A program made the translations under genes and the position numbers. Shown one piece after another: positions 1 through 64,000 of a stretch of DNA of 64,000 nt. The stretch is from Gonapodya prolifera JEL478. Its lineage: Eukaryota > Monoblepharomycota > Monoblepharidomycetes > Monoblepharidales > Gonapodyaceae. Where the stretch lies: positions 394,713 through 458,712 of the forward strand of contig KQ965753.1 of NCBI GenBank assembly GCA_001574975.1. Direction: 5' to 3'. The notes under the pieces are model-generated. The model did no database searches. It was not told the origin of the DNA and saw only the letters and a list, made by a program, of their open reading frames with translations. Each line of letters begins with the position of its first letter. The stretch's first letter is position 1.

Positions 1-2866
1 GTTCCCATTCCAAGTCCCAGAACCACGCCGGCAACGATGGGTACTTCCGAGTCGATATCGTCCGACGTTTGAGTGGCACCAGGTCCAGTCGGAATATCCG
101 AATTGCTGGAGGCGATCCCTCCGATACGCACACGAGGCTGATCTTTTCCGACGTGAATAACCTCGGGGGGAGTAGGAGAGAAGGCAACCTTTCCAGGAGT
201 GTGCCAGTTAACACCAGGTTGACCGACGACTTCAAGCGGTACCATGACCCACCCTATCTCCTCCCCTTCTTGGGTCGTCCTGTTCGCCACTCGCCGTCCT
301 TTCCCTCATCAACCTTTCCTCCAACATCGCCAGCTCTCTATGACTCAAATCACTCGCAACACTCTCTCCGTCCCCTGTGCTCTCCTGTGGTGTGTGCGGA
401 AGAGACCCGTGAGAACGCGTCACCAGCTCGTCGTCCAAGGAAATAGCCGGCTGGTCCCGAGGAACATGCACGACGGCAGGGTTTGTATTAAACAACACTT
501 TGCCGTGGGCGGAGGATTCATCGTCGTCGTCACCTGCCCCGTCACGCTCGTCTAGGACTTTCTCGAGCATGTCGATCTCCTTGATACTAAGGTCGCTCGC
601 GTAGCGCCCCACGGGGTGCGTGGATTCCTGCTGGCCTGAGTCGTCGCCCTCGTCCTCTTGCTCCTCCGATGAGTCGGGTACCATGACAGATGTGGACGCT
701 TCCATCGCAAGAGCTGCTTCGGAGCTCCCGCGGAGGTGCTCGGTCGAGGATTTTCGGGAGGACGAGCGGGTGGATGCCGAATGGATCCGGATGTCGTCGA
801 TTTCGTCCTCGATCGGAATGTGCTGTAAATGATACGTCCAGTGGTGTAAGAGGAAATGCGCGAGGCTGGGCTTTCTCAACCTTACCTCTTGATCCTTGGG
901 AACGGGAACAACTGCAACTCCCTTGAACCGAACCTGTCCTTGTACGCCCCTCTCCGCCCCACCCCACTCCCCTTCCCCATCCCTCTCCCGCTTCTCGGCC
1001 ATCTTCTCTTCGAGCAGATCTAGTTCTCTCAGACTCATGTCGGACGCAAAGCCGCCGGAAAGGCCATCTTCTTCGTCGTCGGCACCGCCTGGCGGGGTGT
1101 CCGGGACCGATGGGGCACGACGGATGGATGGAGACGGACCCCTCGAAGGCGGACGACCGTCAAGGGAGAGGGGAACGGGCACTTGATCCCGTGGGACAGA
1201 AACCACCGATGGTTTGGGGGAGAAGGAAACCTGGGAGGAGGGCCTACTTATATGGCGATCATCGGTGGGGGAGACAGAGGATTTGACCGACCTTACTCAA
1301 AGGCGGACCCCCTCTCCGTCCACCTTCAGTCTCTTCGCCGTCGTCCTCTTGCCATTCATCTGCATCCTCCTCCTCATCTGCAGGGCCTCGCTCCTCCAAT
1401 TTCTCTTCCAGGAGTTCAACCTCTCTTAAACTCAAGTCGCTCGCGAAGCTACCTCCACCGAGCCGACTGCTTGGTCTCCCAATGCTCGCACTTCGTTCAC
1501 CGGGTGGGCGATCGGAGGAACGTGAACGACGGCGGTGGGGGGGGGAGGTAGGTGGTGTATGTGATGGCGGCAAGTATTCCGATTCGAGGGGAACAAGAGC
1601 TTGGTCGCGAGGAATGGTATGTGTTTGTGGTATTGGAGAAAATTGGACCTTCGGGGACCAGAACGAGTGGTGGTTGATCCAACGCGAGACATTGAACATC
1701 AACCAATTCGGACCGGTCTCACCTTGTGGTCATCTCCTTCCGCCTGTAATCCTTCACCTTGCGCAGCATGATCAACCACCCATTGTTCCTCCAGCTTCCT
1801 GCTGAGCAGTGCGACCTCCCTCACGCTAAGATCCGACGCGGAGGGCCGAGAGCCAAGAGGACCCCTCTCGTCCATCGGAGTTCCCGGATGAATGGAAAGG
1901 GATATATGAACAGAGTGATGATGGTTTGTACCATCTCCGGGCTCGAGGACGATTACCGGACGATCACGGTCCCGACCGGAAAATGATGACCGGCGCGAGC
2001 CGGAGGAGCGGGCGTGGACGGGGAGGGAGTCCAGCTCCCGTTCGAGGGGTAAGAGTGGTTGGTCTTTGGGTACGACAATGGAGGAGGGGTTCGGTGCAAA
2101 GGAAACCTGAGCAGTGCGCCAGTGTAAGTCGGAGGTCATTCATATGAACGAGGATAATGAGTGTGAGTACAGTGAAAAAAGTAAATCTTAAGCAGATCTC
2201 TGCCCATTCATTGCCACACATGGTCTTTCCACGATGCTGATTACACGGCATTAGCTGGAATCATGTGTTCCTTCCGCGGAATGGAAGGGCAGCATCGGAG
2301 CAGTCACAGTCGACATTTCCACCATATTAATAAATCAAACGTCCAGGAAAATGCAGTCTTCACCCATCAAGCATTGTCCAACAAGCGCCGAAAGATGTTA
2401 CACTTGACATACCTGAGAACGTGACCTGCGTCTGCTAGCTCCTGCCAGAGGAAGCGACTCAGCACGAGTCTAGAAGTACAAATATGCCCGATTTTGAAAA
2501 TGCAAGACCGAGGAGCCATCGAATGAGAAAGAAACAGAACATTGGTAATAAACACGACACAAAGAGGACAGGGAAACCCCTTCTCACCTGTCGAATCGGC
2601 CTTGGCATCGCCGTTCCTTTACCGGCACCTAAGCTGAGAGCACCATCGACGCTCTCTGTCCGTCCATCCATTGCTCCGCCGTCTTCCACACTGGGGGGGT
2701 GAAGGGACCCAAGGGACCGACCAACGTTGGGTGAAAGCAGCTTATTCGGGATGGAATCAATTGATTCCGGAGCAGACATTGCGTGGTCGGATTGACTGGA
2801 TGCTCCGCGGGTACAAGTTTTTGAGGAGGAAGTAGCGGGCACTTGTCCCGCCAAGTGTTCAGCCAA
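1..2866 (-). CDS. KDQ/ASDLS repeat protein (3' end beyond window)
   Basis: I do not recognise a known family. The protein is built from about six units. Each starts V-x-F-x-P-x-P..., then a VP(R/K)DQ motif, a Ser/Pro-rich linker, and an acidic helix of the form ASDLSxRExxxLEExLxE. Exons on the minus strand: 2106-1723, 1648-1292, 1230-886, 822-253 and 188-<1. All are phase 0, and three introns fall exactly between units (K|V or R|V), so the reading frame is secure. The sixth unit (from 188) has its KDQ motif but no ASDLS helix before the window ends. A probable 5' coding exon is 2866-2588, ending in a good GTGAGA donor. One or more small exons between 2588 and 2106 are unresolved; an Arg/Ser-rich stretch near 2440 is a candidate. 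The composition suggests a disordered scaffold with short binding motifs; this is inference. Confidence 0.7.
188..2106 (-). repeat. Array of KDQ/ASDLS protein-coding repeat units
   Basis: Five complete units and the start of a sixth. KDQ motifs, in protein order: VVPKDQ, TIPRDQ, SVPRDQ, PVPKDQ, VHVPRDQ, HVGKDQ. ASDLS helices: SASDLSVREV, FASDLSLREV, FASDMSLREL, YASDLSIKEI, VASDLSHREL. Linkers diverge, while the two motifs keep nearly every position. Phase-0 introns lie at the unit 1/2, 2/3 and 5/6 boundaries. Units 3-5 share two exons, with an intron inside unit 4 just after its KDQ. Confidence 0.8.
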
Positions 2867-3098
2867 TCTGCATCCAAGAAACTCTTATCTCCACATATCA
2901 CCGACATTATTTTGCAAATTTATGTGCAGATTCAATACAGTTGTGTTTTTTAAATGGGTCATTGATCCCCCGCCTTGGTTTTGAAAGTGTTGTTGCTTCC
3001 TCCAAACTATTAATCAGATTCATTAGACGATGACCTTGCGAACTGTAAGCTGGTGGCGAACGTCTCCTTCGCAAGTCACGTCGAAGCCTTAGATTTGG

Positions 3099-4374
3099 TC
3101 ACCGCGATCTTGACCTCGAACGTGACACAGATGATGATCGAGACCGCAACCTTGACCGCGACTCAGATTGTCCCCTGGGAACTGTAGTGGAAGATGTGTG
3201 GCCTGCAAACGCTGCAAGCCATTCCAGGAGCGGTGCTGCCTGCGTGTAAATGGCTGATGGCCAAAACTTCCTGAGGCTTGTCAAAGTGGCTACACGATCT
3301 GACGTGAACTCCTTATGCAGCAGGTTTTGTTGAATGTATCTCCCCACGGTGGTAATCCAAATGGCACTGCTGACACGATTCTCCAAAACCTCGTGTAACA
3401 CTCGGAAGTCCCTAGCACTATCCCAAAGAGCACACTCCAGGTTTTTGAAGCATAGAGTCACTCCCAAATCAGAGGCTGCATCCAAAACTTCTCGTATGTG
3501 GTCGACGTAGTCAAGCCTCCGAAATCTCAATAGAGAACGAGCATTCACTTCCCACCATTCGGAAAACGAAACTTCAAGTCGAGGCCGCGATGAGACCATT
3601 GACGCACTAAGCGAGGATCGCAAATCAACGCCATTTCGAGCACACCAAGAACACCTCCGGGCCAAAGGGATTAGCAAATTCCATGTTTAATCCGCAAGGC
3701 CATGGCATAAAGCCAAATCTCTCGGTAAGGTCGAACATTTTGTCAAAGTGGAGCCTTGCTTGACTTCGACCTCGTGCCTGTGAATGAACCAACCGCAATC
3801 TCTACGCTCCCATCGGCCATCTTCACCATTGTGACTGATCACAATAGGTGGTACAATTAGGTGAATAAAGGTGGACATGTCGTTTCCACGAAGGCAGAGC
3901 TTAACATAACCCATTTATCTGTTCAATTTGACATGGAGGAATCGATAGTTGTAAAACCTGACCCACCTCTTCCCCATACAGCTTAAACCCCTCCGCAGTA
4001 AGAAATGTCTCAACCGTTTCCGACACTTCACCGATTTTAGCCTCATCATAGCGGCTCACCGTGTCCTCCCTGCGTTGTCTCGACCTTCGGGACTCACGCA
4101 CTATCGGAACTACGTATCGGGGCACAACCACTCCGGCAGCGACGAGGAGACGGACAAAGTGGTAATTCTTGAAGAGCCCACCCATGGAGTGCTCGAAAAG
4201 CAGGCCGTAGAAAGTCGCTGTTTTCCCATAGCGTTGAAGGAAGTACGCAACCTTCGTTTGATTCGAGCTCGCGACGGTCCAGATGACTCTGCTAGCCATT
4301 GTAAACGAGTACGGATCCGGGAATTTGACAAGAATGATGGTCAAAATCTCGGGTGGGAGAGAGGTGAGGGACAT
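3099..4374 (-). CDS. F-box-like protein with Arg/Ser tail
   Basis: The N-terminus (from 4374) reads SLPPEILTIILVKFPDPYSF, the shape of an F-box, which would bind Skp1 in an SCF ubiquitin ligase. About 150 residues follow that resemble no domain I can name. A later exon, about 3650-3099, is helical with several Trp and ends in an Arg-Ser tail after a Ser/Arg-rich stretch. The first exon is open to 3901, and the 3914-3687 stretch is in another frame, so at least one intron joins the parts; I could not place it with confidence. The F-box call rests on pattern alone, and the C-terminal substrate-binding function is unknown. Confidence 0.5.
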
Positions 4375-4686
4375 TTGTCACGTTGAAGGTGATTTGATCC
4401 AAATGGATCGCCCGTTGACGGTGATTTGAGCCGAATGGAGAAGGTAAGGAAATTGGTTTTGGAATCCTCCGAACGTGCGGGGTGAGAGGTTGGGAAGTGA
4501 CGGTGTGCAGCCCTTCACGCACCTTGCGGTCTCTCCAGCCAAGGTCCAGATATCGATGGAAGTGAAGCAACAAATGGTGTTAGGCAATTGAGAACATAAA
4601 ACTTTATCCATTCAAACATTCGTCAAGGAGGTTAAAGTTACCAACTGCGCAATGGCTAAGCTCCCATCTTCTCAGCCAGACCACGC

Positions 4687-4800
4687 TCACTCCCCTTCCC
4701 ATAATTCCTTCCGAAAATCTGCGTCGTCCACCATGGAGTGCACCTCTTGCGAAGTCGCCTCACGTGCTTGATTCCAGTAACATTGCCCTCGGAAGTTAGA
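4687..4800 (-). repeat. Duplicated last-exon segment fused to SDR copy A
   Basis: The segment encodes FRGQCYWNQA...SQEVHSMVDDADFRKELW. It aligns with the normal last exon (IRGEFYWDQA...PSEVHAKAEDEVFRRMVW) directly upstream in the same exon. It is probably the remnant of another family member, now in frame because the usual stop codon is missing. Confidence 0.8.
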
Positions 4801-6436
4801 ATTCGACAGATGAAGTGACCTTACATTAATTAACTTACACTTGATTGTCGCCTGCAACATGGACTTCACCGCCAGCTTCTCATTTAGAACACTCTCGGTC
4901 CACTCCCACACCATCCTTCGAAACACTTCGTCCTCCGCTTTTGCGTGGACCTCCGACGGCCTCGACTTGCGAGCTTGGTCCCAGTAAAACTCACCGCGGA
5001 TATTGTTTGACTGGCGACGGCGCACGTGCGGGTAAGGGAGGAGGATAATCGCGGAACCATTTGGACGATGCTTACCGCCACGTCGGGAGAGGTCGCCAGG
5101 TACACCGATGTCATTGCGCCTTGCTCCGGGGTGAGAAGACACATCTGAGATGTCAGGACCGTGAATAAGACATTCAAGCATTCGGTGATCGGATATTACG
5201 GTTTGCGATCACCTTGGATATGGCGGTCAGTGTACCGGCGAGAAGAGGTGGAAAAGCGTACCGGCCAACTTCGGTGTGCACGGCTCCTGGGTGCAACGAA
5301 CTGGCCGTACACATTTCGCCATTCATCGGCAGATGGAAGTTGGAACTTTCCCCAGGAAACATCTGCGCGTGAAACCGTCTACTCACTTGCAGTAGATTTT
5401 CACGTCCTTTCCGTGCTTTTCGTCCAGACGGCGCTGAAGTTCCTTCACTGTAACAATGTTCGCGAGTTTCGTTTCGCCTGGGCAGGAGAGGAATGTGCTG
5501 TCACATTCCGTGACAGCAAGATACCTTAATCGAGACATTCCACTCACCATATCGGCGCATTCCTTTGTAGAATTTTTCGTCGTTCACTTTGTCAAAATTG
5601 ACGCCCTCTTTGGGTGCCCATGTATTCCCCCCGGACGAGACAGCGACGACACGTACAGGTTGCGCAGAAAGAGCGGTCCGCTCTATCGTGGGGAGCAGAC
5701 GCGCAGTAAGCAAGAAGTGAGCAAAATGGTTTCTTTCGAATGAGGCCGTGGTCAATGATGTCGACGGAGGGTTTACAATTGCTCAAGTGCTTACGTTGCC
5801 TGGCGAGTGAGAGCCGTGATTTCTTCCGCGCAAGAAGTCATTAATTGCCTCACAGACTCACGAAATGTTTCTCTATTCCGTCCCGTGACAATTCAAACTG
5901 TGGAAGTGCCATGATGCCTGCATTAAGTATTAGCATGTGGATTGGAAGTCCCTTTTCCAGAAACGTCATGGCGGCTTTATCCACGGACTTCAGGTCGTTA
6001 AAATCGGCTTCAATGTAGTCCACCTTTTCGAACAGTCGTCAGATGCCGCTCTGGCCTCACCGCCGGTTCATCAAAAAGCTAAGTGCACCTTCTCGTTTCC
6101 GGTGAGCCGCACGACCTCCGCGATGGCAGCTTTGGTCTTGTCCGGATTCCGTCCAATACACACCACGTGGGCGCCCTTTTGGGCTCTTTGAGAAAACCTG
6201 TTGATGATGGACCTACGTAAGCACCACCGAAAGACCTGACAACCCACAGAGCGCTAAGTGTCGCTTTCCCGATTCCCGTCGATGCTCCAGTGATAATGGC
6301 GACCTGCCCTGTCAAGTCCTACGAGGAAAATCGATGGGATTCGCCAGCTGCGCATGCTCCGGGATTTCGGTAAGGTACGTACAGGAACATCGTCGTATTT
6401 GAACGTCACAGGTCGCGATGCGAAGAACGACGCCAT
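4687..6436 (-). CDS. Short-chain dehydrogenase/reductase, copy A (intact, extended C-terminus)
   Basis: NAD(P)-dependent oxidoreductase of the classical/extended SDR type seen in retinol-dehydrogenase and WWOX-like proteins. Ten exons: 6436-6383, 6318-6248, 6185-6089, 6023-5862, 5799-5795, 5732-5548, 5477-5387, 5300-5213, 5144-5076, 5010-4687. They sum to 1146 nt, 381 aa. Visible motifs: cofactor loop TGASTGIG, NAG (LILNAGIM), the Ser of VAVSSGG, catalytic YGETK (YxxxK) split across exons 6 and 7, and HPG (SLHPGAVHTE). The substrate cannot be read from sequence. Unlike copy C, which stops after KEKVAV, this copy has AAG at that point and reads 59 residues further into a second, diverged copy of the last exon. 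No signal peptide is evident. Confidence 0.85.
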
Positions 6437-6753
6437 CGTTTTGGACGATGGGACAGCCCAGTCGAGAGGTTTCGTTACAGCGGAGTCGAAGTGAGCTCAG
6501 CTGCCAGGTCTTGGATTCCTTGAAAAAAAGGATGCAGACAAGACACGAGAGATGAGAAGGGTAACTTATGAACGACGGTCAGGAAACCATAGACGCATCA
6601 CTCGAAGAAGAAATATCTTCGGTTGTGAGGTTGGAGCTTACAAGCCTGAAGTTGCAATTCAATTGGGAGTCTTACATCCTCTGCGATCGGAATTATCAAT
6701 AATTCCAATAATATCACCTGAGGCACTGCCCAATATTCGATCCTTCATCTACG

Positions 6754-8352
6754 TTATATGTTCGCCTGCACCACCACCTTCTCCTTCAAAACACTCTCTG
6801 TCCACTCCCACACCCCTCTTCCTGAACACTTCGTCGCCCGCCTTTGCGTGGACCTCGGACGGTCTCGAAGTACGTGCTTGGTCTCAGTAAAACTGGGCCA
6901 CGAATATTTTTGGCCTAGTGAGCAAGGGTCGGGGGACATAATAAGTGAGGAGTTGGTACGGATAAGGATAATGGAATGGTAAGCCTACCACTATGTCGGG
7001 AGAGGTCGCCAGGTACACGGAGCTCATTGCACATTGCTCGGGTGTGAGGAGCAACATCTGAAACGGGGAATAATTGAGACGAACTTCCTTTGAGCGGACC
7101 TATAGGTATGGGTGTCGCGGCTCGGTATCGCACCTTGGTTATGGCATCATATGCTCCGGCGAGAAACGATGGAGCGGAGTATCGGGACAGCTCGGTGTGG
7201 ACGACGCCCGGGTGTAAAGAACTGACCGTGAGTTCCACCATTCATCATGGGCCGTAACTTTCAGTGAGGAAACCTGTAAAGGCATTCACAGAAAATTTTC
7301 ACGTCGTTTCCGTGCTTCTCTTCCAATCGCCGTTGAATTTCCTTCATGGTGACGATGTTCGCGAGTTTCGTTTCCCCTAAACGAGAGAGCGGACAAAAAA
7401 TGTGTCACATTCATCTATATCTGAATTCAAGACGCCAACTTCAAGATCTGTCACTCACCGTATCGAATCCATTCTTTGTACGATTTCTCGTCGTTGAATT
7501 TGTCAGGGTTGATGCCCTCTTCCGGTGCCCATGTATGCACTGCAGACGAGACAGCAACGACGCGAACAGGGTGGCCACTAAGAGCGGTTTGCTCTATCAC
7601 GGGGAGAAGACGGTCGGTAAACAAAAAATGAGCAAGTGATTGCTTTTTGGAGGAGTTTGTGTGTCAATGTTGGAGGTTTACAGGACGTTTCTCAAAAAGC
7701 TCAAATTGCCTGCATGTGGTGGAGCGCCGTGTTTACGCGCCGGCGGGTGATAGATGCCTTACAAACTCACTAATTGTTTCTTGATTCCGTCGTTTGAAAC
7801 TTCAAACTGCGGAAGTGCCATGACACCCGTGTTGTAGTATCAGCATGTGGATCGGCAGTCCTCTTTCCAGAAACGTCTTCGCTGCTTTATCCACAGATTT
7901 GAGGTCGTTCAGATTAGCTTCAATGTAGTCAAGCTTTTCGAAACGTCGTGATGATAATCGACTGTTGGCGGTATCATTGAAACAGCGGTGAAAACTACCT
8001 TCTCGTTTCAGGTGAGCCGGACAACATCCACAATGGCACCTTTGGTCTTCTCCGGGTTTCGACCAACGCATACGATATGGGCGCCCTGTTTTGCACTTCG
8101 AACCAACGCCGTGGACGAGTGAACGGGTTGCGCCACGTCCACGAAGAGTATGTCGGAACTCCCAGTGCACTGAGAGTCGCTTTACCGATTCCCGTTGATG
8201 CTCCGGTTATGACGGCAACCTGTCCTGTCAAGTCGTACCATAATCGATCGATGAGAGTTTGCCAACTGGACAGGATTGCAACGAAGGGAGTGAATGACTG
8301 GAACATCGTCGTATTTGAACATCACAGGTCGCGATGCGAAGAAGGAAGCCAT
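6754..8352 (-). pseudogene. Short-chain dehydrogenase copy B (decayed)
   Basis: All ten exons of the intact copies can be found, but with many lesions: exon 2 donor is GG instead of GT (8162-8163); GGA to TGA stop in exon 3 (8008-8010); one extra base in the NAG motif (near 7835); donor of the 5-nt exon is TT (7703-7704); one base missing in exon 6 (near 7635); exon 7 donor is AT (7284-7285); in the last exon an extra C, TGG to TGA (6884-6886) and an extra G. Exons 8 and 9 (SLHPGVVHTELSRY; MLLLTPEQ) remain clean. The start (8352) reads MASFFASRPV as in copy C. No product is expected. Confidence 0.9.
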
Positions 8353-8650
8353 CCCGTTGACTATGCGAGAGGTTGATCAAGGTATTTATGCAGCTGATGC
8401 GGTCGAGGCTTCATTGTTGCGGAACGGATCGGTTGGGGTTGGTAAAACCTCGATGTTCACTCCTGAGATTTCCAACACCGAGAATTCGCAATCAAATGAC
8501 ATTCTTGCACTACAGTTTCGCTAGCTTTTGCCTGAAAACATATGCTCTGACCAGATCCACCCTGCGTTCTGACCGAGCTCGCTCCTGCCCCACCATACCA
8601 ATATGAGTCGCAAACCGTTCCAATGCGCGTATCAACTCCGGAAAGATATA

Positions 8651-10238
8651 TTAAACCGCCACCTTCTCCTTTAAAGCACCCTCGGTCCACTCCCACACCC
8701 TCTTCCTGAACGTTTCGTCATTCGCCATCGCGTGGACCTCGGACGGCCTCGACGTGCGCGCTTGGTCCCAATAAAACTGGCCGCGGATGTTGTTCGCCTG
8801 GCGGGGGGAATGGTGGGACGTGTTAGCGGGGAGTTTGGTCCCCATAAGGACGGGAAAAAGGAGGAGACAGGAGACAGCTTACCACGACGTCAGGGGAGGT
8901 TGCCAGGTACACGGAGGATATGGCGCCTTGCTCGGGTGTGAGGAGAATCATCTGCGGCGGCAAGTGGGACATGAACACGATCGCAATCGAAGCATTGTTA
9001 ATCCGACGTGTGAGCTCACCTTGGTTAAGGCATTGAATGGTCCGGCGAGAAACGCCGGGATGGAGTATCGTGACAGTTCCGTGTGGACGACGCCAGGGTG
9101 TAATGAACTGGGTTTGAGGCGGGGTGATCGTCGTTCATCAGCAGTTGGAACTCTCCGGAGATCCGATCACTCACTTGCAGTAAATCTTCACGTCCTTCCC
9201 GTGCTTCTCTTCCAAACGCCGTTGGAGCTCCTTCATGTGCAAAATATTGGCAAGTTTCGTTTCGCCTTATAATGACGTTGAAAAAACGTTCCGTCACATT
9301 CTGCGCAACTCAATTATACCTTCGACATCTTCCCCTCACCATATCGACTCGCCGGCTTATACGATTTCTCGTCGTTTACTTTCTCGGTAACAATGCCCTC
9401 TTTGGGCGCCCACGTGTTGGCCCCAGACGAGACAGCGACGACGCGGACTGGGTGACCTGCGAGGGCAGTTTTCTCGATCACGGGGAGCAGACGCTCCGTC
9501 AGTAGGAAGTGTGCGAAGTGGTTGCTTTTGGGAGAGGTACTGTGTCAAAGATGTGGACAGAAATTCACGCATTGCTGTGGAAGAAGTGCTCACGTTGCCT
9601 AATGAGTCGAGAGCCGTGATTACTCGTGCGACGGGAGTGATTGATCGCCTCACAGACTCACAAATTGCTTCTCAATCCCGTCATTTGACACTTCGAACTT
9701 TGGAAGTGACATGATACCCGCGTTAAGGATTAACATGTGGATCGGAAGCCCCTTCTCCAGAAACGTCGTCGCTGCCTTTTCCACGGATTTGAGGTCATTC
9801 AAATCAGCTTCGATGTAGTCGACCTTTTGGAAACGTCGTTAGATGGTGCACCAGTCGCTGCATCAGTGAAAACGGGTGGTGGCACCTTGTCGTTCCCCGT
9901 AAGCCGGACAACCTCCGCGATGGCAGCCTTCGTCTTGTCCGGGTTTCGTCCAACGCACACCACATGAGCACCCTTTTTAGCGCTTTTGAGAGAAACCGTT
10001 GCCGAGTGAGCCAAGAGCCACAGTTGACCACCGAAACACCCGCAGAACTCACAGCGCGCTGAGCGTCGCTTTCCCGATTCCCGTCGACGCTCCAGTGACT
10101 ACAGCAACTTGTCCTGTCAGGTCCTATCATTAAAGATCGATGGGATTCCGCTAACTGCGCGCGGTGGCATAGAAGTTAACACACTGGAACATCGTCGTAC
10201 TTGAACGTCACGGGTCGTGATGCAAAAAACGATGCCAT
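8651..10238 (-). CDS. Short-chain dehydrogenase/reductase, copy C (intact)
   Basis: The cleanest copy. Exons: 10238-10185, 10123-10053, 9982-9886, 9823-9662, 9598-9594, 9524-9340, 9265-9175, 9107-9020, 8951-8883, 8797-8651. They total 969 nt, 322 aa, normal for a single-domain SDR of this group. It shows TGASTGIG (cofactor), GRNPDK after strand 2 (the Arg suggests NADP preference, inference), NAGIM, VAVSSGA, YGETK and SLHPGVVHTELSRY. The fifth exon is only 5 nt (GCAAC). The start MASFFASRPV is shared with copies A and B. It is probably soluble or peripherally membrane-bound; substrate unknown. It sits head-to-tail with B and the small membrane-protein gene. Confidence 0.9.
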
Positions 10239-10772
10239 TGCTTTGACGGTGCGAGATCCCGGTCGAAAGTTTTTGTGCAGCAGGCTGTGTTCCGGTTCTG
10301 CGAGGACCGATCGGTTTCGGAGTGACTCGTAAACCCATTCTACCCGTCTCGAATCCCGCTCCTATAATCTTTGTGCAGAGATCTCGTTCATTGTGTCTAT
10401 CAATAGACTATTAACTGATGATTGCCTGTACATCTCCTTCTAGTCTAACGAGTGTTCAAATCATGTCCCTGAGTTACATAACAGTTGCCCTATACAATTA
10501 TGATTTCTAGCAGTCGAATTGTCCTCTTGTTTTCAATTGTCGTTCTCTCGAGACCACATCAAGTTCAATATGATGGCGCCAAGATGATGGTCAGAGCAGT
10601 TGTCACATTCCGGATAAACTGTAACACGATTATCGTGATGGAGAGTCCCGATATTCGAGGCTGAGAATCAGGCACATAACTAAAGGCGTCGCGATACTGG
10701 GGGCCGATATAGCGGTCTTGTTCGTCGAAGGATCAATCGTAGCGGTAGTGTCCAAAGGTGACGATAAACCCC

Positions 10773-11480
10773 ACCTACAGAGACATGCCTCCGAAAATGA
10801 TGGGTACGCTACAAGATGTGTTGAACGGAAGAACGTGAGGGGATAGCCGACCAAATAAACGCGTGAGCTTCTTTTGCTTTTGCCACACCTCAATCGTTTT
10901 CCATCTTCCAGGTCCGCAGAAACGCGCAATACCGCGAGACAATTGATAATATTGATCACGCCGTTTATCAACGCAACGGATCCCAGTGCAGCAAAGAGTG
11001 ACCTAGTGCGGCTCGGGGCTTCCACTGGTCCAGTTGCGGGAATGTCTGGAAGGACAACGCTGAGACGGCGATCCAGCAGCTCAGACATCCTGCAAAGAGA
11101 AATAGCTTTCAAGGAAGGAGTAGGAATGCACCGGCGTTATGCAAATGCTCGTCCGCGGAAACTTTGAGAGCTATGAGCAACATAACGGGCTGGGCCATGA
11201 ACACGTCGCACAACATGAAGAAAGGATACAAAATGGACCCAATGATTCGCCAAGGGCTGAGCCAGTAGGATACCGACGACCAGCTGGGCGGTATCACCGG
11301 TCTTGACGTGATGGGACATAGATTCGATTGCGTGATTGTCGATGGCTCCCTGTGATGGACCTGGAAGAAGCAGCTGCTGGGGAATTGTCGGTCTCGTTCG
11401 ACCGAGAGCTCGGGCCTCGCTCAACTATGGCCCGTTCTGAGTTCACGACCGCAGGGGGAAGCACGTGGGGGATTAGCACG
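10773..11480 (-). CDS. Small multi-span membrane protein (model unresolved)
   Basis: Minus-strand open stretches encode hydrophobic segments typical of membrane helices: near 11290-11170 (WRIIGSILYPFFMLCDVF..VMLLIAL), near 11030-10930 (SLFAALGSVALINGVINIIN), and a short hydrophobic end near 10810-10770. A Ser-rich soluble N-terminus lies near 11479-11340. Splice sites between them are ambiguous, so exact ends are estimates. No family recognised. It interrupts the dehydrogenase array between copies C and D. Confidence 0.45.
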
Positions 11481-11649
11481 CTCCGCTCAGCGATGAAAAG
11501 GCATCGGAGCTCCGTTCACTCGATGAGACGGCGACGATTTCAGGCCAGTGCCGCCCGGGGCGGAGATTGGTGGGGAATGAGGGTATTGACTTGCGAGCAC
11601 ATACTATTCCTTTGGGATATATAAGTAAGCACCTTTCATAGACAATTCT

Positions 11650-13180
11650 TCACTTCAGTTTAGCCATCTTCTGCTTGAGCACATTCTTCGACCACACCCA
11701 CACCGCCTTCTTATGATCGAGGTCGCCCGCCTTTGCGTGCAGTTCACCTTTTCGAGCTACGCGGCCTTGGTCCCAGTAATACTGACCGCGGATGTTCTTG
11801 GACTGGCGTGGTTGTGTGATTTTAGAGTACAGGGAAATGCTCAGCTGTCGCGAGGCGAATGAAACCAACCAACACGGACACTTACAGTCACATCAGGAGA
11901 CGTGGCGAGGTAGACGGAGCTTATGGCGCCTTCAACGGGGTCAAGAAAGACCATCTTGGGTGCGTCCTGTACCGCCAAAATGCAGAAGGGGGAGAAAGGC
12001 AAAGTTGTTCATGACCCAATCGGATATGAGGGACGGACTTGCAGTAAATCTTCACGTCCTTACCGTGCTTGGCCTCTAGCCTTCGTTGAAGCTCTTGCAT
12101 CGTCAGGATGTTGGCGAGGTTCGTTTCTCCTAGCACCCCACGCATGATCGAACCCAACACGCAGCGTTAACATTCAACCTCGAATCGCACCGACCCCCCC
12201 TCACCTACGACTCACCATACCGTCTCATAGGCTGGTACCACTTCTCGTCATTCAATTGATCCGTGTGGATTCCATCCTTGGGCACCACAAGTTTGCACCC
12301 GAGGATACCGAGACCACGCGGACGGGGTGAGGCCCGGCGAGCGCTGTTTGTTCGAGGGTGGGGAAGAGCACTCAGTGAGGAGGAAGTGGGCGAAGTGGCT
12401 GCTGAGTTGGGGTGTGAGGGCCGAGGGGTGAGTTGGGAAGTTCATCGGGTAACAGGACCAAGAAGCTTACGTTGCCTGTAAGTAAGAAGACGGTGAGCCT
12501 TCATGGTGACCGATACGCGTCAATAAGAGAACTTACAAACTGCTGCTCGATCCCATCCTTGGGAAGCTCGAATTTCGGTAGAGCCATTACCCCAACGTTC
12601 AGAACCAACATGTGGAGGGGCAGGTTCATGGCGAGAAACGCCGACGCGGCTTTATTGACGGATGCAAGGTCGTTCAGGTCGGCTTCGATGTAGTCCACCT
12701 TATGGGACATGTAAATGAGCGCGAAGTTCCATTCAACAAATCAGGTAACGGAGATACACACCTTGGTGTTTCCAGAAGCTCGCATGACTTCATCAATGGC
12801 GGCTTTTGATTTCTCAGGGTTCCGACCATCACAAACGACGTGAGCGCCCTTTGCCGCACTGACGATTATTCAAGCCGCTGCTCAGAAACGAACGGGGAAC
12901 TGGATTGGAAGCGCGAGATTCCACCCAAAGCGCACTCACAAAGTGCTAAGCGTGGCCTTTCCGATTCCGGTCGACACACCCGTGATGAACGCGACCTGGC
13001 CCGTGAGGTCCTGGAACCCAAATCGGCAGGTTTGATCCGATCCTCAAGTCAGAGGAGGGGGTTGAGCGATTCGCTACCCACGACGGGGACGTCCGAGTAT
13101 TTGAAGGTGGACTGGGCGAGACGATTTGGCCATTGCGTGTGTGGTGAGGGATTTGATGGGGACTTTGGATTACTGGACAT
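11650..13180 (-). pseudogene. Short-chain dehydrogenase copy D (decayed)
   Basis: The most diverged copy. The first exon (13180-13085) differs from the others but ends FKYSDVP, matching their FKYDDVP. The cofactor loop reads TGVSTGIG and the NAG motif NVG. Two separate 1-nt deletions break the exon carrying the catalytic Ser (near 12368 and 12286). The catalytic Lys of YxxxK is Asn (YGETN; codon 12121-12119). The exon carrying the HPG motif, present in A-C, is absent from its expected place between about 12038 and 11965. The 5-nt exon (12475-12471) and the last exon (ending KQKMAKLK) are intact. With the frame lost and the Lys replaced, it cannot encode an active SDR. Confidence 0.85.
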
Positions 13181-13410
13181 CGTCAGGCGAATCCGGTTAA
13201 TCTCACCCCATTTTAGCCGCGGGACAAAGCATAGCGGTGTCGTTGCAGCAACAGCATGCGGTGCAATGTATGGCCGAGCGACGTCACCAGAAAACGTCAA
13301 AACCGGCTCTGGTTTCATCTCCGAGCCCCACATGGGCCTCGTGAATGGGGAAGTCGAGCTTTAGACCTGGGGGTATCGGCTCGCCCACCTCGGCTTGCTG
13401 CATGTACAAT

Positions 13411-16400
13411 TCAATGTAAAACATCCGAGTATATGTCTAAGATACCTTCTTTGGAAAGCGCTTCTAGAAGAGTTTGCTTGGATTCATCCCCATCAATACT
13501 TTTCACAACGGCTCTCAGAGTGCCTTGATGGCCCTCCCTTCCAGCCCAACGAAAGAACTCCATCATGTGTTCTTGTCCAACTTGACCACGTCTCAGCAAA
13601 GGGAACAAAAATGTTCCCAGTGTTTTTACTGATGGTGAGACGTTAAATGATGACATTTCCGTTCGCAAGGTGGACAGTGCCGACGCGATTTGTCCCAAAC
13701 GAATCAGCCCTTCTATTCGAGAGTTCCACACATTTTCCCAAGAAAGCAACTCGGGAAATTCCGACTGGATCTCTTTCCATATCATGTCAAACTCTTTAGG
13801 CCGATTTGCATGGGCAAGGGCATCCAGCACGATGCTTGCCAACGCTTCCGAGTTGGATGTGACATTGCATGAGGACAACTCTTTAACCGTATTCCAAACC
13901 ACTAGCACACTGGACCAAAGTCCCACACGGGAGTAACAATCTGCGACTGTGGCCCATACAGCAGGCTCAGTTCGAGTATCCATTCCAATGCTCCTCATGG
14001 CAGCAAGCAAATCTTCCATTCGTTGTACATTTCCAGATTTTGCGAGATTATCCAGAAGAATGACATAAGACCCTATGTGTGGTTTCATGCCGTCTATGAG
14101 TATGGCATTGAAAGTACTTTCAGCTCCTTTCATGTCACCCCGGGAAGACTGCATTCGCATCACGTGTGTGTAGGCTTGCTGCGGAATAACCATGCCTTTG
14201 CTACGTAACATTTCCAACAGTGTAATGGCATCCACATGATCGACAGACAAAGACTTGACCGCATTGCGGAACAACGCCCTCAACGACATAGGTTTAATTG
14301 GAACCCCAAGCTTTGCCATTATTTCCGCGACTTCCAACGCTCGAGAAACCTCCCCAGTTCGCGCAAACACCTGCACAACGTAACTATCGTTCGCAGAAAC
14401 TTTGCGCACAACTGCGTCTGTTGAGTCTTTGCGAAGCTTTCCAACAAGAGCTGGATCTAGTGAGAGAATAGGCAGTTGGCTCGTGATTTCATGCATTCTC
14501 CTGATGTTTTCCGGTGAACCATCACGCCACAGAGCTTCGACAACTTTGAGCTTGTCATATACGCCAAGGTCTTTGAGGCAACGCACTCTGTGGTTACGTT
14601 CTGCATCTTCAAGGAGTTTGAGAGCCCTGTCTAAAGCCTCAGGCATCGTGTGGAGAGGCGCATCATTCATGGTTGGAAACTCTTCCTCCATGGACAAGTC
14701 ATCTTGCTCCTCAGCAGTTGCGTCCATCTGCTCCGATTGATGCAATCTGCGAGACCATGTACCACTGCCCAAAAGCGCGTCTAAGTAAAGAGAATAAGGA
14801 AATGTAAACTGAGGTTGAGATGCTGGTTTAATTTCTGACGCAGATGTGGTCTTTCTTTCCCAGTACGCTTTCTCAAAGACTCGAACAATGTCTCCTTGGC
14901 TGCCTTGCTTGGCAAGGCCATCTAGCACGTAAACGACAGATAACCAATCTGGGACACCGCCCAGTTTGTCCCTGGACTCCCATAGGACTGCCTCGGCTTG
15001 CTCAATCTCTCCCAAAGCTGCGTGAAGATAAGTGCGCAATGTAAACATTTGCGCTCTCGGGGAGCGAGCAACTGTAGCAAGAGACGGGTCGATATAGTTG
15101 GCCAAGGGTTGTTTGTAAAGCCAAGATGCGTTGTAGTCAAACCGTTCGAAAAATTCCCACCATTCCTCCATTTCCTGAACCAAGTCAAGTTTGTAGGACG
15201 GCTTCCGATCTCCACTCCTATCGTAAGCTCGAGCGGGGGGAGATCCACCTTTGAGCACCCGTATCCCACTAACTGCAGCCGCCCGTGCCACGGCGTTCAA
15301 GTGCCTCAGCACCGCCGCAAATTGAAGAAAGTTGCTGTTTCCAAGAACGCGGTTCGATGGATCTTCTTTGAAGGCACGCTCCCTCCGCATGCGAAGCTGT
15401 TTGAGGATGCTCGAGGACAAAGACAACCCGTCGACCAAAGCTTCAAACGGGAGATAAACTCTCGAAATGAAACTGATTGGAGCATAAAACATTCCTGGAT
15501 ATCCCTGTTCAGCAGTACGAATGAAGGTTGCGCGATGATCCTTCGGAGAAGATAGCAGCTGTGTGACAGAAGTGCTGGGAGGCAGGAAAAGAGCCCTGTC
15601 AGGGAACAAAGTCGAAAGCCACTCTCCAACAATACCACCGCTCGGGTTCTGTTTCGCCGACAAACACCGTTGAAACACATTGGTTGCCCACCGCCTGTGT
15701 TGAGACAGCCTCTTTTGTGCAAGGATAGAAGCGTGAGACCCCGCTCCTTGGTTTGTGCACTCCGCCGCGATAATGCCTTCCACCTGACGAGCGATTGCAC
15801 AGAGCAAGGCGGTGTAAGGTCCTTCGGTGAGGGTAACTCGTGAGCTGGGAAAAGTTTCGGCCTCGTCTAATAGCTCGTTGGCCACACGGATTTGGCCGGC
15901 GCGGCAGAGGTGAGATATAACAGTGGTGTACGAGTATGCATTTGGAGGCACTCCGAAACGAGGAAATACAGTTCGAAAGAAGAGGAGCAAGGTATGAGCA
16001 TCGAAAGGCGCGAACATTGAAGACGCTATGTGCTCCACAGGTGTGGATTGATCTTGGTGGTTCGCGGATGCTTCCTTTGGTACAATAACATCAAGACTCG
16101 TGTCGGCTGCAGCGCCTGCCGGTACTGATGGCAAAGTGCGACCGGCCAAGTCCAACAGAGCCGTCATGGTGACAACGTCAGGTTTTATCCTGAGGCGTGA
16201 AAACTCCTTGTCCACAATGTGTGCAGCGAATGCGTAAGTTTCTTTGGCTAGTTCGGAGGAGCCGCCGATACGGATTGACTTTGCTAAGCAGTCGATGACA
16301 ATGTTCAAGATGCGGAGCGTGGGAGGCACCCCGTGCTCCTCCATTTTCGATAAAAATGACTGAATTGAAGGGACAAATGATGTGTTGACTGTGTTTGTGT

Positions 16401-17498
16401 CTGCCGAGACATGGTGCCGAAGCGCAAATGCCAACGACTTGAATTCGGCTTCTGTGAGGACAGGCGTCGAAGAAATCTGCTTCTCGTTGGCGTCTTTTAC
16501 CTCTTGCCGGAATTCGTCTTTAGCACCTTCCGCAGGGTGTCCAAACATTTGAACCATGTCATCCAATACTCGCTGAACCTTCTCAACACCCCGTTTTGTG
16601 TCATCGACTGAGTCTTCTGGAAACCTTGTGGCGAAAGCATTTGCAATTCGAGAGAAATCGTTGCGTGACAGTGTGGACGCCGCGGCGGAATGGTGGTCAT
16701 TGAGAAGGTAAAGGTAGGCTGCGAGAAACGTTTGGATGGACGATGTCCAAGCGAAAGTCACCATATCATCGGTGGCACACCCCCCTCCCGGCTCTCTACT
16801 TTTCCTTCTCGTGACTCACATTTCCAAGCTTCTTCAAGACAATTTCGTGACCTTTTCGCGTCAACCATCCTCTCGGCCAGCACTCTCACAGGTCGGGGAA
16901 AGTTTTTAATTTCGCGTCTGCGATCTTCCTCAGCCTTGGCTCGGTCCGAATGAGTGAAAGGTGTACGCGATGCCGAGTTGATCCGAGGTAATGGGGTGAA
17001 GATGGAGGGAGGTCTCCACACGTGAGTTCGTGCAGTTGGGAGCCGAGCGATTCGGGGTGATGGAGACATGGGAGATGGCGCAGAAGTATTCCGACGGGCT
17101 CTTGAGCTGGTAGTCGAAGTCGAATCAGACATTACTGAGCGACAACAGCTCGCTCCCGCTCCAGGTAGGTGATCGAGTAGCAAGGATATCCGTCCAAAAC
17201 TCATCCGGGCAGCTTCCGCGAGCTTATGGGAAACTGCCATCTGATGGAATTGGAGAAAAGACAAGTAAAGACATCGACGTGCTTTTTTTTGACCAAAGCC
17301 ATCCTTGGTTGGCACTTCTTCGACGTTGATTCCACTGGGGCCATTCGACTTGCAAACGCATCCTATGTAAGAAAGCTCATTGAAATTGCGCGGTGATAGC
17401 GCTCCGATAGCGTGGAACAGCATTCTCGACGACGTTGCCATCGAAGATAAAGCCAGAGTCTGGAACAGTTGACCTCGTAGGAACTGTCCCGGTGGCAA
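13411..17498 (-). CDS. Large pentatricopeptide-repeat protein, probably mitochondrial
   Basis: Two coding exons: 17498-16820 and 16718-13411. The 101-nt intron (16819-16719) joins AAA-T to CC-TAC in frame, giving about 1330 aa; an alternative start is MATSSRMLFH at about 17441. The N-terminus is Arg/Ser-rich with few acids, consistent with a mitochondrial presequence. The C-terminal third has degenerate 35-residue helix pairs, for example AYTHVMRMQSSRGDMKGAES followed by SYVILLDNLAKSGNVQRMED and a further pair. The middle (FDAHTLLLFFRTVFPRFGVP, AYSYTTVISHLCRAGQIRVA) has the same form. PPR proteins bind organellar RNA, so a role in mitochondrial RNA processing or translation is expected; the target is unknown. 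The 3.3-kb exon has no internal stop. Confidence 0.85.
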
Positions 17499-17599
17499 CT
17501 ATTTATGCATTTAGCAGTCGTGACTTCATTCAAAGTCCGGATACGTCCCCTTTTTAACAGATCCGGGCCTCAACGAGAGCCGAGAGTATCGTTTCCAAT

Positions 17600-18028
17600 T
17601 TGACGTTTCGGACGGAATATATCCTTTCAAAGCCTTTCGCTACTCTGGNNNNNNNNNNNNNNNNNNNNNNNNNNNAGTTTGGCGACTCCTTTGACACGTT
17701 CAGCTGCACATTCACTGGTGAAGCCACCTCGGCAATCATCGTCTTACCGTTCGGAGAACGTGACACTGCACGACGCTCCCATTGCGAGATCCAAAGCATC
17801 TGTCTCCCACAGTTCATCTGCAATTTCGTTGTCGACGAGGCGTATTATCTTGCCTTCAAAGTCGCAGAATTGTATGGACTCGACAATGCACATTTGGAGA
17901 TACCAATCCCCACATCGTCCAAACGAGGTGTTACGGGCAGTGGACGCTCGGGTACGTCCAACAGTGGGAAAAACGATGCTACCTCCAAAGCGCAGTTTTC
18001 TAAATTCGGTGCAGGAGGGAAGTGGTGA
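17600..18028 (+). CDS. Uncharacterised open stretch interrupted by the gap
   Basis: From about 17676 to 18028 the plus strand stays open, including FVVDEAYYLAFKVAELYGLD and a Ser/Gly-rich tail. A possible 3' splice site lies at about 17816. The Ns hide the 5' part, so start, frame and length are not supported. No family recognised. Confidence 0.3.
   Translation: MTFRTEYILSKPFATLXXXXXXXXXXFGDSFDTFSCTFTGEATSAIIVLPFGERDTARRSHCEIQSICLPQFICNFVVDEAYYLAFKVAELYGLDNAHLEIPIPTSSKRGVTGSGRSGTSNSGKNDATSKAQFSKFGAGGKW
17649..17675. other. Assembly gap (27 Ns)
   Basis: A run of 27 undetermined bases. True gap size and content are unknown. It interrupts whatever gene covers 17550-18030. Confidence 0.99.
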
Positions 18029-18241
18029 GCATGACTGTGATTAATTTAAAACGGTCCACTCCTGGAATCGAACTAACCCCACCCAACGATTTGTCCTACC
18101 TGTGCGGACCATAATTTACTTCGGGAGTGTCGACGCTGAAGGAGAATGGACCAGGAGGAACACGTGTGGTGACAGCTTGCACCCTAATGCAGGAATCGTT
18201 CCTTGAGTGGACAGTGCGTGATGAAGTAAAAGCCAGAAATC

Positions 18242-20086
18242 TCACATTGGGCCAGCCTTTAATTCAGAGGCTGGCACACCGGTTTCGGTAGCTCCAGGTG
18301 CGTCCTCAGTCTCAGATTCTGAGTCGTTACACCTCGTGCTTTCCGACTCATCGCTCCTCGTGCTCATACGATCTGAAAGATCGTCCTCTTGCTGTCTTGC
18401 CCTTCTCCAACCACGCATCCCTCCTCCAGGACGGCTTTCTGGCAGCGTCATGCAAAAGAATTTAAACCCTTTTAAATGTTTTCCTCTTGGCAGATTCGGT
18501 GAGGTTTGGGTATTGTTGGGAGAGAGCGTGTTGGACAAGAGGGGAGGAAAGAAAGGAGGGCGACACGGGAGGGTGTACTCCATTTGATGTGGCAGTAGGA
18601 GAAGAGTTGCCGCGCCCAGGTTGCCGTGCTATTTCAGTCTGGATCTCCTCATCTTTGATTTGCTCCAACTCCACGGTCTTTCGGTGTCGATAGTCTTCCA
18701 GCTTCACACGGGCTTCCTCGTCAGTGGGCGAGTAACTCGTGGAGCTCATTGCCTCGATCATTTCTGTGTTGGTCTCCCAGAGCGAGGTGAAACCGGGGGG
18801 TGGCGAATCGAGCAGCCGCACAATGCGGGAGAAAAATCGTATCGACGGTGGAAGGGACACGGTTCCTCTCGGAAAGACGGCCCGCATGTCAGAAAGCCAC
18901 GTGCTCAGAGGCGCTGTGACGAGGGCCGGTGAAGATGCTTGCTCGCCTTTGAAAGGGACGCAGACCGCCCAATGATCCCGCATTCGTTTCAGAGAGCTGA
19001 CGCAACCGCGAAGACGATTGGTATGCATTCTGAGCAGTTCTTTGTCGGCTTCAGACATCGCCGCGAGGGACTTCAAGGACTTTATTGCCTGGACGTTGGC
19101 CCAATATTGCCTTCCACTCCGATCACCAGCCGCTCGATCTCGGCCGCCCGCTGCTCCCTCACGACGATTCAAAGCTTCAGTGGCTCGTTAGACCGGATTG
19201 GTGGCTTCTGCTCTCTCGCCCACTTATTATAGAATGCCGGCCATCTATCCACTGCGGGCTTCACCGTCCAATCGAGGTCGAGGCCCGGCGACCGCTTCCA
19301 GTCATTGCCGGCATAGCGGAACGCGTGGAATTCAGCGAGAATAGGTGGATGATGCTGCCGGATAGTGTCGAGCAGCTGAGCAGATGTTTCGCCGACATCT
19401 CCCGCGAACACTTCCCAGAGTCCACTGGACGGCGGCGGAAGAGACAGGCGAAGCTGCGACGTTTCTGCGAGCGTAGATGTTGTCATAATAACGCGAGCTC
19501 GCTGCGTCATTGGTCTGTGTGGATCGATGGAAGACTGTTGTGGCCTTCATGGCCGCGGCACTGCAGTTGTAGTCCACACTTGTAAAATAAGATCAATCTG
19601 CACACCAATGAATTGATTGTCCCTTCTGCTCGCTGAACGTTCAGACATCCGTGCAGCACCGGGCAACGGTTTCAACCGTCGAATTACAGGGCGTGGCCAG
19701 GCTTCGAATCCAACTTCCCATGCAGGGTCTTTGCCTACCTCATACTTCTCATCGATGTTGGGCGGCGGGGGGCCATCTACAGTCCACCAGGCAGCACTAA
19801 TCGACCAAAGTTCTTCAAGATCCATCTTATTCTGTCCCTGATTGCCATCGGGAGTGAACGGTACAGTTGCGATGTTCAGACACCATATAATTCGTTTTCC
19901 CAATTGCGTTTCCACGATTGGAGTAATTGGCGTATTTGTCCAGTGCGAACAAGAAATTGGACATCGAGGGATGGTCAAACTGTGCTCGAGTTGTGCTGCC
20001 TCTGAGGAAAACTGAAATTTTGTGCACCGGTTGCCGGTGGGGACAAAAACGATAAATGTGTTCTGATCCCACCGTGAGCCATTCAA
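18242..20086 (-). CDS. Uncharacterised multi-exon protein
   Basis: Three coding-like blocks on the minus strand: 20086-19590 (a globular-looking block with WSISAAWWTVDGPPPP and PAWEVGFEAWPRPVIRRLKP), 19510-19170 (TSTLAETSQLRLSLPPPSSG ... RYAGNDWKRSPGLDLDW), and 19150-18462, which is helical (AIKSLKSLAAMSEADKELLR) with a Ser/Pro-rich end. A final acidic Ser-rich exon to 18242 is possible. The 19510 and 19150 blocks are in different frames; a CTAAC branch-site-like element with AG near 19176 suggests an intron, but I could not fix the donor. No known domain recognised. The first codons overlap a hairpin-ended repeat (20036-20073), so the real start may be internal. Confidence 0.45.
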
Positions 20087-20139
20087 TTAGTGATTAGTGA
20101 GGTGGGGACAAGAACGATACATGTATTTATGACCCCACC
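20036..20139. repeat. Two copies of a 38-39 nt hairpin-ended element
   Basis: 20036-20073 and 20101-20139 both begin GGTGGGGACAA-AACGATA and end with (C)CCCACC. Their ends are thus inverted repeats of each other (GGTGGGG/CCCCACC, with one mismatch in the first copy). Both are followed by GTGAG-CATT. A third relative with the same ends lies at 28735-28781 in the inverted duplicate. Confidence 0.7.
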
Positions 20140-21069
20140 GTGAGGCATTTGATACAAGGTTGGGAGATGCATTTGCCTAAGTGTTATGGTATTAAATCCC
20201 CCAACACCACCTCCGTTCTTCAACCGACAATCAAAAGCCACCCCAGAGACCACTCGTAGTGCTACCAGTGTCGTAAATTTACTCCTACCGCACTATCCTA
20301 TCTCCACGCGTCCCGGCTGATACAGTTTCACCCAGGGTTCCACTCAGGAAGTCTCAGCTCCATCGATTTACCCGAACCGAACCCCAAGCCGAGCACTTCA
20401 AAACACAACAATCCGTCCCCGATAATCCATCAAACACATTTCACACACTTGCATCAAAGACATGACCTGGAAATCCACCGCCATCGCTGCCATCTGGGAG
20501 CAAGAGCTGGAGGAAGCCCCCCCATCGTACAAAGACGTCGAAACTGAGCCATCTCTCCCACCTAACGAACCGGCCTCACTCCCGGCCACCCTCCCGGTTC
20601 CTACCGCACCTGTCATCGCCTACGCTCCTCCTCGAACACTCATCGGGGTGATCCTTGACGCCGTGATTCCCGGTCACGCTGAGCGAAGAGCGGTCAAGTG
20701 TGTCCGGAAGGAGATCCGCCACGCTCAGAAGAGGTGTAGGAGGGAAGTCAAGTGGGCTATGAAGGAGCAGAGGAGGGAGATACGCCATGCGATGCGACAC
20801 GGGCAAGGTATGTTGCGTGAGGTTTCTTACGTTCAGTTGTTCGGGTTTTAAAATGCTCGAAACCCTCGGCAGTTCCGGTAGCCTTCTTCCCACATCTGCA
20901 GTCGCCCAGATGCTATGCTCGCGCTCCTCCTGTCGTCTTGATACCCCAATCCCAATCGTGAGTGTTTCTTTTGAAAACGTCTGAACTGTAACTTCACTCA
21001 CCGATGGATTGCATCCCAACTACTCGATACAGGTCTTCCTCGTCAATCGCATCACCAAATTTGAATTAA
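20101..21069 (+). repeat. Left arm of inverted segmental duplication
   Basis: The reverse complement of 27800-28785 matches this arm beyond the gene: the upstream stretch ACCCCACCGTGAGGCATTTG and the following GCATTTGCCTAAG occur in both. The 5' flank with Ala-Cys-like CCGACCGTCAAAGCCACC / CCGACAATCAAAAGCCACC similarity and the exons of PGHAE members 1 and 2 also match. The arms are about 7 kb apart and in opposite orientation. Confidence 0.75.
20462..21069 (+). CDS. PGHAE-family small Pro-rich protein, member 1
   Basis: Exons 20462-20807, 20873-20957 and 21033-21069 (phases 1 and 2) give 155 aa. Layout: N-terminal PPSY motif (EEAPPSYKDVE), a Pro-rich stretch, a core APPRTLIGVILDAVIPGHAE, then a basic helix RKEIRHAQKRCRREVKWAMK, and a Pro/Gln/Ser tail ending IASPNLN. 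PPxY-type motifs bind WW domains (established for that motif); function here is unknown. The second and third exons are accepted because the same phases and exon lengths recur in members 2 and 3. It lies in the left arm of an inverted duplication. Confidence 0.75.
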
Positions 21070-21429
21070 TTCTTGGTGATTTGGGGAGGGGTGGGATAGA
21101 TTGTATTGAATTTGAATTTGAATTTGTACGACTTAGATTTGTATTGTTATGTCAGAAATACCACCATTGTGCACGTGGAACTCTTTGGCGATAGTTCACA
21201 GGTGGGCGGACGCTTGAGTACTGAGTCGAGAGCGTTGACAAAAGGGATTTCGTCGCATTACTTGTTGGAGAAGGAGTGAGGCGAAAGAGAAGTGGAGACT
21301 ATTTACATTGAGACGAACACAAGCCAACGGCCTTCTGTTCCATCTGCGCTTTACAATGAGTGCATGAATATAACAACCACAACCCACAACCCACAACGCC
21401 CCACACCACAGGCCCCAGAAGCCGAACGT

Positions 21430-22235
21430 TTACTCGTCGGCCTCGTCCTCGGGCGAGATGTTGAAGTACTTGAGCTGGTAAGTGGTCTTGGAGGTCGAGA
21501 TAACGCGGACATAGTCGCGGAGCTGCTGCTTCTTGAGGAATTTCCTGGGTGGGAGGTGGGAAAGGGGAGATGATGAGTACGGATGCAGGCCGCGTCGAAG
21601 GGGGGAACAGTGGGCTCACTTGGTCAGGTACTTGAGGTATCGCTTGGCGAAGGGCACCTTGGGGTCGACGGTCACGGCGATGCTGTTGCCGTCGGGCTTG
21701 GAGATGGTGATGGCTTCACCGAGGTTGCTGGTGCGCCCGGCGACCTTGATACGGTCCTGGAGGAACTTCTCCTGCATACGTGGCGGTCTCGTGTTGAGTT
21801 CCATTCCCGAAAGTGGTCACAAGGTTCCCAACACTCACGAACGAAGCGGTGTCGAAGATCCCGTCCTTCACGGGGTCCGAAGCGTCCAAGACGTACTTGT
21901 GCGCGACGGCCTTCTTGGCTCCCTTCTTTCCGGCAACGGCGCCCTTGGCGGTTCTCTTTTTGGTGATGCAGCCAGGGAGAAACGAAGAACGGAACGGACA
22001 ATTGAGCACACCGGTACCCGCATTGCGGCCAGAGTCAACGCTCATCAGCGGGAGTGCAAAGTCTCTACCCGTAAAGGGCAAAAGGACTCCCAAGAGCAGG
22101 CCAGCGCGGGATGGGCTACTCGTTCGCCGTGAGCCGAGTGCGAGGCTCGGTGGAGGCGGAACGTGGCCGCGCAGATGGCTGGCCAGTCTTGGTATTCATT
22201 TGGGAGTGTCCATTGATACTCACGATTGGTGCCAT
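21430..22235 (-). CDS. RPL22: 60S ribosomal protein eL22
   Basis: Component of the large cytosolic ribosomal subunit. Exons 22235-22224, 21955-21839, 21771-21620 and 21544-21430 sum to 396 nt, 131 aa, the usual eL22 length. Family landmarks: a Lys/Ala-rich N-terminus; [53 protein letters not shown]; and the acidic end SPEDEADE. The first coding exon is only 12 nt (MAPI), typical for fungal ribosomal protein genes where a 5' intron follows the start. The 267-nt first intron is longer than others nearby. Confidence 0.95.
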
Positions 22236-22526
22236 TTGAGTGATGGGTGTCGAGGATTCTCAAACTTTGGATTCCACACCGAAAATGGGCCGAAAAGATA
22301 TCCGCAGAAAGAGAGGAGTGAGTAGACTGACTTGGGCGCAACGGCGGGATGCAGAACACTCACAGAGAGTTGGATGGATGGGTTCCCGTGTGGAGTCGGC
22401 TGAATACTTGGGATGGCGGATAAATTTATTCGCCCCGCGCAACAAAGGTGACCGGGAAATAAGAAAAGCAAAGACAAATAATAGTTGGTCATAATGCGTA
22501 CTTTTTTAAACATACATATTACCAAA

Positions 22527-22946
22527 TCAAGAGCTGACAGTGCAACCAACATTTCGAAGAAGAGTCACAGCTTTTTGTACATCGGCCTCGTTTACAAGTA
22601 TGTAGTCCGTATCAAACGTTGCAATAACAAAGATCGCAATCTTGCAGTTCGCAAGCAGCTCAGCGACTGGTGCGAGGACGCCCACCAAGTCTAAGTCGAA
22701 TGTTCCGACAATCTGAAGTGCTTGGAAGGACTGGGTCACCTTATCCGGCGGAGGCGAGAGAGATACAATGCTCTCGACTGGAAGCGTTATGGAGAGCTCG
22801 GATGGTGTTCGGGTGACCGTCAGAAAGGAACTGGTTGGTTCCGACAGTAGGCCGAGCAATGCCTTCGGGGTCTTTGCAGATGCGGCATAGCGACAGATTG
22901 CCAGCGGAGTGCGATGCAATATGAAGGACCGATCCTCAATTGGCAT
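22527..22946 (-). CDS. ACT-domain protein (ACT_7/CASTOR-like)
   Basis: 139 aa from MPIEDRSF. The second half, DLDLVGVLAPVAELLANCKI then IFVIATFDTDYILVNEADVQ, is the hallmark of the ACT_7/CASTOR-type domain, a small-molecule (often amino-acid) sensing fold. The first half, with TRTPSELSITLP, fits the same two-domain family. The open frame extends upstream to 23021, but MPIEDR is a natural start. A 30-nt sequence ending 2 nt before this ATG recurs at 43251-43280. Which ligand it binds is unknown. Confidence 0.75.
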   Translation of the reverse strand: MPIEDRSFILHRTPLAICRYAASAKTPKALLGLLSEPTSSFLTVTRTPSELSITLPVESIVSLSPPPDKVTQSFQALQIVGTFDLDLVGVLAPVAELLANCKIAIFVIATFDTDYILVNEADVQKAVTLLRNVGCTVSS

Positions 22947-23485
22947 TTCGTGAGTGCAGCGACGTGCGGGATGATTGTACTGGAGGTGAAAGAAGAAGGC
23001 CGGGCAAATGAACTGCATCAACCCAACTCAAGGAGAGACAAAGCCGGTAATTCTACTCTTTCCTTATTTCGTCGGAGAGGCGAATTACAGGAACGAACAT
23101 TTCTATCATGCTTATCGCGACGAACGGCGGAGAGAGATCGAGTCGACATTTAACGGAAAGCGGACAACATGACGTTGTTTTTCCAGCAACCGTACACAAA
23201 TCTCAGTTATTAAAGTTTCCTACGGCGATAGAAAACCGGTGCAAAAATGGGGTGCGGCAATAGGCACAAAGGGGTCACGAGAACAACTCCCGTCAAAAGC
23301 ACCGCCAGCGTAACTTGGTCTGGTAGGCGTCTTCGGGACATCTCAACATTACTGCAAGGAGCGCGGAAATCCATCGGAGAATTAGGCGAGGTGGGTGTGT
23401 CGATGTTTGTTGCCTGGACCCTTGAAGATCTTTTCACGCTTTTCGCCTGCACAACCAGGAATCGATTGTCCCCTTCCAGTGAACG

Positions 23486-26400
23486 ATGGAGAACTCGGGA
23501 ACTACAGACAGTGATCCCGCCACGAGGGCTCCTTCTCCCGCCTCTTCGCCCGCGCCAAACAAACTCGAGGAGGAATCGAGTCCCATAATCAGCGCAGAAA
23601 CGAGCGGAGACGACGACCACGCACACACGGAGAGGACGGCAACACCGGCCGATGTCGAACCGGAGGAGTGCCACGAGGACGATGAGGCTGGCGCCACGTC
23701 CCCGGTTGCAGATAAGCCCAAAGTTGCTGGAGAGCCGCCATTCGCAAAGTCGCCCGAGACCGCTGCGGATGAAGACAACGACGATGTCGTACACACTGCT
23801 TTGGAGGCGGATACGGAACACCACGAGGATGTTGTTGTGACTCTGTCTTCACCTCTGCCCGAGGCGGAAGTGACAACACCGGCCCCGAAAGACGAACCAG
23901 AGGAGTCTTCCGCTGTCGAGGACATGTCGTCTGTCACGAAATCTCCAGTTCCGCCGGTCGACGATAAAAAGGAGCAGCAGGAGGAACGGGCGCCATCACT
24001 ACCAATCAGCCCAGTCCACAAAACCCCTCTTCCCGCGACATCGACCACCACCTCCCCGCCAGCATCACTTCGCATTAACACAAGTCAAACTGTCAAAAGC
24101 GAAGCTATCCCCGAAGACTTCCCCGCCTCTCCCGCCATTCCTGTCCCCGTTGCAGCCACGTCCAGCGACACCCTTTCCTCGCTTGAAGCTGCGTTCGACA
24201 ACATTGGACTGTCGGGCCTTTCGTACGCTGACCGCGTAGAAAAGGTTCAAGAGTCGTTCATTCGCGCGGCGTCAAACGGCCAGCTCGATCGGGTTCTCCA
24301 CATACTCACCACCATCGACTTGAAGAAGTACCTGGATATAAACGCGAAGGACGAGGAGGGATCGGTACGTTCTCCACCCACCTTTCGCAACTGAATATCA
24401 CTTATCACCGTCCTCCTCGTAGACGGCTCTTATCTACGCCGCAGCCTCGGGACACGAAGAGATTGTGCACACTCTGCTGAGCGCTGGAGCGTCAGTGGAC
24501 GTAACGGATAAGGGTAAGCAGAAGAAATTCCTCCGTCTGGCGTTTTACTTCCTCGGTTCCTAACGACTGCCCCTCCTAGCCGGCTGGACCGCCCTTTCCT
24601 GGTCCTCCACCAACAACTTTTCCGCCATCTCCACCATGCTACTGGAAAACGGCGCCAAACCTCTCGCCGTCACCGAGCGTGGCTCCAAATCACGCAAATC
24701 GTCCGGCACCCCCGAGTACACGGCCTTAGAGAAACCCGTCGGACGCAACCGCGAGGGAAAGGGGCACAACCGCGCCGGAAGCGCCTATGCGTGGCGAGAC
24801 TCGGACGCTGCGCCTCAAAGTGCGGCAAGCACGCCTCCGTCAAGGTATACCCCGACGTCCCCCCGGACTCCCGGCTCGGCACACTCTGGTGGCTCGTCGT
24901 CCCCGGCGTTTGACTGGTCCACGTGTCGCCCGGACCAGATGCTGGTCTTTGACGAGCACCGCGTGGACGCTTTCATTGCTGCGTTGTCCCAGCCGTTCAC
25001 GGGAGCGCCGACGGACTCGGAGGTGGCACACCTGGTGTCGGATCCGAGACGAAACGTCGGAGCAAACGTGCTTATCTTGGCTGCGAGGTATGCGGCGAAT
25101 TATGGACCGAGAACAGCTCCGGCGAATCTATTTAGAGGATTGGAGTTTTATTTGAGGTCAATGTTTATGGTGAGTTTTGCACTCGACCCGGAACTCTGAT
25201 GTGCAAACAATTCTGACCCCTTATCCGTCATGATCGAAGTCCAACCCTCCCCGGCTCACGGATGCCCAAGTCATCACAGGCACATGCTACTGGCTCGGCC
25301 AACTGTACCAGCTGACCTACTACATCGCCCGCGACTTCACCCTCGAGTCCATCCCCAAGTACAACGCCCGGGTGCGCGTGCTTGCCGAAGATCTGTACCA
25401 CGGCTTGTGCGTGTTCCTCAAGGAGAGGGTCCGGAGGCTCGTCGAGGAATGCGTGCTGGAGTGCGACTCGGTGGAGTTTGGCGAGATCGAGTATGATACC
25501 AGGCCCGGGTGGTTGGCTCAGAGGGAGGAGGCGGCAGCGAGGAAGAGTGAGTTCATAATTCATTTGAGTAGGGTGTCTCACTCACAGGTCGCTTATGCTC
25601 CTAGCCCACGGTCGCAAACCGAGCACAACGGTGTACAGACCCGCCAGCCGTGACGCTCTCCGTCGGCACCGTGAACTCCCGTCCCTCTTCACTGGCGTAG
25701 TGACCGCGCTGGAGCACTACCGTGTCCCCCCCATGATCGGCCAGCAACTCATCCGGCAGCTCCTGTTCACCACCAACGCCGCCCTCTTCAATTCCATCAT
25801 CACACGCCGCGACATGTGCACCAGGATCCGCGCGATGCAACTGAAAACCAACATCCAAAAGACCGAGGAGTGGGTCCGAAACAACGCCCACATCGCCGGC
25901 GACCCGCGCGTGTTGCAATCGCTCACGCCCACGGTGCGGCTGCTCCAATTCCTCCAGCTCATCCACACTTGCGACTCGTTGGAGCGCTTCCTCGACTTCC
26001 AGGGTGCCGTCATCGGACCGCACCCCGATGGTCTCTCGTGGGCGCAGGCTCGCCGGGCCGTGCGCAACTACACGTACGAGGTCGGTGAGCCCCGGATGGC
26101 CGCGGAGGTGGAGGAGTATGTGGACATGTGCGCGTGGAGGATCGGCGAGGCGGCGAGGCTGGAGGAGATTGCGCCCATGGTCAAGGCGGCAGCGGGGACG
26201 GGGTCCAAGGTCGCCACGGACAAGAATACGGAAGCGGCACGCAAGTCGCCCTTGCCGGCGTCAGGACGCTCCCCTGAGCCACAGCGGTCGTCACCGACTC
26301 CATCAAGCGCGAGACAGGACACTGCTACGGGCGTCGAGCTCGTGAACGGCAATGACACACAGGCAGCTGGATTGGCCCGCGCCGATGTCAACCTTCTCCG

Positions 26401-26770
26401 CAGCGCCAGTCTCATCGAGACCCCCTCTGGCTCGGAGCGGAAGGGCAAATCCGTAGTGTACCGCCGCGTCTCGCTCGACAAGTACCGTTCGCTCCGGTAC
26501 CGGCCCAGCCACATCGCCAACGCCGTCGTGGCCGGGGAGGGAAAAGTGGACACTTCGAACGCCGAAGCCGACGCGGGCGACGTGGCGTACGTGACGGCCT
26601 ACTACAGCGGGACGCGAGATATCTACGATATCGACCTCGTGTTCTCGCCCAGAGTGCCTAGCTTCAAGGAGTGGCGCGAGAGCCTCAAGGGCGCCGAGAG
26701 CATCTCGGAGGTTCCCGTGGTGCCCGACGAGGTGCTAAGGGTTATTGATGGGCTGCGGTATTCGACGTGA
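23486..26770 (+). CDS. Ankyrin-repeat and DIL (dilute) domain protein
   Basis: Exons 23486-24364, 24423-24513, 24580-25169, 25240-about 25550, and about 25588-26770. The N-terminal 220 residues are acidic, Ser/Pro-rich and disordered. Two ankyrin-type repeats follow (TALIYAAASGHEEIVHTLLS; GWTALSWSSTNNFSAISTML), then a DIL domain (VITGTCYWLGQLYQLTYYIA ... LPSLFTGVVTALEHYRVPPM ... LFTTNAALFNSIITRRDMCT). This is the layout of fungal ankyrin-DIL proteins related to S. cerevisiae YPR089W. The DIL domain is otherwise known from class V myosin tails. The exon 4/5 junction is unresolved: the apparent donor (AAGA|GTGAGT) is phase 1 but the following frame needs phase 2. Confidence 0.85.
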
Positions 26771-27799
26771 TTTGTGAACGGGCAGGGAGGGAGGAGGAAG
26801 GAGGGAGGGCGTGTGATTAGATGGGTTTGGGAAGTGTTTGGGGAGTCACAGCCGTTGGACAAACTGGTGTCCTTTCACCTTATTACCACAGCATTAAATC
26901 TTTGCAACGTGTCGCGCGTTTTGTATTCTGTCATGATAAATCAACTACATAATCGCAATGTCCCGTCTGTTGTCCAACGCCTGTCGACATGACTCAATGA
27001 CTATTCTCTGGTGGGAGGCAGATCTTGGTCAGCGAGACTGAGGTCTAATTCACCATCTTCCAGAATATGAGAATGAACTTCTGTTGCTTCAAATTTGCAA
27101 ACGATTGAATGAATCTCACCTCCTGAAGCTTAACAAAAGCATTTTTGCAGTCATCTCACCCTCCGAGAGTTGACGCGTTTGTAGTGTTCGCGCGTTCAGA
27201 ACAGCTTGATCTGCTTGTCCTTGAGGAGGCAGTCACGTGGACGATATCCCCATCCTGCTGTACTCCCAGACCGACACAGAGCTGTAGAACGTGAAGAGAA
27301 GAATGCGTGTGTCGGGATAGTGGCCCCAATTTGCGGAGAAGACCAGTCAAGTCCTAACGACAGTAGACTCTCTCAAGGAAGAAATCTCGATTTCCGTACC
27401 CATAAAATCCAAGCAGAGTTCCAAAATTCTCTTGAAGAAGGCGGGGCCAAAGTGTGTCTCAAGACAGTGCACACTTCTACTTCAGCTGTCACTCCCCCTT
27501 TCGTCCGAAAACGCCCTCAGTACCTCTCTTCACGTCGTGCGCATGAAAGTCTCCCTCCTCACACGACATGTTGATCCTCGCAATCGCATCGGCGCCCACA
27601 AAACTCTACTCGCATCCACTGTTCGCGACCTCGCTTTCCGCTTAGCAAACATGCGGAACGTCTCGCAATTCTGTTTTTGACATGGCAGTAATTCTGAGAC
27701 AAGTCACAATACAAGTAAAAGTCTAAGCCGTGGAAATGCAGATGCAACATGATTCAATCAAGGCTAATCCCCAGCAACCCTCCCGACAAGCTACTAGAA
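26771..27799. other. About 1 kb without a supported gene
   Basis: Only short open stretches on both strands, with no recognisable motif or splice-supported exon chain. Probably the 3' flank of the ankyrin-DIL gene and the downstream region of PGHAE member 2. Confidence 0.5.
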
Positions 27800-28406
27800 T
27801 TAATACAAAGGCGGCGGGACAATTTGTGAGGAAGACCTGTATCGAGTCGGAATGCAATCCAACGGACTGGTGAGTGAAGGTACAGATGTGGAGACGTTCG
27901 CAAAAGAAACACTCACGATTGGGATTGGGGTGTCAAGACGACAGGAGGAGCATAACATTTCGGCGACTGCAGATGCGCGTAGACTTCCGGGCGTGCCAAG
28001 GGTTTCCAGCTCGTTACAAATCGAAGCTCAAAAAACAACCACAACGGAACTCACCATGCCCACACCGCATAGCATGACGCATCTCCCGCCTCTGCTCATT
28101 CATAGACCACTTAACTTCCTTCCTGCACCTTTTCTGAGCGTACCGGATCTCCTTCCGGGCACGCTTGAACGCCCTCCTTTCAGCGTGACCGGGAACTACA
28201 ACATCCAGGATCGCTCCGATGAGTGTGCGAGGTGGAGTTGCAGCATATATGATCACAGGCGAGGTCGAGGTGGAATTCGAAGCCGGGAGGAGCGGGGGAT
28301 CGTAAGCTGGGAGCGAAGCCTCGGCTTCGATGTGTGTGTACGAAGGGAGGGCTTCTTCGTGCTGCTGCTCGGAGATGGCAGCGTTGGGAGTGGATTTCGA
28401 GGTCAT
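27800..28406 (-). CDS. PGHAE-family small Pro-rich protein, member 2
   Basis: Exons 28406-28055, 27983-27917 and 27836-27800 give 151 aa. It is close to member 1: EEALPSYTHIE (PSY instead of PPSY), the core PPRTLIGAILDVVVPGHAER, the helix RKEIRYAQKRCRKEVKWSMN, and a Pro-rich end PPPLY. Intron phases (1, 2) and the 37-nt last exon match members 1 and 3. The terminal PPPLY is itself a PPxY motif, so this member may keep one WW ligand at its C-terminus. Right arm of the inverted duplication. Function unknown. Confidence 0.75.
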
Positions 28407-28785
28407 GTCTTTGATTCAATGTTTGCAATGTGTTCTGATGGACCCATTTGGGGAAGATGGTGTGTTTTTAAAGTGCTCGGTTCGGCTCGGGAGAATGGAG
28501 CTGAAGCCTGAGTGGAACCTCACTGGGTGAAGGTGTATCAGCCGGGACGCTTGGAGATCGCTACGATAAAGCGATAGGAGTAAATTTACGGCACTGGTAA
28601 CACTACGAGTGGGCTCTGAGGTGGCTTTGACGGTCGGTTGAAGCATGGAGGTGTCGTTGAGTATTTATTACAGTTATACCGAAAAAAGACTTAGGCAAAT
28701 GCACCTCTCAACCTTTTCATATCAAATGCCTCACGGTGGGGTTAAGATATATTACCATTTTTGTCCCCTATGTACCCCACCGATG
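27800..28785 (-). repeat. Right arm of inverted segmental duplication
   Basis: Inverted relative to 20101-21069. Includes PGHAE member 2, its 5' flank (CAGTGCCGTAAATTTACTCC type matches) and a hairpin-ended element at 28735-28781. The two copies differ by point changes and small indels, so the duplication is not recent. Confidence 0.75.
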
Positions 28786-29297
28786 CACAAAAAAATTATT
28801 AGAGCGCGACGAGAAGAAGACCTATGAGACAGGCACGAAATTCCAACACCTGTCCAGTCAGAGTGTTTACTGACGGTATTTTCCTTCATGTAATAGCACT
28901 AGGCAGTTCAGCTGTCTGTAATGAAAGCACATTACATGTAAGATATTGGAGCTTGTGCAGCAAGACTTACACAGGCGTCATGCTGCAAACTTTGTTTATC
29001 TTCCTCGCTGTTCGTCTGGCGCCTTGGGGTCGGAAACATCACGTCCCGGCTGGTTCTTCTACTAGTATAAGGCACCTTGAGCATCTCCCCCGGTTTTCAA
29101 AAGAGCAATAGCTCTTGGTTAACTCAATGCTCTGTTTCTGGACAACGTCAAGACTACAAAAAGCTACAGCGTGTATTTCATATGCACAACAAATGAGCGC
29201 GATGGAATGGTTATTCAGCTCCTCTCATGCCGGCATAACAGCTACAAGCAGAGTCGATGCCAACGTCCTCGACTCATGTCACGAGTACATTACGCCT
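28786..29297. other. Intergenic, about 510 nt, nothing recognised
   Basis: No coding or repeat signal that I can support between PGHAE members 2 and 3. Confidence 0.5.
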
Positions 29298-29942
29298 TTA
29301 AAAAGCGGGGGGCGGGCCCGGCGGAGGCGGGTACCTGATCCACGTCAAAAAGCCGTCAGTATTGGTACCTTTCTTCCTCGCTTTGGCTACTCGAACTCAC
29401 ATTTGAGGAGGAGGCGCGGCCGGGGGAGGATAAAAGACGGGAGGTTGTTGTTGTACAACTACCACTGCTGCAGTTTGAAGGACCGTTTGAAATGGATTGA
29501 CAGGGTTACTGACCCATCAAGGCGTTACGTACGATCGCAACCCACCTTCACCATGCCGCAAGGTATGTCGCACCTCGCGTCTCGCCTCCTTCTCAGCATG
29601 TCTTATCTCCCTCCTCGCTTCCTTCTCGGCATGCTTGTGCTCCCTCCAAGCTTCCTTCTCCGCATGCCGTATCTCTTTTCGGAGTTCCTTTTCCGACCTC
29701 TGCTCGGCGTGACCGGGAATCACAACGTCCAGAGCAGCTCCGATGATTCCACGTGGCGGGACATACGGAGCAGAGGAGGGCGGCCCAGGTGGGACGTACA
29801 ACGGTTGCTGGTAGCCTGGCGCATTGTTTGAGACATAGTTTCCCCCAGGAGGGCGATGCTGTCCGGCCAAAGGGGTGTAAGGAGGTGGTGCTTGCTCGAC
29901 CAGAGGCACAGATGGGGCCGTGATGATGTCTTTCGAGTCCAT
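29298..29942 (-). CDS. PGHAE-family small Pro-rich protein, member 3
   Basis: Exons 29942-29546, 29467-29401 and 29334-29298 give 166 aa. N-terminal PPPYTPL motif, a longer Pro/Gly/Gln stretch, the core PPRGIIGAALDVVIPGHAEQ, and a charged helix that repeats about every 12 residues (KEIRHAEKEAWREHKHAEKE and two further turns). The tail (VQQQPPVFYPP ... YPPPPGPPPAF) carries more Pro-Tyr motifs. The second and third exons have exactly the lengths (67 and 37 nt) of member 2, which confirms the model. It is the most diverged member and lies next to member 2 on the same strand. Function unknown. Confidence 0.78.
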
Positions 29943-30254
29943 CGAGCGTAGAAGTGTTACTTTGGTGGTCGTTCAATCGAGTTGTGGGTGTCTTATTCGG
30001 CTCTCGGCTCGGGTGAATGGGGCTGGTTGCGTTCCGTGCCAAGACTTTCAAACCGAACTAAGGCCGGCAAAGGCGGGACGAGCTTCACGTAACACATGTC
30101 ATACCGAGGAAGACAAATGAGCGGGACTGAAGTGCCTTTGGAGGGACAGTGCCGCCGTGGTTCAACTCACGAATTCCAAACCGACGCATTGCATTAAGTT
30201 CCAGTACGAATTCTCTTCCTCTCGAGCGAATTCCGTCTCGCCGACACTTATGCA

Positions 30255-31407
30255 TTGTTGGGTGATCGTGTTACACTTCTCCTTCGGGATGTCTTCGTTG
30301 AGATCATCAAGTCACTTACGGGGTCGAGCTTTTTCCGTCAAAATTTGGGCGACAGCGTATTGAATGTCTCCACGCTGCCGGTATTCATTTCAGTGAAAAC
30401 ATGTGTGAGGTCTGCGCCACTTGGCTCGGGCACATATTGACAAGGTGGAAATGCGAAGACGCCAGTTTCAATCCAACATCTCCATCAAGTTCGATTTGCG
30501 CGGTCCATGATTTCTTCACCGCGTCTCTTGCACGAGCCGAGCGTCATCAGAGAAGCCTTTTGGCGTCGGATTCTCGTGCCGAAGACAGAGAATCATCCTC
30601 ATGTGAGTCTCGAACCGATTGAGTGCGTCGAACCTCATCGATTGAACGCTCCTTCGCCCTCTCGCTTCTCGAACAGACGCTAATTTCAATGGATTGTCGT
30701 TTCCATAACTGTTATTGGCCTGCTTCTTGATTGTTGGCAAACCTCAGTCACACTTCGATTCGCCTTTTCATGGGATTGATTCTTCGCTCCCGTGAGTTGA
30801 AATCGGCGGAGAAGGACAAAACCTAACTAAAAGTGACGTCTTTTCTTTATTGGAAGTCGGTCCTGCTCCATCGTGGTATTCTTGTGTTATCGACTGGGTC
30901 AAATCGGAGCAACTTCTTGGGATGATTCGTCTTTCCGGTGAGGTGAAATTCAACAAAGAGACCGCATTGCGTAAGAAATTGAAACTCTTCTTTCCTCGGA
31001 AGGCTTTCTTCCTGGATAACGATGTTCTAGACTGATACAATCGACCCAACCCAACATTCAAGAATTATTTGACGTCCTCGTGAGTGTATCATACCCGAGT
31101 TGACTTTGATAGCGTAGTGACATTGCTTGTTCGTTCTTTTCACTCCAGTTCTGAACCACCGACCTTCGCGGAACTTCATTAGTTGAATCAACATTGCCCA
31201 CATCCGAACATGTTTCACTCAAAGCATTCACCGACACCGACCCAACAAGCAAAGTGCGTAAACAATATTTGCGATAAATTTCTCCTGTTTCCAATCTTAA
31301 GATGCTTCGTGCAAGCAAGGCGCTTCGAGTCGCTCTGGATTGATATCTTTCCGTCGGAACCTGAAATCTCCACCTCTCTCCTCTCTTTCGTATACCTCTC
31401 GCTTTGA
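30255..31407 (+). CDS. Uncharacterised spliced gene with small exons
   Basis: A chain of coding-like pieces bounded by GT-AG signals: about 30430-30605 (SIQHLHQVRFARSMISSPRL, donor GTGAGTC); about 30867-30940 (PSWYSCVIDWVKSEQLLGMI, donor GTGAGG); about 31030-31080 (LIQSTQPNIQELFDVL, donor GTGAGTG); and a last piece ending FPSEPEISTSLLSFVYLSL at 31407. Boundaries and frames between pieces are not proven. No known domain. Could also be a decayed gene. Confidence 0.3.
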
Positions 31408-32215
31408 ACAGCGTATTATGAGTATTGCTGATGATTGTGAACTATCGTGTGCTTCTAGCTCTCGCAGCGTGAGTTTCTTTGTGTTCGCAAGTTGATTTCA
31501 TTCCAACACAATGTCTTTGTACAGGATCCCTATCAATCTTCCAGTCTATATACGGCTACCCAAATGTGTGCCCGACATATATGGTCTTTTAAGCCACTAT
31601 GTTTTCCTCACATCTGTAGACCGGGTCGGGCATAACTGGCAGAAGCCACGTTTAGTGTGACCACTCCAGGTTGATGGGGAATCGCATTGCGACATTGATC
31701 AAAGGACCACTTCATGCAGTTATCTTTGCGCATGGAACAGGACATGATGGAAATTCTTTCTCGAGGCCTCCTCGCTGCATTGTAAGTATTCTTGATTGAT
31801 TTCCCGGTTTATGCACTGCACCGTGACGTCTTCCTCATTCACAAGATCCCCCCTTCACTCTTCTTGTATCGCTGTGTTTGTTTTGGGGAGAGAAGTTTTG
31901 AGAAGACGCAAGTACCACACTCGAATAGACCAGCAAAGATTTCTCCGTAAGTTTGTGAGGCGAAGTGGAACTTTTCTGAGCTAATTCTCTCTGTTTTCGA
32001 TATCCAGCAATTTCTTGTGACCCTCGCAATAACGAGAACATGAAGAAGTGTACGTGAGACTGTAATATGGATACAATTCTATATTCCTGTTGAAATTATA
32101 ATTCAATTCTTCACTTGGTGGTTGGTGACCAAAGTTTCGGTTGTCGCTGGTGTTTGGCCGTTGTTCGCGGAATCGTCGACGAAACACCGACAGCTATCCC
32201 AGCAGATATTTAAAC
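31408..32215. other. Intergenic, about 800 nt
   Basis: Upstream region of the phosphatase gene. No coding stretch with support. Confidence 0.5.
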
Positions 32216-34482
32216 ATGAAGCCGAAGGGCGACAACGCAGCGACACCTGGAGCGAAAAGGGTGGAGCGCTCGAACAGCATGTCCGGAAGAACTCTCGTAA
32301 AGAAATCGCACCAGGTAATTGTCAGACGAGAATTCGCAGATGCTCGAATTGATTGTCTGTTTGTCGACTTATTTCGTCTTATGCTCCCGTGATATGGGTG
32401 AATACAGAACGATCCTCGATATGAGTATCAACTGTTGGCACCAGCCGTTGGAAGTGTGAGTGACGCCATTTCCCTTCCCCGCTTCCATCGCTAATAAGTT
32501 TCGTTAATGTGAAGAATGGCGGCAATCAGACGCCAGGATCAAAGTCGGTGAGCCTTGCCCAGGAAAAGGTGCGTGCAGGTCACTCCCCCAGGGGCTGTCG
32601 CCCTCTTGTTTTTACCTCTATTTGACTCCGCGAAGTCGTCCGTATCTCCTGGGCCTCGACGTGGCGGCCGTGATGAGGGAAAGGAAGCCGCGCCACCAGT
32701 GATGGCAACGCAAAGCTTGTCTCCGCATGCCCCCTTCGACTCGGACTCGTTGACCACGTCGGGAGAGCTCGGTGATGTGGATGCCCTTCCGATCACTCCA
32801 AAACTAACGGCGGAACCTCCGGTTGGAAGCAAATCAAGCTCTTCCTTGGCGACGAAGTCAAAACCACGCAGAGGTCGCTCTGCTACTCTTCGAGGAACTC
32901 CCGGGGAGGAGTCTCATGCCACTGAATCGTTGAGGCCATCCAATGACGTTGTCCTTAATGCGGCCTCATCTCCAACTACTGTCCTCAGGCCATCAAGTGT
33001 GCTTCTTCCCCACGAAGGCAAGTTTCGCGGAACACGGTCACACAAAGTCGAAGCAGTCAACTCCTCGCACTCTCTTATCGATGCTTCACTGACGGATACG
33101 GTTGTAATCGCTCCCACAACAACTTCGACCAAAAGCCACCACTCCCGGAACAACGCAGTACACTGAAGCAGGGGAGCTCGCCGAAACGCCGGGGCTCCGA
33201 AGGTCGGCTCGCGTTCGAAATACTCCGCGGGAAGCGCATTCACAGAGTGCGACATCAGCCGTGGCGCTGAACGATACAGGTGGCGACCAGGAGTCGCCGG
33301 GGGACCAAGTTGGCCGCCTGCGTGGGTGCAGTCAAGGTCCAAGCGGCGGGAGGAAATACTCCTGTTCTCGTAGACAAGGCGGACTAGCGCCATCTTCAAA
33401 GGGTCGTGGCCGCTCAGGCAGCAAGGCCCAGGGCAGGAAAGGTCGACGAGCTCAAGGTATTATTCCTTACCCTGCAGTTTCACGACTGATGTGAGATTTC
33501 CCTCACTCTCATCTCGTCTATAGACCAGACGTCTTCGGTGGAGCGCACTGAATCTGATGTTCCTGATGATGTGAGCAGTTAGAGGTTATTTCCTTCCACG
33601 TTGTCTCATGATTTTCTTCTCCTGCGTCATCTGTCACTCTCATAACGTTCGAAGCGTGGACGATTTCTCCTTCCCTTGCCGCGGCCTGAGGATGTGGGGA
33701 AGATCGCGCTGGTTCTCGATCTGGATCAGACACTCATCTTCCGGTCCGCGAAGGTGCGTTGCAAATCCCGCTTGCGATATCAATACTACTGACGCCTTTT
33801 TATGTCGTTTGAAGGAGTTGAAGAATGCGGAGCTCGAGCTGACACTCAAAACTCCAGAAGGCCGAGCCACAACTCTCTTCATTGCTGTACGCCCCGGATG
33901 CGCTGAGCTCCTTACGGAAGCTGCGAAGCTCTGCGAAGTAATCCTGTGGACAGCGAGCCGATCTGAGGTGATGTTTTCTCCATGGTAATTTAAGGTACAT
34001 CATTCTAACTTGCATAATTTATGGGTGAAAAAAGTACGCCGACCCCATCATTGACTTCCTCGACGAGCAACACTGCATTACCCACCGTCTTTACCAACAA
34101 CACTGCTCCAAAGACGCAACTGGGGCCCTGGCTGTAAAGGTGAATTTATCATGCCAGCATTTGTAACCACTGCTTTCACGGCGACCCGCTCATGGTCTGA
34201 TCTTCATTCGGAATCGTACAGGATATTGCGAAACTCGGTCGTAATCTTCAGAGAGTTGTCGTAGTGGACGACTCTCCCGCGACGTATGTACTCAACCCGG
34301 ACAATGCCATCCCCGTCACGAGTTGGCGGGGGGATCCTGCAGACCAAGAGCTCGCGGTTGTAATGGATATTCTTCGAGGGATGCGTGGAAAGCCGGAGGT
34401 CCCCAAGTTCTTGAAACAAACCCTTACAGGAATTATGGGACTGGCTGCCGGGATATGGGACGGACGAATTGATTGGTATTGA
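32216..34482 (+). CDS. SCP/NIF-family (CTD-like) protein phosphatase
   Basis: HAD-superfamily Ser/Thr phosphatase of the FCP1/SCP/Nem1/Psr class. Exons include 32216-32314, 32408-32455, 32515-32547, 32579-about 33150, about 33250-33455, then exons starting near 33526, 33652, 33814, 34035 and 34222, ending at 34482. The catalytic loop is LVLDLDQTLIF (DxDxT with DLDQT). Downstream are VRPGCAELLTEA, EVILWTASRSEYADPIID (motif-II region) and RVVVVDDSPATYVLNPDNAI (VVDDSP, metal-binding Asp pair). The N-terminal 300 residues are Ser/Thr-rich and probably disordered. The target (polymerase II tail, lipin or other) cannot be read from sequence. Confidence 0.85.
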
Positions 34483-34673
34483 ATTCGGTGTATTGATTTT
34501 CGGTCGTGTCTTAATGATGATATATGGGGTATAAATTGTACAGCAAGTAAATAAGTAGTGCTGTGGAAGCGATTATCTTTGTAACGATTGCATGTTGACG
34601 ATTGATCTTGCCTTTGGGACGGTGTGAACCTTGGTCAAATTCTGCATCCGTTCCACGCGACAGCTTCATCGTA

Positions 34674-36445
34674 TCAAATTTTCAAAACCTCATTCAAACG
34701 CCGCTCTTCATCCCACTTGACAAACGCATAAGTGATCCCCTCCAACCCCTCACCATCCAAGCACCAGGTCAGATCTACCTCAACACCAACCCGATGGTCC
34801 ACGACACGGCTTCGCTGCCAGTTGAGTGTGGACTTTCTCGCCCCTGCCGCCACCTCCCTCCATGCTCTTCCGCGCCGAACTTCTCTCATCTTCCGCTTTA
34901 GAGCGGTCCTTGCGCTGGGAGCGTTCGTCGGCGATGTACACGTGATACGGACAGCACTGTCGGTGGTGTTGACAGACTGTCCCCCGGCTCCCGATGCTCG
35001 CATAGTTTCTATTCGGAGCGAAGGCGTGGGAATGGAAATGGAAACCTTGGCAACAAACGTAACAAGGGTTAGTTCAAGTATTTTGTCGAGGTTGACGGCA
35101 GCATATGCTCACTTCCTCCGGTTCCGAAACAACAGCGACAGTTACCGTACTTGTGTGCACTCTGCCGTCAGTTTCAGTCTCTGGGACAGATTGCACACGA
35201 TGCACCCCGGCTTCGCCTTTGAGCCAACGGAAAGCTTCTGTACCCGAAACTGATGCTAGAGCTTCCTGTCGACACACCAAATCGCGTGAAAAGAGCCCTA
35301 CGCTCGGATATTCACGCCATTGGTCATTTATAGTCTATGACTCTCACTTTCAGCCCTTTGTCGCCTGGGGATGTGGAAAGAACCTCGAATCGTCAACCTT
35401 GGAGCACTGCGTATCGCTCATACATGCGCAATATATCCGTCACAAAGAGCGCAGCTTCGTCTCCACCCGTGCCTGCGCGAATACGAGTTATTTGTGACAG
35501 TGATTTGAAATTTGCATTTCGTTGACTCACCGGCTCGAATCTCGAGAATGACTCCACCAGAGTCCGCTTCATCCTTAAGAATAAGGGCTCGCATGATTTC
35601 TTGTTGCTTCTCCAAGGTACGAGTCTCAATGGCACGTGCGTCTTCTTCGGCAAGCTTGCGAAGGGAGGCGTCTGAGTCTGAGAGAAGCTCTGATATGTAA
35701 CGGTAATCGAGGTCCTGGGAAATTCACAGGAAGAGATCGCTTCAGTCCGGTAAGGACGATCAAGTTGGCATATGTGCGTGGAGGTCTTTCCACAACGTTG
35801 CGACGTGCTCCAGAGATGAAAGACGCTTGTTGATGGAGGTAAGTTCCTCCGATAAGAGCGACTCCGACTGTAATCCCATTACAAAAGTTTGGTGTGACAT
35901 ACATAGTACCGTACAGTGACAGTAATGAAATGTCCAATGATTGCATACCTCTGCGTTGGGATTAATCAATAGTCCATCGTACTCGGAAACCATCACGTAA
36001 ACCCTTTTATCCACAGTTTTGGTCCATAATTGCCTTCTGTTGCTGTTTCCCACTGTAGATCCGAATACCACAGACCCGATCGCTCGACCATTTCTTCGAA
36101 AATGGGTATAACCAATCAAGTAGGTCGAGGAGAAAGTAAAAGCCGTGCACACTCCGACGCAAGCCTGTCCGAAATCTGAAATCCCGTTGATCCAAGCGAG
36201 AAGGATGTGGGCGGGGACGCACAGAAAAAAGCACGTTTCTCCTTCCCATGGTGATTCATTACTGCACCGGGTGCAAAGGAGAGTGGTGTTCCATGTCGAA
36301 TGTAGTAGCTCGGCCTCGGATGTCTCAAAGTGGACAGCAATTCAGCGGGCAACGTCCGAAACGATTGCATCGTCCGTTTTGAGAATATTGACCACAGTCC
36401 ACATCTTGAAGAGAACACACATTTCAACTTCACAGTGCTTTCCAA
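34674..36445 (-). pseudogene. Mitochondrial peptide-chain release factor 1 (apparently decayed)
   Basis: Class I release factor (RF1 type, mitochondrial translation termination). Recognisable: [13 protein letters not shown] (N-terminal domain), [36 protein letters not shown], and the GGQ loop SGAGGQSVNTTDSAVRIT. It appears broken. TGA (35395-35393) replaces the Trp between VLQG and RFEVLS. After AVRIT about six residues are missing and the frame shifts (near 34940) before DERSQRKDRSKA. A second shift (near 34824) precedes NWQRSRVVDHRVG. The helical segment between is shorter than usual. A TGA also follows DLHAHMPT (near 35762) with no good donor. Exact 5' end uncertain. Assembly errors remain possible. 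Confidence 0.7.
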
Positions 36446-37850
36446 AGTAGCTGATTGATGCGAGATGGAATTCTATCTATCAAAACCGATAGTGGGGCGG
36501 TGCCCTAGAGCTCACCCGTAGCGAGCTGATATTGTAATTCACGTTCAGACGTGAATTAGTTGAGGATCGCGAAGTATGGAATTCTTCTTACTAAATTACA
36601 TTGAAGACTTTTCAAGGAATTTACATGCGTTCTCTGATAAGTTTTGAGAGAGTAAATGAAAAGGCATTGATGCTCCTTTTGATCCACTGTACGTGAAACT
36701 GGAGATGGGAAACGCATTTCAAGTCTCCATCCTGATACTCAGCATTAAATAATTGAACAGCGGGTGCTTGCACGGTCGGCGTACTTGAAAACGTCCTGCA
36801 GCGAACGAAATCCCAAGTACTGCTTGAATTACTGACTTGCCGTACTATTGCTTGTCTCGTGAAACTTATCCGCGCCATACAAAACAAAGTCCGATGTGAC
36901 AATTCAAGTTTTCATTGTCAACGTGCTTGCATTCGGGGCAAAAGAGATGAGGTTACTTTGATAGTCAACATCCAAACGCGAATGTTGTGGTCGTGGAGCG
37001 ACGCTCAAGAGGTGCCATTTCCGTTTCATTGCGTCATTTGATTCGAAGTTCCATTGCCGAGATGAAAAAGCAGTTCAATTAGAATTCGTCATGGAAGGAG
37101 TTGCCTCACACGGTTCAGACGGGTGTCGCCAGTCGATAGCCAAAGCGACCCTTTTTGCGAGCTGAAGAGTCGACGGCAATGGGGAATCGATGCGCTTGGA
37201 GTGACATCCCAGACTCTTTTTCCGAGCAGGGGCATTGATCCGAGTTCGAGAGCCAAAAGGGCAAATCACGCCAAAGGGTTCCATACGCTCCAATTGCAGC
37301 ATTACCGGTCGTCAGTTGATGCCGAGAAATGCAGTGGTTGAAGAGCTTTTTGTTGATTTTCGGGTTGGACATTTCACCAATGTTCGCTTACACTTCCCAT
37401 CCCAAACGAGAGCGGGCAGCCTTGATTGTTCGGGCGGCACCTCATATGATCCTATTGGTGCGATTGATGTGAAAAAGTTGGAGTTCGAACGTGAATTGAA
37501 GAAGTTTTGTTTTTGAACGGACGGATTTCGGGTCCACCCTCGAACTGTGCCACAAACTCTCCTGTCCACAAGGTTTGAGTTCGCCCTCGCTCGCTACCGC
37601 TCGCTACGGGCTTCGCAATCATGCAACATTGCAATGGTTGGTTCTACAACTAACACGTCTTGTCTAAGAAGCATTTGGGACCTTTGTAACCTTTTGGGAG
37701 GCAAATGCCAGTTCCGCTCAGGTCACAGGCTCGATTCGGCCCGTTGAGTCCTCCTGGGGTCGTGCTTTGACTGTTGATAGCCGGAAAGCCAGAGCATCTC
37801 GAGTCCCAAGTTGATGAGCATCAGAAAATCATGGTTTCAAGCATTGACAC
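36446..37850. other. About 1.4 kb without a supported gene
   Basis: Short open stretches only, such as SYDPIGAIDVKKLEFERE ending at 37516 on the plus strand. None is linked by convincing splice sites or matches a family I know. Confidence 0.45.
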
Positions 37851-39913
37851 TCACAGAGATCCCTTCAAATTCGGGTTATTCTGCGCCTCGAAGTTAGCCA
37901 GATGAGGGACCTTGGAGACGTCAGGTATTGTGCCGTTGAGATTGTTGTTTCCAACGCGAAGATACTGCAACTTTGGCAATGTCATCAGCGACGGTGGAAT
38001 CGGACCAGAAATTCCTGGGCTGTCGCGAATTGAAATGACGTAGAGATTCTTTAAGTCACCAAGGCAAGCTGGGATTGGTCCAGTTACGTTCGACATGAAC
38101 GGCATCGACAGGATTTCAAGCTTCTTCAAATTGCAAATTTCGTTGGTGATTTCGCCGGTGAGGGGATTGTCGCCGATGGCAAGAACTTCCAGTTGGGGAA
38201 AGTAGGTGCTGATCTTCTTCAGCATGGTTGACAATGGGCCTTGCAAATTCAAAGAGAGAATTTCAAGTTTCCGAATCACGCCGTTGGCACAATCCGCAAA
38301 GCTTAAAATATGACGCGCGACCAAACTGTCAACAACAACGAGGCGTTTGAACGTTGCGATCCATGACGTACCCAGAGTTGCAACAATCATCGCCAAGAAA
38401 AAAGCCCGGCAGAAGAGACTGCAGCTTTGCGCAATCACTGATTTCAGGCTTCAAAGCTGGACCACACAGCTGCTTGTTTGGGTCCCAATGTTGCTGCATC
38501 AAGAACTTTCGACCATTCCACTGAGCGTTGTACCAAAATCCCGTGGGGTCCTCCTCAGTGGAACCACCGTAAGTGACTTTGTGACAAGCAAGGATGGTGA
38601 GAAAAAATCTGACGCTCCGACAGCTGTGCCTTTCTAACTCACGAATACATTGATCAGCTGTTGGAAGGTCCGCGGAATCGCTCAGTCAGTGAGGTGTCAA
38701 TTACGAGTACAAGTACCCACCGTTCTCGTTTCCATCAGTTGTGTTCCAGCCTCTCGCAAGACCCTTTTGAGGATAGATAGACACAGAGAGTCCCGTGTCA
38801 GCAGCTAACAAGGGATTCGGCACACAATGAAACCACACTGTCTCACCGGGTTTGTCGCACTCTCTGCAATTTCGTGCGCGATAACACTAAGCATGGAGTC
38901 TACTCCTGGATTGCCATTTGGTGATGTGAGGTGGTTGTGCCATCCACATGCGACCATCCCGCGGATGGCACCACACGCTTTTAGGTTTCCGACCCAGCCA
39001 TAGGCATAGTCTGCATAAGCAACGAGTGAGCCACGCCGGGTCCTCAGATTTTCGAGCCTACAGCTAAACGAACCTGGGAATTTGGGGTCGATCCCTGTAA
39101 CTGTTCGATTGTTTTCTTGGGCGTCTTGGAAATCTGACTGTATCGAGGTGTGCCCTTTGGACCAAAATGGGAACGAAGTCGCCCTCCACCGCATAAATCC
39201 TCGCTTGTCGCACTTACGTCCGCAATAGCCACCAGAACCGCAGTAGTCTCCCTCTGAAACGTGTTCGTCCAAGAGAACCATGTAAACTCCTCCTTCCAAA
39301 TTGGCTGGAAGCCTCCCCTGAGATATGTGGTTGTAAACTAAAGAGATTGGCAATTTTTTAGTCACATCTCTTCGAGAAAAAGGAGTTTGAAGGTTTCCAC
39401 TCACCTATTTTGGCGATGTCGTACTTTAACTGACCGTCAATGGACTTTCCTAATGAGTAATTGTCTGACACCGAAGGTCCCAGCGTAACGCTGGAGGAGA
39501 TGAATTTCCGGTTGGCTGGGTTTGTATCGTTGGACGTGTAATACCTTACGAGTGGCGGCATCAGGTCACATTTTCGATCAGTGGCAGAGCCGCTCACATT
39601 GTGTTTATTTTCCAGAATTCACTCGAGTGAAGCCCTCTGACAAAGTCATTGACGATGGCTTTGTCTGCATCGGGCCATTGTCCGTACCATACTATGCAAG
39701 CACCGGTATTGTGATCAGTCGGGGAACTTTGAACTTCTTGATCACGGTTTTCGACTCACTGATATAGACAGTTAACGGTGCAGTTAATGACCTCCGACCA
39801 GGTGTAAATGTGATGTTGTTCCTCGTAGGGTTGAGTGCTTCTGCGTCTCCCCGCCCTGCAAGGACGAACAAGCACAACGCAGCTACGAAGCCAAGAAAGG
39901 CCATGCGAGCCAT
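37851..39913 (-). CDS. Secreted EXORDIUM-like (phosphate-induced protein 1) domain fused to leucine-rich repeats
   Basis: Nine exons: 39913-39760, 39691-39598, 39544-39405, 39337-39218, 39010-38861, 38804-38721, 38657-38643, 38576-38372, 38301-37851; 1413 nt, 470 aa. Signal peptide MARMAFLGFVAALCLFVLAG. The EXO/Phi-1 domain (about residues 45-300) shows VYIIWYGQWPDADKAIVNDF, YSLGKSI, YMVLLDEHVSEGDYCGSGGY, GWVGN, NPGVDSMLSVIAHEIAE and FWYNAQWNGRKFLMQQHWDP. The exon encoding that C-terminal motif continues without a break into a Cys-containing cap (SDCAKLQ ... DDCCNSGFADCANG) and four or five plant-type LRRs (LEVLAIGDNPLTGEI; LQYLRVGNNNLNGTIP). A cell-wall or surface role is likely; partners unknown. 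Confidence 0.88.
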
Positions 39914-40411
39914 TTCAATGGAGTTGTGGAAGACGCTGCGAAGCTTGACGGGATATAAGAAGACCTCCTTCCAGCTCAGCGAAAGGTAACCTGCGAAACG
40001 TTTCTGACCAATCTTCAGGGTTCTCTCCAGCCCTTCCAGGGCGACTGCAGCGCTAAAACAACTTTACCTCTGCCACGTGCCAGCCCCTCGCCAAGGGTAA
40101 ACTGTTTGAGCGTTTTTGCGTTTTCGCGACAAGGTAGCGCTCGTTCAGATTCCGTCGGTTCGGGCTCCCGCTGTCGCCCCCATCACGGGCAGGTCAAATC
40201 GTGGGGTGCGAAGGTTGACGAGCACGATCGCTCTCCTTCCCCAGCGAAGAGAGGATTGCGCGTGAAATAACTTGTCAGTGAATTGTGCTAATGTTACTCG
40301 CCGGCAGAATCCTCCGGATAAAAGTCTCAACGTCTCCGCTGGAATTCTTTCTTGAAGTTCCGTAAGCACATCGGAGTACATCAATTCAATTACAATTTCA
40401 TGAAAGATGAT
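39914..40411. other. Intergenic, about 500 nt
   Basis: Lies between the enolase 3' end and the EXO-LRR start, with both genes on the minus strand. It must hold the EXO-LRR promoter. No gene supported. Confidence 0.5.
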
Positions 40412-42457
<2,046 letters not shown>

Positions 42458-43122
42458 CGTGTGGTTTCTGGGGTGATGAATGTGGTGATGGAGAGATGTC
42501 GGCAAGTTTACCTCCAGAGTGACAACCATGCCGGGCCACAATGACGACTCCGCCTTATCTCTTCATCACCGAAAAATACGCGATAATACCCATTTAATTG
42601 TAGTGTCCGAAATCTCGCAGCATGGTGCATCGATGAACAGCAATTGAAGCATGGTAGAGAGAGCAGTGGATATGAGTATGACAACATCCTTTCAGACGAG
42701 AAAAGAACGCTTTACAAACATCTCTGAATCAACTAATGGTGATGTTTCACTTTGTTGCTATAACTGCGGCGGCAATCAATTCCGACAGTCCCGCCCCTGT
42801 ATCGATCTAACATGGCGAAAGCGGGAAGTTACTTCACAACACATATGAAAGTCACCGCGTACATCTACGAACATGACGTCGCGAAGGTATAAGCAGACTA
42901 AAGGCATAAGTTATTGCTTTTTCGGTGAGTGATTCTAGCGTTTTCCTCGTTGACGAAGTATGTCAAACCATGTTTCCAGGGCTTCCACAAACAGTCTTGA
43001 TGTCACTATATATCTCTTTGTTTTGCGAAGTGTATTTTAGTGGGGGACCAAGTGTGAACAAACAGTTGTTGTGCCGATGAATTTGGTCAGCCGAACACCA
43101 ACCCGGCACCAATAGTCCCGCA
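42458..43122. promoter_or_regulatory. Divergent intergenic region, enolase and Ser-rich protein
   Basis: 665 nt between two genes transcribed away from each other, so it should contain both promoters. I see no unambiguous core element or coding exon. Confidence 0.4.
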
Positions 43123-44745
43123 ATGGATGGAGTTGTTTTTGGCGACGTTGGAATGGAAGAACTCTACGGAGACTTGGATATTGACTTTCTTTCCCGGGCG
43201 TTTCCCCTGGATGGCGGCCAAGAACGGGAGCGATGGCTTGATCACCTTCCACAATCATCCCGCACGTCGCTGTACTCACGACGGAGAATACCACGCCGCT
43301 CGCAACCCCCCGAGTCGGTGATGAGTGCCGGTGCCCAGGGACAGGAGCTGTCGATATGGGACTCTGACTCTTCAGAAAGCAGCGAATCCGAGTCCGAGTC
43401 CAGTGCCTTCATTTCTTTCCCGTCCGAACTGCGAGACGACGCCGAGAATGGACGCTTGGGGCGGTATTGGAGGGACTCGGGGATAGAGAGCGGCGACCAG
43501 CTCCCCATTGAGCCGGAAAACGATGTTGAGGTTGACGCACGATGGAGACCTCGTCGGAGGAGTCGCCGGCGATTTGAGGCGACAGAACCCACGTACGGAC
43601 TTCTTTTGAGTGGAGTGCCTGTGACTCTCGGGGTTTTGACCCCTGCAGAAGTGAGGAGGATGGCGGCGCTGCAGGACGGGGACCCAACGTGGGGGGATGA
43701 CTTTCGCGAAGGCGCACGGCAAGGTGATATTGGGAGCAATCCGTCAACACTGGCGCCGCACGCACGGGAACCTGACAGTAACCCATATTCCCAAACTCAA
43801 GAGACGGATGACGACGATAAAGAGGACGCAACCGTCGAATCTCCTTCGGCGACGCTTGTGGCGAGCTCTTCGGACCTTCCCGTCCGCGAACCCATATTGG
43901 TTGAGCAAGATGCTACCCGACTTCCCCTGGTCCTCTCCCGCCCGTCCGTACCCTCTACAAACGATGCCCTCAATATCGTTTCGGCGGATTCTTCTCCCCC
44001 AGGACTCTCGCCGGCAACCACAGCGACCAGCTCACCGGTACACCGCAGTAACGGGGATGATTCTGCTCCTTCTACTTGGAGAGACATCTCTGGTCCCACC
44101 CGTTCAACGCGACTGACCACCTTATGGCCGGGGCGGTACTCCCGTGGCTCCCTCCCTGCGTCCCGCCGAACTTTTCATCCCTACCTCTCGATCTTACCCT
44201 ATCTCCCTCGAGACGATGGAGGACCCACCAGGTCCACAACCACTCCTGCTGACACCTTCGCATCACCAGCCGTTCTGCGCCGCCTATTTGTCCAAGGCGG
44301 TGTGCAACTCTACCATCGACTCCGTCCGCTGCTGGACCCCAATGGACACGGGCTTGTAGATCGATTTGACGATCCTGCAGAACTGAGCCGCCTCCGATCA
44401 AGCCTCCCTCCCATCGGTGTCGCTCGACGCCTCTCTGCACTGACAGAGCGTCTGCGCTCGCAGTTGTTTTCCGGTGATGGCGTCAGCCGTCAAAGCTCTT
44501 CATCGCCAGTACATCAGATTGGACTATCCTCTGTGGGGGACGAAGGTGTCCTCTGCCGACACTCGGACGCTCTGTTAGCCGCACACGATTTCGACCCGAT
44601 TGTTGCCTGCTTCGAGACACCCGGATACCTTATGGACGCCAATGGAGTGTTTTTGGTGGATTTTGGCTCCAAGGAAGGCGAAGTACAGGATGTGATATAT
44701 GGCTTAGGCGAGGAGAAAGCACCTCTGGTCAACGTGGGGCGGTGA
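43123..44745 (+). CDS. Uncharacterised Ser/acid-rich protein
   Basis: One 540-aa exon from MDGVVFGDVGMEELYGDLDI. Most of it is low complexity: a Ser/Glu block (DSDSSESSESESESS), an Arg patch (RWRPRRRSRRRFE), and long Ser/Thr/Pro stretches. Two more ordered parts are YGLLLSGVPVTLGVLTPAEV and the C-terminal 180 residues (LRRLFVQGGVQLYHRLRPLL; FDPIVACFETPGYLMDANGV). No family recognised. An internal Met at about 43321 is an alternative start; a 30-nt element shared with the ACT-domain gene lies between the two (43251-43280). Confidence 0.6.
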   Translation: MDGVVFGDVGMEELYGDLDIDFLSRAFPLDGGQERERWLDHLPQSSRTSLYSRRRIPRRSQPPESVMSAGAQGQELSIWDSDSSESSESESESSAFISFPSELRDDAENGRLGRYWRDSGIESGDQLPIEPENDVEVDARWRPRRRSRRRFEATEPTYGLLLSGVPVTLGVLTPAEVRRMAALQDGDPTWGDDFREGARQGDIGSNPSTLAPHAREPDSNPYSQTQETDDDDKEDATVESPSATLVASSSDLPVREPILVEQDATRLPLVLSRPSVPSTNDALNIVSADSSPPGLSPATTATSSPVHRSNGDDSAPSTWRDISGPTRSTRLTTLWPGRYSRGSLPASRRTFHPYLSILPYLPRDDGGPTRSTTTPADTFASPAVLRRLFVQGGVQLYHRLRPLLDPNGHGLVDRFDDPAELSRLRSSLPPIGVARRLSALTERLRSQLFSGDGVSRQSSSSPVHQIGLSSVGDEGVLCRHSDALLAAHDFDPIVACFETPGYLMDANGVFLVDFGSKEGEVQDVIYGLGEEKAPLVNVGR

Positions 44746-45209
44746 TGAGAAACCACGGAAGCTTTTTCGTCGGGATGGCCGCGCAGGGGGGAGCGGGGCG
44801 GTTTTGTGAAACATTCGCAGCTTTATGGGACTGATTCGCGATTCATCAATATCCCGGTATATTGATAGTCCTCATCATTGAATAATTCTACGGCATTTGT
44901 GTACCTTATGCTGATAAAATGTGCATCTTTCTCGAGACGATGACCATAAACCAATGGAAGAGAATTTCTGTGCGCCCCGTACAAGATCGTCATGAGAAGT
45001 CGAATCAAATTGAAAATTGAAATCGTTACAACCGTGAAATCTAAATTCAAAGCAAGGTCAAACGGCAAGCGGAAATTGTAATGATTGATCGTAACTGGTC
45101 GTCATTGGCGCTTCGCATCTTGTGTGAGGTGAACGATGTCCTGATCCTGGGAAGGCTCCGTCGTGGCCCTCTGCTTTGCGAAAAGACTCCCTAATGAGTC
45201 CACAACCCT
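44746..45209. other. Intergenic, about 460 nt
   Basis: AT-richer than neighbouring genes. No coding support. Confidence 0.45.
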
Positions 45210-45596
45210 GTGCCCGTTCTTTCCCACACCAGACGAGCCCCATATGCAACAGCACCAGAAAACTTCCTCACTCTCGGCATCCCCGGGGTTCCCGTCGCAC
45301 CGCGCCTTTCCACCAGGAACGAGGTCGAAACCTTCACCAATCCAGCCACACCACCCGCTCTCGTTCCCTCCGGAGGTAGTCACATTGACACCTTGGATCC
45401 ATCCAGCCGCTCGCGCAGCTATCTTTACGACGGTTTCCCTGGAGACAAGATCACTTCCTTCCTGTCCCGCCCGCTGTCGAACTCCGTCTTGTCGAGGTGG
45501 CAGTTCCCAATCCAAATTGGGTCACGGTCAATGAACCAGATTTCTAAGCCGTCGACAGTTGGTGGTAAGGAAGTGGAATGGATGATGAGCCTGTGA
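45210..45596 (+). CDS. Possible small protein, unrecognised
   Basis: 128-aa open frame with plausible composition (LGIPGVPVAPRLSTRNEVET; YLYDGFPGDKITSFLSRPLS). The opposite strand is also open here, so the strand is uncertain. It may be one exon of a larger gene. Confidence 0.3.
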   Translation: MPVLSHTRRAPYATAPENFLTLGIPGVPVAPRLSTRNEVETFTNPATPPALVPSGGSHIDTLDPSSRSRSYLYDGFPGDKITSFLSRPLSNSVLSRWQFPIQIGSRSMNQISKPSTVGGKEVEWMMSL

Positions 45597-45837
45597 AGAA
45601 TGGCGCCAGGCGCGCAGATGACTGGATTCCCCCAGAGAACGCGAAAGGAAACCAGGTGAGGGAGCATTCCCAGCCTAATTTGATTATAGCAGTGTGAGTG
45701 ATGGAGCCATATGGCAGTCGGGTTTTGGAAGCTTAATCAGCTCTTCCAGAAGCGTAGTATGGTACAGGCGATGATTCCAATGCGGGATTCGGGTCTGGAT
45801 CATACGTGAAGAATGAAGATGTGAACCCTGATGAAGA

Positions 45838-46338
45838 CTAAGACGAGACCGTGGAAGGAGGGACCCTTGTCGAGGGGGTGAGGACTGTGCTTGTCGGGGA
45901 AGACGGGAGTGATGACGGAGTGCCACCATGACCGTTGGACGTGATTTGGCGAGATGGAAAACCCGAGTCTATCGAAAGTGATGTGGGCGGAGTTCCACTT
46001 CCAGACGGCTTCATGGTCTTCTTCGATACTAGAGTCTTGTTTTCAGTTCCATCCAAGAGTTCCGTCGCTTTCCTCACTCGCTCGAGAACGGCAGCTTTGC
46101 GGGCAAGCGTGGCTTCCACCTCTCATCGATCCTTTTCTTGTCTTTCCTGCTCCTCCCTCTCCCGTCGCTCCTGTGCAGCTCGTGCGATCGCTGCGCGAAA
46201 ACCGTTTGATCCAACGCGAGGGACCGGTCCCGAAGAGCCAGAAGCACTTCCAAGCATCTCTCCGCCTGATTTGCGTCGACTCTCACGATTAGGTGGATTG
46301 GCGGACCTTTTGGCCTTTGATTTCTTTGCCGTCCCCAT
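45838..46338 (-). pseudogene. Coiled-coil protein gene with an in-frame TGA
   Basis: MGTAKKSKAKRSAN opens a basic N-terminus, then a heptad-like charged helix (AIARAAQERREREEQERQ). The frame meets TGA at 46125-46123 and continues at once in the same helix (EVEATLARKAAVLERVRKAT), followed by a Ser/Thr/Pro tail to 45838. I find no intron that would remove the TGA. Either a nonsense mutation truncates the protein to about 71 aa, the base is wrong, or the stop is read through. The start lies 3 nt past the stop of the upstream transporter gene. Confidence 0.5.
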
Positions 46339-46340
46339 AT

Positions 46341-47218
46341 TTATTCTTTTTCTCTTTTTTTTTTCCACCAACCCAGCAAAGTTTTGCACAGCGCACATGA
46401 GTTCCTGAAATTGAAAAGATTCACAATGTTTGTTTTCAAGGCCCCGATGGAGAAGATGAACGTTATGAAAGCGTACTGGGCATAAATTGCGGTCAAAGTG
46501 TTTTTGATCATGGCACCGCCTCCGGAGACGTGAAGAGGCAAACAGAAAATGTTGACGTGTAGAAACTCAAACGGAGCTTACTTCACCACGTATTGTGAGA
46601 CTCACTGATTTGAACAGCACCCGACAACGTGAGAAGCTGGAAAACCCCAATGTCGATAACGTAGGAGCCGTAGATTATAAAGGCGGAGGAGGCCATGAGA
46701 TTATTCTAGCCGCAATTGATAACAGTAGATGACTGCAGACCACATCAGTGAACATATTCTTCGCCAATAACCAAAACTGATTGATTTCACGTACCTTTCC
46801 GCTGAGTTCACGTCCAGCGACAAAAAGTCGAAAAAGTCCCATTGCAACATAGAACGTGAAAACTAAAGCTGCACCGGAAGGTTCTGCCGGTGGTTTTGGC
46901 TTCCGAGTTCAGCATCAGCACGCCGATGAAATCGCTACAACTACAAGCAAATCAAAAGTGGCCTACCAATGAAGCCTGTGATCGGTAGTCCAGCCGAGAG
47001 CACTTGTGTTCCAAAACCAAAGAGGGCAAACGCGATTGGGCTCTGTCCATCAAACGTGAATTAAGGATTAACATTTGGATTAGCGTCAATGGTGGGGTCG
47101 ACGAACGTCCCCCAACTCAGCTTAGGAACATCTCGGCATCACTCACTGCCGTCGTCGCATGTGTATCTACTTTGAGCGGACCGTCCGCACTCCAGGGCGA
47201 TGTCTTGTCCGAAGCCAT
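46341..47218 (-). CDS. GPR1/FUN34/YaaH (acetate transporter) family protein, short C-terminus
   Basis: Exons about 47218-47145, 47043-46973, 46885-46795, 46710-46608 and 46530-46341 join in phase. Membrane segments match the family: SPIAFALFGFGTQVLSAGLP (helix 1; family NPxPLGLxGFG); ALVFTFYVAMGLFRLFVAGR; NNLMASSAFIIYGSYVIDIG; and YAFITFIFSIGALKTNIV (family ...LRTN). Family members carry six helices and end after two more; here the frame ends in a short basic tail (WWKKKREKE) soon after ALKTN. The protein is therefore truncated or a final exon was missed. Expected role: acetate/ammonium-related transport in the plasma membrane. Confidence 0.65.
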
Positions 47219-47706
47219 GCTCGCTTGTTTGACCCGAATGGCAAGACAGCAAAGTTAAATGGGATACAGTTTGGGGGGGCCGCCGTTGCAACGCAGGCCT
47301 GAAGAGGGTGAAATGAGGGCAGATCTCTTCCTCAACGTCATTGCTCGGCACAATGTTTATCCAGAGTTGTGGGTACTGTTTGCGGGGACATACTGCAGAT
47401 AAGGCGACATCCTCGCCCTCTGGTACAGAAGAGATGAGAATGAAGTGGCGAGTCGCTTTCTCTTCTTGCTGAAAGCAGAATCGCCGTCACTAAGCTTTGA
47501 TGCATCCTCATCGCTCGGCTTTTCGCGGACCGATCATCTGCCGAGACGAACTCAGCTGCGCACCGCTGCGTATGGGCATCGAGATATTGGACTAGATCAC
47601 AAATACTTGAGAAATACATGGCATACAGCCAACGTACATCGAACTAAAGCGTTGAAACTATGTCATAGGTCTCCAAAACATTTCACGTAAGTTTGGTACT
47701 CCCAGA
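47219..47706. other. Intergenic, about 490 nt
   Basis: Upstream of the transporter gene and downstream of the oxidoreductase (both minus strand). No coding support. Confidence 0.5.
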
Positions 47707-49560
47707 TCATGTCAGGCCATGTTTCCTTTTGAAGTCGTTCAAATCCACCACCGCAGACTTCTTTCGAGCTTCTTCAGCCTGACAATAACTCATTCAAATC
47801 GACTGAAGAAACAATCGTCAAGAACTGTACTTACTGCAAAGACCCATATGTGACTCTCGAAACACTCGTCAATGCTGCATTGCAAGTGATCCACGCCCTC
47901 CTGGATTGTTCGGAGGAACGCCACGAGTACACCGGCATCACCGCCTCCATGCCCACTGGCCACATTGAATCCGGAACCTTCCGCTGCTACTGAACGATCG
48001 GTAGAAGACTCGACATCCCCGTTTGGGCCCTTCGACGCGCGAGGCTGGACGACCCCGTCCACAAAAGGCTTGTACACGGTCTGCTCTAAGTTGGCAAAGT
48101 TCGAAACTTGAAGTTCGTTTCCATCTCCTGTGATCTCCCCTCGTGTGCCGAACACGCGAGTCTTACGCACACAAAGATCCCATGAGAAGGCAACTACATG
48201 GAAAGTTGCTGTTCGCCCATCTTGAAACTCAAGGGTGACAACCTAGGGAGGCCGGTTCAGAGAGCGGGCGACTTACAACCCTTCCATCAATTCACAGCAA
48301 ACCATACCTGGTTGTCACACACGTCGTTATCACACTCGTAAACGCAACGTCCGTACGGTCCTTCTCGAAGCGATTTGCCCACATTCTCAATGTCCACGAT
48401 GTCACAGAGCACTGACACTGGCCATCCAACGTTGGTCGGGTCATTTTCGATACGTTGAAGGTATTGACGCTTCGCAGAGTAAGGGCAGGAGGATTCGAAA
48501 TTCTTGTGCGTTGAATTTCGTGTGATTTGAGGACGGGTGTACGGCTGGACGGTGAGAATAGTACGGACTTACGCAATCGAGGCAACGGGTTGCACTTCCC
48601 GCCTCTTCAGGCTTTTGGTCCCGCCGAAAGTGAACCAAGTTTCCAAACGATGATACCCTCTTGAGCTTGGTCCCACCAAATAAGTAGTTCAAAATGTCAA
48701 TGTCGTGGCCTGAAAAGTTGAAGAGTGTTAGCTGTGCGTAGGACCATTGACCTCGATATCAGGCCAAAGTCTGGAGGATAACGAACATGACTTTGTCATC
48801 AACATGAAAGAAGTTTCATCCTCCCGCCTCCAGTTTCCTCTGACATAGCTAGGAAACCATATTACGATTGGTGCATAGTTTAGACTTGGCTGCTATCCCA
48901 TAGAATCGATCTCACCTGTGCGCAAAATGGTCCCATCCGATAGGTTCAAGGTGCTGCACCGAGATAACTCGGCCAATTGTGCCTGATTCGATCAGGAGCT
49001 TCAGTTGAACATTGTAAGGCGAGTAACGTAGAACGTGCGCCACGGCCCAAACGATGTTGGCGTCCTTGACTGCCCTGTATATTTGGATGCAATCTGAGTG
49101 ACATATAAAGGAATCGCAAAGTTGGAGTGGGTGAACCGAACTACAAGATGCTCGAACCTTCTATTGAGGTAGCCATAGGCTTCTCGCACAGAATGTGCAG
49201 TTTCCGCTTCGCTGCTTCAAGAACAATCTCTCGACTGTACGCCTACATGAGTGTCTCTCGCTGCAAATATATGTCGGGAAGTCGGGAAACATACTGTAAG
49301 GAATCCAGCGTCCCAATGATAACAGCATCTACTGCAACATCTGCTCTGTCGATGGCTTCAAAAAGATCCGCGTGCGAAGTAAACTGTAGGTTCGTTCCCA
49401 ATCCCCAATCGCGTGCAAGTCGCTGTCTCCGTTCAGCGACGGGATCCGCCACCGCGACGACTCGACCAAGCGAAGTGTTTTCCTGGCATCGTCGAGAATA
49501 CACTCTGCCGCGTTGTCCGCATCCGATAACGGCAAGGCGAACGTGTTTGTTGTTGCTCAT
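47707..49560 (-). CDS. Gfo/Idh/MocA-family oxidoreductase
   Basis: NAD(P)-dependent sugar or inositol-type dehydrogenase. Start MSNNKHVRLAVIGCGQRGRV gives the Rossmann motif (VIGCGQRG). Then VVAVADPVAERR; the EKP motif in LHILCEKPMATS; NIVWAVAHVLRYSPYNVQLK; and HDIDILNYLFGG (family D-x-x-x-D/H catalytic region, here with KSCHDIDI). The C-terminal half contains VVTLEFQDGRTATFHVVAFS and RVFGTRGEITGDGNEL, typical of the family's beta-sheet domain. At least seven exons. The substrate is not predictable. It ends FKRKHGLT at 47707. Confidence 0.85.
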
Positions 49561-49662
49561 GTTGCCCAAATGCAGTGGCCATCTTTGTGGTACTCTTATT
49601 CGCTCCCTTCTCCTATTATGGCCCAAAAACTGTCATGTATCGATACTACAACATTGACCACC

Positions 49663-51042
49663 TTACCGCCTCGCGTCATCTCTCCTGCCTGATCGCTTTT
49701 GCTCCTGCTCCCTCGACCTAGACCTCGACTTCTCACGTGAATAGTCCTTTCCAGAAGAATAACGGTCGCCCCGCCGGTCTCGAGCGTCACCAGATCGGTA
49801 GTCTCGGGGACTTCGACTCCGACTTCGACTTCGTCGGCGATCCTCGTCAAGGTCCCGACCAGACCCGGTCCTTTTCGAGTCTGTTTCCAAATACCGAGAA
49901 GGGCCAAGCTCCTCACGTCGAGGTGGGGAGCTATCACGAGCACGAGACCGATACGGCTCGTAACGTTCTCCGTCACTCCGTCGCTCCCTATCACCGCGGT
50001 CTCTGGGCTCCATCCCACCATGCCGTTTTCGCTCCGGTGAGTTCCTTCTTCGAGGAGGCGGCGACGGTGAGCGGGGGCGCTTTCCGCGATCCCACTCCCG
50101 CTCTTTCGTGGGCGCTTCTCGCATGGACTTGGGAGACGCACCTCGCTCAGCTGTGGGTGAGGCGCGGTGCTTTTTAGAGAGTTTGAACTGCTTCTTCTTT
50201 TCTTTACGCTGGAGTATCGCCGCAGGTGACGATTGGAAGGTTGACGCATCAGCAACCTCGTTCTTCTCGTGCAGAGCTACACACGGACTCACCCTTTTCT
50301 TCTTGATCTTTTCCACCATGTACGCATACATGGGATCTTCCGGATCCAAACCCTTGAGCGCGGGGTCGTTCGGGTCCACATCGCTGTCCTCCTCCAATCC
50401 ACCCTCCTGCGCCATAATCTCCGCGTCTCCCGGCAAGATTCCCATGGGCGCTATCCTCGGCTTGGGCTCTTCCTCCTGCTCCTCCTCGGTGGGGTTACCG
50501 TCCTTGTCCAGCTTCCGCTTCTTCTGGGGCGGTTTGTAGTCTTTCACGTGGTCGACCCGTATCGTCCGGCCAGCCAGCTGCGACCCGTTGAAGTTGTCCA
50601 CGGCCAGGACGGTCGACCGCTGGTCTTCGTAGCAGATGAAGCAGAACCCGCGGCTCTTGCCCGTGGCTTTGTCGCGGACGAGGTTGATGTCCACGATTTC
50701 GCCGAATCTGAACGAGCGAGGGTGGGGACGGCGAAAGGAGGCACCAGACGACGTCGACAGCCGTTCAAAGAAAGTTTCCCGTCCATGTATTTCTCCCAGA
50801 CAACTTCACTCACTGTGAAAATATGCAAATCGCGTCTCCCTCACTGAACTCAAAGTCCAATCCTCCCGCAAAAACCCACGCCGAGTTCCTGTACTCATCA
50901 TGCCACGACGCTCCCCCGTCGATAGCCCTGTCAAGCTCCTTGGCGTTGATGCGTTGAATTTCTTTGACGACGCTGCAGAGGGGGTAGTTCTTGTCAGGTC
51001 TGCGACTCGCTCTGAGTAAGAGGACAGGCAGACTTACTTCAT
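49663..51042 (-). CDS. IST3: Ist3/RBMX2-like RRM splicing factor with RS-type tail
   Basis: Subunit of the RES complex, which acts with the U2 snRNP during pre-mRNA splicing. Coding starts with a 5-nt exon (51042-51038, ATG AA) joined to CGTCGTC, giving [20 protein letters not shown], the exact family opening. The RRM follows: [40 protein letters not shown] (RNP1 GFCFICYED), then [15 protein letters not shown]. The rest is Arg/Ser/Asp-rich and much longer than in yeast. A GTGAGT...CAG intron (50292-50209, 84 nt) lies in the tail; spliced or not, the frame continues. Nuclear. Confidence 0.9.
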
Positions 51043-51287
51043 CCTTCGTCCTGCAACTACCGTGCGTAGCTAGCGTTTGCTGAAGGTCGAGACGTCCGAA
51101 GGTTGGCTCGCGACAGTTCTTGGTTCGGAATCGAAGACGCGCGCAGCAACCACCACAGCAACACGGGACTTCAACTGTGACGTTACATACTTTTCTTCAA
51201 GGCGAAGGGGGGGAACTCTAAGTGAGAATGGTATAGAACTGTATGTACAAACTATGTGGAGCAACAACATTCTAAAGCGTTCGTGAA

Positions 51288-51737
51288 CTACCGTTCCCAA
51301 GCAACAACCCGCATCACGACGTTCAAGAAAACGCCAAGAAACAGCACAGCCATGAGCGCTATGGGGCCGATGACGTTGTCGTAGGGTTCCCGGTCCCGGT
51401 TCCGGATTTTCTGGGAACGCCAGAGGAATAACATCAATCCGTAAAGGAGAGTGCCCGTCGCCGCAATGGTGAAGAAGAGACCAGCAGTTTGTCCGACATA
51501 GTCCGCAAAGTTGAGTAGGGTGACTGACAGAGTTGTAAGAACGACGCCCTAGTTTGAAGAAGACCGTTCAAAGACCCCATGGCGAATGGCACGGCGTGTC
51601 AGTCAACTCACAAAGTGCATCCACGTGAGAAACGTCCGTTCGTTGGCGAACACGACCTTCGGTTCCACTCTGACGGGGAGTATGATCGGCTTCTCCCCTG
51701 GCTGAAGGGGTTGTGTCGACGCATAGTGCTCCGGCAT
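51288..51737 (-). CDS. VTC1: Vacuolar transporter chaperone 1 (DUF202 membrane protein)
   Basis: Small subunit of the VTC polyphosphate polymerase complex in the vacuole/acidocalcisome membrane. Exons 51737-51612 and 51548-51288 give 128 aa, the normal Vtc1 length. Key block: [20 protein letters not shown], the family signature. Three membrane helices follow: [38 protein letters not shown] and [18 protein letters not shown]. The loop basic residues ([15 protein letters not shown]) fit the conserved cytosolic loop. Confidence 0.92.
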
Positions 51738-52606
51738 TTGCTGCCGATGCTCGACTGACGGGCCCGCCAAGTGTTGGGACCAATCGAGCAGGATTTGCTA
51801 GGTGTTGGACCACCCTGTCTGCTTTCTGGATTCGGGCACTGTCACCATAAAGGAGGAGCAAAGTGGCGTTGGAAGCCCCATACGTGTTGGAGCGAGGAAA
51901 CACCGCGGATGGGCGTGTAGAGAACGGGGTCGTCCGAGTAGCGACTGCTCATGGCTGCGGGGGATGTGGGACTGGAAAAGAAGTGGTGGTGTGTGCGCTG
52001 CTTTGGTCACTGCTCACCCCCCAAACTCGTCTGAACGCGAAAAGGAGACTGCAAAAAGAAAGAAGTAGTCCTGTATTTGTATTTTTACAGCTCAAATTAT
52101 TGCAGTTTTTTACGGTACCATTCATCCCTTGTTTGTCCAACCAAATTCCTTGTCACTCCCACACCGCTACATGAACAGTTGCTACCAGACGCCATCTAGC
52201 AACCGTCCGCGAGGGTTCCAAAACTGGCGACGGCATATGGGACACCTCCACTCCGTTGCGAACCATCTTTTCCCACAAGAGAAATGAAGCAAGTGACCAC
52301 AGGGTGAAGAAATCGTCAAATCAGTGGTTGAGAATAGATCGAGACAAATTGGGCAGCGGTCGGAGGTGCTCCTGCGGCTTGCTCGGTCGTGTCTTGTTCT
52401 CGGGAGGTTGACGTATGCTTGCCATGAGGTTTGAGATCAGATGGATGGGGTGTTGTGCACCAGGAGAGTTGCTAAGTTGGAATATTGTGACACGTCAAGG
52501 TGTTTGATAAGCACGATTATCGCCGTATAAGTGACGTCAGTCTTATTCAATTCCTCCGCTTACACCATTTCGAACTTCAACAAGTGCCGTGTTATCAACA
52601 CTAGTC
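51738..52606. other. About 870 nt without a supported gene
   Basis: Upstream of VTC1. Open stretches on both strands conflict with each other and none matches a family. Confidence 0.45.
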
Positions 52607-53470
52607 CTACTTTTTCTCCTTGGTATCGTTGTAGAGCTGGCCCTTCTCGTCTTGCATTCCCATCACTGCCGAATCCACATGGAAGTGAGGATTTGCGAAA
52701 GAGCAACCAAACCGAAACAATCAAATAGTGCCCAGCTGGATACGAACGTACCTGGCTTGCTCTCCTTATCTCTGGCTGTAGCGTCACTTCCCAATTGAGC
52801 AGTGGAGCGTGACATTTCGGCGGTTCCAGCCTCCTTTTCTTCCGCGTGCGACTTGAGCGACTTGTATGCGGCAGCACTGAACGCATGCACACGGAAAATG
52901 AGTGGACCAGGACCTTCGTCATTCAGAAAGGGCCTAGAAGCACACCTCAAAGCATCCACTCACGAGTAGGCGTCCAAATTCTTCTCCCCCAGAATCGCCC
53001 CCGTCGCCTTTGTTGCAGCTTCCTTCAACTTCTTTCCCGCGCGCGCTATGACTCCCTGGCCTTCATCCTCGTCACCGAAGCTCGTTCGATTCCCTTGACG
53101 AAGAATGCCAGAACGGTCTGCCTTCTTCGCGGCATCCACAGCGGCAACTGCGACAAAGGGTTGAAAGACTGACCTAGAGATATTTCTAAGTGAAGCTGAA
53201 GCTCACCGGGCCCTTTCGTTCCTTTCCTCGGTCGCGCGACTTCTTCCGCTTTCGCAGCTCGAATGGCCGCGCCAAGGCCCGGGTTTGGGTTGCTCGGATC
53301 AAGGTCGCAGTTGTCTGTGAGCTCGGTGTCTGCGCTTGGCGGGACGGATCCTTCATGTGGTCGAGAAACTGAGGGACGGGTTTCGCCGGGACTTCCAGCT
53401 GCGTGTACGCTTCTGCGCGCGAGGAGAGACGATGTTCGTGACGTGAGAGGGTGGGTAAGCGCTCCCCCAT
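52607..53470 (-). CDS. Hydrophilic protein, unrecognised
   Basis: Four exons: from 53470 (MGERLPTLSRHEHRLSSRAE ... GKERKGP), about 53174-52966, about 52876-52754 and about 52673-52607. The middle reads KKLKEAATKATGAILGEKNL and SLKSHAEEKEAGTAEMSRS, rich in Lys, Glu, Ala and Gly; the end is MQDEKGQLYNDTKEKK. This composition resembles CsbD/hydrophilin-type stress proteins, but the similarity is weak and the N-terminal 95 residues have no match I can name. No signal or membrane segment. Confidence 0.55.
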
Positions 53471-54328
53471 GGTGTAGGAGTCTGGAAGGAAGCATGATTT
53501 GTTGGAGAGAGGTCGAGGGCCGGATGTTTCAAGGGGGGCGGTGCAATGATAATGCACTGACGTCACCGAAACACTTTGACTTCTTGAAAACTGGAAGAAA
53601 TATTGCCAGAAGTCAGGATTAATATGTTCTCTGATGGTCACAGGTGATTCTCGCAAGCACAAAACTGTCAATGATCCCGAACCAGCATATCATGAGTGGC
53701 GCACTGAGACGGTATTAACAATTCTTCCCAGGTGACCCTCTTATCGATTTGACAACTGGCTTGTCTGAAGTCAAATCATAAACTCGGCTGTTTTTGTGTG
53801 GCTGTGGTCTCCGGCAAAATACGTGTTACCTGGTCCACTGAACTGGAGACCCTTGACCCGAAAGCAATCACGACCATCGGGCGACGGAATCTTATCGTTG
53901 CGGTTTTCGGGAGATTTGTGGAAATTTGAGTTCCCGAAACTCCTGCATTCCATAACAGGATTGCTGCCAAGGGATCTGCCTCAGATGAAGCCACAGCGTA
54001 AGCAAGCCATCTGGCGGCGACCTGACTACCATCTCGCATTGGGACGTGAACGCTCAGCCATCGCAGCGTGGACGCGAGGAGACGGAACGGATGACGCGAC
54101 AGCGATTGCCCAAACTTGACCTGGCTTCGCTTTCCGCTGATGAGCTGACGCTTTTGCGAAGGTGCGGTCCTCCATTGAAATAGTTCCACGTTTGAATCAG
54201 TTTCAACTGTCATCCATAGGATCCTCACGGAGTCGACCCCACAAAATCCCCCCCACTGTGAGCTCCCACCGAGGGTAGCCCTTTGCATTGCGGAGCTATC
54301 ACAAAGAGAGCCTGAGACCTCGAGCGAC
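53471..54328. other. Divergent intergenic region, about 860 nt
   Basis: Lies between a minus-strand and a plus-strand gene, so it probably holds both promoters. No supported coding exon. Confidence 0.45.
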
Positions 54329-56264
54329 ATGGAAGCAGACGTTTCGGTCAGGGCAAAGTCTATGGACATTGTGCCGACGACACCCGACATCAATCGCGAT
54401 ACCAACGACTCTGCGTGGTCAAACACGTCGAGAGGGAGACACCTCCTCCCAAATGCACCTGTCGCTCACCGAGACCCCCAAAATGCCAATCTTGATGCAC
54501 GACTCGCCTTGAGCATGGACGTTTCTCGGTCGCGCTTCGATTCAGTATCAGAGATGAGCAGCGATTCTCCAGGCAGACAGAAGTCTTCAAATTTTCGTGG
54601 CATCTTTTCTGTCTTCAAGGCCTTCAAAAAGCCAAAGCGCCAGCCCAGCATTCGTGTCTCAAACAGTGGATCCTCGGCTCTTGATACTGCGACTGCTCAT
54701 GACCCTTCTCCCCGCGAATATTCTACACACAATGCACCCCACACAACAAGCCAACAAGCGCCTCTTCAACCCACGCCACAGCAGTCCATAACTGACCCAT
54801 CTGGCGACTCTGGCACTTCTTCTCTCTCCACCCAACAGCCTCACCTTGCGCAACCCCACTCAGCTCCACACCTTCAACTGCCCCAACCAGCACCACAACC
54901 ACCGCACCCCCCTGCTCCTGCTCCCAGACGCCCCTCTCGCAAGACATCGCGAGGGACCCGGTCACGTACCAATACCAAGTCCAAAGACCTCCCCTGCCGC
55001 CCCTTCAAACGACGCACCGCAATGCACACCATCGTTCCGCTTCGTTCGACGTCTATCTTGCCTCCACGGGAGGGTGAGCAGATGGGAGACGAGCGAAGTA
55101 CGGTCAGGGAAGAGCGATGGGAAGAAGACGAGGAGGTGGAGGCTGTGCTCGAGATGTACACCAGTTCCGGCGATGCGCAGTCGAGTGATGCACTGAGTGT
55201 GACAGGGCTTTCGCGTGAAGCTTCGTTGGTAGGTACCAAGCGATACCTTTGCTTATTCTCTGAACTCCATCTCATGCTCTTTTCTTTACTAGCTCCTACG
55301 TCCTCAGTCCACGGAACCTGCGACGTCGTCAACTGCGCTGTCGCCCATTCCGGCAGCCGAAAAGACATTACCTTCACACCACCGAGAACCCTCCCAAACC
55401 TCGTTTGGTAGCAGCCGCCCATCAACCGCATCAATGGAGGCCGTACCGAGCGGCTGGGGATGGTGGGGCGCGATCGACAGCAGCCAGCGTGATCCCGAAG
55501 AGGGCGAGGACGGGTGGGAACTGGCGGAGGAGCTGGATCAGGTTCCGAGTCTTGTTCTCAGAATGCCGTCGAGAGTGTCGGCGAGCCCCGAGCCTGAAGA
55601 ACCCCGCACCGCCAATATGTTCTACCCGACTTCTTCCTCTTCGCACGATGGCCTAAGCCGGGGTCGAGCCCCGTCGCCAATATCACCCACGCTCGACCTC
55701 CTTCTGGCTTCCGGCGCCGCACCGCCACTATCCCTTCCCTCCTCCACCAACGCCGCGCCCCTTCCTCCTCTCCCCTCGCTCGTGGTTCCCGCTGGACGGT
55801 TCAAGGACACGAAGGATTTGGGAGAGAGCTTGCGGATGGAAAGGGCGCGAAGTCGGAGTAGACCGAGACCAGGACGAAAGAGTGCATCGGCCGGGGAGGA
55901 GAACGGTGTTCTGGAGGGTCACGTGATGGGACGAAATGGGCAGATTCGATTTGTCGTGGTGGAAATTGACGATGTCGCCACAAGCACATCATCTGTTGCT
56001 GCGCCAGCTCTGCGCAGGGCGCCGACCGGGAAGTCTCGCGATCATGCTTCCACCGTCGTGGGCAAGAACACATCCAAGGTCGAGCCTGGCGAGACATACG
56101 CGATGCTGAACTCCCAACAAGCTCATCCAAGTTCAACACAACTTGGACCTATTGGTCGAACCCGACGGGTGGGGAGTCTCGTGAGGAGGTGGAGCAGCCT
56201 TACTAAGGGCCGAGGTATGGTGAAGGTGACGAGGGATATGATGGAGCGGAGGGCAAATGGTTGA
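54329..56264 (+). CDS. Low-complexity Ser/Pro-rich protein
   Basis: Exons 54329-55228 and 55293-56264, intron 64 nt, phase 0; 623 aa. Mostly disordered. Features: a basic patch NFRGIFSVFKAFKKPKRQPS near residue 90; a long Pro/Gln region; RRPSRKTSRGTRSRTN; an acidic helix (REERWEEDEEVEAVLEMYTS); a Trp cluster SGWGWWGAI; and a basic end TRRVGSLVRRWSSLTKGRGM. No domain recognised. The basic/aromatic patches could bind membranes or nucleic acid (inference). Confidence 0.6.
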
Positions 56265-56428
56265 TCGTCAATCATGGGCATGGGGCGATCTGACAGGCCA
56301 GGAACTTTGTTTGGATGCTAAAACTGATATTTATTATACATGACTGGGAAAAACTTTATCTGCTGTAAAAATGAACCATAGCATGCGTATTGGTAATAAA
56401 TCGTAGATAGCAGAGTAAAGGATGGGAA

Positions 56429-57484
56429 TCACTCTCGAACGGAGGACCGAACAAACAAAAGCGACGCGACAACTCCAAAACCTCCAATAATAGCAAAGAA
56501 ACCTTCCGTAAGGTTCTGTGAGTCGAGCGCGGAGGCAAGCTGCTTGAACGAAAGGGCGGGGTCGTTCAGGGCGTTGAGATTGGTGAGGATTGTGGAGACG
56601 TTTAAGGGAGGAATGAGAACACCGTCGGCTGTGCATCACAGGATAGATCATCGTTGGGAGAACATTTCGGTATCTGTTATTAACAAAACTAACTCACCAA
56701 CGTGAAGCACACGTTTGCTTGTGACACCAACGGACACGGATTTCGAGAAACTTAAACAAAATCGACTCGGTGCAATATCCAGGATCTTACGGACATGGTG
56801 TCGATCACATTGACAGGGCCACCTCCAGAGCAGTCACCTTTAGGAGATCAACCTCAACCTTCACTACCTGGGACTTGACAGACGTAAGCTCGTTGCCAAG
56901 TAGAGTGGGGATGAAGGAGAGCTTGTTGGCCTGGAGGTAGGCGGTGTCCACAAGCGTGGTGGATATGTGGTACAACAGACGTAGAGAGCACTGAGAGGGA
57001 GGACATTGTTTTGGCCACCAAGTCTGAATATTCGAGATTCGATAAGTCTAACGCCCAAGCGCGCACCGATATCAACTCACAAAGCAATCGCAGAGGTAAA
57101 AGCGGTGTCGGTGGGACTGTTGGAGGTGTCGGATATCGTAGAAGGGTACAATTGCAAACTTCGTTTGTCGGGTTCCAACTTCCAACTCACCCAGAAATGG
57201 TCATGTTAGGATTACCGCACACATACCCAGTGAGCTGAGCACCGAGATAAACCTCGTAGAAGTAAGACTGCAGGGTGCTCAAGTTGTAGGGCTTACCGGC
57301 AGGCGTTGGGGCAGATACTGTCCAGATTAGACATAATGAGTGTCCGATGAGTGATTGAATCCTTGAATTGTCTCCGGACCGAGATCAAACGACCAAACTT
57401 ACAGATTTGGTCCACTCTTTGCGCAGAGGCAAGCGCCACGAGAGGTGCGAAGAGCGCAACTTTCAGAACGTTGGAGATGCGCAT
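56429..57484 (-). pseudogene. Fasciclin (FAS1) domain gene, frameshifted and truncated
   Basis: Tandem relative of the intact gene at 58025-59815. It keeps the signal peptide (MRISNVLKVALFAPLVALAS), the second-exon pattern PAGKPYNLSTLQS and PTDTAFTSAI. Against the intact copy there is a 2-nt insertion before YHISTTLVDTAYLQANKLSF and a 1-nt deletion before GGGPVNVIDTM, so the frame is lost twice. The second FAS1 domain is cut short and replaced by a hydrophobic segment (GFFAIIGGFGVVASLLFV) ending SSVRE at 56429. Probably a pseudogene; a missed splice pattern that skips the damage cannot be excluded. Confidence 0.7.
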
Positions 57485-58024
57485 TGTGAGAGCGAGTGGG
57501 TGGTGGTGCTGCTCCTGCTCTGGTGCGAATGCATGTCCTGGCAAATTTCTTCTTCCCTTGCTTTTATCTGAATCACATATATATTCGTGCTGCGGCGAGT
57601 CCTACAAAACCGTACTCTTCGTGGTGGTGGGGCTGGCGCAGCTTGCGCTTGTGCGAGATTTACGAGATTACGCGCGTGTTCTCAAAACCCGTTCTCTTCA
57701 TATGTTGTGGCACTCCGCCGCCGCGCCGGTGCGATTACGCATCCGTCCCAAAAACTGTTCCCCTCCCGCGTGGACTTTATCGGAGACCACGCTCCTTGTC
57801 ACTGATCATTGTTCTATCACATTCTGGTTCGCTCACAGATGCTTTTACGTGAGGAGGGAACAATCCGATATTCAGATCAGTCACTCTCGAATTGATTGCA
57901 GCCGAAGAAGGTTTTTCTATTAATTTACTCGCAGTTTCAAATTCAATCATACGAAAAAAATTATTGGCCAAACAATAAAAGCTAAAAGCTCCTCCTCTGT
58001 TCATAACCACGCCTCGACGTAACT

Positions 58025-59815
58025 TTAGGCAAGGACGAGGACAGCAGCAGCCACGGCGCCCAGAACACCGGCGGCAGTGCCAGCGACGGAGCGGGCGGCG
58101 TTACCGGGCTTGGCAGCAGCAGTTCCTATTGTACACGGATCACATCGATCAGCTTCAACTCAACGAAGGACAAACCACAACCACGTACCGGTCGCGGCTG
58201 GGGCGGAAGCAGTTCCAGAGGCGGCGGGAGGCGCGGAGGCCGTTGAGTTTCCGCCGAGCGAGGCAGCGACGGTGGGTGGCACGAGCACGGCGTCGAGGAC
58301 GTGGACGACGCCGTTGGAGAGGAGGACGGTGGCGAGGACGTTGGCGCTGGTGGAGGGAGGCGTTGGTGATTAGTTCGTCTTGCAAGTATCAAATTGGGTA
58401 TCGGAACTCACTTGTTGACCTTAACCGAGGTCCCGTTGGTCACGACGGTGATGTTCTCGCCCTGGAAGGTCTTGTACGATCCCGAGGGTGGGAGGTAGGC
58501 AGCGGCGCCGGCGATGACGTGGTAGGTGAGCACGGTCTTGAGAACCTTGGTCAGGGTGTCGGCGGGGACGGCCTTGGCGACGGCGGCGAAGGCGGAGTCG
58601 ACGGGGGCGAAACTGAATGAATGGAAGTGGGGTGAGTGTTTACGGGGGGGAAAAATAGAGAGGATAGGGGAAGGAGAACGTACATGGTGATGGGAGCGAC
58701 GGTGTTGACGGTAGTGGTAAGGTTCTGCGAGTCGAGCGCGGCGGCAAGTTGGTTGAATGCGACGACGTTGTCCTTGAGCGAGTTGAAGGCTGTGAGGGTC
58801 GCGGAGGCGTTGCCGGGGGGGAGGAGGACACCGTCGACTAAGTGGGAAGGGGACCAATATGAGAATGAGGCGATGAGTGAAAGTTAGAAGGAAGGCGACT
58901 CACCAACGTGGATGACACCGTTGGATGTGACACTGGTTGAGAGGTCGAGGAAGGTAAATGGAGAGATTGGTACGACAGAGCGAGATGGAAGAGTGAGCGA
59001 AAATCAAGTGACATATTCAGTGGCCTACGCACATGGAGTCAATGACGTTGACGGGGAGGAGTCCAGAGACGGTGACATTGGGGAGCTTAACCTCGAGCTT
59101 CAGGACCTGGGGCTTGATAGACGCGAGCGAAGAGTTTCCGAGAAGGGTGGGTATGTACGAGAGCGCGTTTGCCTTGAGGTAGTCGGTGTCGACGACCTGG
59201 GTGGAGATGTGGTAGGAGAGGACTTGGCCGGCGATGGGGAGGACCTTGTCGAGACCCCCGAGCCTGGTTTGTGGGGACGAATATTGATTAGATTTGGGAC
59301 ATTAAAAGGTGACGACGATGTTAACTTACAGAGTGAGCGCAGAGGCGAAAGCGGTGTCGGTGGGGCTAGATAAGGAAACGAACGATGTAGAATGTTATCG
59401 ATCTGGATACAAGAGAAGTGGAGCATTCGCCTCTTATAGAAGTCTCCCTCCTCCGTCGCTGGATAGCCTCTACATCGCTCCTTCCGCCTTTATCACGGCA
59501 ACTTACGCAAAAACAGTCAAGTTGGCACCACCTCCGAGAGCGGCACCAAGCTGGGTGAAGAGGTCCTTTCCGAGTGCGGCCTCGGAGACGAGCGACTGAA
59601 GGGTTGTCAGGTTGTAGGCCTTTCCTGCAGGCACGGTACCAGACACTGACGAGGTAAAAGGAAGAGCGAGATGGAGTTTGATGAAAGGCATTCCTTTGTC
59701 AGCAGCGACGAGGAAAGAGAAAACACCCACGAGCAGAGAGAAGCGTGCCCTGGGCAGAGGCAATCGCCACGAGGGGAGCGAAGAGCGCAGCCTTGAAGAC
59801 GTTAGTGATTCGCAT
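58025..59815 (-). CDS. GPI-type cell-surface protein with two fasciclin (FAS1) domains
   Basis: About 365 aa in roughly nine exons. Signal peptide MRITNVFKAALFAPLVAIAS. First FAS1: YNLTTLQSLVSEAALGKDLF, LTVFAPTDTAF (H1 box), YHISTQVVDTDYLKANA, SNGVIHVVDGVLLPP (H2 box). Second FAS1: LKDNVVAFNQLAAALDSQNL, ITMFAPVDSAFAAVAKAV, TYHVIAGAAAYLPPSGSYKT, LSNGVVHVLDAVLVPP. The Ser/Ala-rich linker and hydrophobic end (AAGVLGAVAAAVLVLA) with a small-residue site before it fit a GPI-anchor signal. FAS1 proteins mediate adhesion at the cell wall. The tandem decayed copy lies directly downstream. Confidence 0.88.
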
Positions 59816-61070
59816 CGTAGGATATTAAGTTGATGGGCTGCTGTGTAGCGATTGCTAGTCTCTTTTAGCCCGGTTTCCCTGCTTTTATGTGACCCGGGAA
59901 CTCAAAGGACCGATGACCTTAGAAGAATCAGGAGGTGCAAATCAGAGACAAAGGATCGGGCGATGCGGGTAAACATTCACCCTGTGCTGTGGCCACTCTA
60001 CTTTGATTCCTCGAGGAAATGGCATCGTGTTTTCCTAATTGGGGTGTGACTAAGGCAAGACGCTGAAAACCTGCAGGCACAGTCGTATCTCGCCTTAGGT
60101 CTCTCGTTATTGCGCCTGGGTGTTGGGCCTCGGTGGCGACTCGTTATGGATTTTAGACTTTACAACAACAAAGGCGAACCCAAAGGTCTGAGACCGGGTC
60201 ATCTTCGGGGGTCTGTGAAGTTTACAAAACAAAGGCAGAACGTCATAAATGTCAGATGCCGTTCTCATAATTCGGCCAGGAATTCTCGGCCCCTCGGTTC
60301 GGTCCAAATCATGCACAGCAGGCCTTTCCGCGTCTCCCAGACGAACTCAAATCGCACATGAACCAAACTATCAAAAAAGAACACCATCTCCGTATTGCCA
60401 GGTTTCTGCAGCGATCCGGCCCATTCCGATCCTCGCATTCACCTTTCAGCACCTTTCATGCACCATGGAGGTCGCCACATATGGACCTCATTTACTCACA
60501 TCATCCACATGTGGTTACGGGGCTGCCTTGGCTACGTAGTTTACACCGTAATCTTGCTTCTCTGATCTTTGTTCCACAACTCGACCCACCCCCGGAGACA
60601 TATCCAATCAGACATTTCCCCGCACATCCCGTCAGGTCATTCCCCAATTCAAGGTGCCATGGGATAACGATTCCGTCATGATCTGGGTACATATAATTTC
60701 TTGGCACCATGTGTGCGCTTATCGCTGCGATCTTCCTTTCTCCAACTCGAAAAACTCTTCCAACAAACGCCGCGCTGATCTCCGAAAACCACCTCTAATG
60801 ACGCCACACATGTCCTCGTTACTTCAAATCGACGACACGTCACGCACTTGCCACTACGTGTCTTGGTCTTCCCTCTGATCTTCCCCACTCAGGTTCAGTC
60901 CTTCGAGATTGACGCTCTGTACGAATATTTTCTTCACCTGGAACACATCGACAATACTTCTCACTACCGTTATGCTTCTCCGACTCGATCGAAATTTCTT
61001 CCAGTCCCTCATGCCAACAGTGGCCCCCCGAAAAAGATACCTATCAACAACGTCACGACGCCACACCTCC
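59816..61070. other. About 1.25 kb without a supported gene
   Basis: No family match or splice-supported exon chain on either strand. Contains the upstream region of the fasciclin gene. Confidence 0.45.
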
Positions 61071-62367
61071 TCACTTCCTCATCTCAAACCCCAAATACAA
61101 CCTCTCAACCCCAAACCTCTCCTTCAACGCCCTCCTCTCCGCGGTCTCCTCCTCGGTCGTCTGCCCCATCACGCGTTCCTCCACTTCGCGGGGGATGTTG
61201 AAGGTCTTGACTTTCACGCTCGCGAACCCGATAGACGTGGCGAGGCGTGTGAGTGAGGACGAGCAGTGCAGGACCCGGGGTACGCGTGTGGGGGTGGTAG
61301 TGGCGGGGGAGGGGGAGGGGACGTTGGTGGTGGTGGAGACCATGAGCCACGGGACGGGCGGCGTGACGTCGGATCCCGACTCAGGCTCGGACACACCCAC
61401 GGACAACCCGAATAGCACCCCGCCCGGCGCGAGAACCGCGTACAGTTTGGTCAGCATCGCACGCACACCGGCTTCACTGAGTACGTGCAGCACGGCGCCC
61501 GCGTAGATGAAGTGGGTGCCTGCGTCGAGGAATGTGATAATGTCGGGCCGAGATGATGTGGACGGGTCGTCGGTGATGTCCCCAAAGAACGTATGCACAG
61601 GCGGCGGAGTGGAGGCGTCTTGGAAGAGGGAGAGACCGAGTTTCCTGCGGTTTGGAGGTGATCAGCTTGTCGTACTAAGGTGGAGAAGGAAAAACGGTCT
61701 TACCAGTAATTGTCGGTGATGTCAACGGCGAGGATGTTTTCGGCGGGCCTTAAGGGCCGAACGTGAGGAAGGGGGCGTGGTGTTTGATTGTCTCAGCATC
61801 GAAGGCCAATCACACTAATCTCAACATCGCGTTTCAACTCACCACCCATCCGCGACCACCTTCCTCACATCCGTCCCGAACGCGCACCCTACCTCCTACC
61901 ATACCACACACCAACTTTCAGTTTTCACATTCACGTTCCCCAATCCCCCTCGCATAAACCCAAATTGATCCGCCTCACCCACCATGAACCGCTTCCCCTC
62001 AGCCTTGGCAGCGAGCATCTCCTCGTACACGGGGTACCGCGCGATCCTGGGCGAGAGGTACGTCGCGCGGCGCATGCAGCGGTAGATGTGGGTCTTGTGT
62101 GGGAGGGAGCGGGGGGTGTGGATTGCGAAGACAGGGGATGGACGGTGAGCTTTCGAAACCATTGCGGCAAAAGGCCGTGGCTTCACCCCTCCGGCCTCCG
62201 GGACCACGCCACACCATCCAACTCACAGCACACCCAACCATGTCCCTCCAATTGTCCTCCGCATGCGCTCTCAGCACCCCAAGGTCCTTCTCCCCCGTCC
62301 ATCGGGACAGGAACGCGAGGTCCGAGTCGGCGATAGGAGGTGGGGTTGCGGGCGTGGGTGCGGGCAT
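61071..62367 (-). CDS. SAM-dependent methyltransferase (class I)
   Basis: Five exons. The first (from 62367) reads TPPPIADSDLAFLSRWTGEK. The next carries THIYRCMRRATYLSPRIARY. A 53-nt exon encodes EVGCAFGTDVRKVVADGW, the SAM-binding motif I. Another gives AENILAVDITDNYW (motif II, acidic Asp). The last gives KLGLSLFQD, DIITFLDAGTHFIYAGAVLH (motif IV region), LYAVLAPGGVLFGLSVGVSE and VERLYLGFEMRK. All junctions join in frame. This matches a fungal methyltransferase group of unknown substrate; some members sit near secondary-metabolite genes, but nothing of that kind is next to it here. Confidence 0.82.
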
Positions 62368-63794
62368 TGAATGGTATGTGCGGGTGTTTGGGTGGAAGGA
62401 ATTGTGCCAAGATATCGGAGGTCGGCGTTTTTATGGGCTGCCATCGGAGGGACTGCGGTCGGCAGGTACGGCCGTAGAAGTGCGGGTAAGGTTATGAAAC
62501 GTGGGCGAGTGTGGGGTCCGCGGAGTGGCGGGAGGGAAGGATTAAACGTTTGTGTATTGTGTGGTTGTATTTGTGGGATTGCGGGTGTCTTGGTTTGGTC
62601 TCGGGAACTCGACATTCGCCCCTTTGGTTTCCATTTTTCGAGAACATATCGGTACTATGAACAAATACATGTAAAGGCAGTACCACGTTGGTCCAAACTT
62701 GATACAACGTGGCTGTACAGTCTGCTCGGCGCCGCTCGACCGTCGATCGACGTCCGTACCGATCAGCTTCACACATCCACACCACACTTCTTCGCACAGC
62801 ACCCAACTGCACTCACAGTAACAGACTGCCTCCACCACTTCCACTCGCTGCCGAGAGGACAGTACCGTGCTCTTCGAGCTCCTGGAGCTTGAACGTGCGA
62901 GAGGCGACGTTGAGGCCCGACATGGCCTTTTGCTCGTTGGCGACAAACGCTGATGGAGGTTGGCGATTTCGGGATCGATTTGGAGAGTGGGAGAATGCAT
63001 GAGTCGAGACACAGAATCAGTCGTGTTGTTGACTTTTGCGGGTAAAGGGGGGGATTCGGCGGATGCTTACCTTCAGCGCCGTGAATCTCTGGCTGTCCAG
63101 GCGTGAAGGACGATCACGTCGGGCGCGGATACTTTCTGGTGGATGGCATAAGTAAGACACCAAGCCACAACAGAAATTGCGAGAGTATGCCCCTTTACGG
63201 AGTATTCGCCCTCCGGCGGACTCCTCGGTCAGCACCTCCGCGCGCTTAGGGCTCGGGCTCGCTGCGCTCGCGGAGCTCGACTCCACTTCACTCGGCTTCG
63301 CCTCGTTCGTTCCGTCTCACCCCCGATATGTATTCGAATGTCCCTCACCTTGAGAATCTGAATGGAGTGAGAGGGAGAATTTGGGTGCCGCAAAACGTGT
63401 GTTTGGGCTTATGTAGTTTAGTTGCACCGTGCAGATTTTATTGCCAAGCAGGGAAGGACCCAATATATTACAGTGACCATTTTAAAATAAATTTAAAAGT
63501 GCACGACGGAACGATGTGGATCTCATTGGGAAGAAGGCTGGCGCATCGACACCTCGCCTCAGTCATATACAGACGCTCCAACCAAGAATTATACGTCAGA
63601 AAGTCTTTTCAAAATAAAATAATTGTCTATCTTAGTGCATGCAGTTGCAGAGTCGCCCCACAAATGCATCAACTTTACGTTGTGATCGGTTGTTTTGGAC
63701 TGGTCGCACCACTTACCTGGCACATCGGCAGATCTTCTGTGACCACAGACGTGGCAGAACCCGCTGAACAAAGCACTCCCCAGCAATCGGCGGC
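62368..63794. other. About 1.4 kb, no resolved gene
   Basis: A minus-strand stretch near 63000-62810 (MHSPTLQIDPEIANLHQ; MSGLNVASRTFKLQELEEHG) looks coding and may be a small protein with an intron, but its ends are not supported. Nothing else recognised. Confidence 0.4.
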
Positions 63795-64000
63795 ATGAAC
63801 ACGCCGCAGCCGCAGTCCGCAGTGGGGTCCCTCGCCAGCAAGCCGTCTGCGCCACCGCCCCTGTCTGGCGTGGGCGGAGTGTCGCAGCAGATGCAGTCTT
63901 CGCAGCCACCGACGCAACCGCAGTACCCACAGCACTCGCAGGCGGGACAGACGCACGGGCCACCCCGCGGCGCAGAGCAGCCGATGGGCGCAGGCACACA
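63795..64000 (+). CDS. Start of a Gln/Pro-rich protein (runs off the window)
   Basis: From ATG at 63795 the frame is open to the edge: MNTPQPQSAVGSLASKPSAP then SQQMQSSQPPTQPQYPQHSQ. Such Gln/Pro-rich starts are common in transcriptional regulators and chromatin-remodelling subunits; identity cannot be given from 68 residues. The opposite strand is also open but is Cys-rich by mirror of the Gln/Pro codons, which favours the plus strand. Confidence 0.5.
   Translation, partial: MNTPQPQSAVGSLASKPSAPPPLSGVGGVSQQMQSSQPPTQPQYPQHSQAGQTHGPPRGAEQPMGAGT

What the first reader, a model, noticed from the sequence alone, without database searches (positions are those of the whole stretch)
37851..39913. 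EXORDIUM/phosphate-induced domain fused to plant-type LRRs in one secreted protein
The exon carrying the EXO C-terminal motif (FWYNAQWNGRKFLMQQHWDP) runs directly into a Cys-rich cap and leucine-rich repeats of the L-x-G-x-IP type, and all nine exons add up to an open 470-aa frame. EXO proteins are known mainly from plants, some bacteria and a few fungi as stand-alone secreted proteins. The fusion suggests a cell-surface recognition or wall-remodelling role.
Basis: partly seen in the sequence, partly recalled or inferred. Interest (0 to 1): 0.75.

Follow-up and report, generated by a model that had tools for sequence, protein, structure and literature searches.

The report
EXORDIUM domain fused to leucine-rich repeats
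A flagellated fungus carries a family of predicted secreted proteins that join a plant-growth-type EXORDIUM domain, here with an enzyme-like metal-site motif, to a recognition module like those of plant receptors, which suggests an enzyme aimed by a built-in binding part.

Summary
Best model: eleven exons, 39913-37650 minus strand, 536 aa: signal-peptide-like start, whole EXO/Phi_1 domain (Pfam E 1.2e-29), Cys cap, plant-type LRRs, C-terminal Cys cap. The same genome holds 16 related loci. Of all 17, 13 have both halves and nine of these form a stop-free set, differing down to 37% identity in EXO and 24% in LRR. One 199-205-nt exon, phase 1 to 2, spans the junction in 10 of 17. dN is below dS in both halves. 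No intact EXO-only copy was found. The LRR concave face is the most variable part. Bacterial EXO relatives showed no LRR where checked, and 78 of 79 readable ones carry HExxE. Six of nine stop-free fungal copies keep HExxE and five keep a CGxH histidine; one clade has lost both. A confident model of a bacterial EXO has metzincins as leading but sub-threshold fold matches. Best reading: a secreted metal-site EXO domain, perhaps a hydrolase, aimed by a diversified LRR. Expression, secretion and activity are untested, and no other eukaryotic genome could be searched, so how widespread this is stays open.

The parts
39760..39913 (-). exon 1: ATG, signal-peptide-like segment, start of EXO domain
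   Evidence: hydrophobic N-terminus and no later hydrophobic segment by Kyte-Doolittle; no signal-peptide predictor was run
39598..39691 (-). exon 2, EXO domain
39405..39544 (-). exon 3, EXO domain
39218..39337 (-). exon 4, EXO domain
39074..39154 (-). exon 5 (81 nt), missed at first; with exon 4 encodes CGRH (residues 168-171)
   Evidence: found with two independent queries at three penalties; an 81-nt exon at the same place in C87b, C69 and C19. Its donor GTTCGT is weak. The region is open in frame, so retention of intron 4 or 5 would leave the frame open
38847..39010 (-). exon 6, EXO domain with HExxE motif
38862..38876 (-). HEIAE motif, residues 242-246
   Evidence: matches HExxE of bacterial EXO relatives
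38721..38763 (-). exon 7, EXO domain
38643..38657 (-). exon 8 (15-nt micro-exon); with exon 7 encodes ENADQC (residues 264-269)
   Evidence: a 15-nt exon is modelled in 12 of the 16 other loci
38372..38576 (-). exon 9, junction exon: EXO C-terminal motif plus Cys-rich LRR N-cap (..DCAKLQ..GDDCCNS)
   Evidence: 199-205 nt, phase 1 to 2 in the window gene and 9 of 16 other loci
37855..38301 (-). exon 10: rest of N-cap and plant-type LRRs
   Evidence: single-sequence AF2 of this exon gives six short strands 21-28 residues apart, low confidence (mean pLDDT 62)
   Evidence: acceptor CTCGAG, supported by both independent queries
38464..39787 (-). Phi_1/EXO domain (residues 43-308, exons only)
   Evidence: E 1.2e-29
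37797..38457 (-). N-cap and LRR region (residues 311-488, exons only)

Best explanation
It is one gene of a paralogous family, in a flagellated fungus, whose products are predicted to be secreted (the window protein has a hydrophobic start, no later hydrophobic segment, 18 Cys and 7 N-glycosylation sequons) and to join two working halves. The EXO half is a Phi_1 domain of the bacterial-like type with CGxH, HExxE and ENxDxC motifs. I infer that these form a metal site, possibly of a hydrolase acting on extracellular protein or wall polymer. The LRR half (N-cap, about six plant-type repeats, C-cap) is a binding module whose concave face has diversified between copies; I infer that it aims or anchors the EXO half at particular targets outside the cell. 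Shown by computation: the fusion, its conservation in the genome, constraint on both halves, the motifs and their joint loss in one clade, the variable LRR face. Inferred: secretion, metal, catalysis, targets.
For: Gene model and domains. Family in the same genome: 17 loci, 13 with both halves, nine of them a stop-free set. Identity among the nine falls to 37% in EXO and 24% in LRR with the same order of parts. Junction exon of 199-205 nt, phase 1 to 2, in 10 of 17. NG86 dN/dS, window vs C87b: EXO 0.151/1.68, cap 0.112/0.882, LRR and C-cap 0.258/1.261; C137 vs C84b: EXO 0.158/0.753, LRR and C-cap 0.143/0.784. EXO tree and cap+LRR tree share four clades. The three EXO copies without LRR all carry stops, and two of them hold the start of the cap. 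LRR half matches plant LRR receptor ectodomains in the PDB. Concave LRR positions: mean pairwise identity 0.170 against 0.354 at other non-consensus LRR positions, 1 of 20,000 shuffles. Bacterial EXO: HExxE in 78 of 79 readable loci; in the 46-row alignment the CGxH His, the HExxE His and first Glu are 46 of 46, second Glu 45 of 46. Fungal: HExxE in 6 of 9, CGxH or CAxH in 5 of 9, both absent in C137, C84b and C156. AF2 model of a bacterial EXO, mean pLDDT 89.7, has HExxE inside its helix 175-193; leading Foldseek hits include adamalysin II (E 0.026, prob 0.91) and BaP1 (E 0.074, prob 0.84).
Against: No transcript or protein evidence. Foldseek found nothing at E <= 0.001, and unrelated folds are mixed in among the weak hits. 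The metzincin signature HExxHxxGxxH (recalled) is absent. A sequence profile search of the PDB found no convincing relative. Three of nine stop-free copies have lost HExxE and CGxH but keep both halves, so catalysis cannot be essential to the whole family; C84a keeps HExxE but its model lacks the CGxH His, and ENxDxC is altered in C84a and C1. The bacterial Asp of TDP (46 of 46) is Asn in the window gene. Retention of the junction intron would give a 352-aa EXO-plus-cap product, so an EXO-only isoform is possible. Retention of intron 4 or 5 would leave the frame open at 557 aa, so that part of the model is less certain. Within the C137/C84b/C156 clade alone the concave-face test is not significant (P 0.10), and those residues are surface-exposed, so relaxed constraint could explain part of it. 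Five of the nine stop-free models begin after the signal region and show no hydrophobic start.
Confidence: 0.5

Rival explanations
1. The EXO half is not an enzyme but a sugar- or wall-binding growth-signal domain, as assumed for plant EXORDIUM; the conserved His and Glu are structural or hold calcium. The LRR adds a second binding surface, and the protein is an adhesin or wall-scaffold protein.
For: Three of nine stop-free copies lost HExxE and CGxH yet keep the architecture; no significant fold match; the mode of action of plant EXO is called unknown in PMC3691544 (passages).
Against: CGxH, HExxE and a downstream E/D motif are shared by bacteria of several phyla and this fungus, CGxH and HExxE are lost together in one clade, and HExxE sits in a helix of the bacterial model; this fits a metal-site enzyme better than a scaffold.
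Confidence: 0.33
2. Two neighbouring genes, or an EXO-only transcript, wrongly joined by a spliced model.
For: No RNA data; retention of the junction intron gives a clean 352-aa EXO-plus-cap ending. My first model was itself wrong in two places.
Against: One exon encodes both the EXO end and the LRR cap in the window gene and 9 of 16 other loci, with fixed phases; dN below dS on both sides; no intact EXO-only gene found in the genome at this sensitivity.
Confidence: 0.04
3. The family is a decaying, amplified secreted family with no single function; most copies are on the way to pseudogenes.
For: 8 of the 17 loci carry stops, lack a half or lack a conserved stretch in my models; the damaged pair C87a and C19 looks unconstrained in the LRR part (dN 0.173, dS 0.207).
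Against: Nine copies are stop-free at old divergence, with dN below dS in the pairs of them compared wherever dS could be computed.
Confidence: 0.1

Closest known systems
EXORDIUM / PHI-1 family (Pfam PF04674, Phi_1), plants
   Same: Whole Phi_1 domain, secreted. The conserved-residue list for plants in PMC8481617 (passages) holds E[2] and C[7], which I read as the E and C of ENADQC because the spacing is the same
   Different: Plant proteins are described as almost wholly the Phi_1 region of about 300 aa (PMC2661892, passage); no LRR is mentioned. I recall, untested, that plants read ASLLAGTATNP where this protein reads AHEIAESATNP, so they lack HExxE
Bacterial stand-alone Phi_1 proteins (Gemmatimonadota, Acidobacteria, Proteobacteria and others)
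   Same: CGxH, HExxE and E-x2-D-x-C motifs, order of parts of the EXO domain
   Different: No LRR seen: 76 of 79 readable frames end within 14 aa of the domain (one, L071, at a contig edge); a strict LRR pattern hits 0 of 79; Pfam on nine of the ten frames with long extensions found no LRR model at E <= 0.01. Upstream parts of the other frames were checked by the pattern only
Plant LRR receptor ectodomains (FLS2, GSO1, BRI1, SERK)
   Same: L-x-G-x-IP repeats
   Different: Here short, no transmembrane segment seen, no kinase, and a catalytic-looking N-terminal partner
The same fungus's LRR proteins (C47, C94, C41, C12, C187, C77, C54, C11)
   Same: A similar N-cap with a CC pair, then plant-type LRRs (by eye); a likely source of the LRR half
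   Different: No EXO domain seen in the open frames; seven of the eight have a hydrophobic segment and tail after the repeats (by eye)
Metzincin metallopeptidases (adamalysin, BaP1, astacin)
   Same: Leading fold matches of the bacterial EXO model; HE in a helix
   Different: Sub-threshold match; HExxE instead of HExxHxxGxxH (recalled)
'Phosphate-induced proteins (Tribe 8)' of Batrachochytrium and relatives (PMC9926174, passages)
   Same: One of the ten largest secreted groups in four other flagellated fungi, of the same family name
   Different: The passages name no LRR; those sequences could not be searched here, so the architecture there is unknown

Membership tests
Phi_1 / EXORDIUM (PF04674) | Whole-protein score above Pfam cut-off over nearly the full model | tested here: met
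   104 bits against 25; model positions 9-273 of 276
Phi_1 / EXORDIUM (PF04674) | Protein consists almost wholly of the Phi_1 region, as described for plants | tested here: not met
   About 228 further residues of cap, LRR and C-cap; plant layout from a passage of PMC2661892. A family member by domain, in a new architecture
Plant-type extracellular LRR protein | L-x-G-x-IP repeats with Cys-rich caps | tested here: met
Plant-type extracellular LRR protein | Secretion | tested here: inconclusive
   Hydropathy only
LRR receptor (kinase or receptor-like protein) | Transmembrane segment or kinase | tested here: not met
   No Kyte-Doolittle segment above 1.6 after residue 40 in 9 of 9 stop-free copies; no kinase in the Pfam scan of the window protein
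Metzincin metallopeptidase | HExxHxxGxxH/D zinc motif (recalled) | tested here: not met
   HExxE instead, in the window gene and 78 of 79 bacterial loci
Metzincin metallopeptidase | Metzincin fold | tested here: inconclusive
   Leading hits metzincins, prob 0.91 and 0.84, but no E <= 0.001; the model is of a bacterial relative, not the window protein
Metzincin metallopeptidase | Metal-dependent proteolysis | not testable with these tools
   needs bench work

The most novel reading that the evidence does not exclude
EXORDIUM-family proteins descend from a secreted zincin-like hydrolase with a CGxH plus HExxE site. Bacteria and some copies in this fungus keep the site; plants and the C137/C84b/C156 clade have lost it and work as pseudo-enzymes. 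This fungus has built a repertoire of LRR-guided versions whose recognition faces diversify, in effect a set of secreted enzymes and pseudo-enzymes each aimed at its own target.
Probability: 0.2. Interest if true: 0.85.

Novelty: new variant of a known kind. Interest (0 to 1): 0.6.

Why it matters
The molecular action of EXORDIUM, a plant growth regulator, is described as unknown (PMC3691544 passage). A branch of the family that carries an enzyme-like site, with a natural control clade that lost it, makes that question testable. The fusion also shows plant-type LRR recognition modules in a flagellated fungus joined to a catalytic-looking partner rather than to a receptor, with diversification on the binding face. 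If the architecture proves widespread in flagellated fungi, it would be a candidate tool for attachment to, or digestion of, outside material.

Tried and rejected
Chance or splicing artefact for the fusion: rejected by the paralogue family and the junction exon. My own ten-exon, 500-aa model is rejected in favour of eleven exons and 536 aa; the figures, made on first models, are replaced by those. An early conclusion, that close copies lack the CGxH histidine, was an artefact of the missed exon and is withdrawn except for C84a.

First genome contigs and viral-contig scans with the fungal EXO alignment gave 32 and 121 pattern matches and no confirmed relative. Bacterial EXO was then reached through a tblastn hit on a Gemmatirosa plasmid and a second scan with its two proteins. 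The viral scan is weak evidence of absence.

PDB sequence search with the EXO profile: one chance-like hit, E 0.17. NCBIfam: four weak LRR matches far below their cut-offs. A weak match of one bacterial EXO to a microbial transglutaminase model (E 0.0019, below cut-off) was not followed. LRR half against plasmids: no match. Single-sequence fold of the LRR exon was poor.

Papers: EXORDIUM with leucine-rich repeat, fungi and fusion, 0; PF04674, 7; phosphate-induced protein with chytrid, 1; EXORDIUM with chytrid, 0; Gonapodya with leucine-rich repeat, 2, listing only; Phi_1, chytrid, secreted, any two, 428 with 10 listed; phosphate-induced protein 1 with fungi and secreted, 4, listing only; EXORDIUM with metalloprotease, 7, listing only; EXORDIUM with NPFG, 0; six terms, any three, 65 with 20 listed. 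Passages were seen in PMC2661892, PMC3691544, PMC8481617 and PMC9926174; no paper was read whole. Nothing that I saw reports the fusion or a metal site in EXO. These searches cover the open library only, and supplements were not available.

Full report
What is there. On the minus strand, 39913-37650, eleven exons with GT..AG introns of 53-83 nt give a 536-aa protein. Pfam finds Phi_1/EXORDIUM over residues 43-308 at E 1.2e-29 and LRR_1 at E 5.7e-5; other LRR models match below their cut-offs. The order is: hydrophobic start, EXO, Cys-rich N-cap (..DCAKLQ..GDDCCNSG..DCANG..), plant-type repeats, C-terminal Cys cap (CSGFP...CDLSGTGICLPKGYKGPKC). No hydrophobic segment follows the start. My first hand model had ten exons and 500 aa. 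Two related proteins, C119 and C1, each aligned to the window at three intron penalties, then showed an 81-nt exon at 39154-39074 and a last acceptor at 37797. The mended model raises the Phi_1 score from 98.5 to 104 bits. Searches were made with first-model proteins of the window gene or its relatives, or pieces of them.

The genome. The window lies in a 47.56-Mb assembly of 207 contigs. A radial-spoke family (best E 8.7e-15) and chitin synthase (best E 2.6e-176; 4 of 14 controls, bacteria, also ring for that model) indicate a flagellated fungus. The species was not identified. Size and G+C remind me of the monoblepharid Gonapodya (recalled, untested).

A family. tblastn with the two halves and the Pfam model located 16 further loci, which I modelled with a spliced aligner of my own (remade). 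Of the 17 loci, 13 have both halves: the window gene, C22a, C87a, C87b, C1, C84a, C84b, C69, C119, C19, C156, C137 and C33. Nine form the stop-free set: the window gene, C87b, C1, C84a, C84b, C69, C119, C156 and C137. C87a reads without a stop only in a model that leaves out the HExxE stretch, and is counted as damaged. C22a, C19 and C33 carry stops. Three loci have EXO without LRR (C23b, C21, C53); all three carry stops, C21 and C53 hold the beginning of the cap, and I saw no LRR remnant downstream of C23b. C22b has LRR only, with one stop. So no intact EXO-only gene was found; divergent copies may have been missed, because only the best candidates are scored. Several models lack a start (five of the nine begin after the signal region) and some (C84a, C84b, C69, C1) are irregular: C84b lacks part of the cap.

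Why the fusion is not a prediction error. Among the nine, pairwise identity falls to 37% in EXO and 24% in LRR with the same order of parts. The exon that holds both the EXO end and the N-cap is 199-205 nt with entry phase 1 and exit phase 2 in 10 of 17 loci: the window gene, C87b, C119, C137, C84b, C156, C87a and C33 at 205, C84a at 202, C69 at 199. It differs in C1 (119 nt, phase 0 to 2), C19 (195, exit phase 1), C21 (232) and C22b (71), and none was recognised in C22a, C23b and C53. NG86 dN/dS: window against C87b, EXO 0.151/1.68, cap 0.112/0.882, LRR and C-cap 0.258/1.261; C137 against C84b, EXO 0.158/0.753, cap 0.096/0.371, LRR and C-cap 0.143/0.784. Several dS values are near saturation and three could not be computed. 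In the damaged pair C87a and C19 the LRR part looks unconstrained (0.173/0.207). Trees of the EXO part and of the cap+LRR part, on the 13 loci, share the clades window/C22a, C69/C84a, C87a/C19 and C137/C33/C84b/C156; the order among these clades differs with weak support. One fusion followed by duplication is the simplest history.

The LRR half. It matches plant LRR receptor ectodomains in the PDB; best E-values are inflated by repeats. The same genome encodes other LRR proteins with a similar N-cap and no EXO seen (eight read of nine fetched), so the LRR half was probably home-grown. Concave-face positions (20) have mean pairwise identity 0.170 among the nine copies, against 0.354 at 45 other non-consensus positions of the repeats; 1 of 20,000 shuffles reaches that. 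In subsets P is 0.0014, 0.0135 and, for the C137/C84b/C156 clade, 0.10. I assigned the positions by eye from the repeat consensus. It suggests diversified binding; it is not a test of positive selection.

The EXO half. One scan of bacterial and archaeal genomes gave 282 relatives, of which the best 80 were kept; 79 could be read and one (L068) could not. 78 of 79 have HExxE, the exception being L119; 79 of 79 have an E..D.C motif, but NADKCAW was one of the two search patterns, so HExxE is the unbiased one. 76 of 79 frames end within 14 aa of the domain; longer are L099 and L109 (206-207 aa; in L109 a Pfam Ig model at E 2.2e-4, just under its cut-off) and L126 (31 aa). A strict LRR pattern hits 0 of 79, and Pfam on nine of the ten frames with long extensions (L126 left out) found no LRR model at E <= 0.01. 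In a 46-row alignment (46 of the 80) the CGxH His, HExxE His and first Glu are invariant, second Glu 45 of 46, and E207, D210 and C212 invariant. The window protein has CGRH at 168-171, HEIAE at 242-246 and ENADQC at 264-269. HExxE is kept in six of nine stop-free copies (window, C87b, C69, C84a, C119, C1), CGxH or CAxH in five (the same without C84a); C137, C84b and C156 have neither. ENxDxC is full in window, C87b, C69 and C119 and altered in C1 and C84a. AF2 of an Armatimonadetes relative, from the 46-row alignment, gave mean pLDDT 89.7 and pTM 0.88, with HExxE in its helix 175-193. Foldseek against the PDB found nothing at E <= 0.001; leading matches are largely metzincins: adamalysin II (E 0.026, prob 0.91, TMt 0.41), fragilysin (0.04), BaP1 (0.074, prob 0.84), with ADAM10 and astacin lower and unrelated folds mixed in. 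I take this as a lead, not a proof, and it concerns a bacterial relative.

Mechanism. Best supported: a secreted EXO domain with a metal-type site, aimed at extracellular targets by a diversified LRR. Shown: architecture, conservation, constraint, motifs. Inferred: secretion, metal, catalysis, target. The main rival is a non-enzymatic wall-binding or growth-signal protein, favoured by the clade that lost the motifs.

Against what is known. EXO is described in plants as a secreted protein of about 300 aa, with one bacterial homologue and none then found in fungi (PMC2661892, passage); its mode of action is called unknown (PMC3691544, passage). In Batrachochytrium and relatives 'phosphate-induced proteins' are among the ten largest secreted groups (PMC9926174, passages); whether they carry LRRs could not be tested. 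My ten paper searches showed no report of the fusion. I file it as a Phi_1 member in a new architecture: a new variant of a known kind.

Noticed in passing
window 40412-42562 (minus): An enolase gene in several exons lies directly upstream of the EXO-LRR gene in the same orientation (Enolase_C E 2.8e-40 on one open frame; the other exons were judged by eye).
   Followed up: partly
window 13414-16815 (minus): 1134-aa open frame of pentatricopeptide repeats (PPR_2 E 1.4e-19).
   Followed up: partly
window 25571-26767 (plus): DIL domain (E 5.1e-18); two open frames just upstream (23.5-25.2 kb) gave no Pfam match at E <= 0.001, though by eye they may hold ankyrin-like repeats.
   Followed up: partly
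window 49666-50805 (minus): RRM protein with a long Arg/Ser-rich tail (RRM_1 E 1.5e-11).
   Followed up: partly
L132-L139 (C47, C94, C41, C12, C187, C77, C54, C11): Eight LRR proteins with an N-cap holding a CC pair; seven have a hydrophobic segment and tail after the repeats, and three (L135, L136, L137) share a tail stretch like PHWAF..L.G (by eye). Possibly a fungal LRR receptor family without kinases.
   Followed up: no
L099, L109: Two bacterial EXO proteins carry about 206 extra residues after the EXO domain; in L109 a Pfam Ig model matches at E 2.2e-4, just under its cut-off: EXO may be fused to other modules elsewhere.
   Followed up: partly
window 38371-38302: Retention of this intron would end the protein at 352 aa just after the N-cap, a possible EXO-only isoform.
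   Followed up: partly
window 27.8-29.8 kb: Two open frames on the plus strand share a Leu/Pro-rich stretch (by eye); a 33-nt tandem repeat overlaps the second.
   Followed up: no
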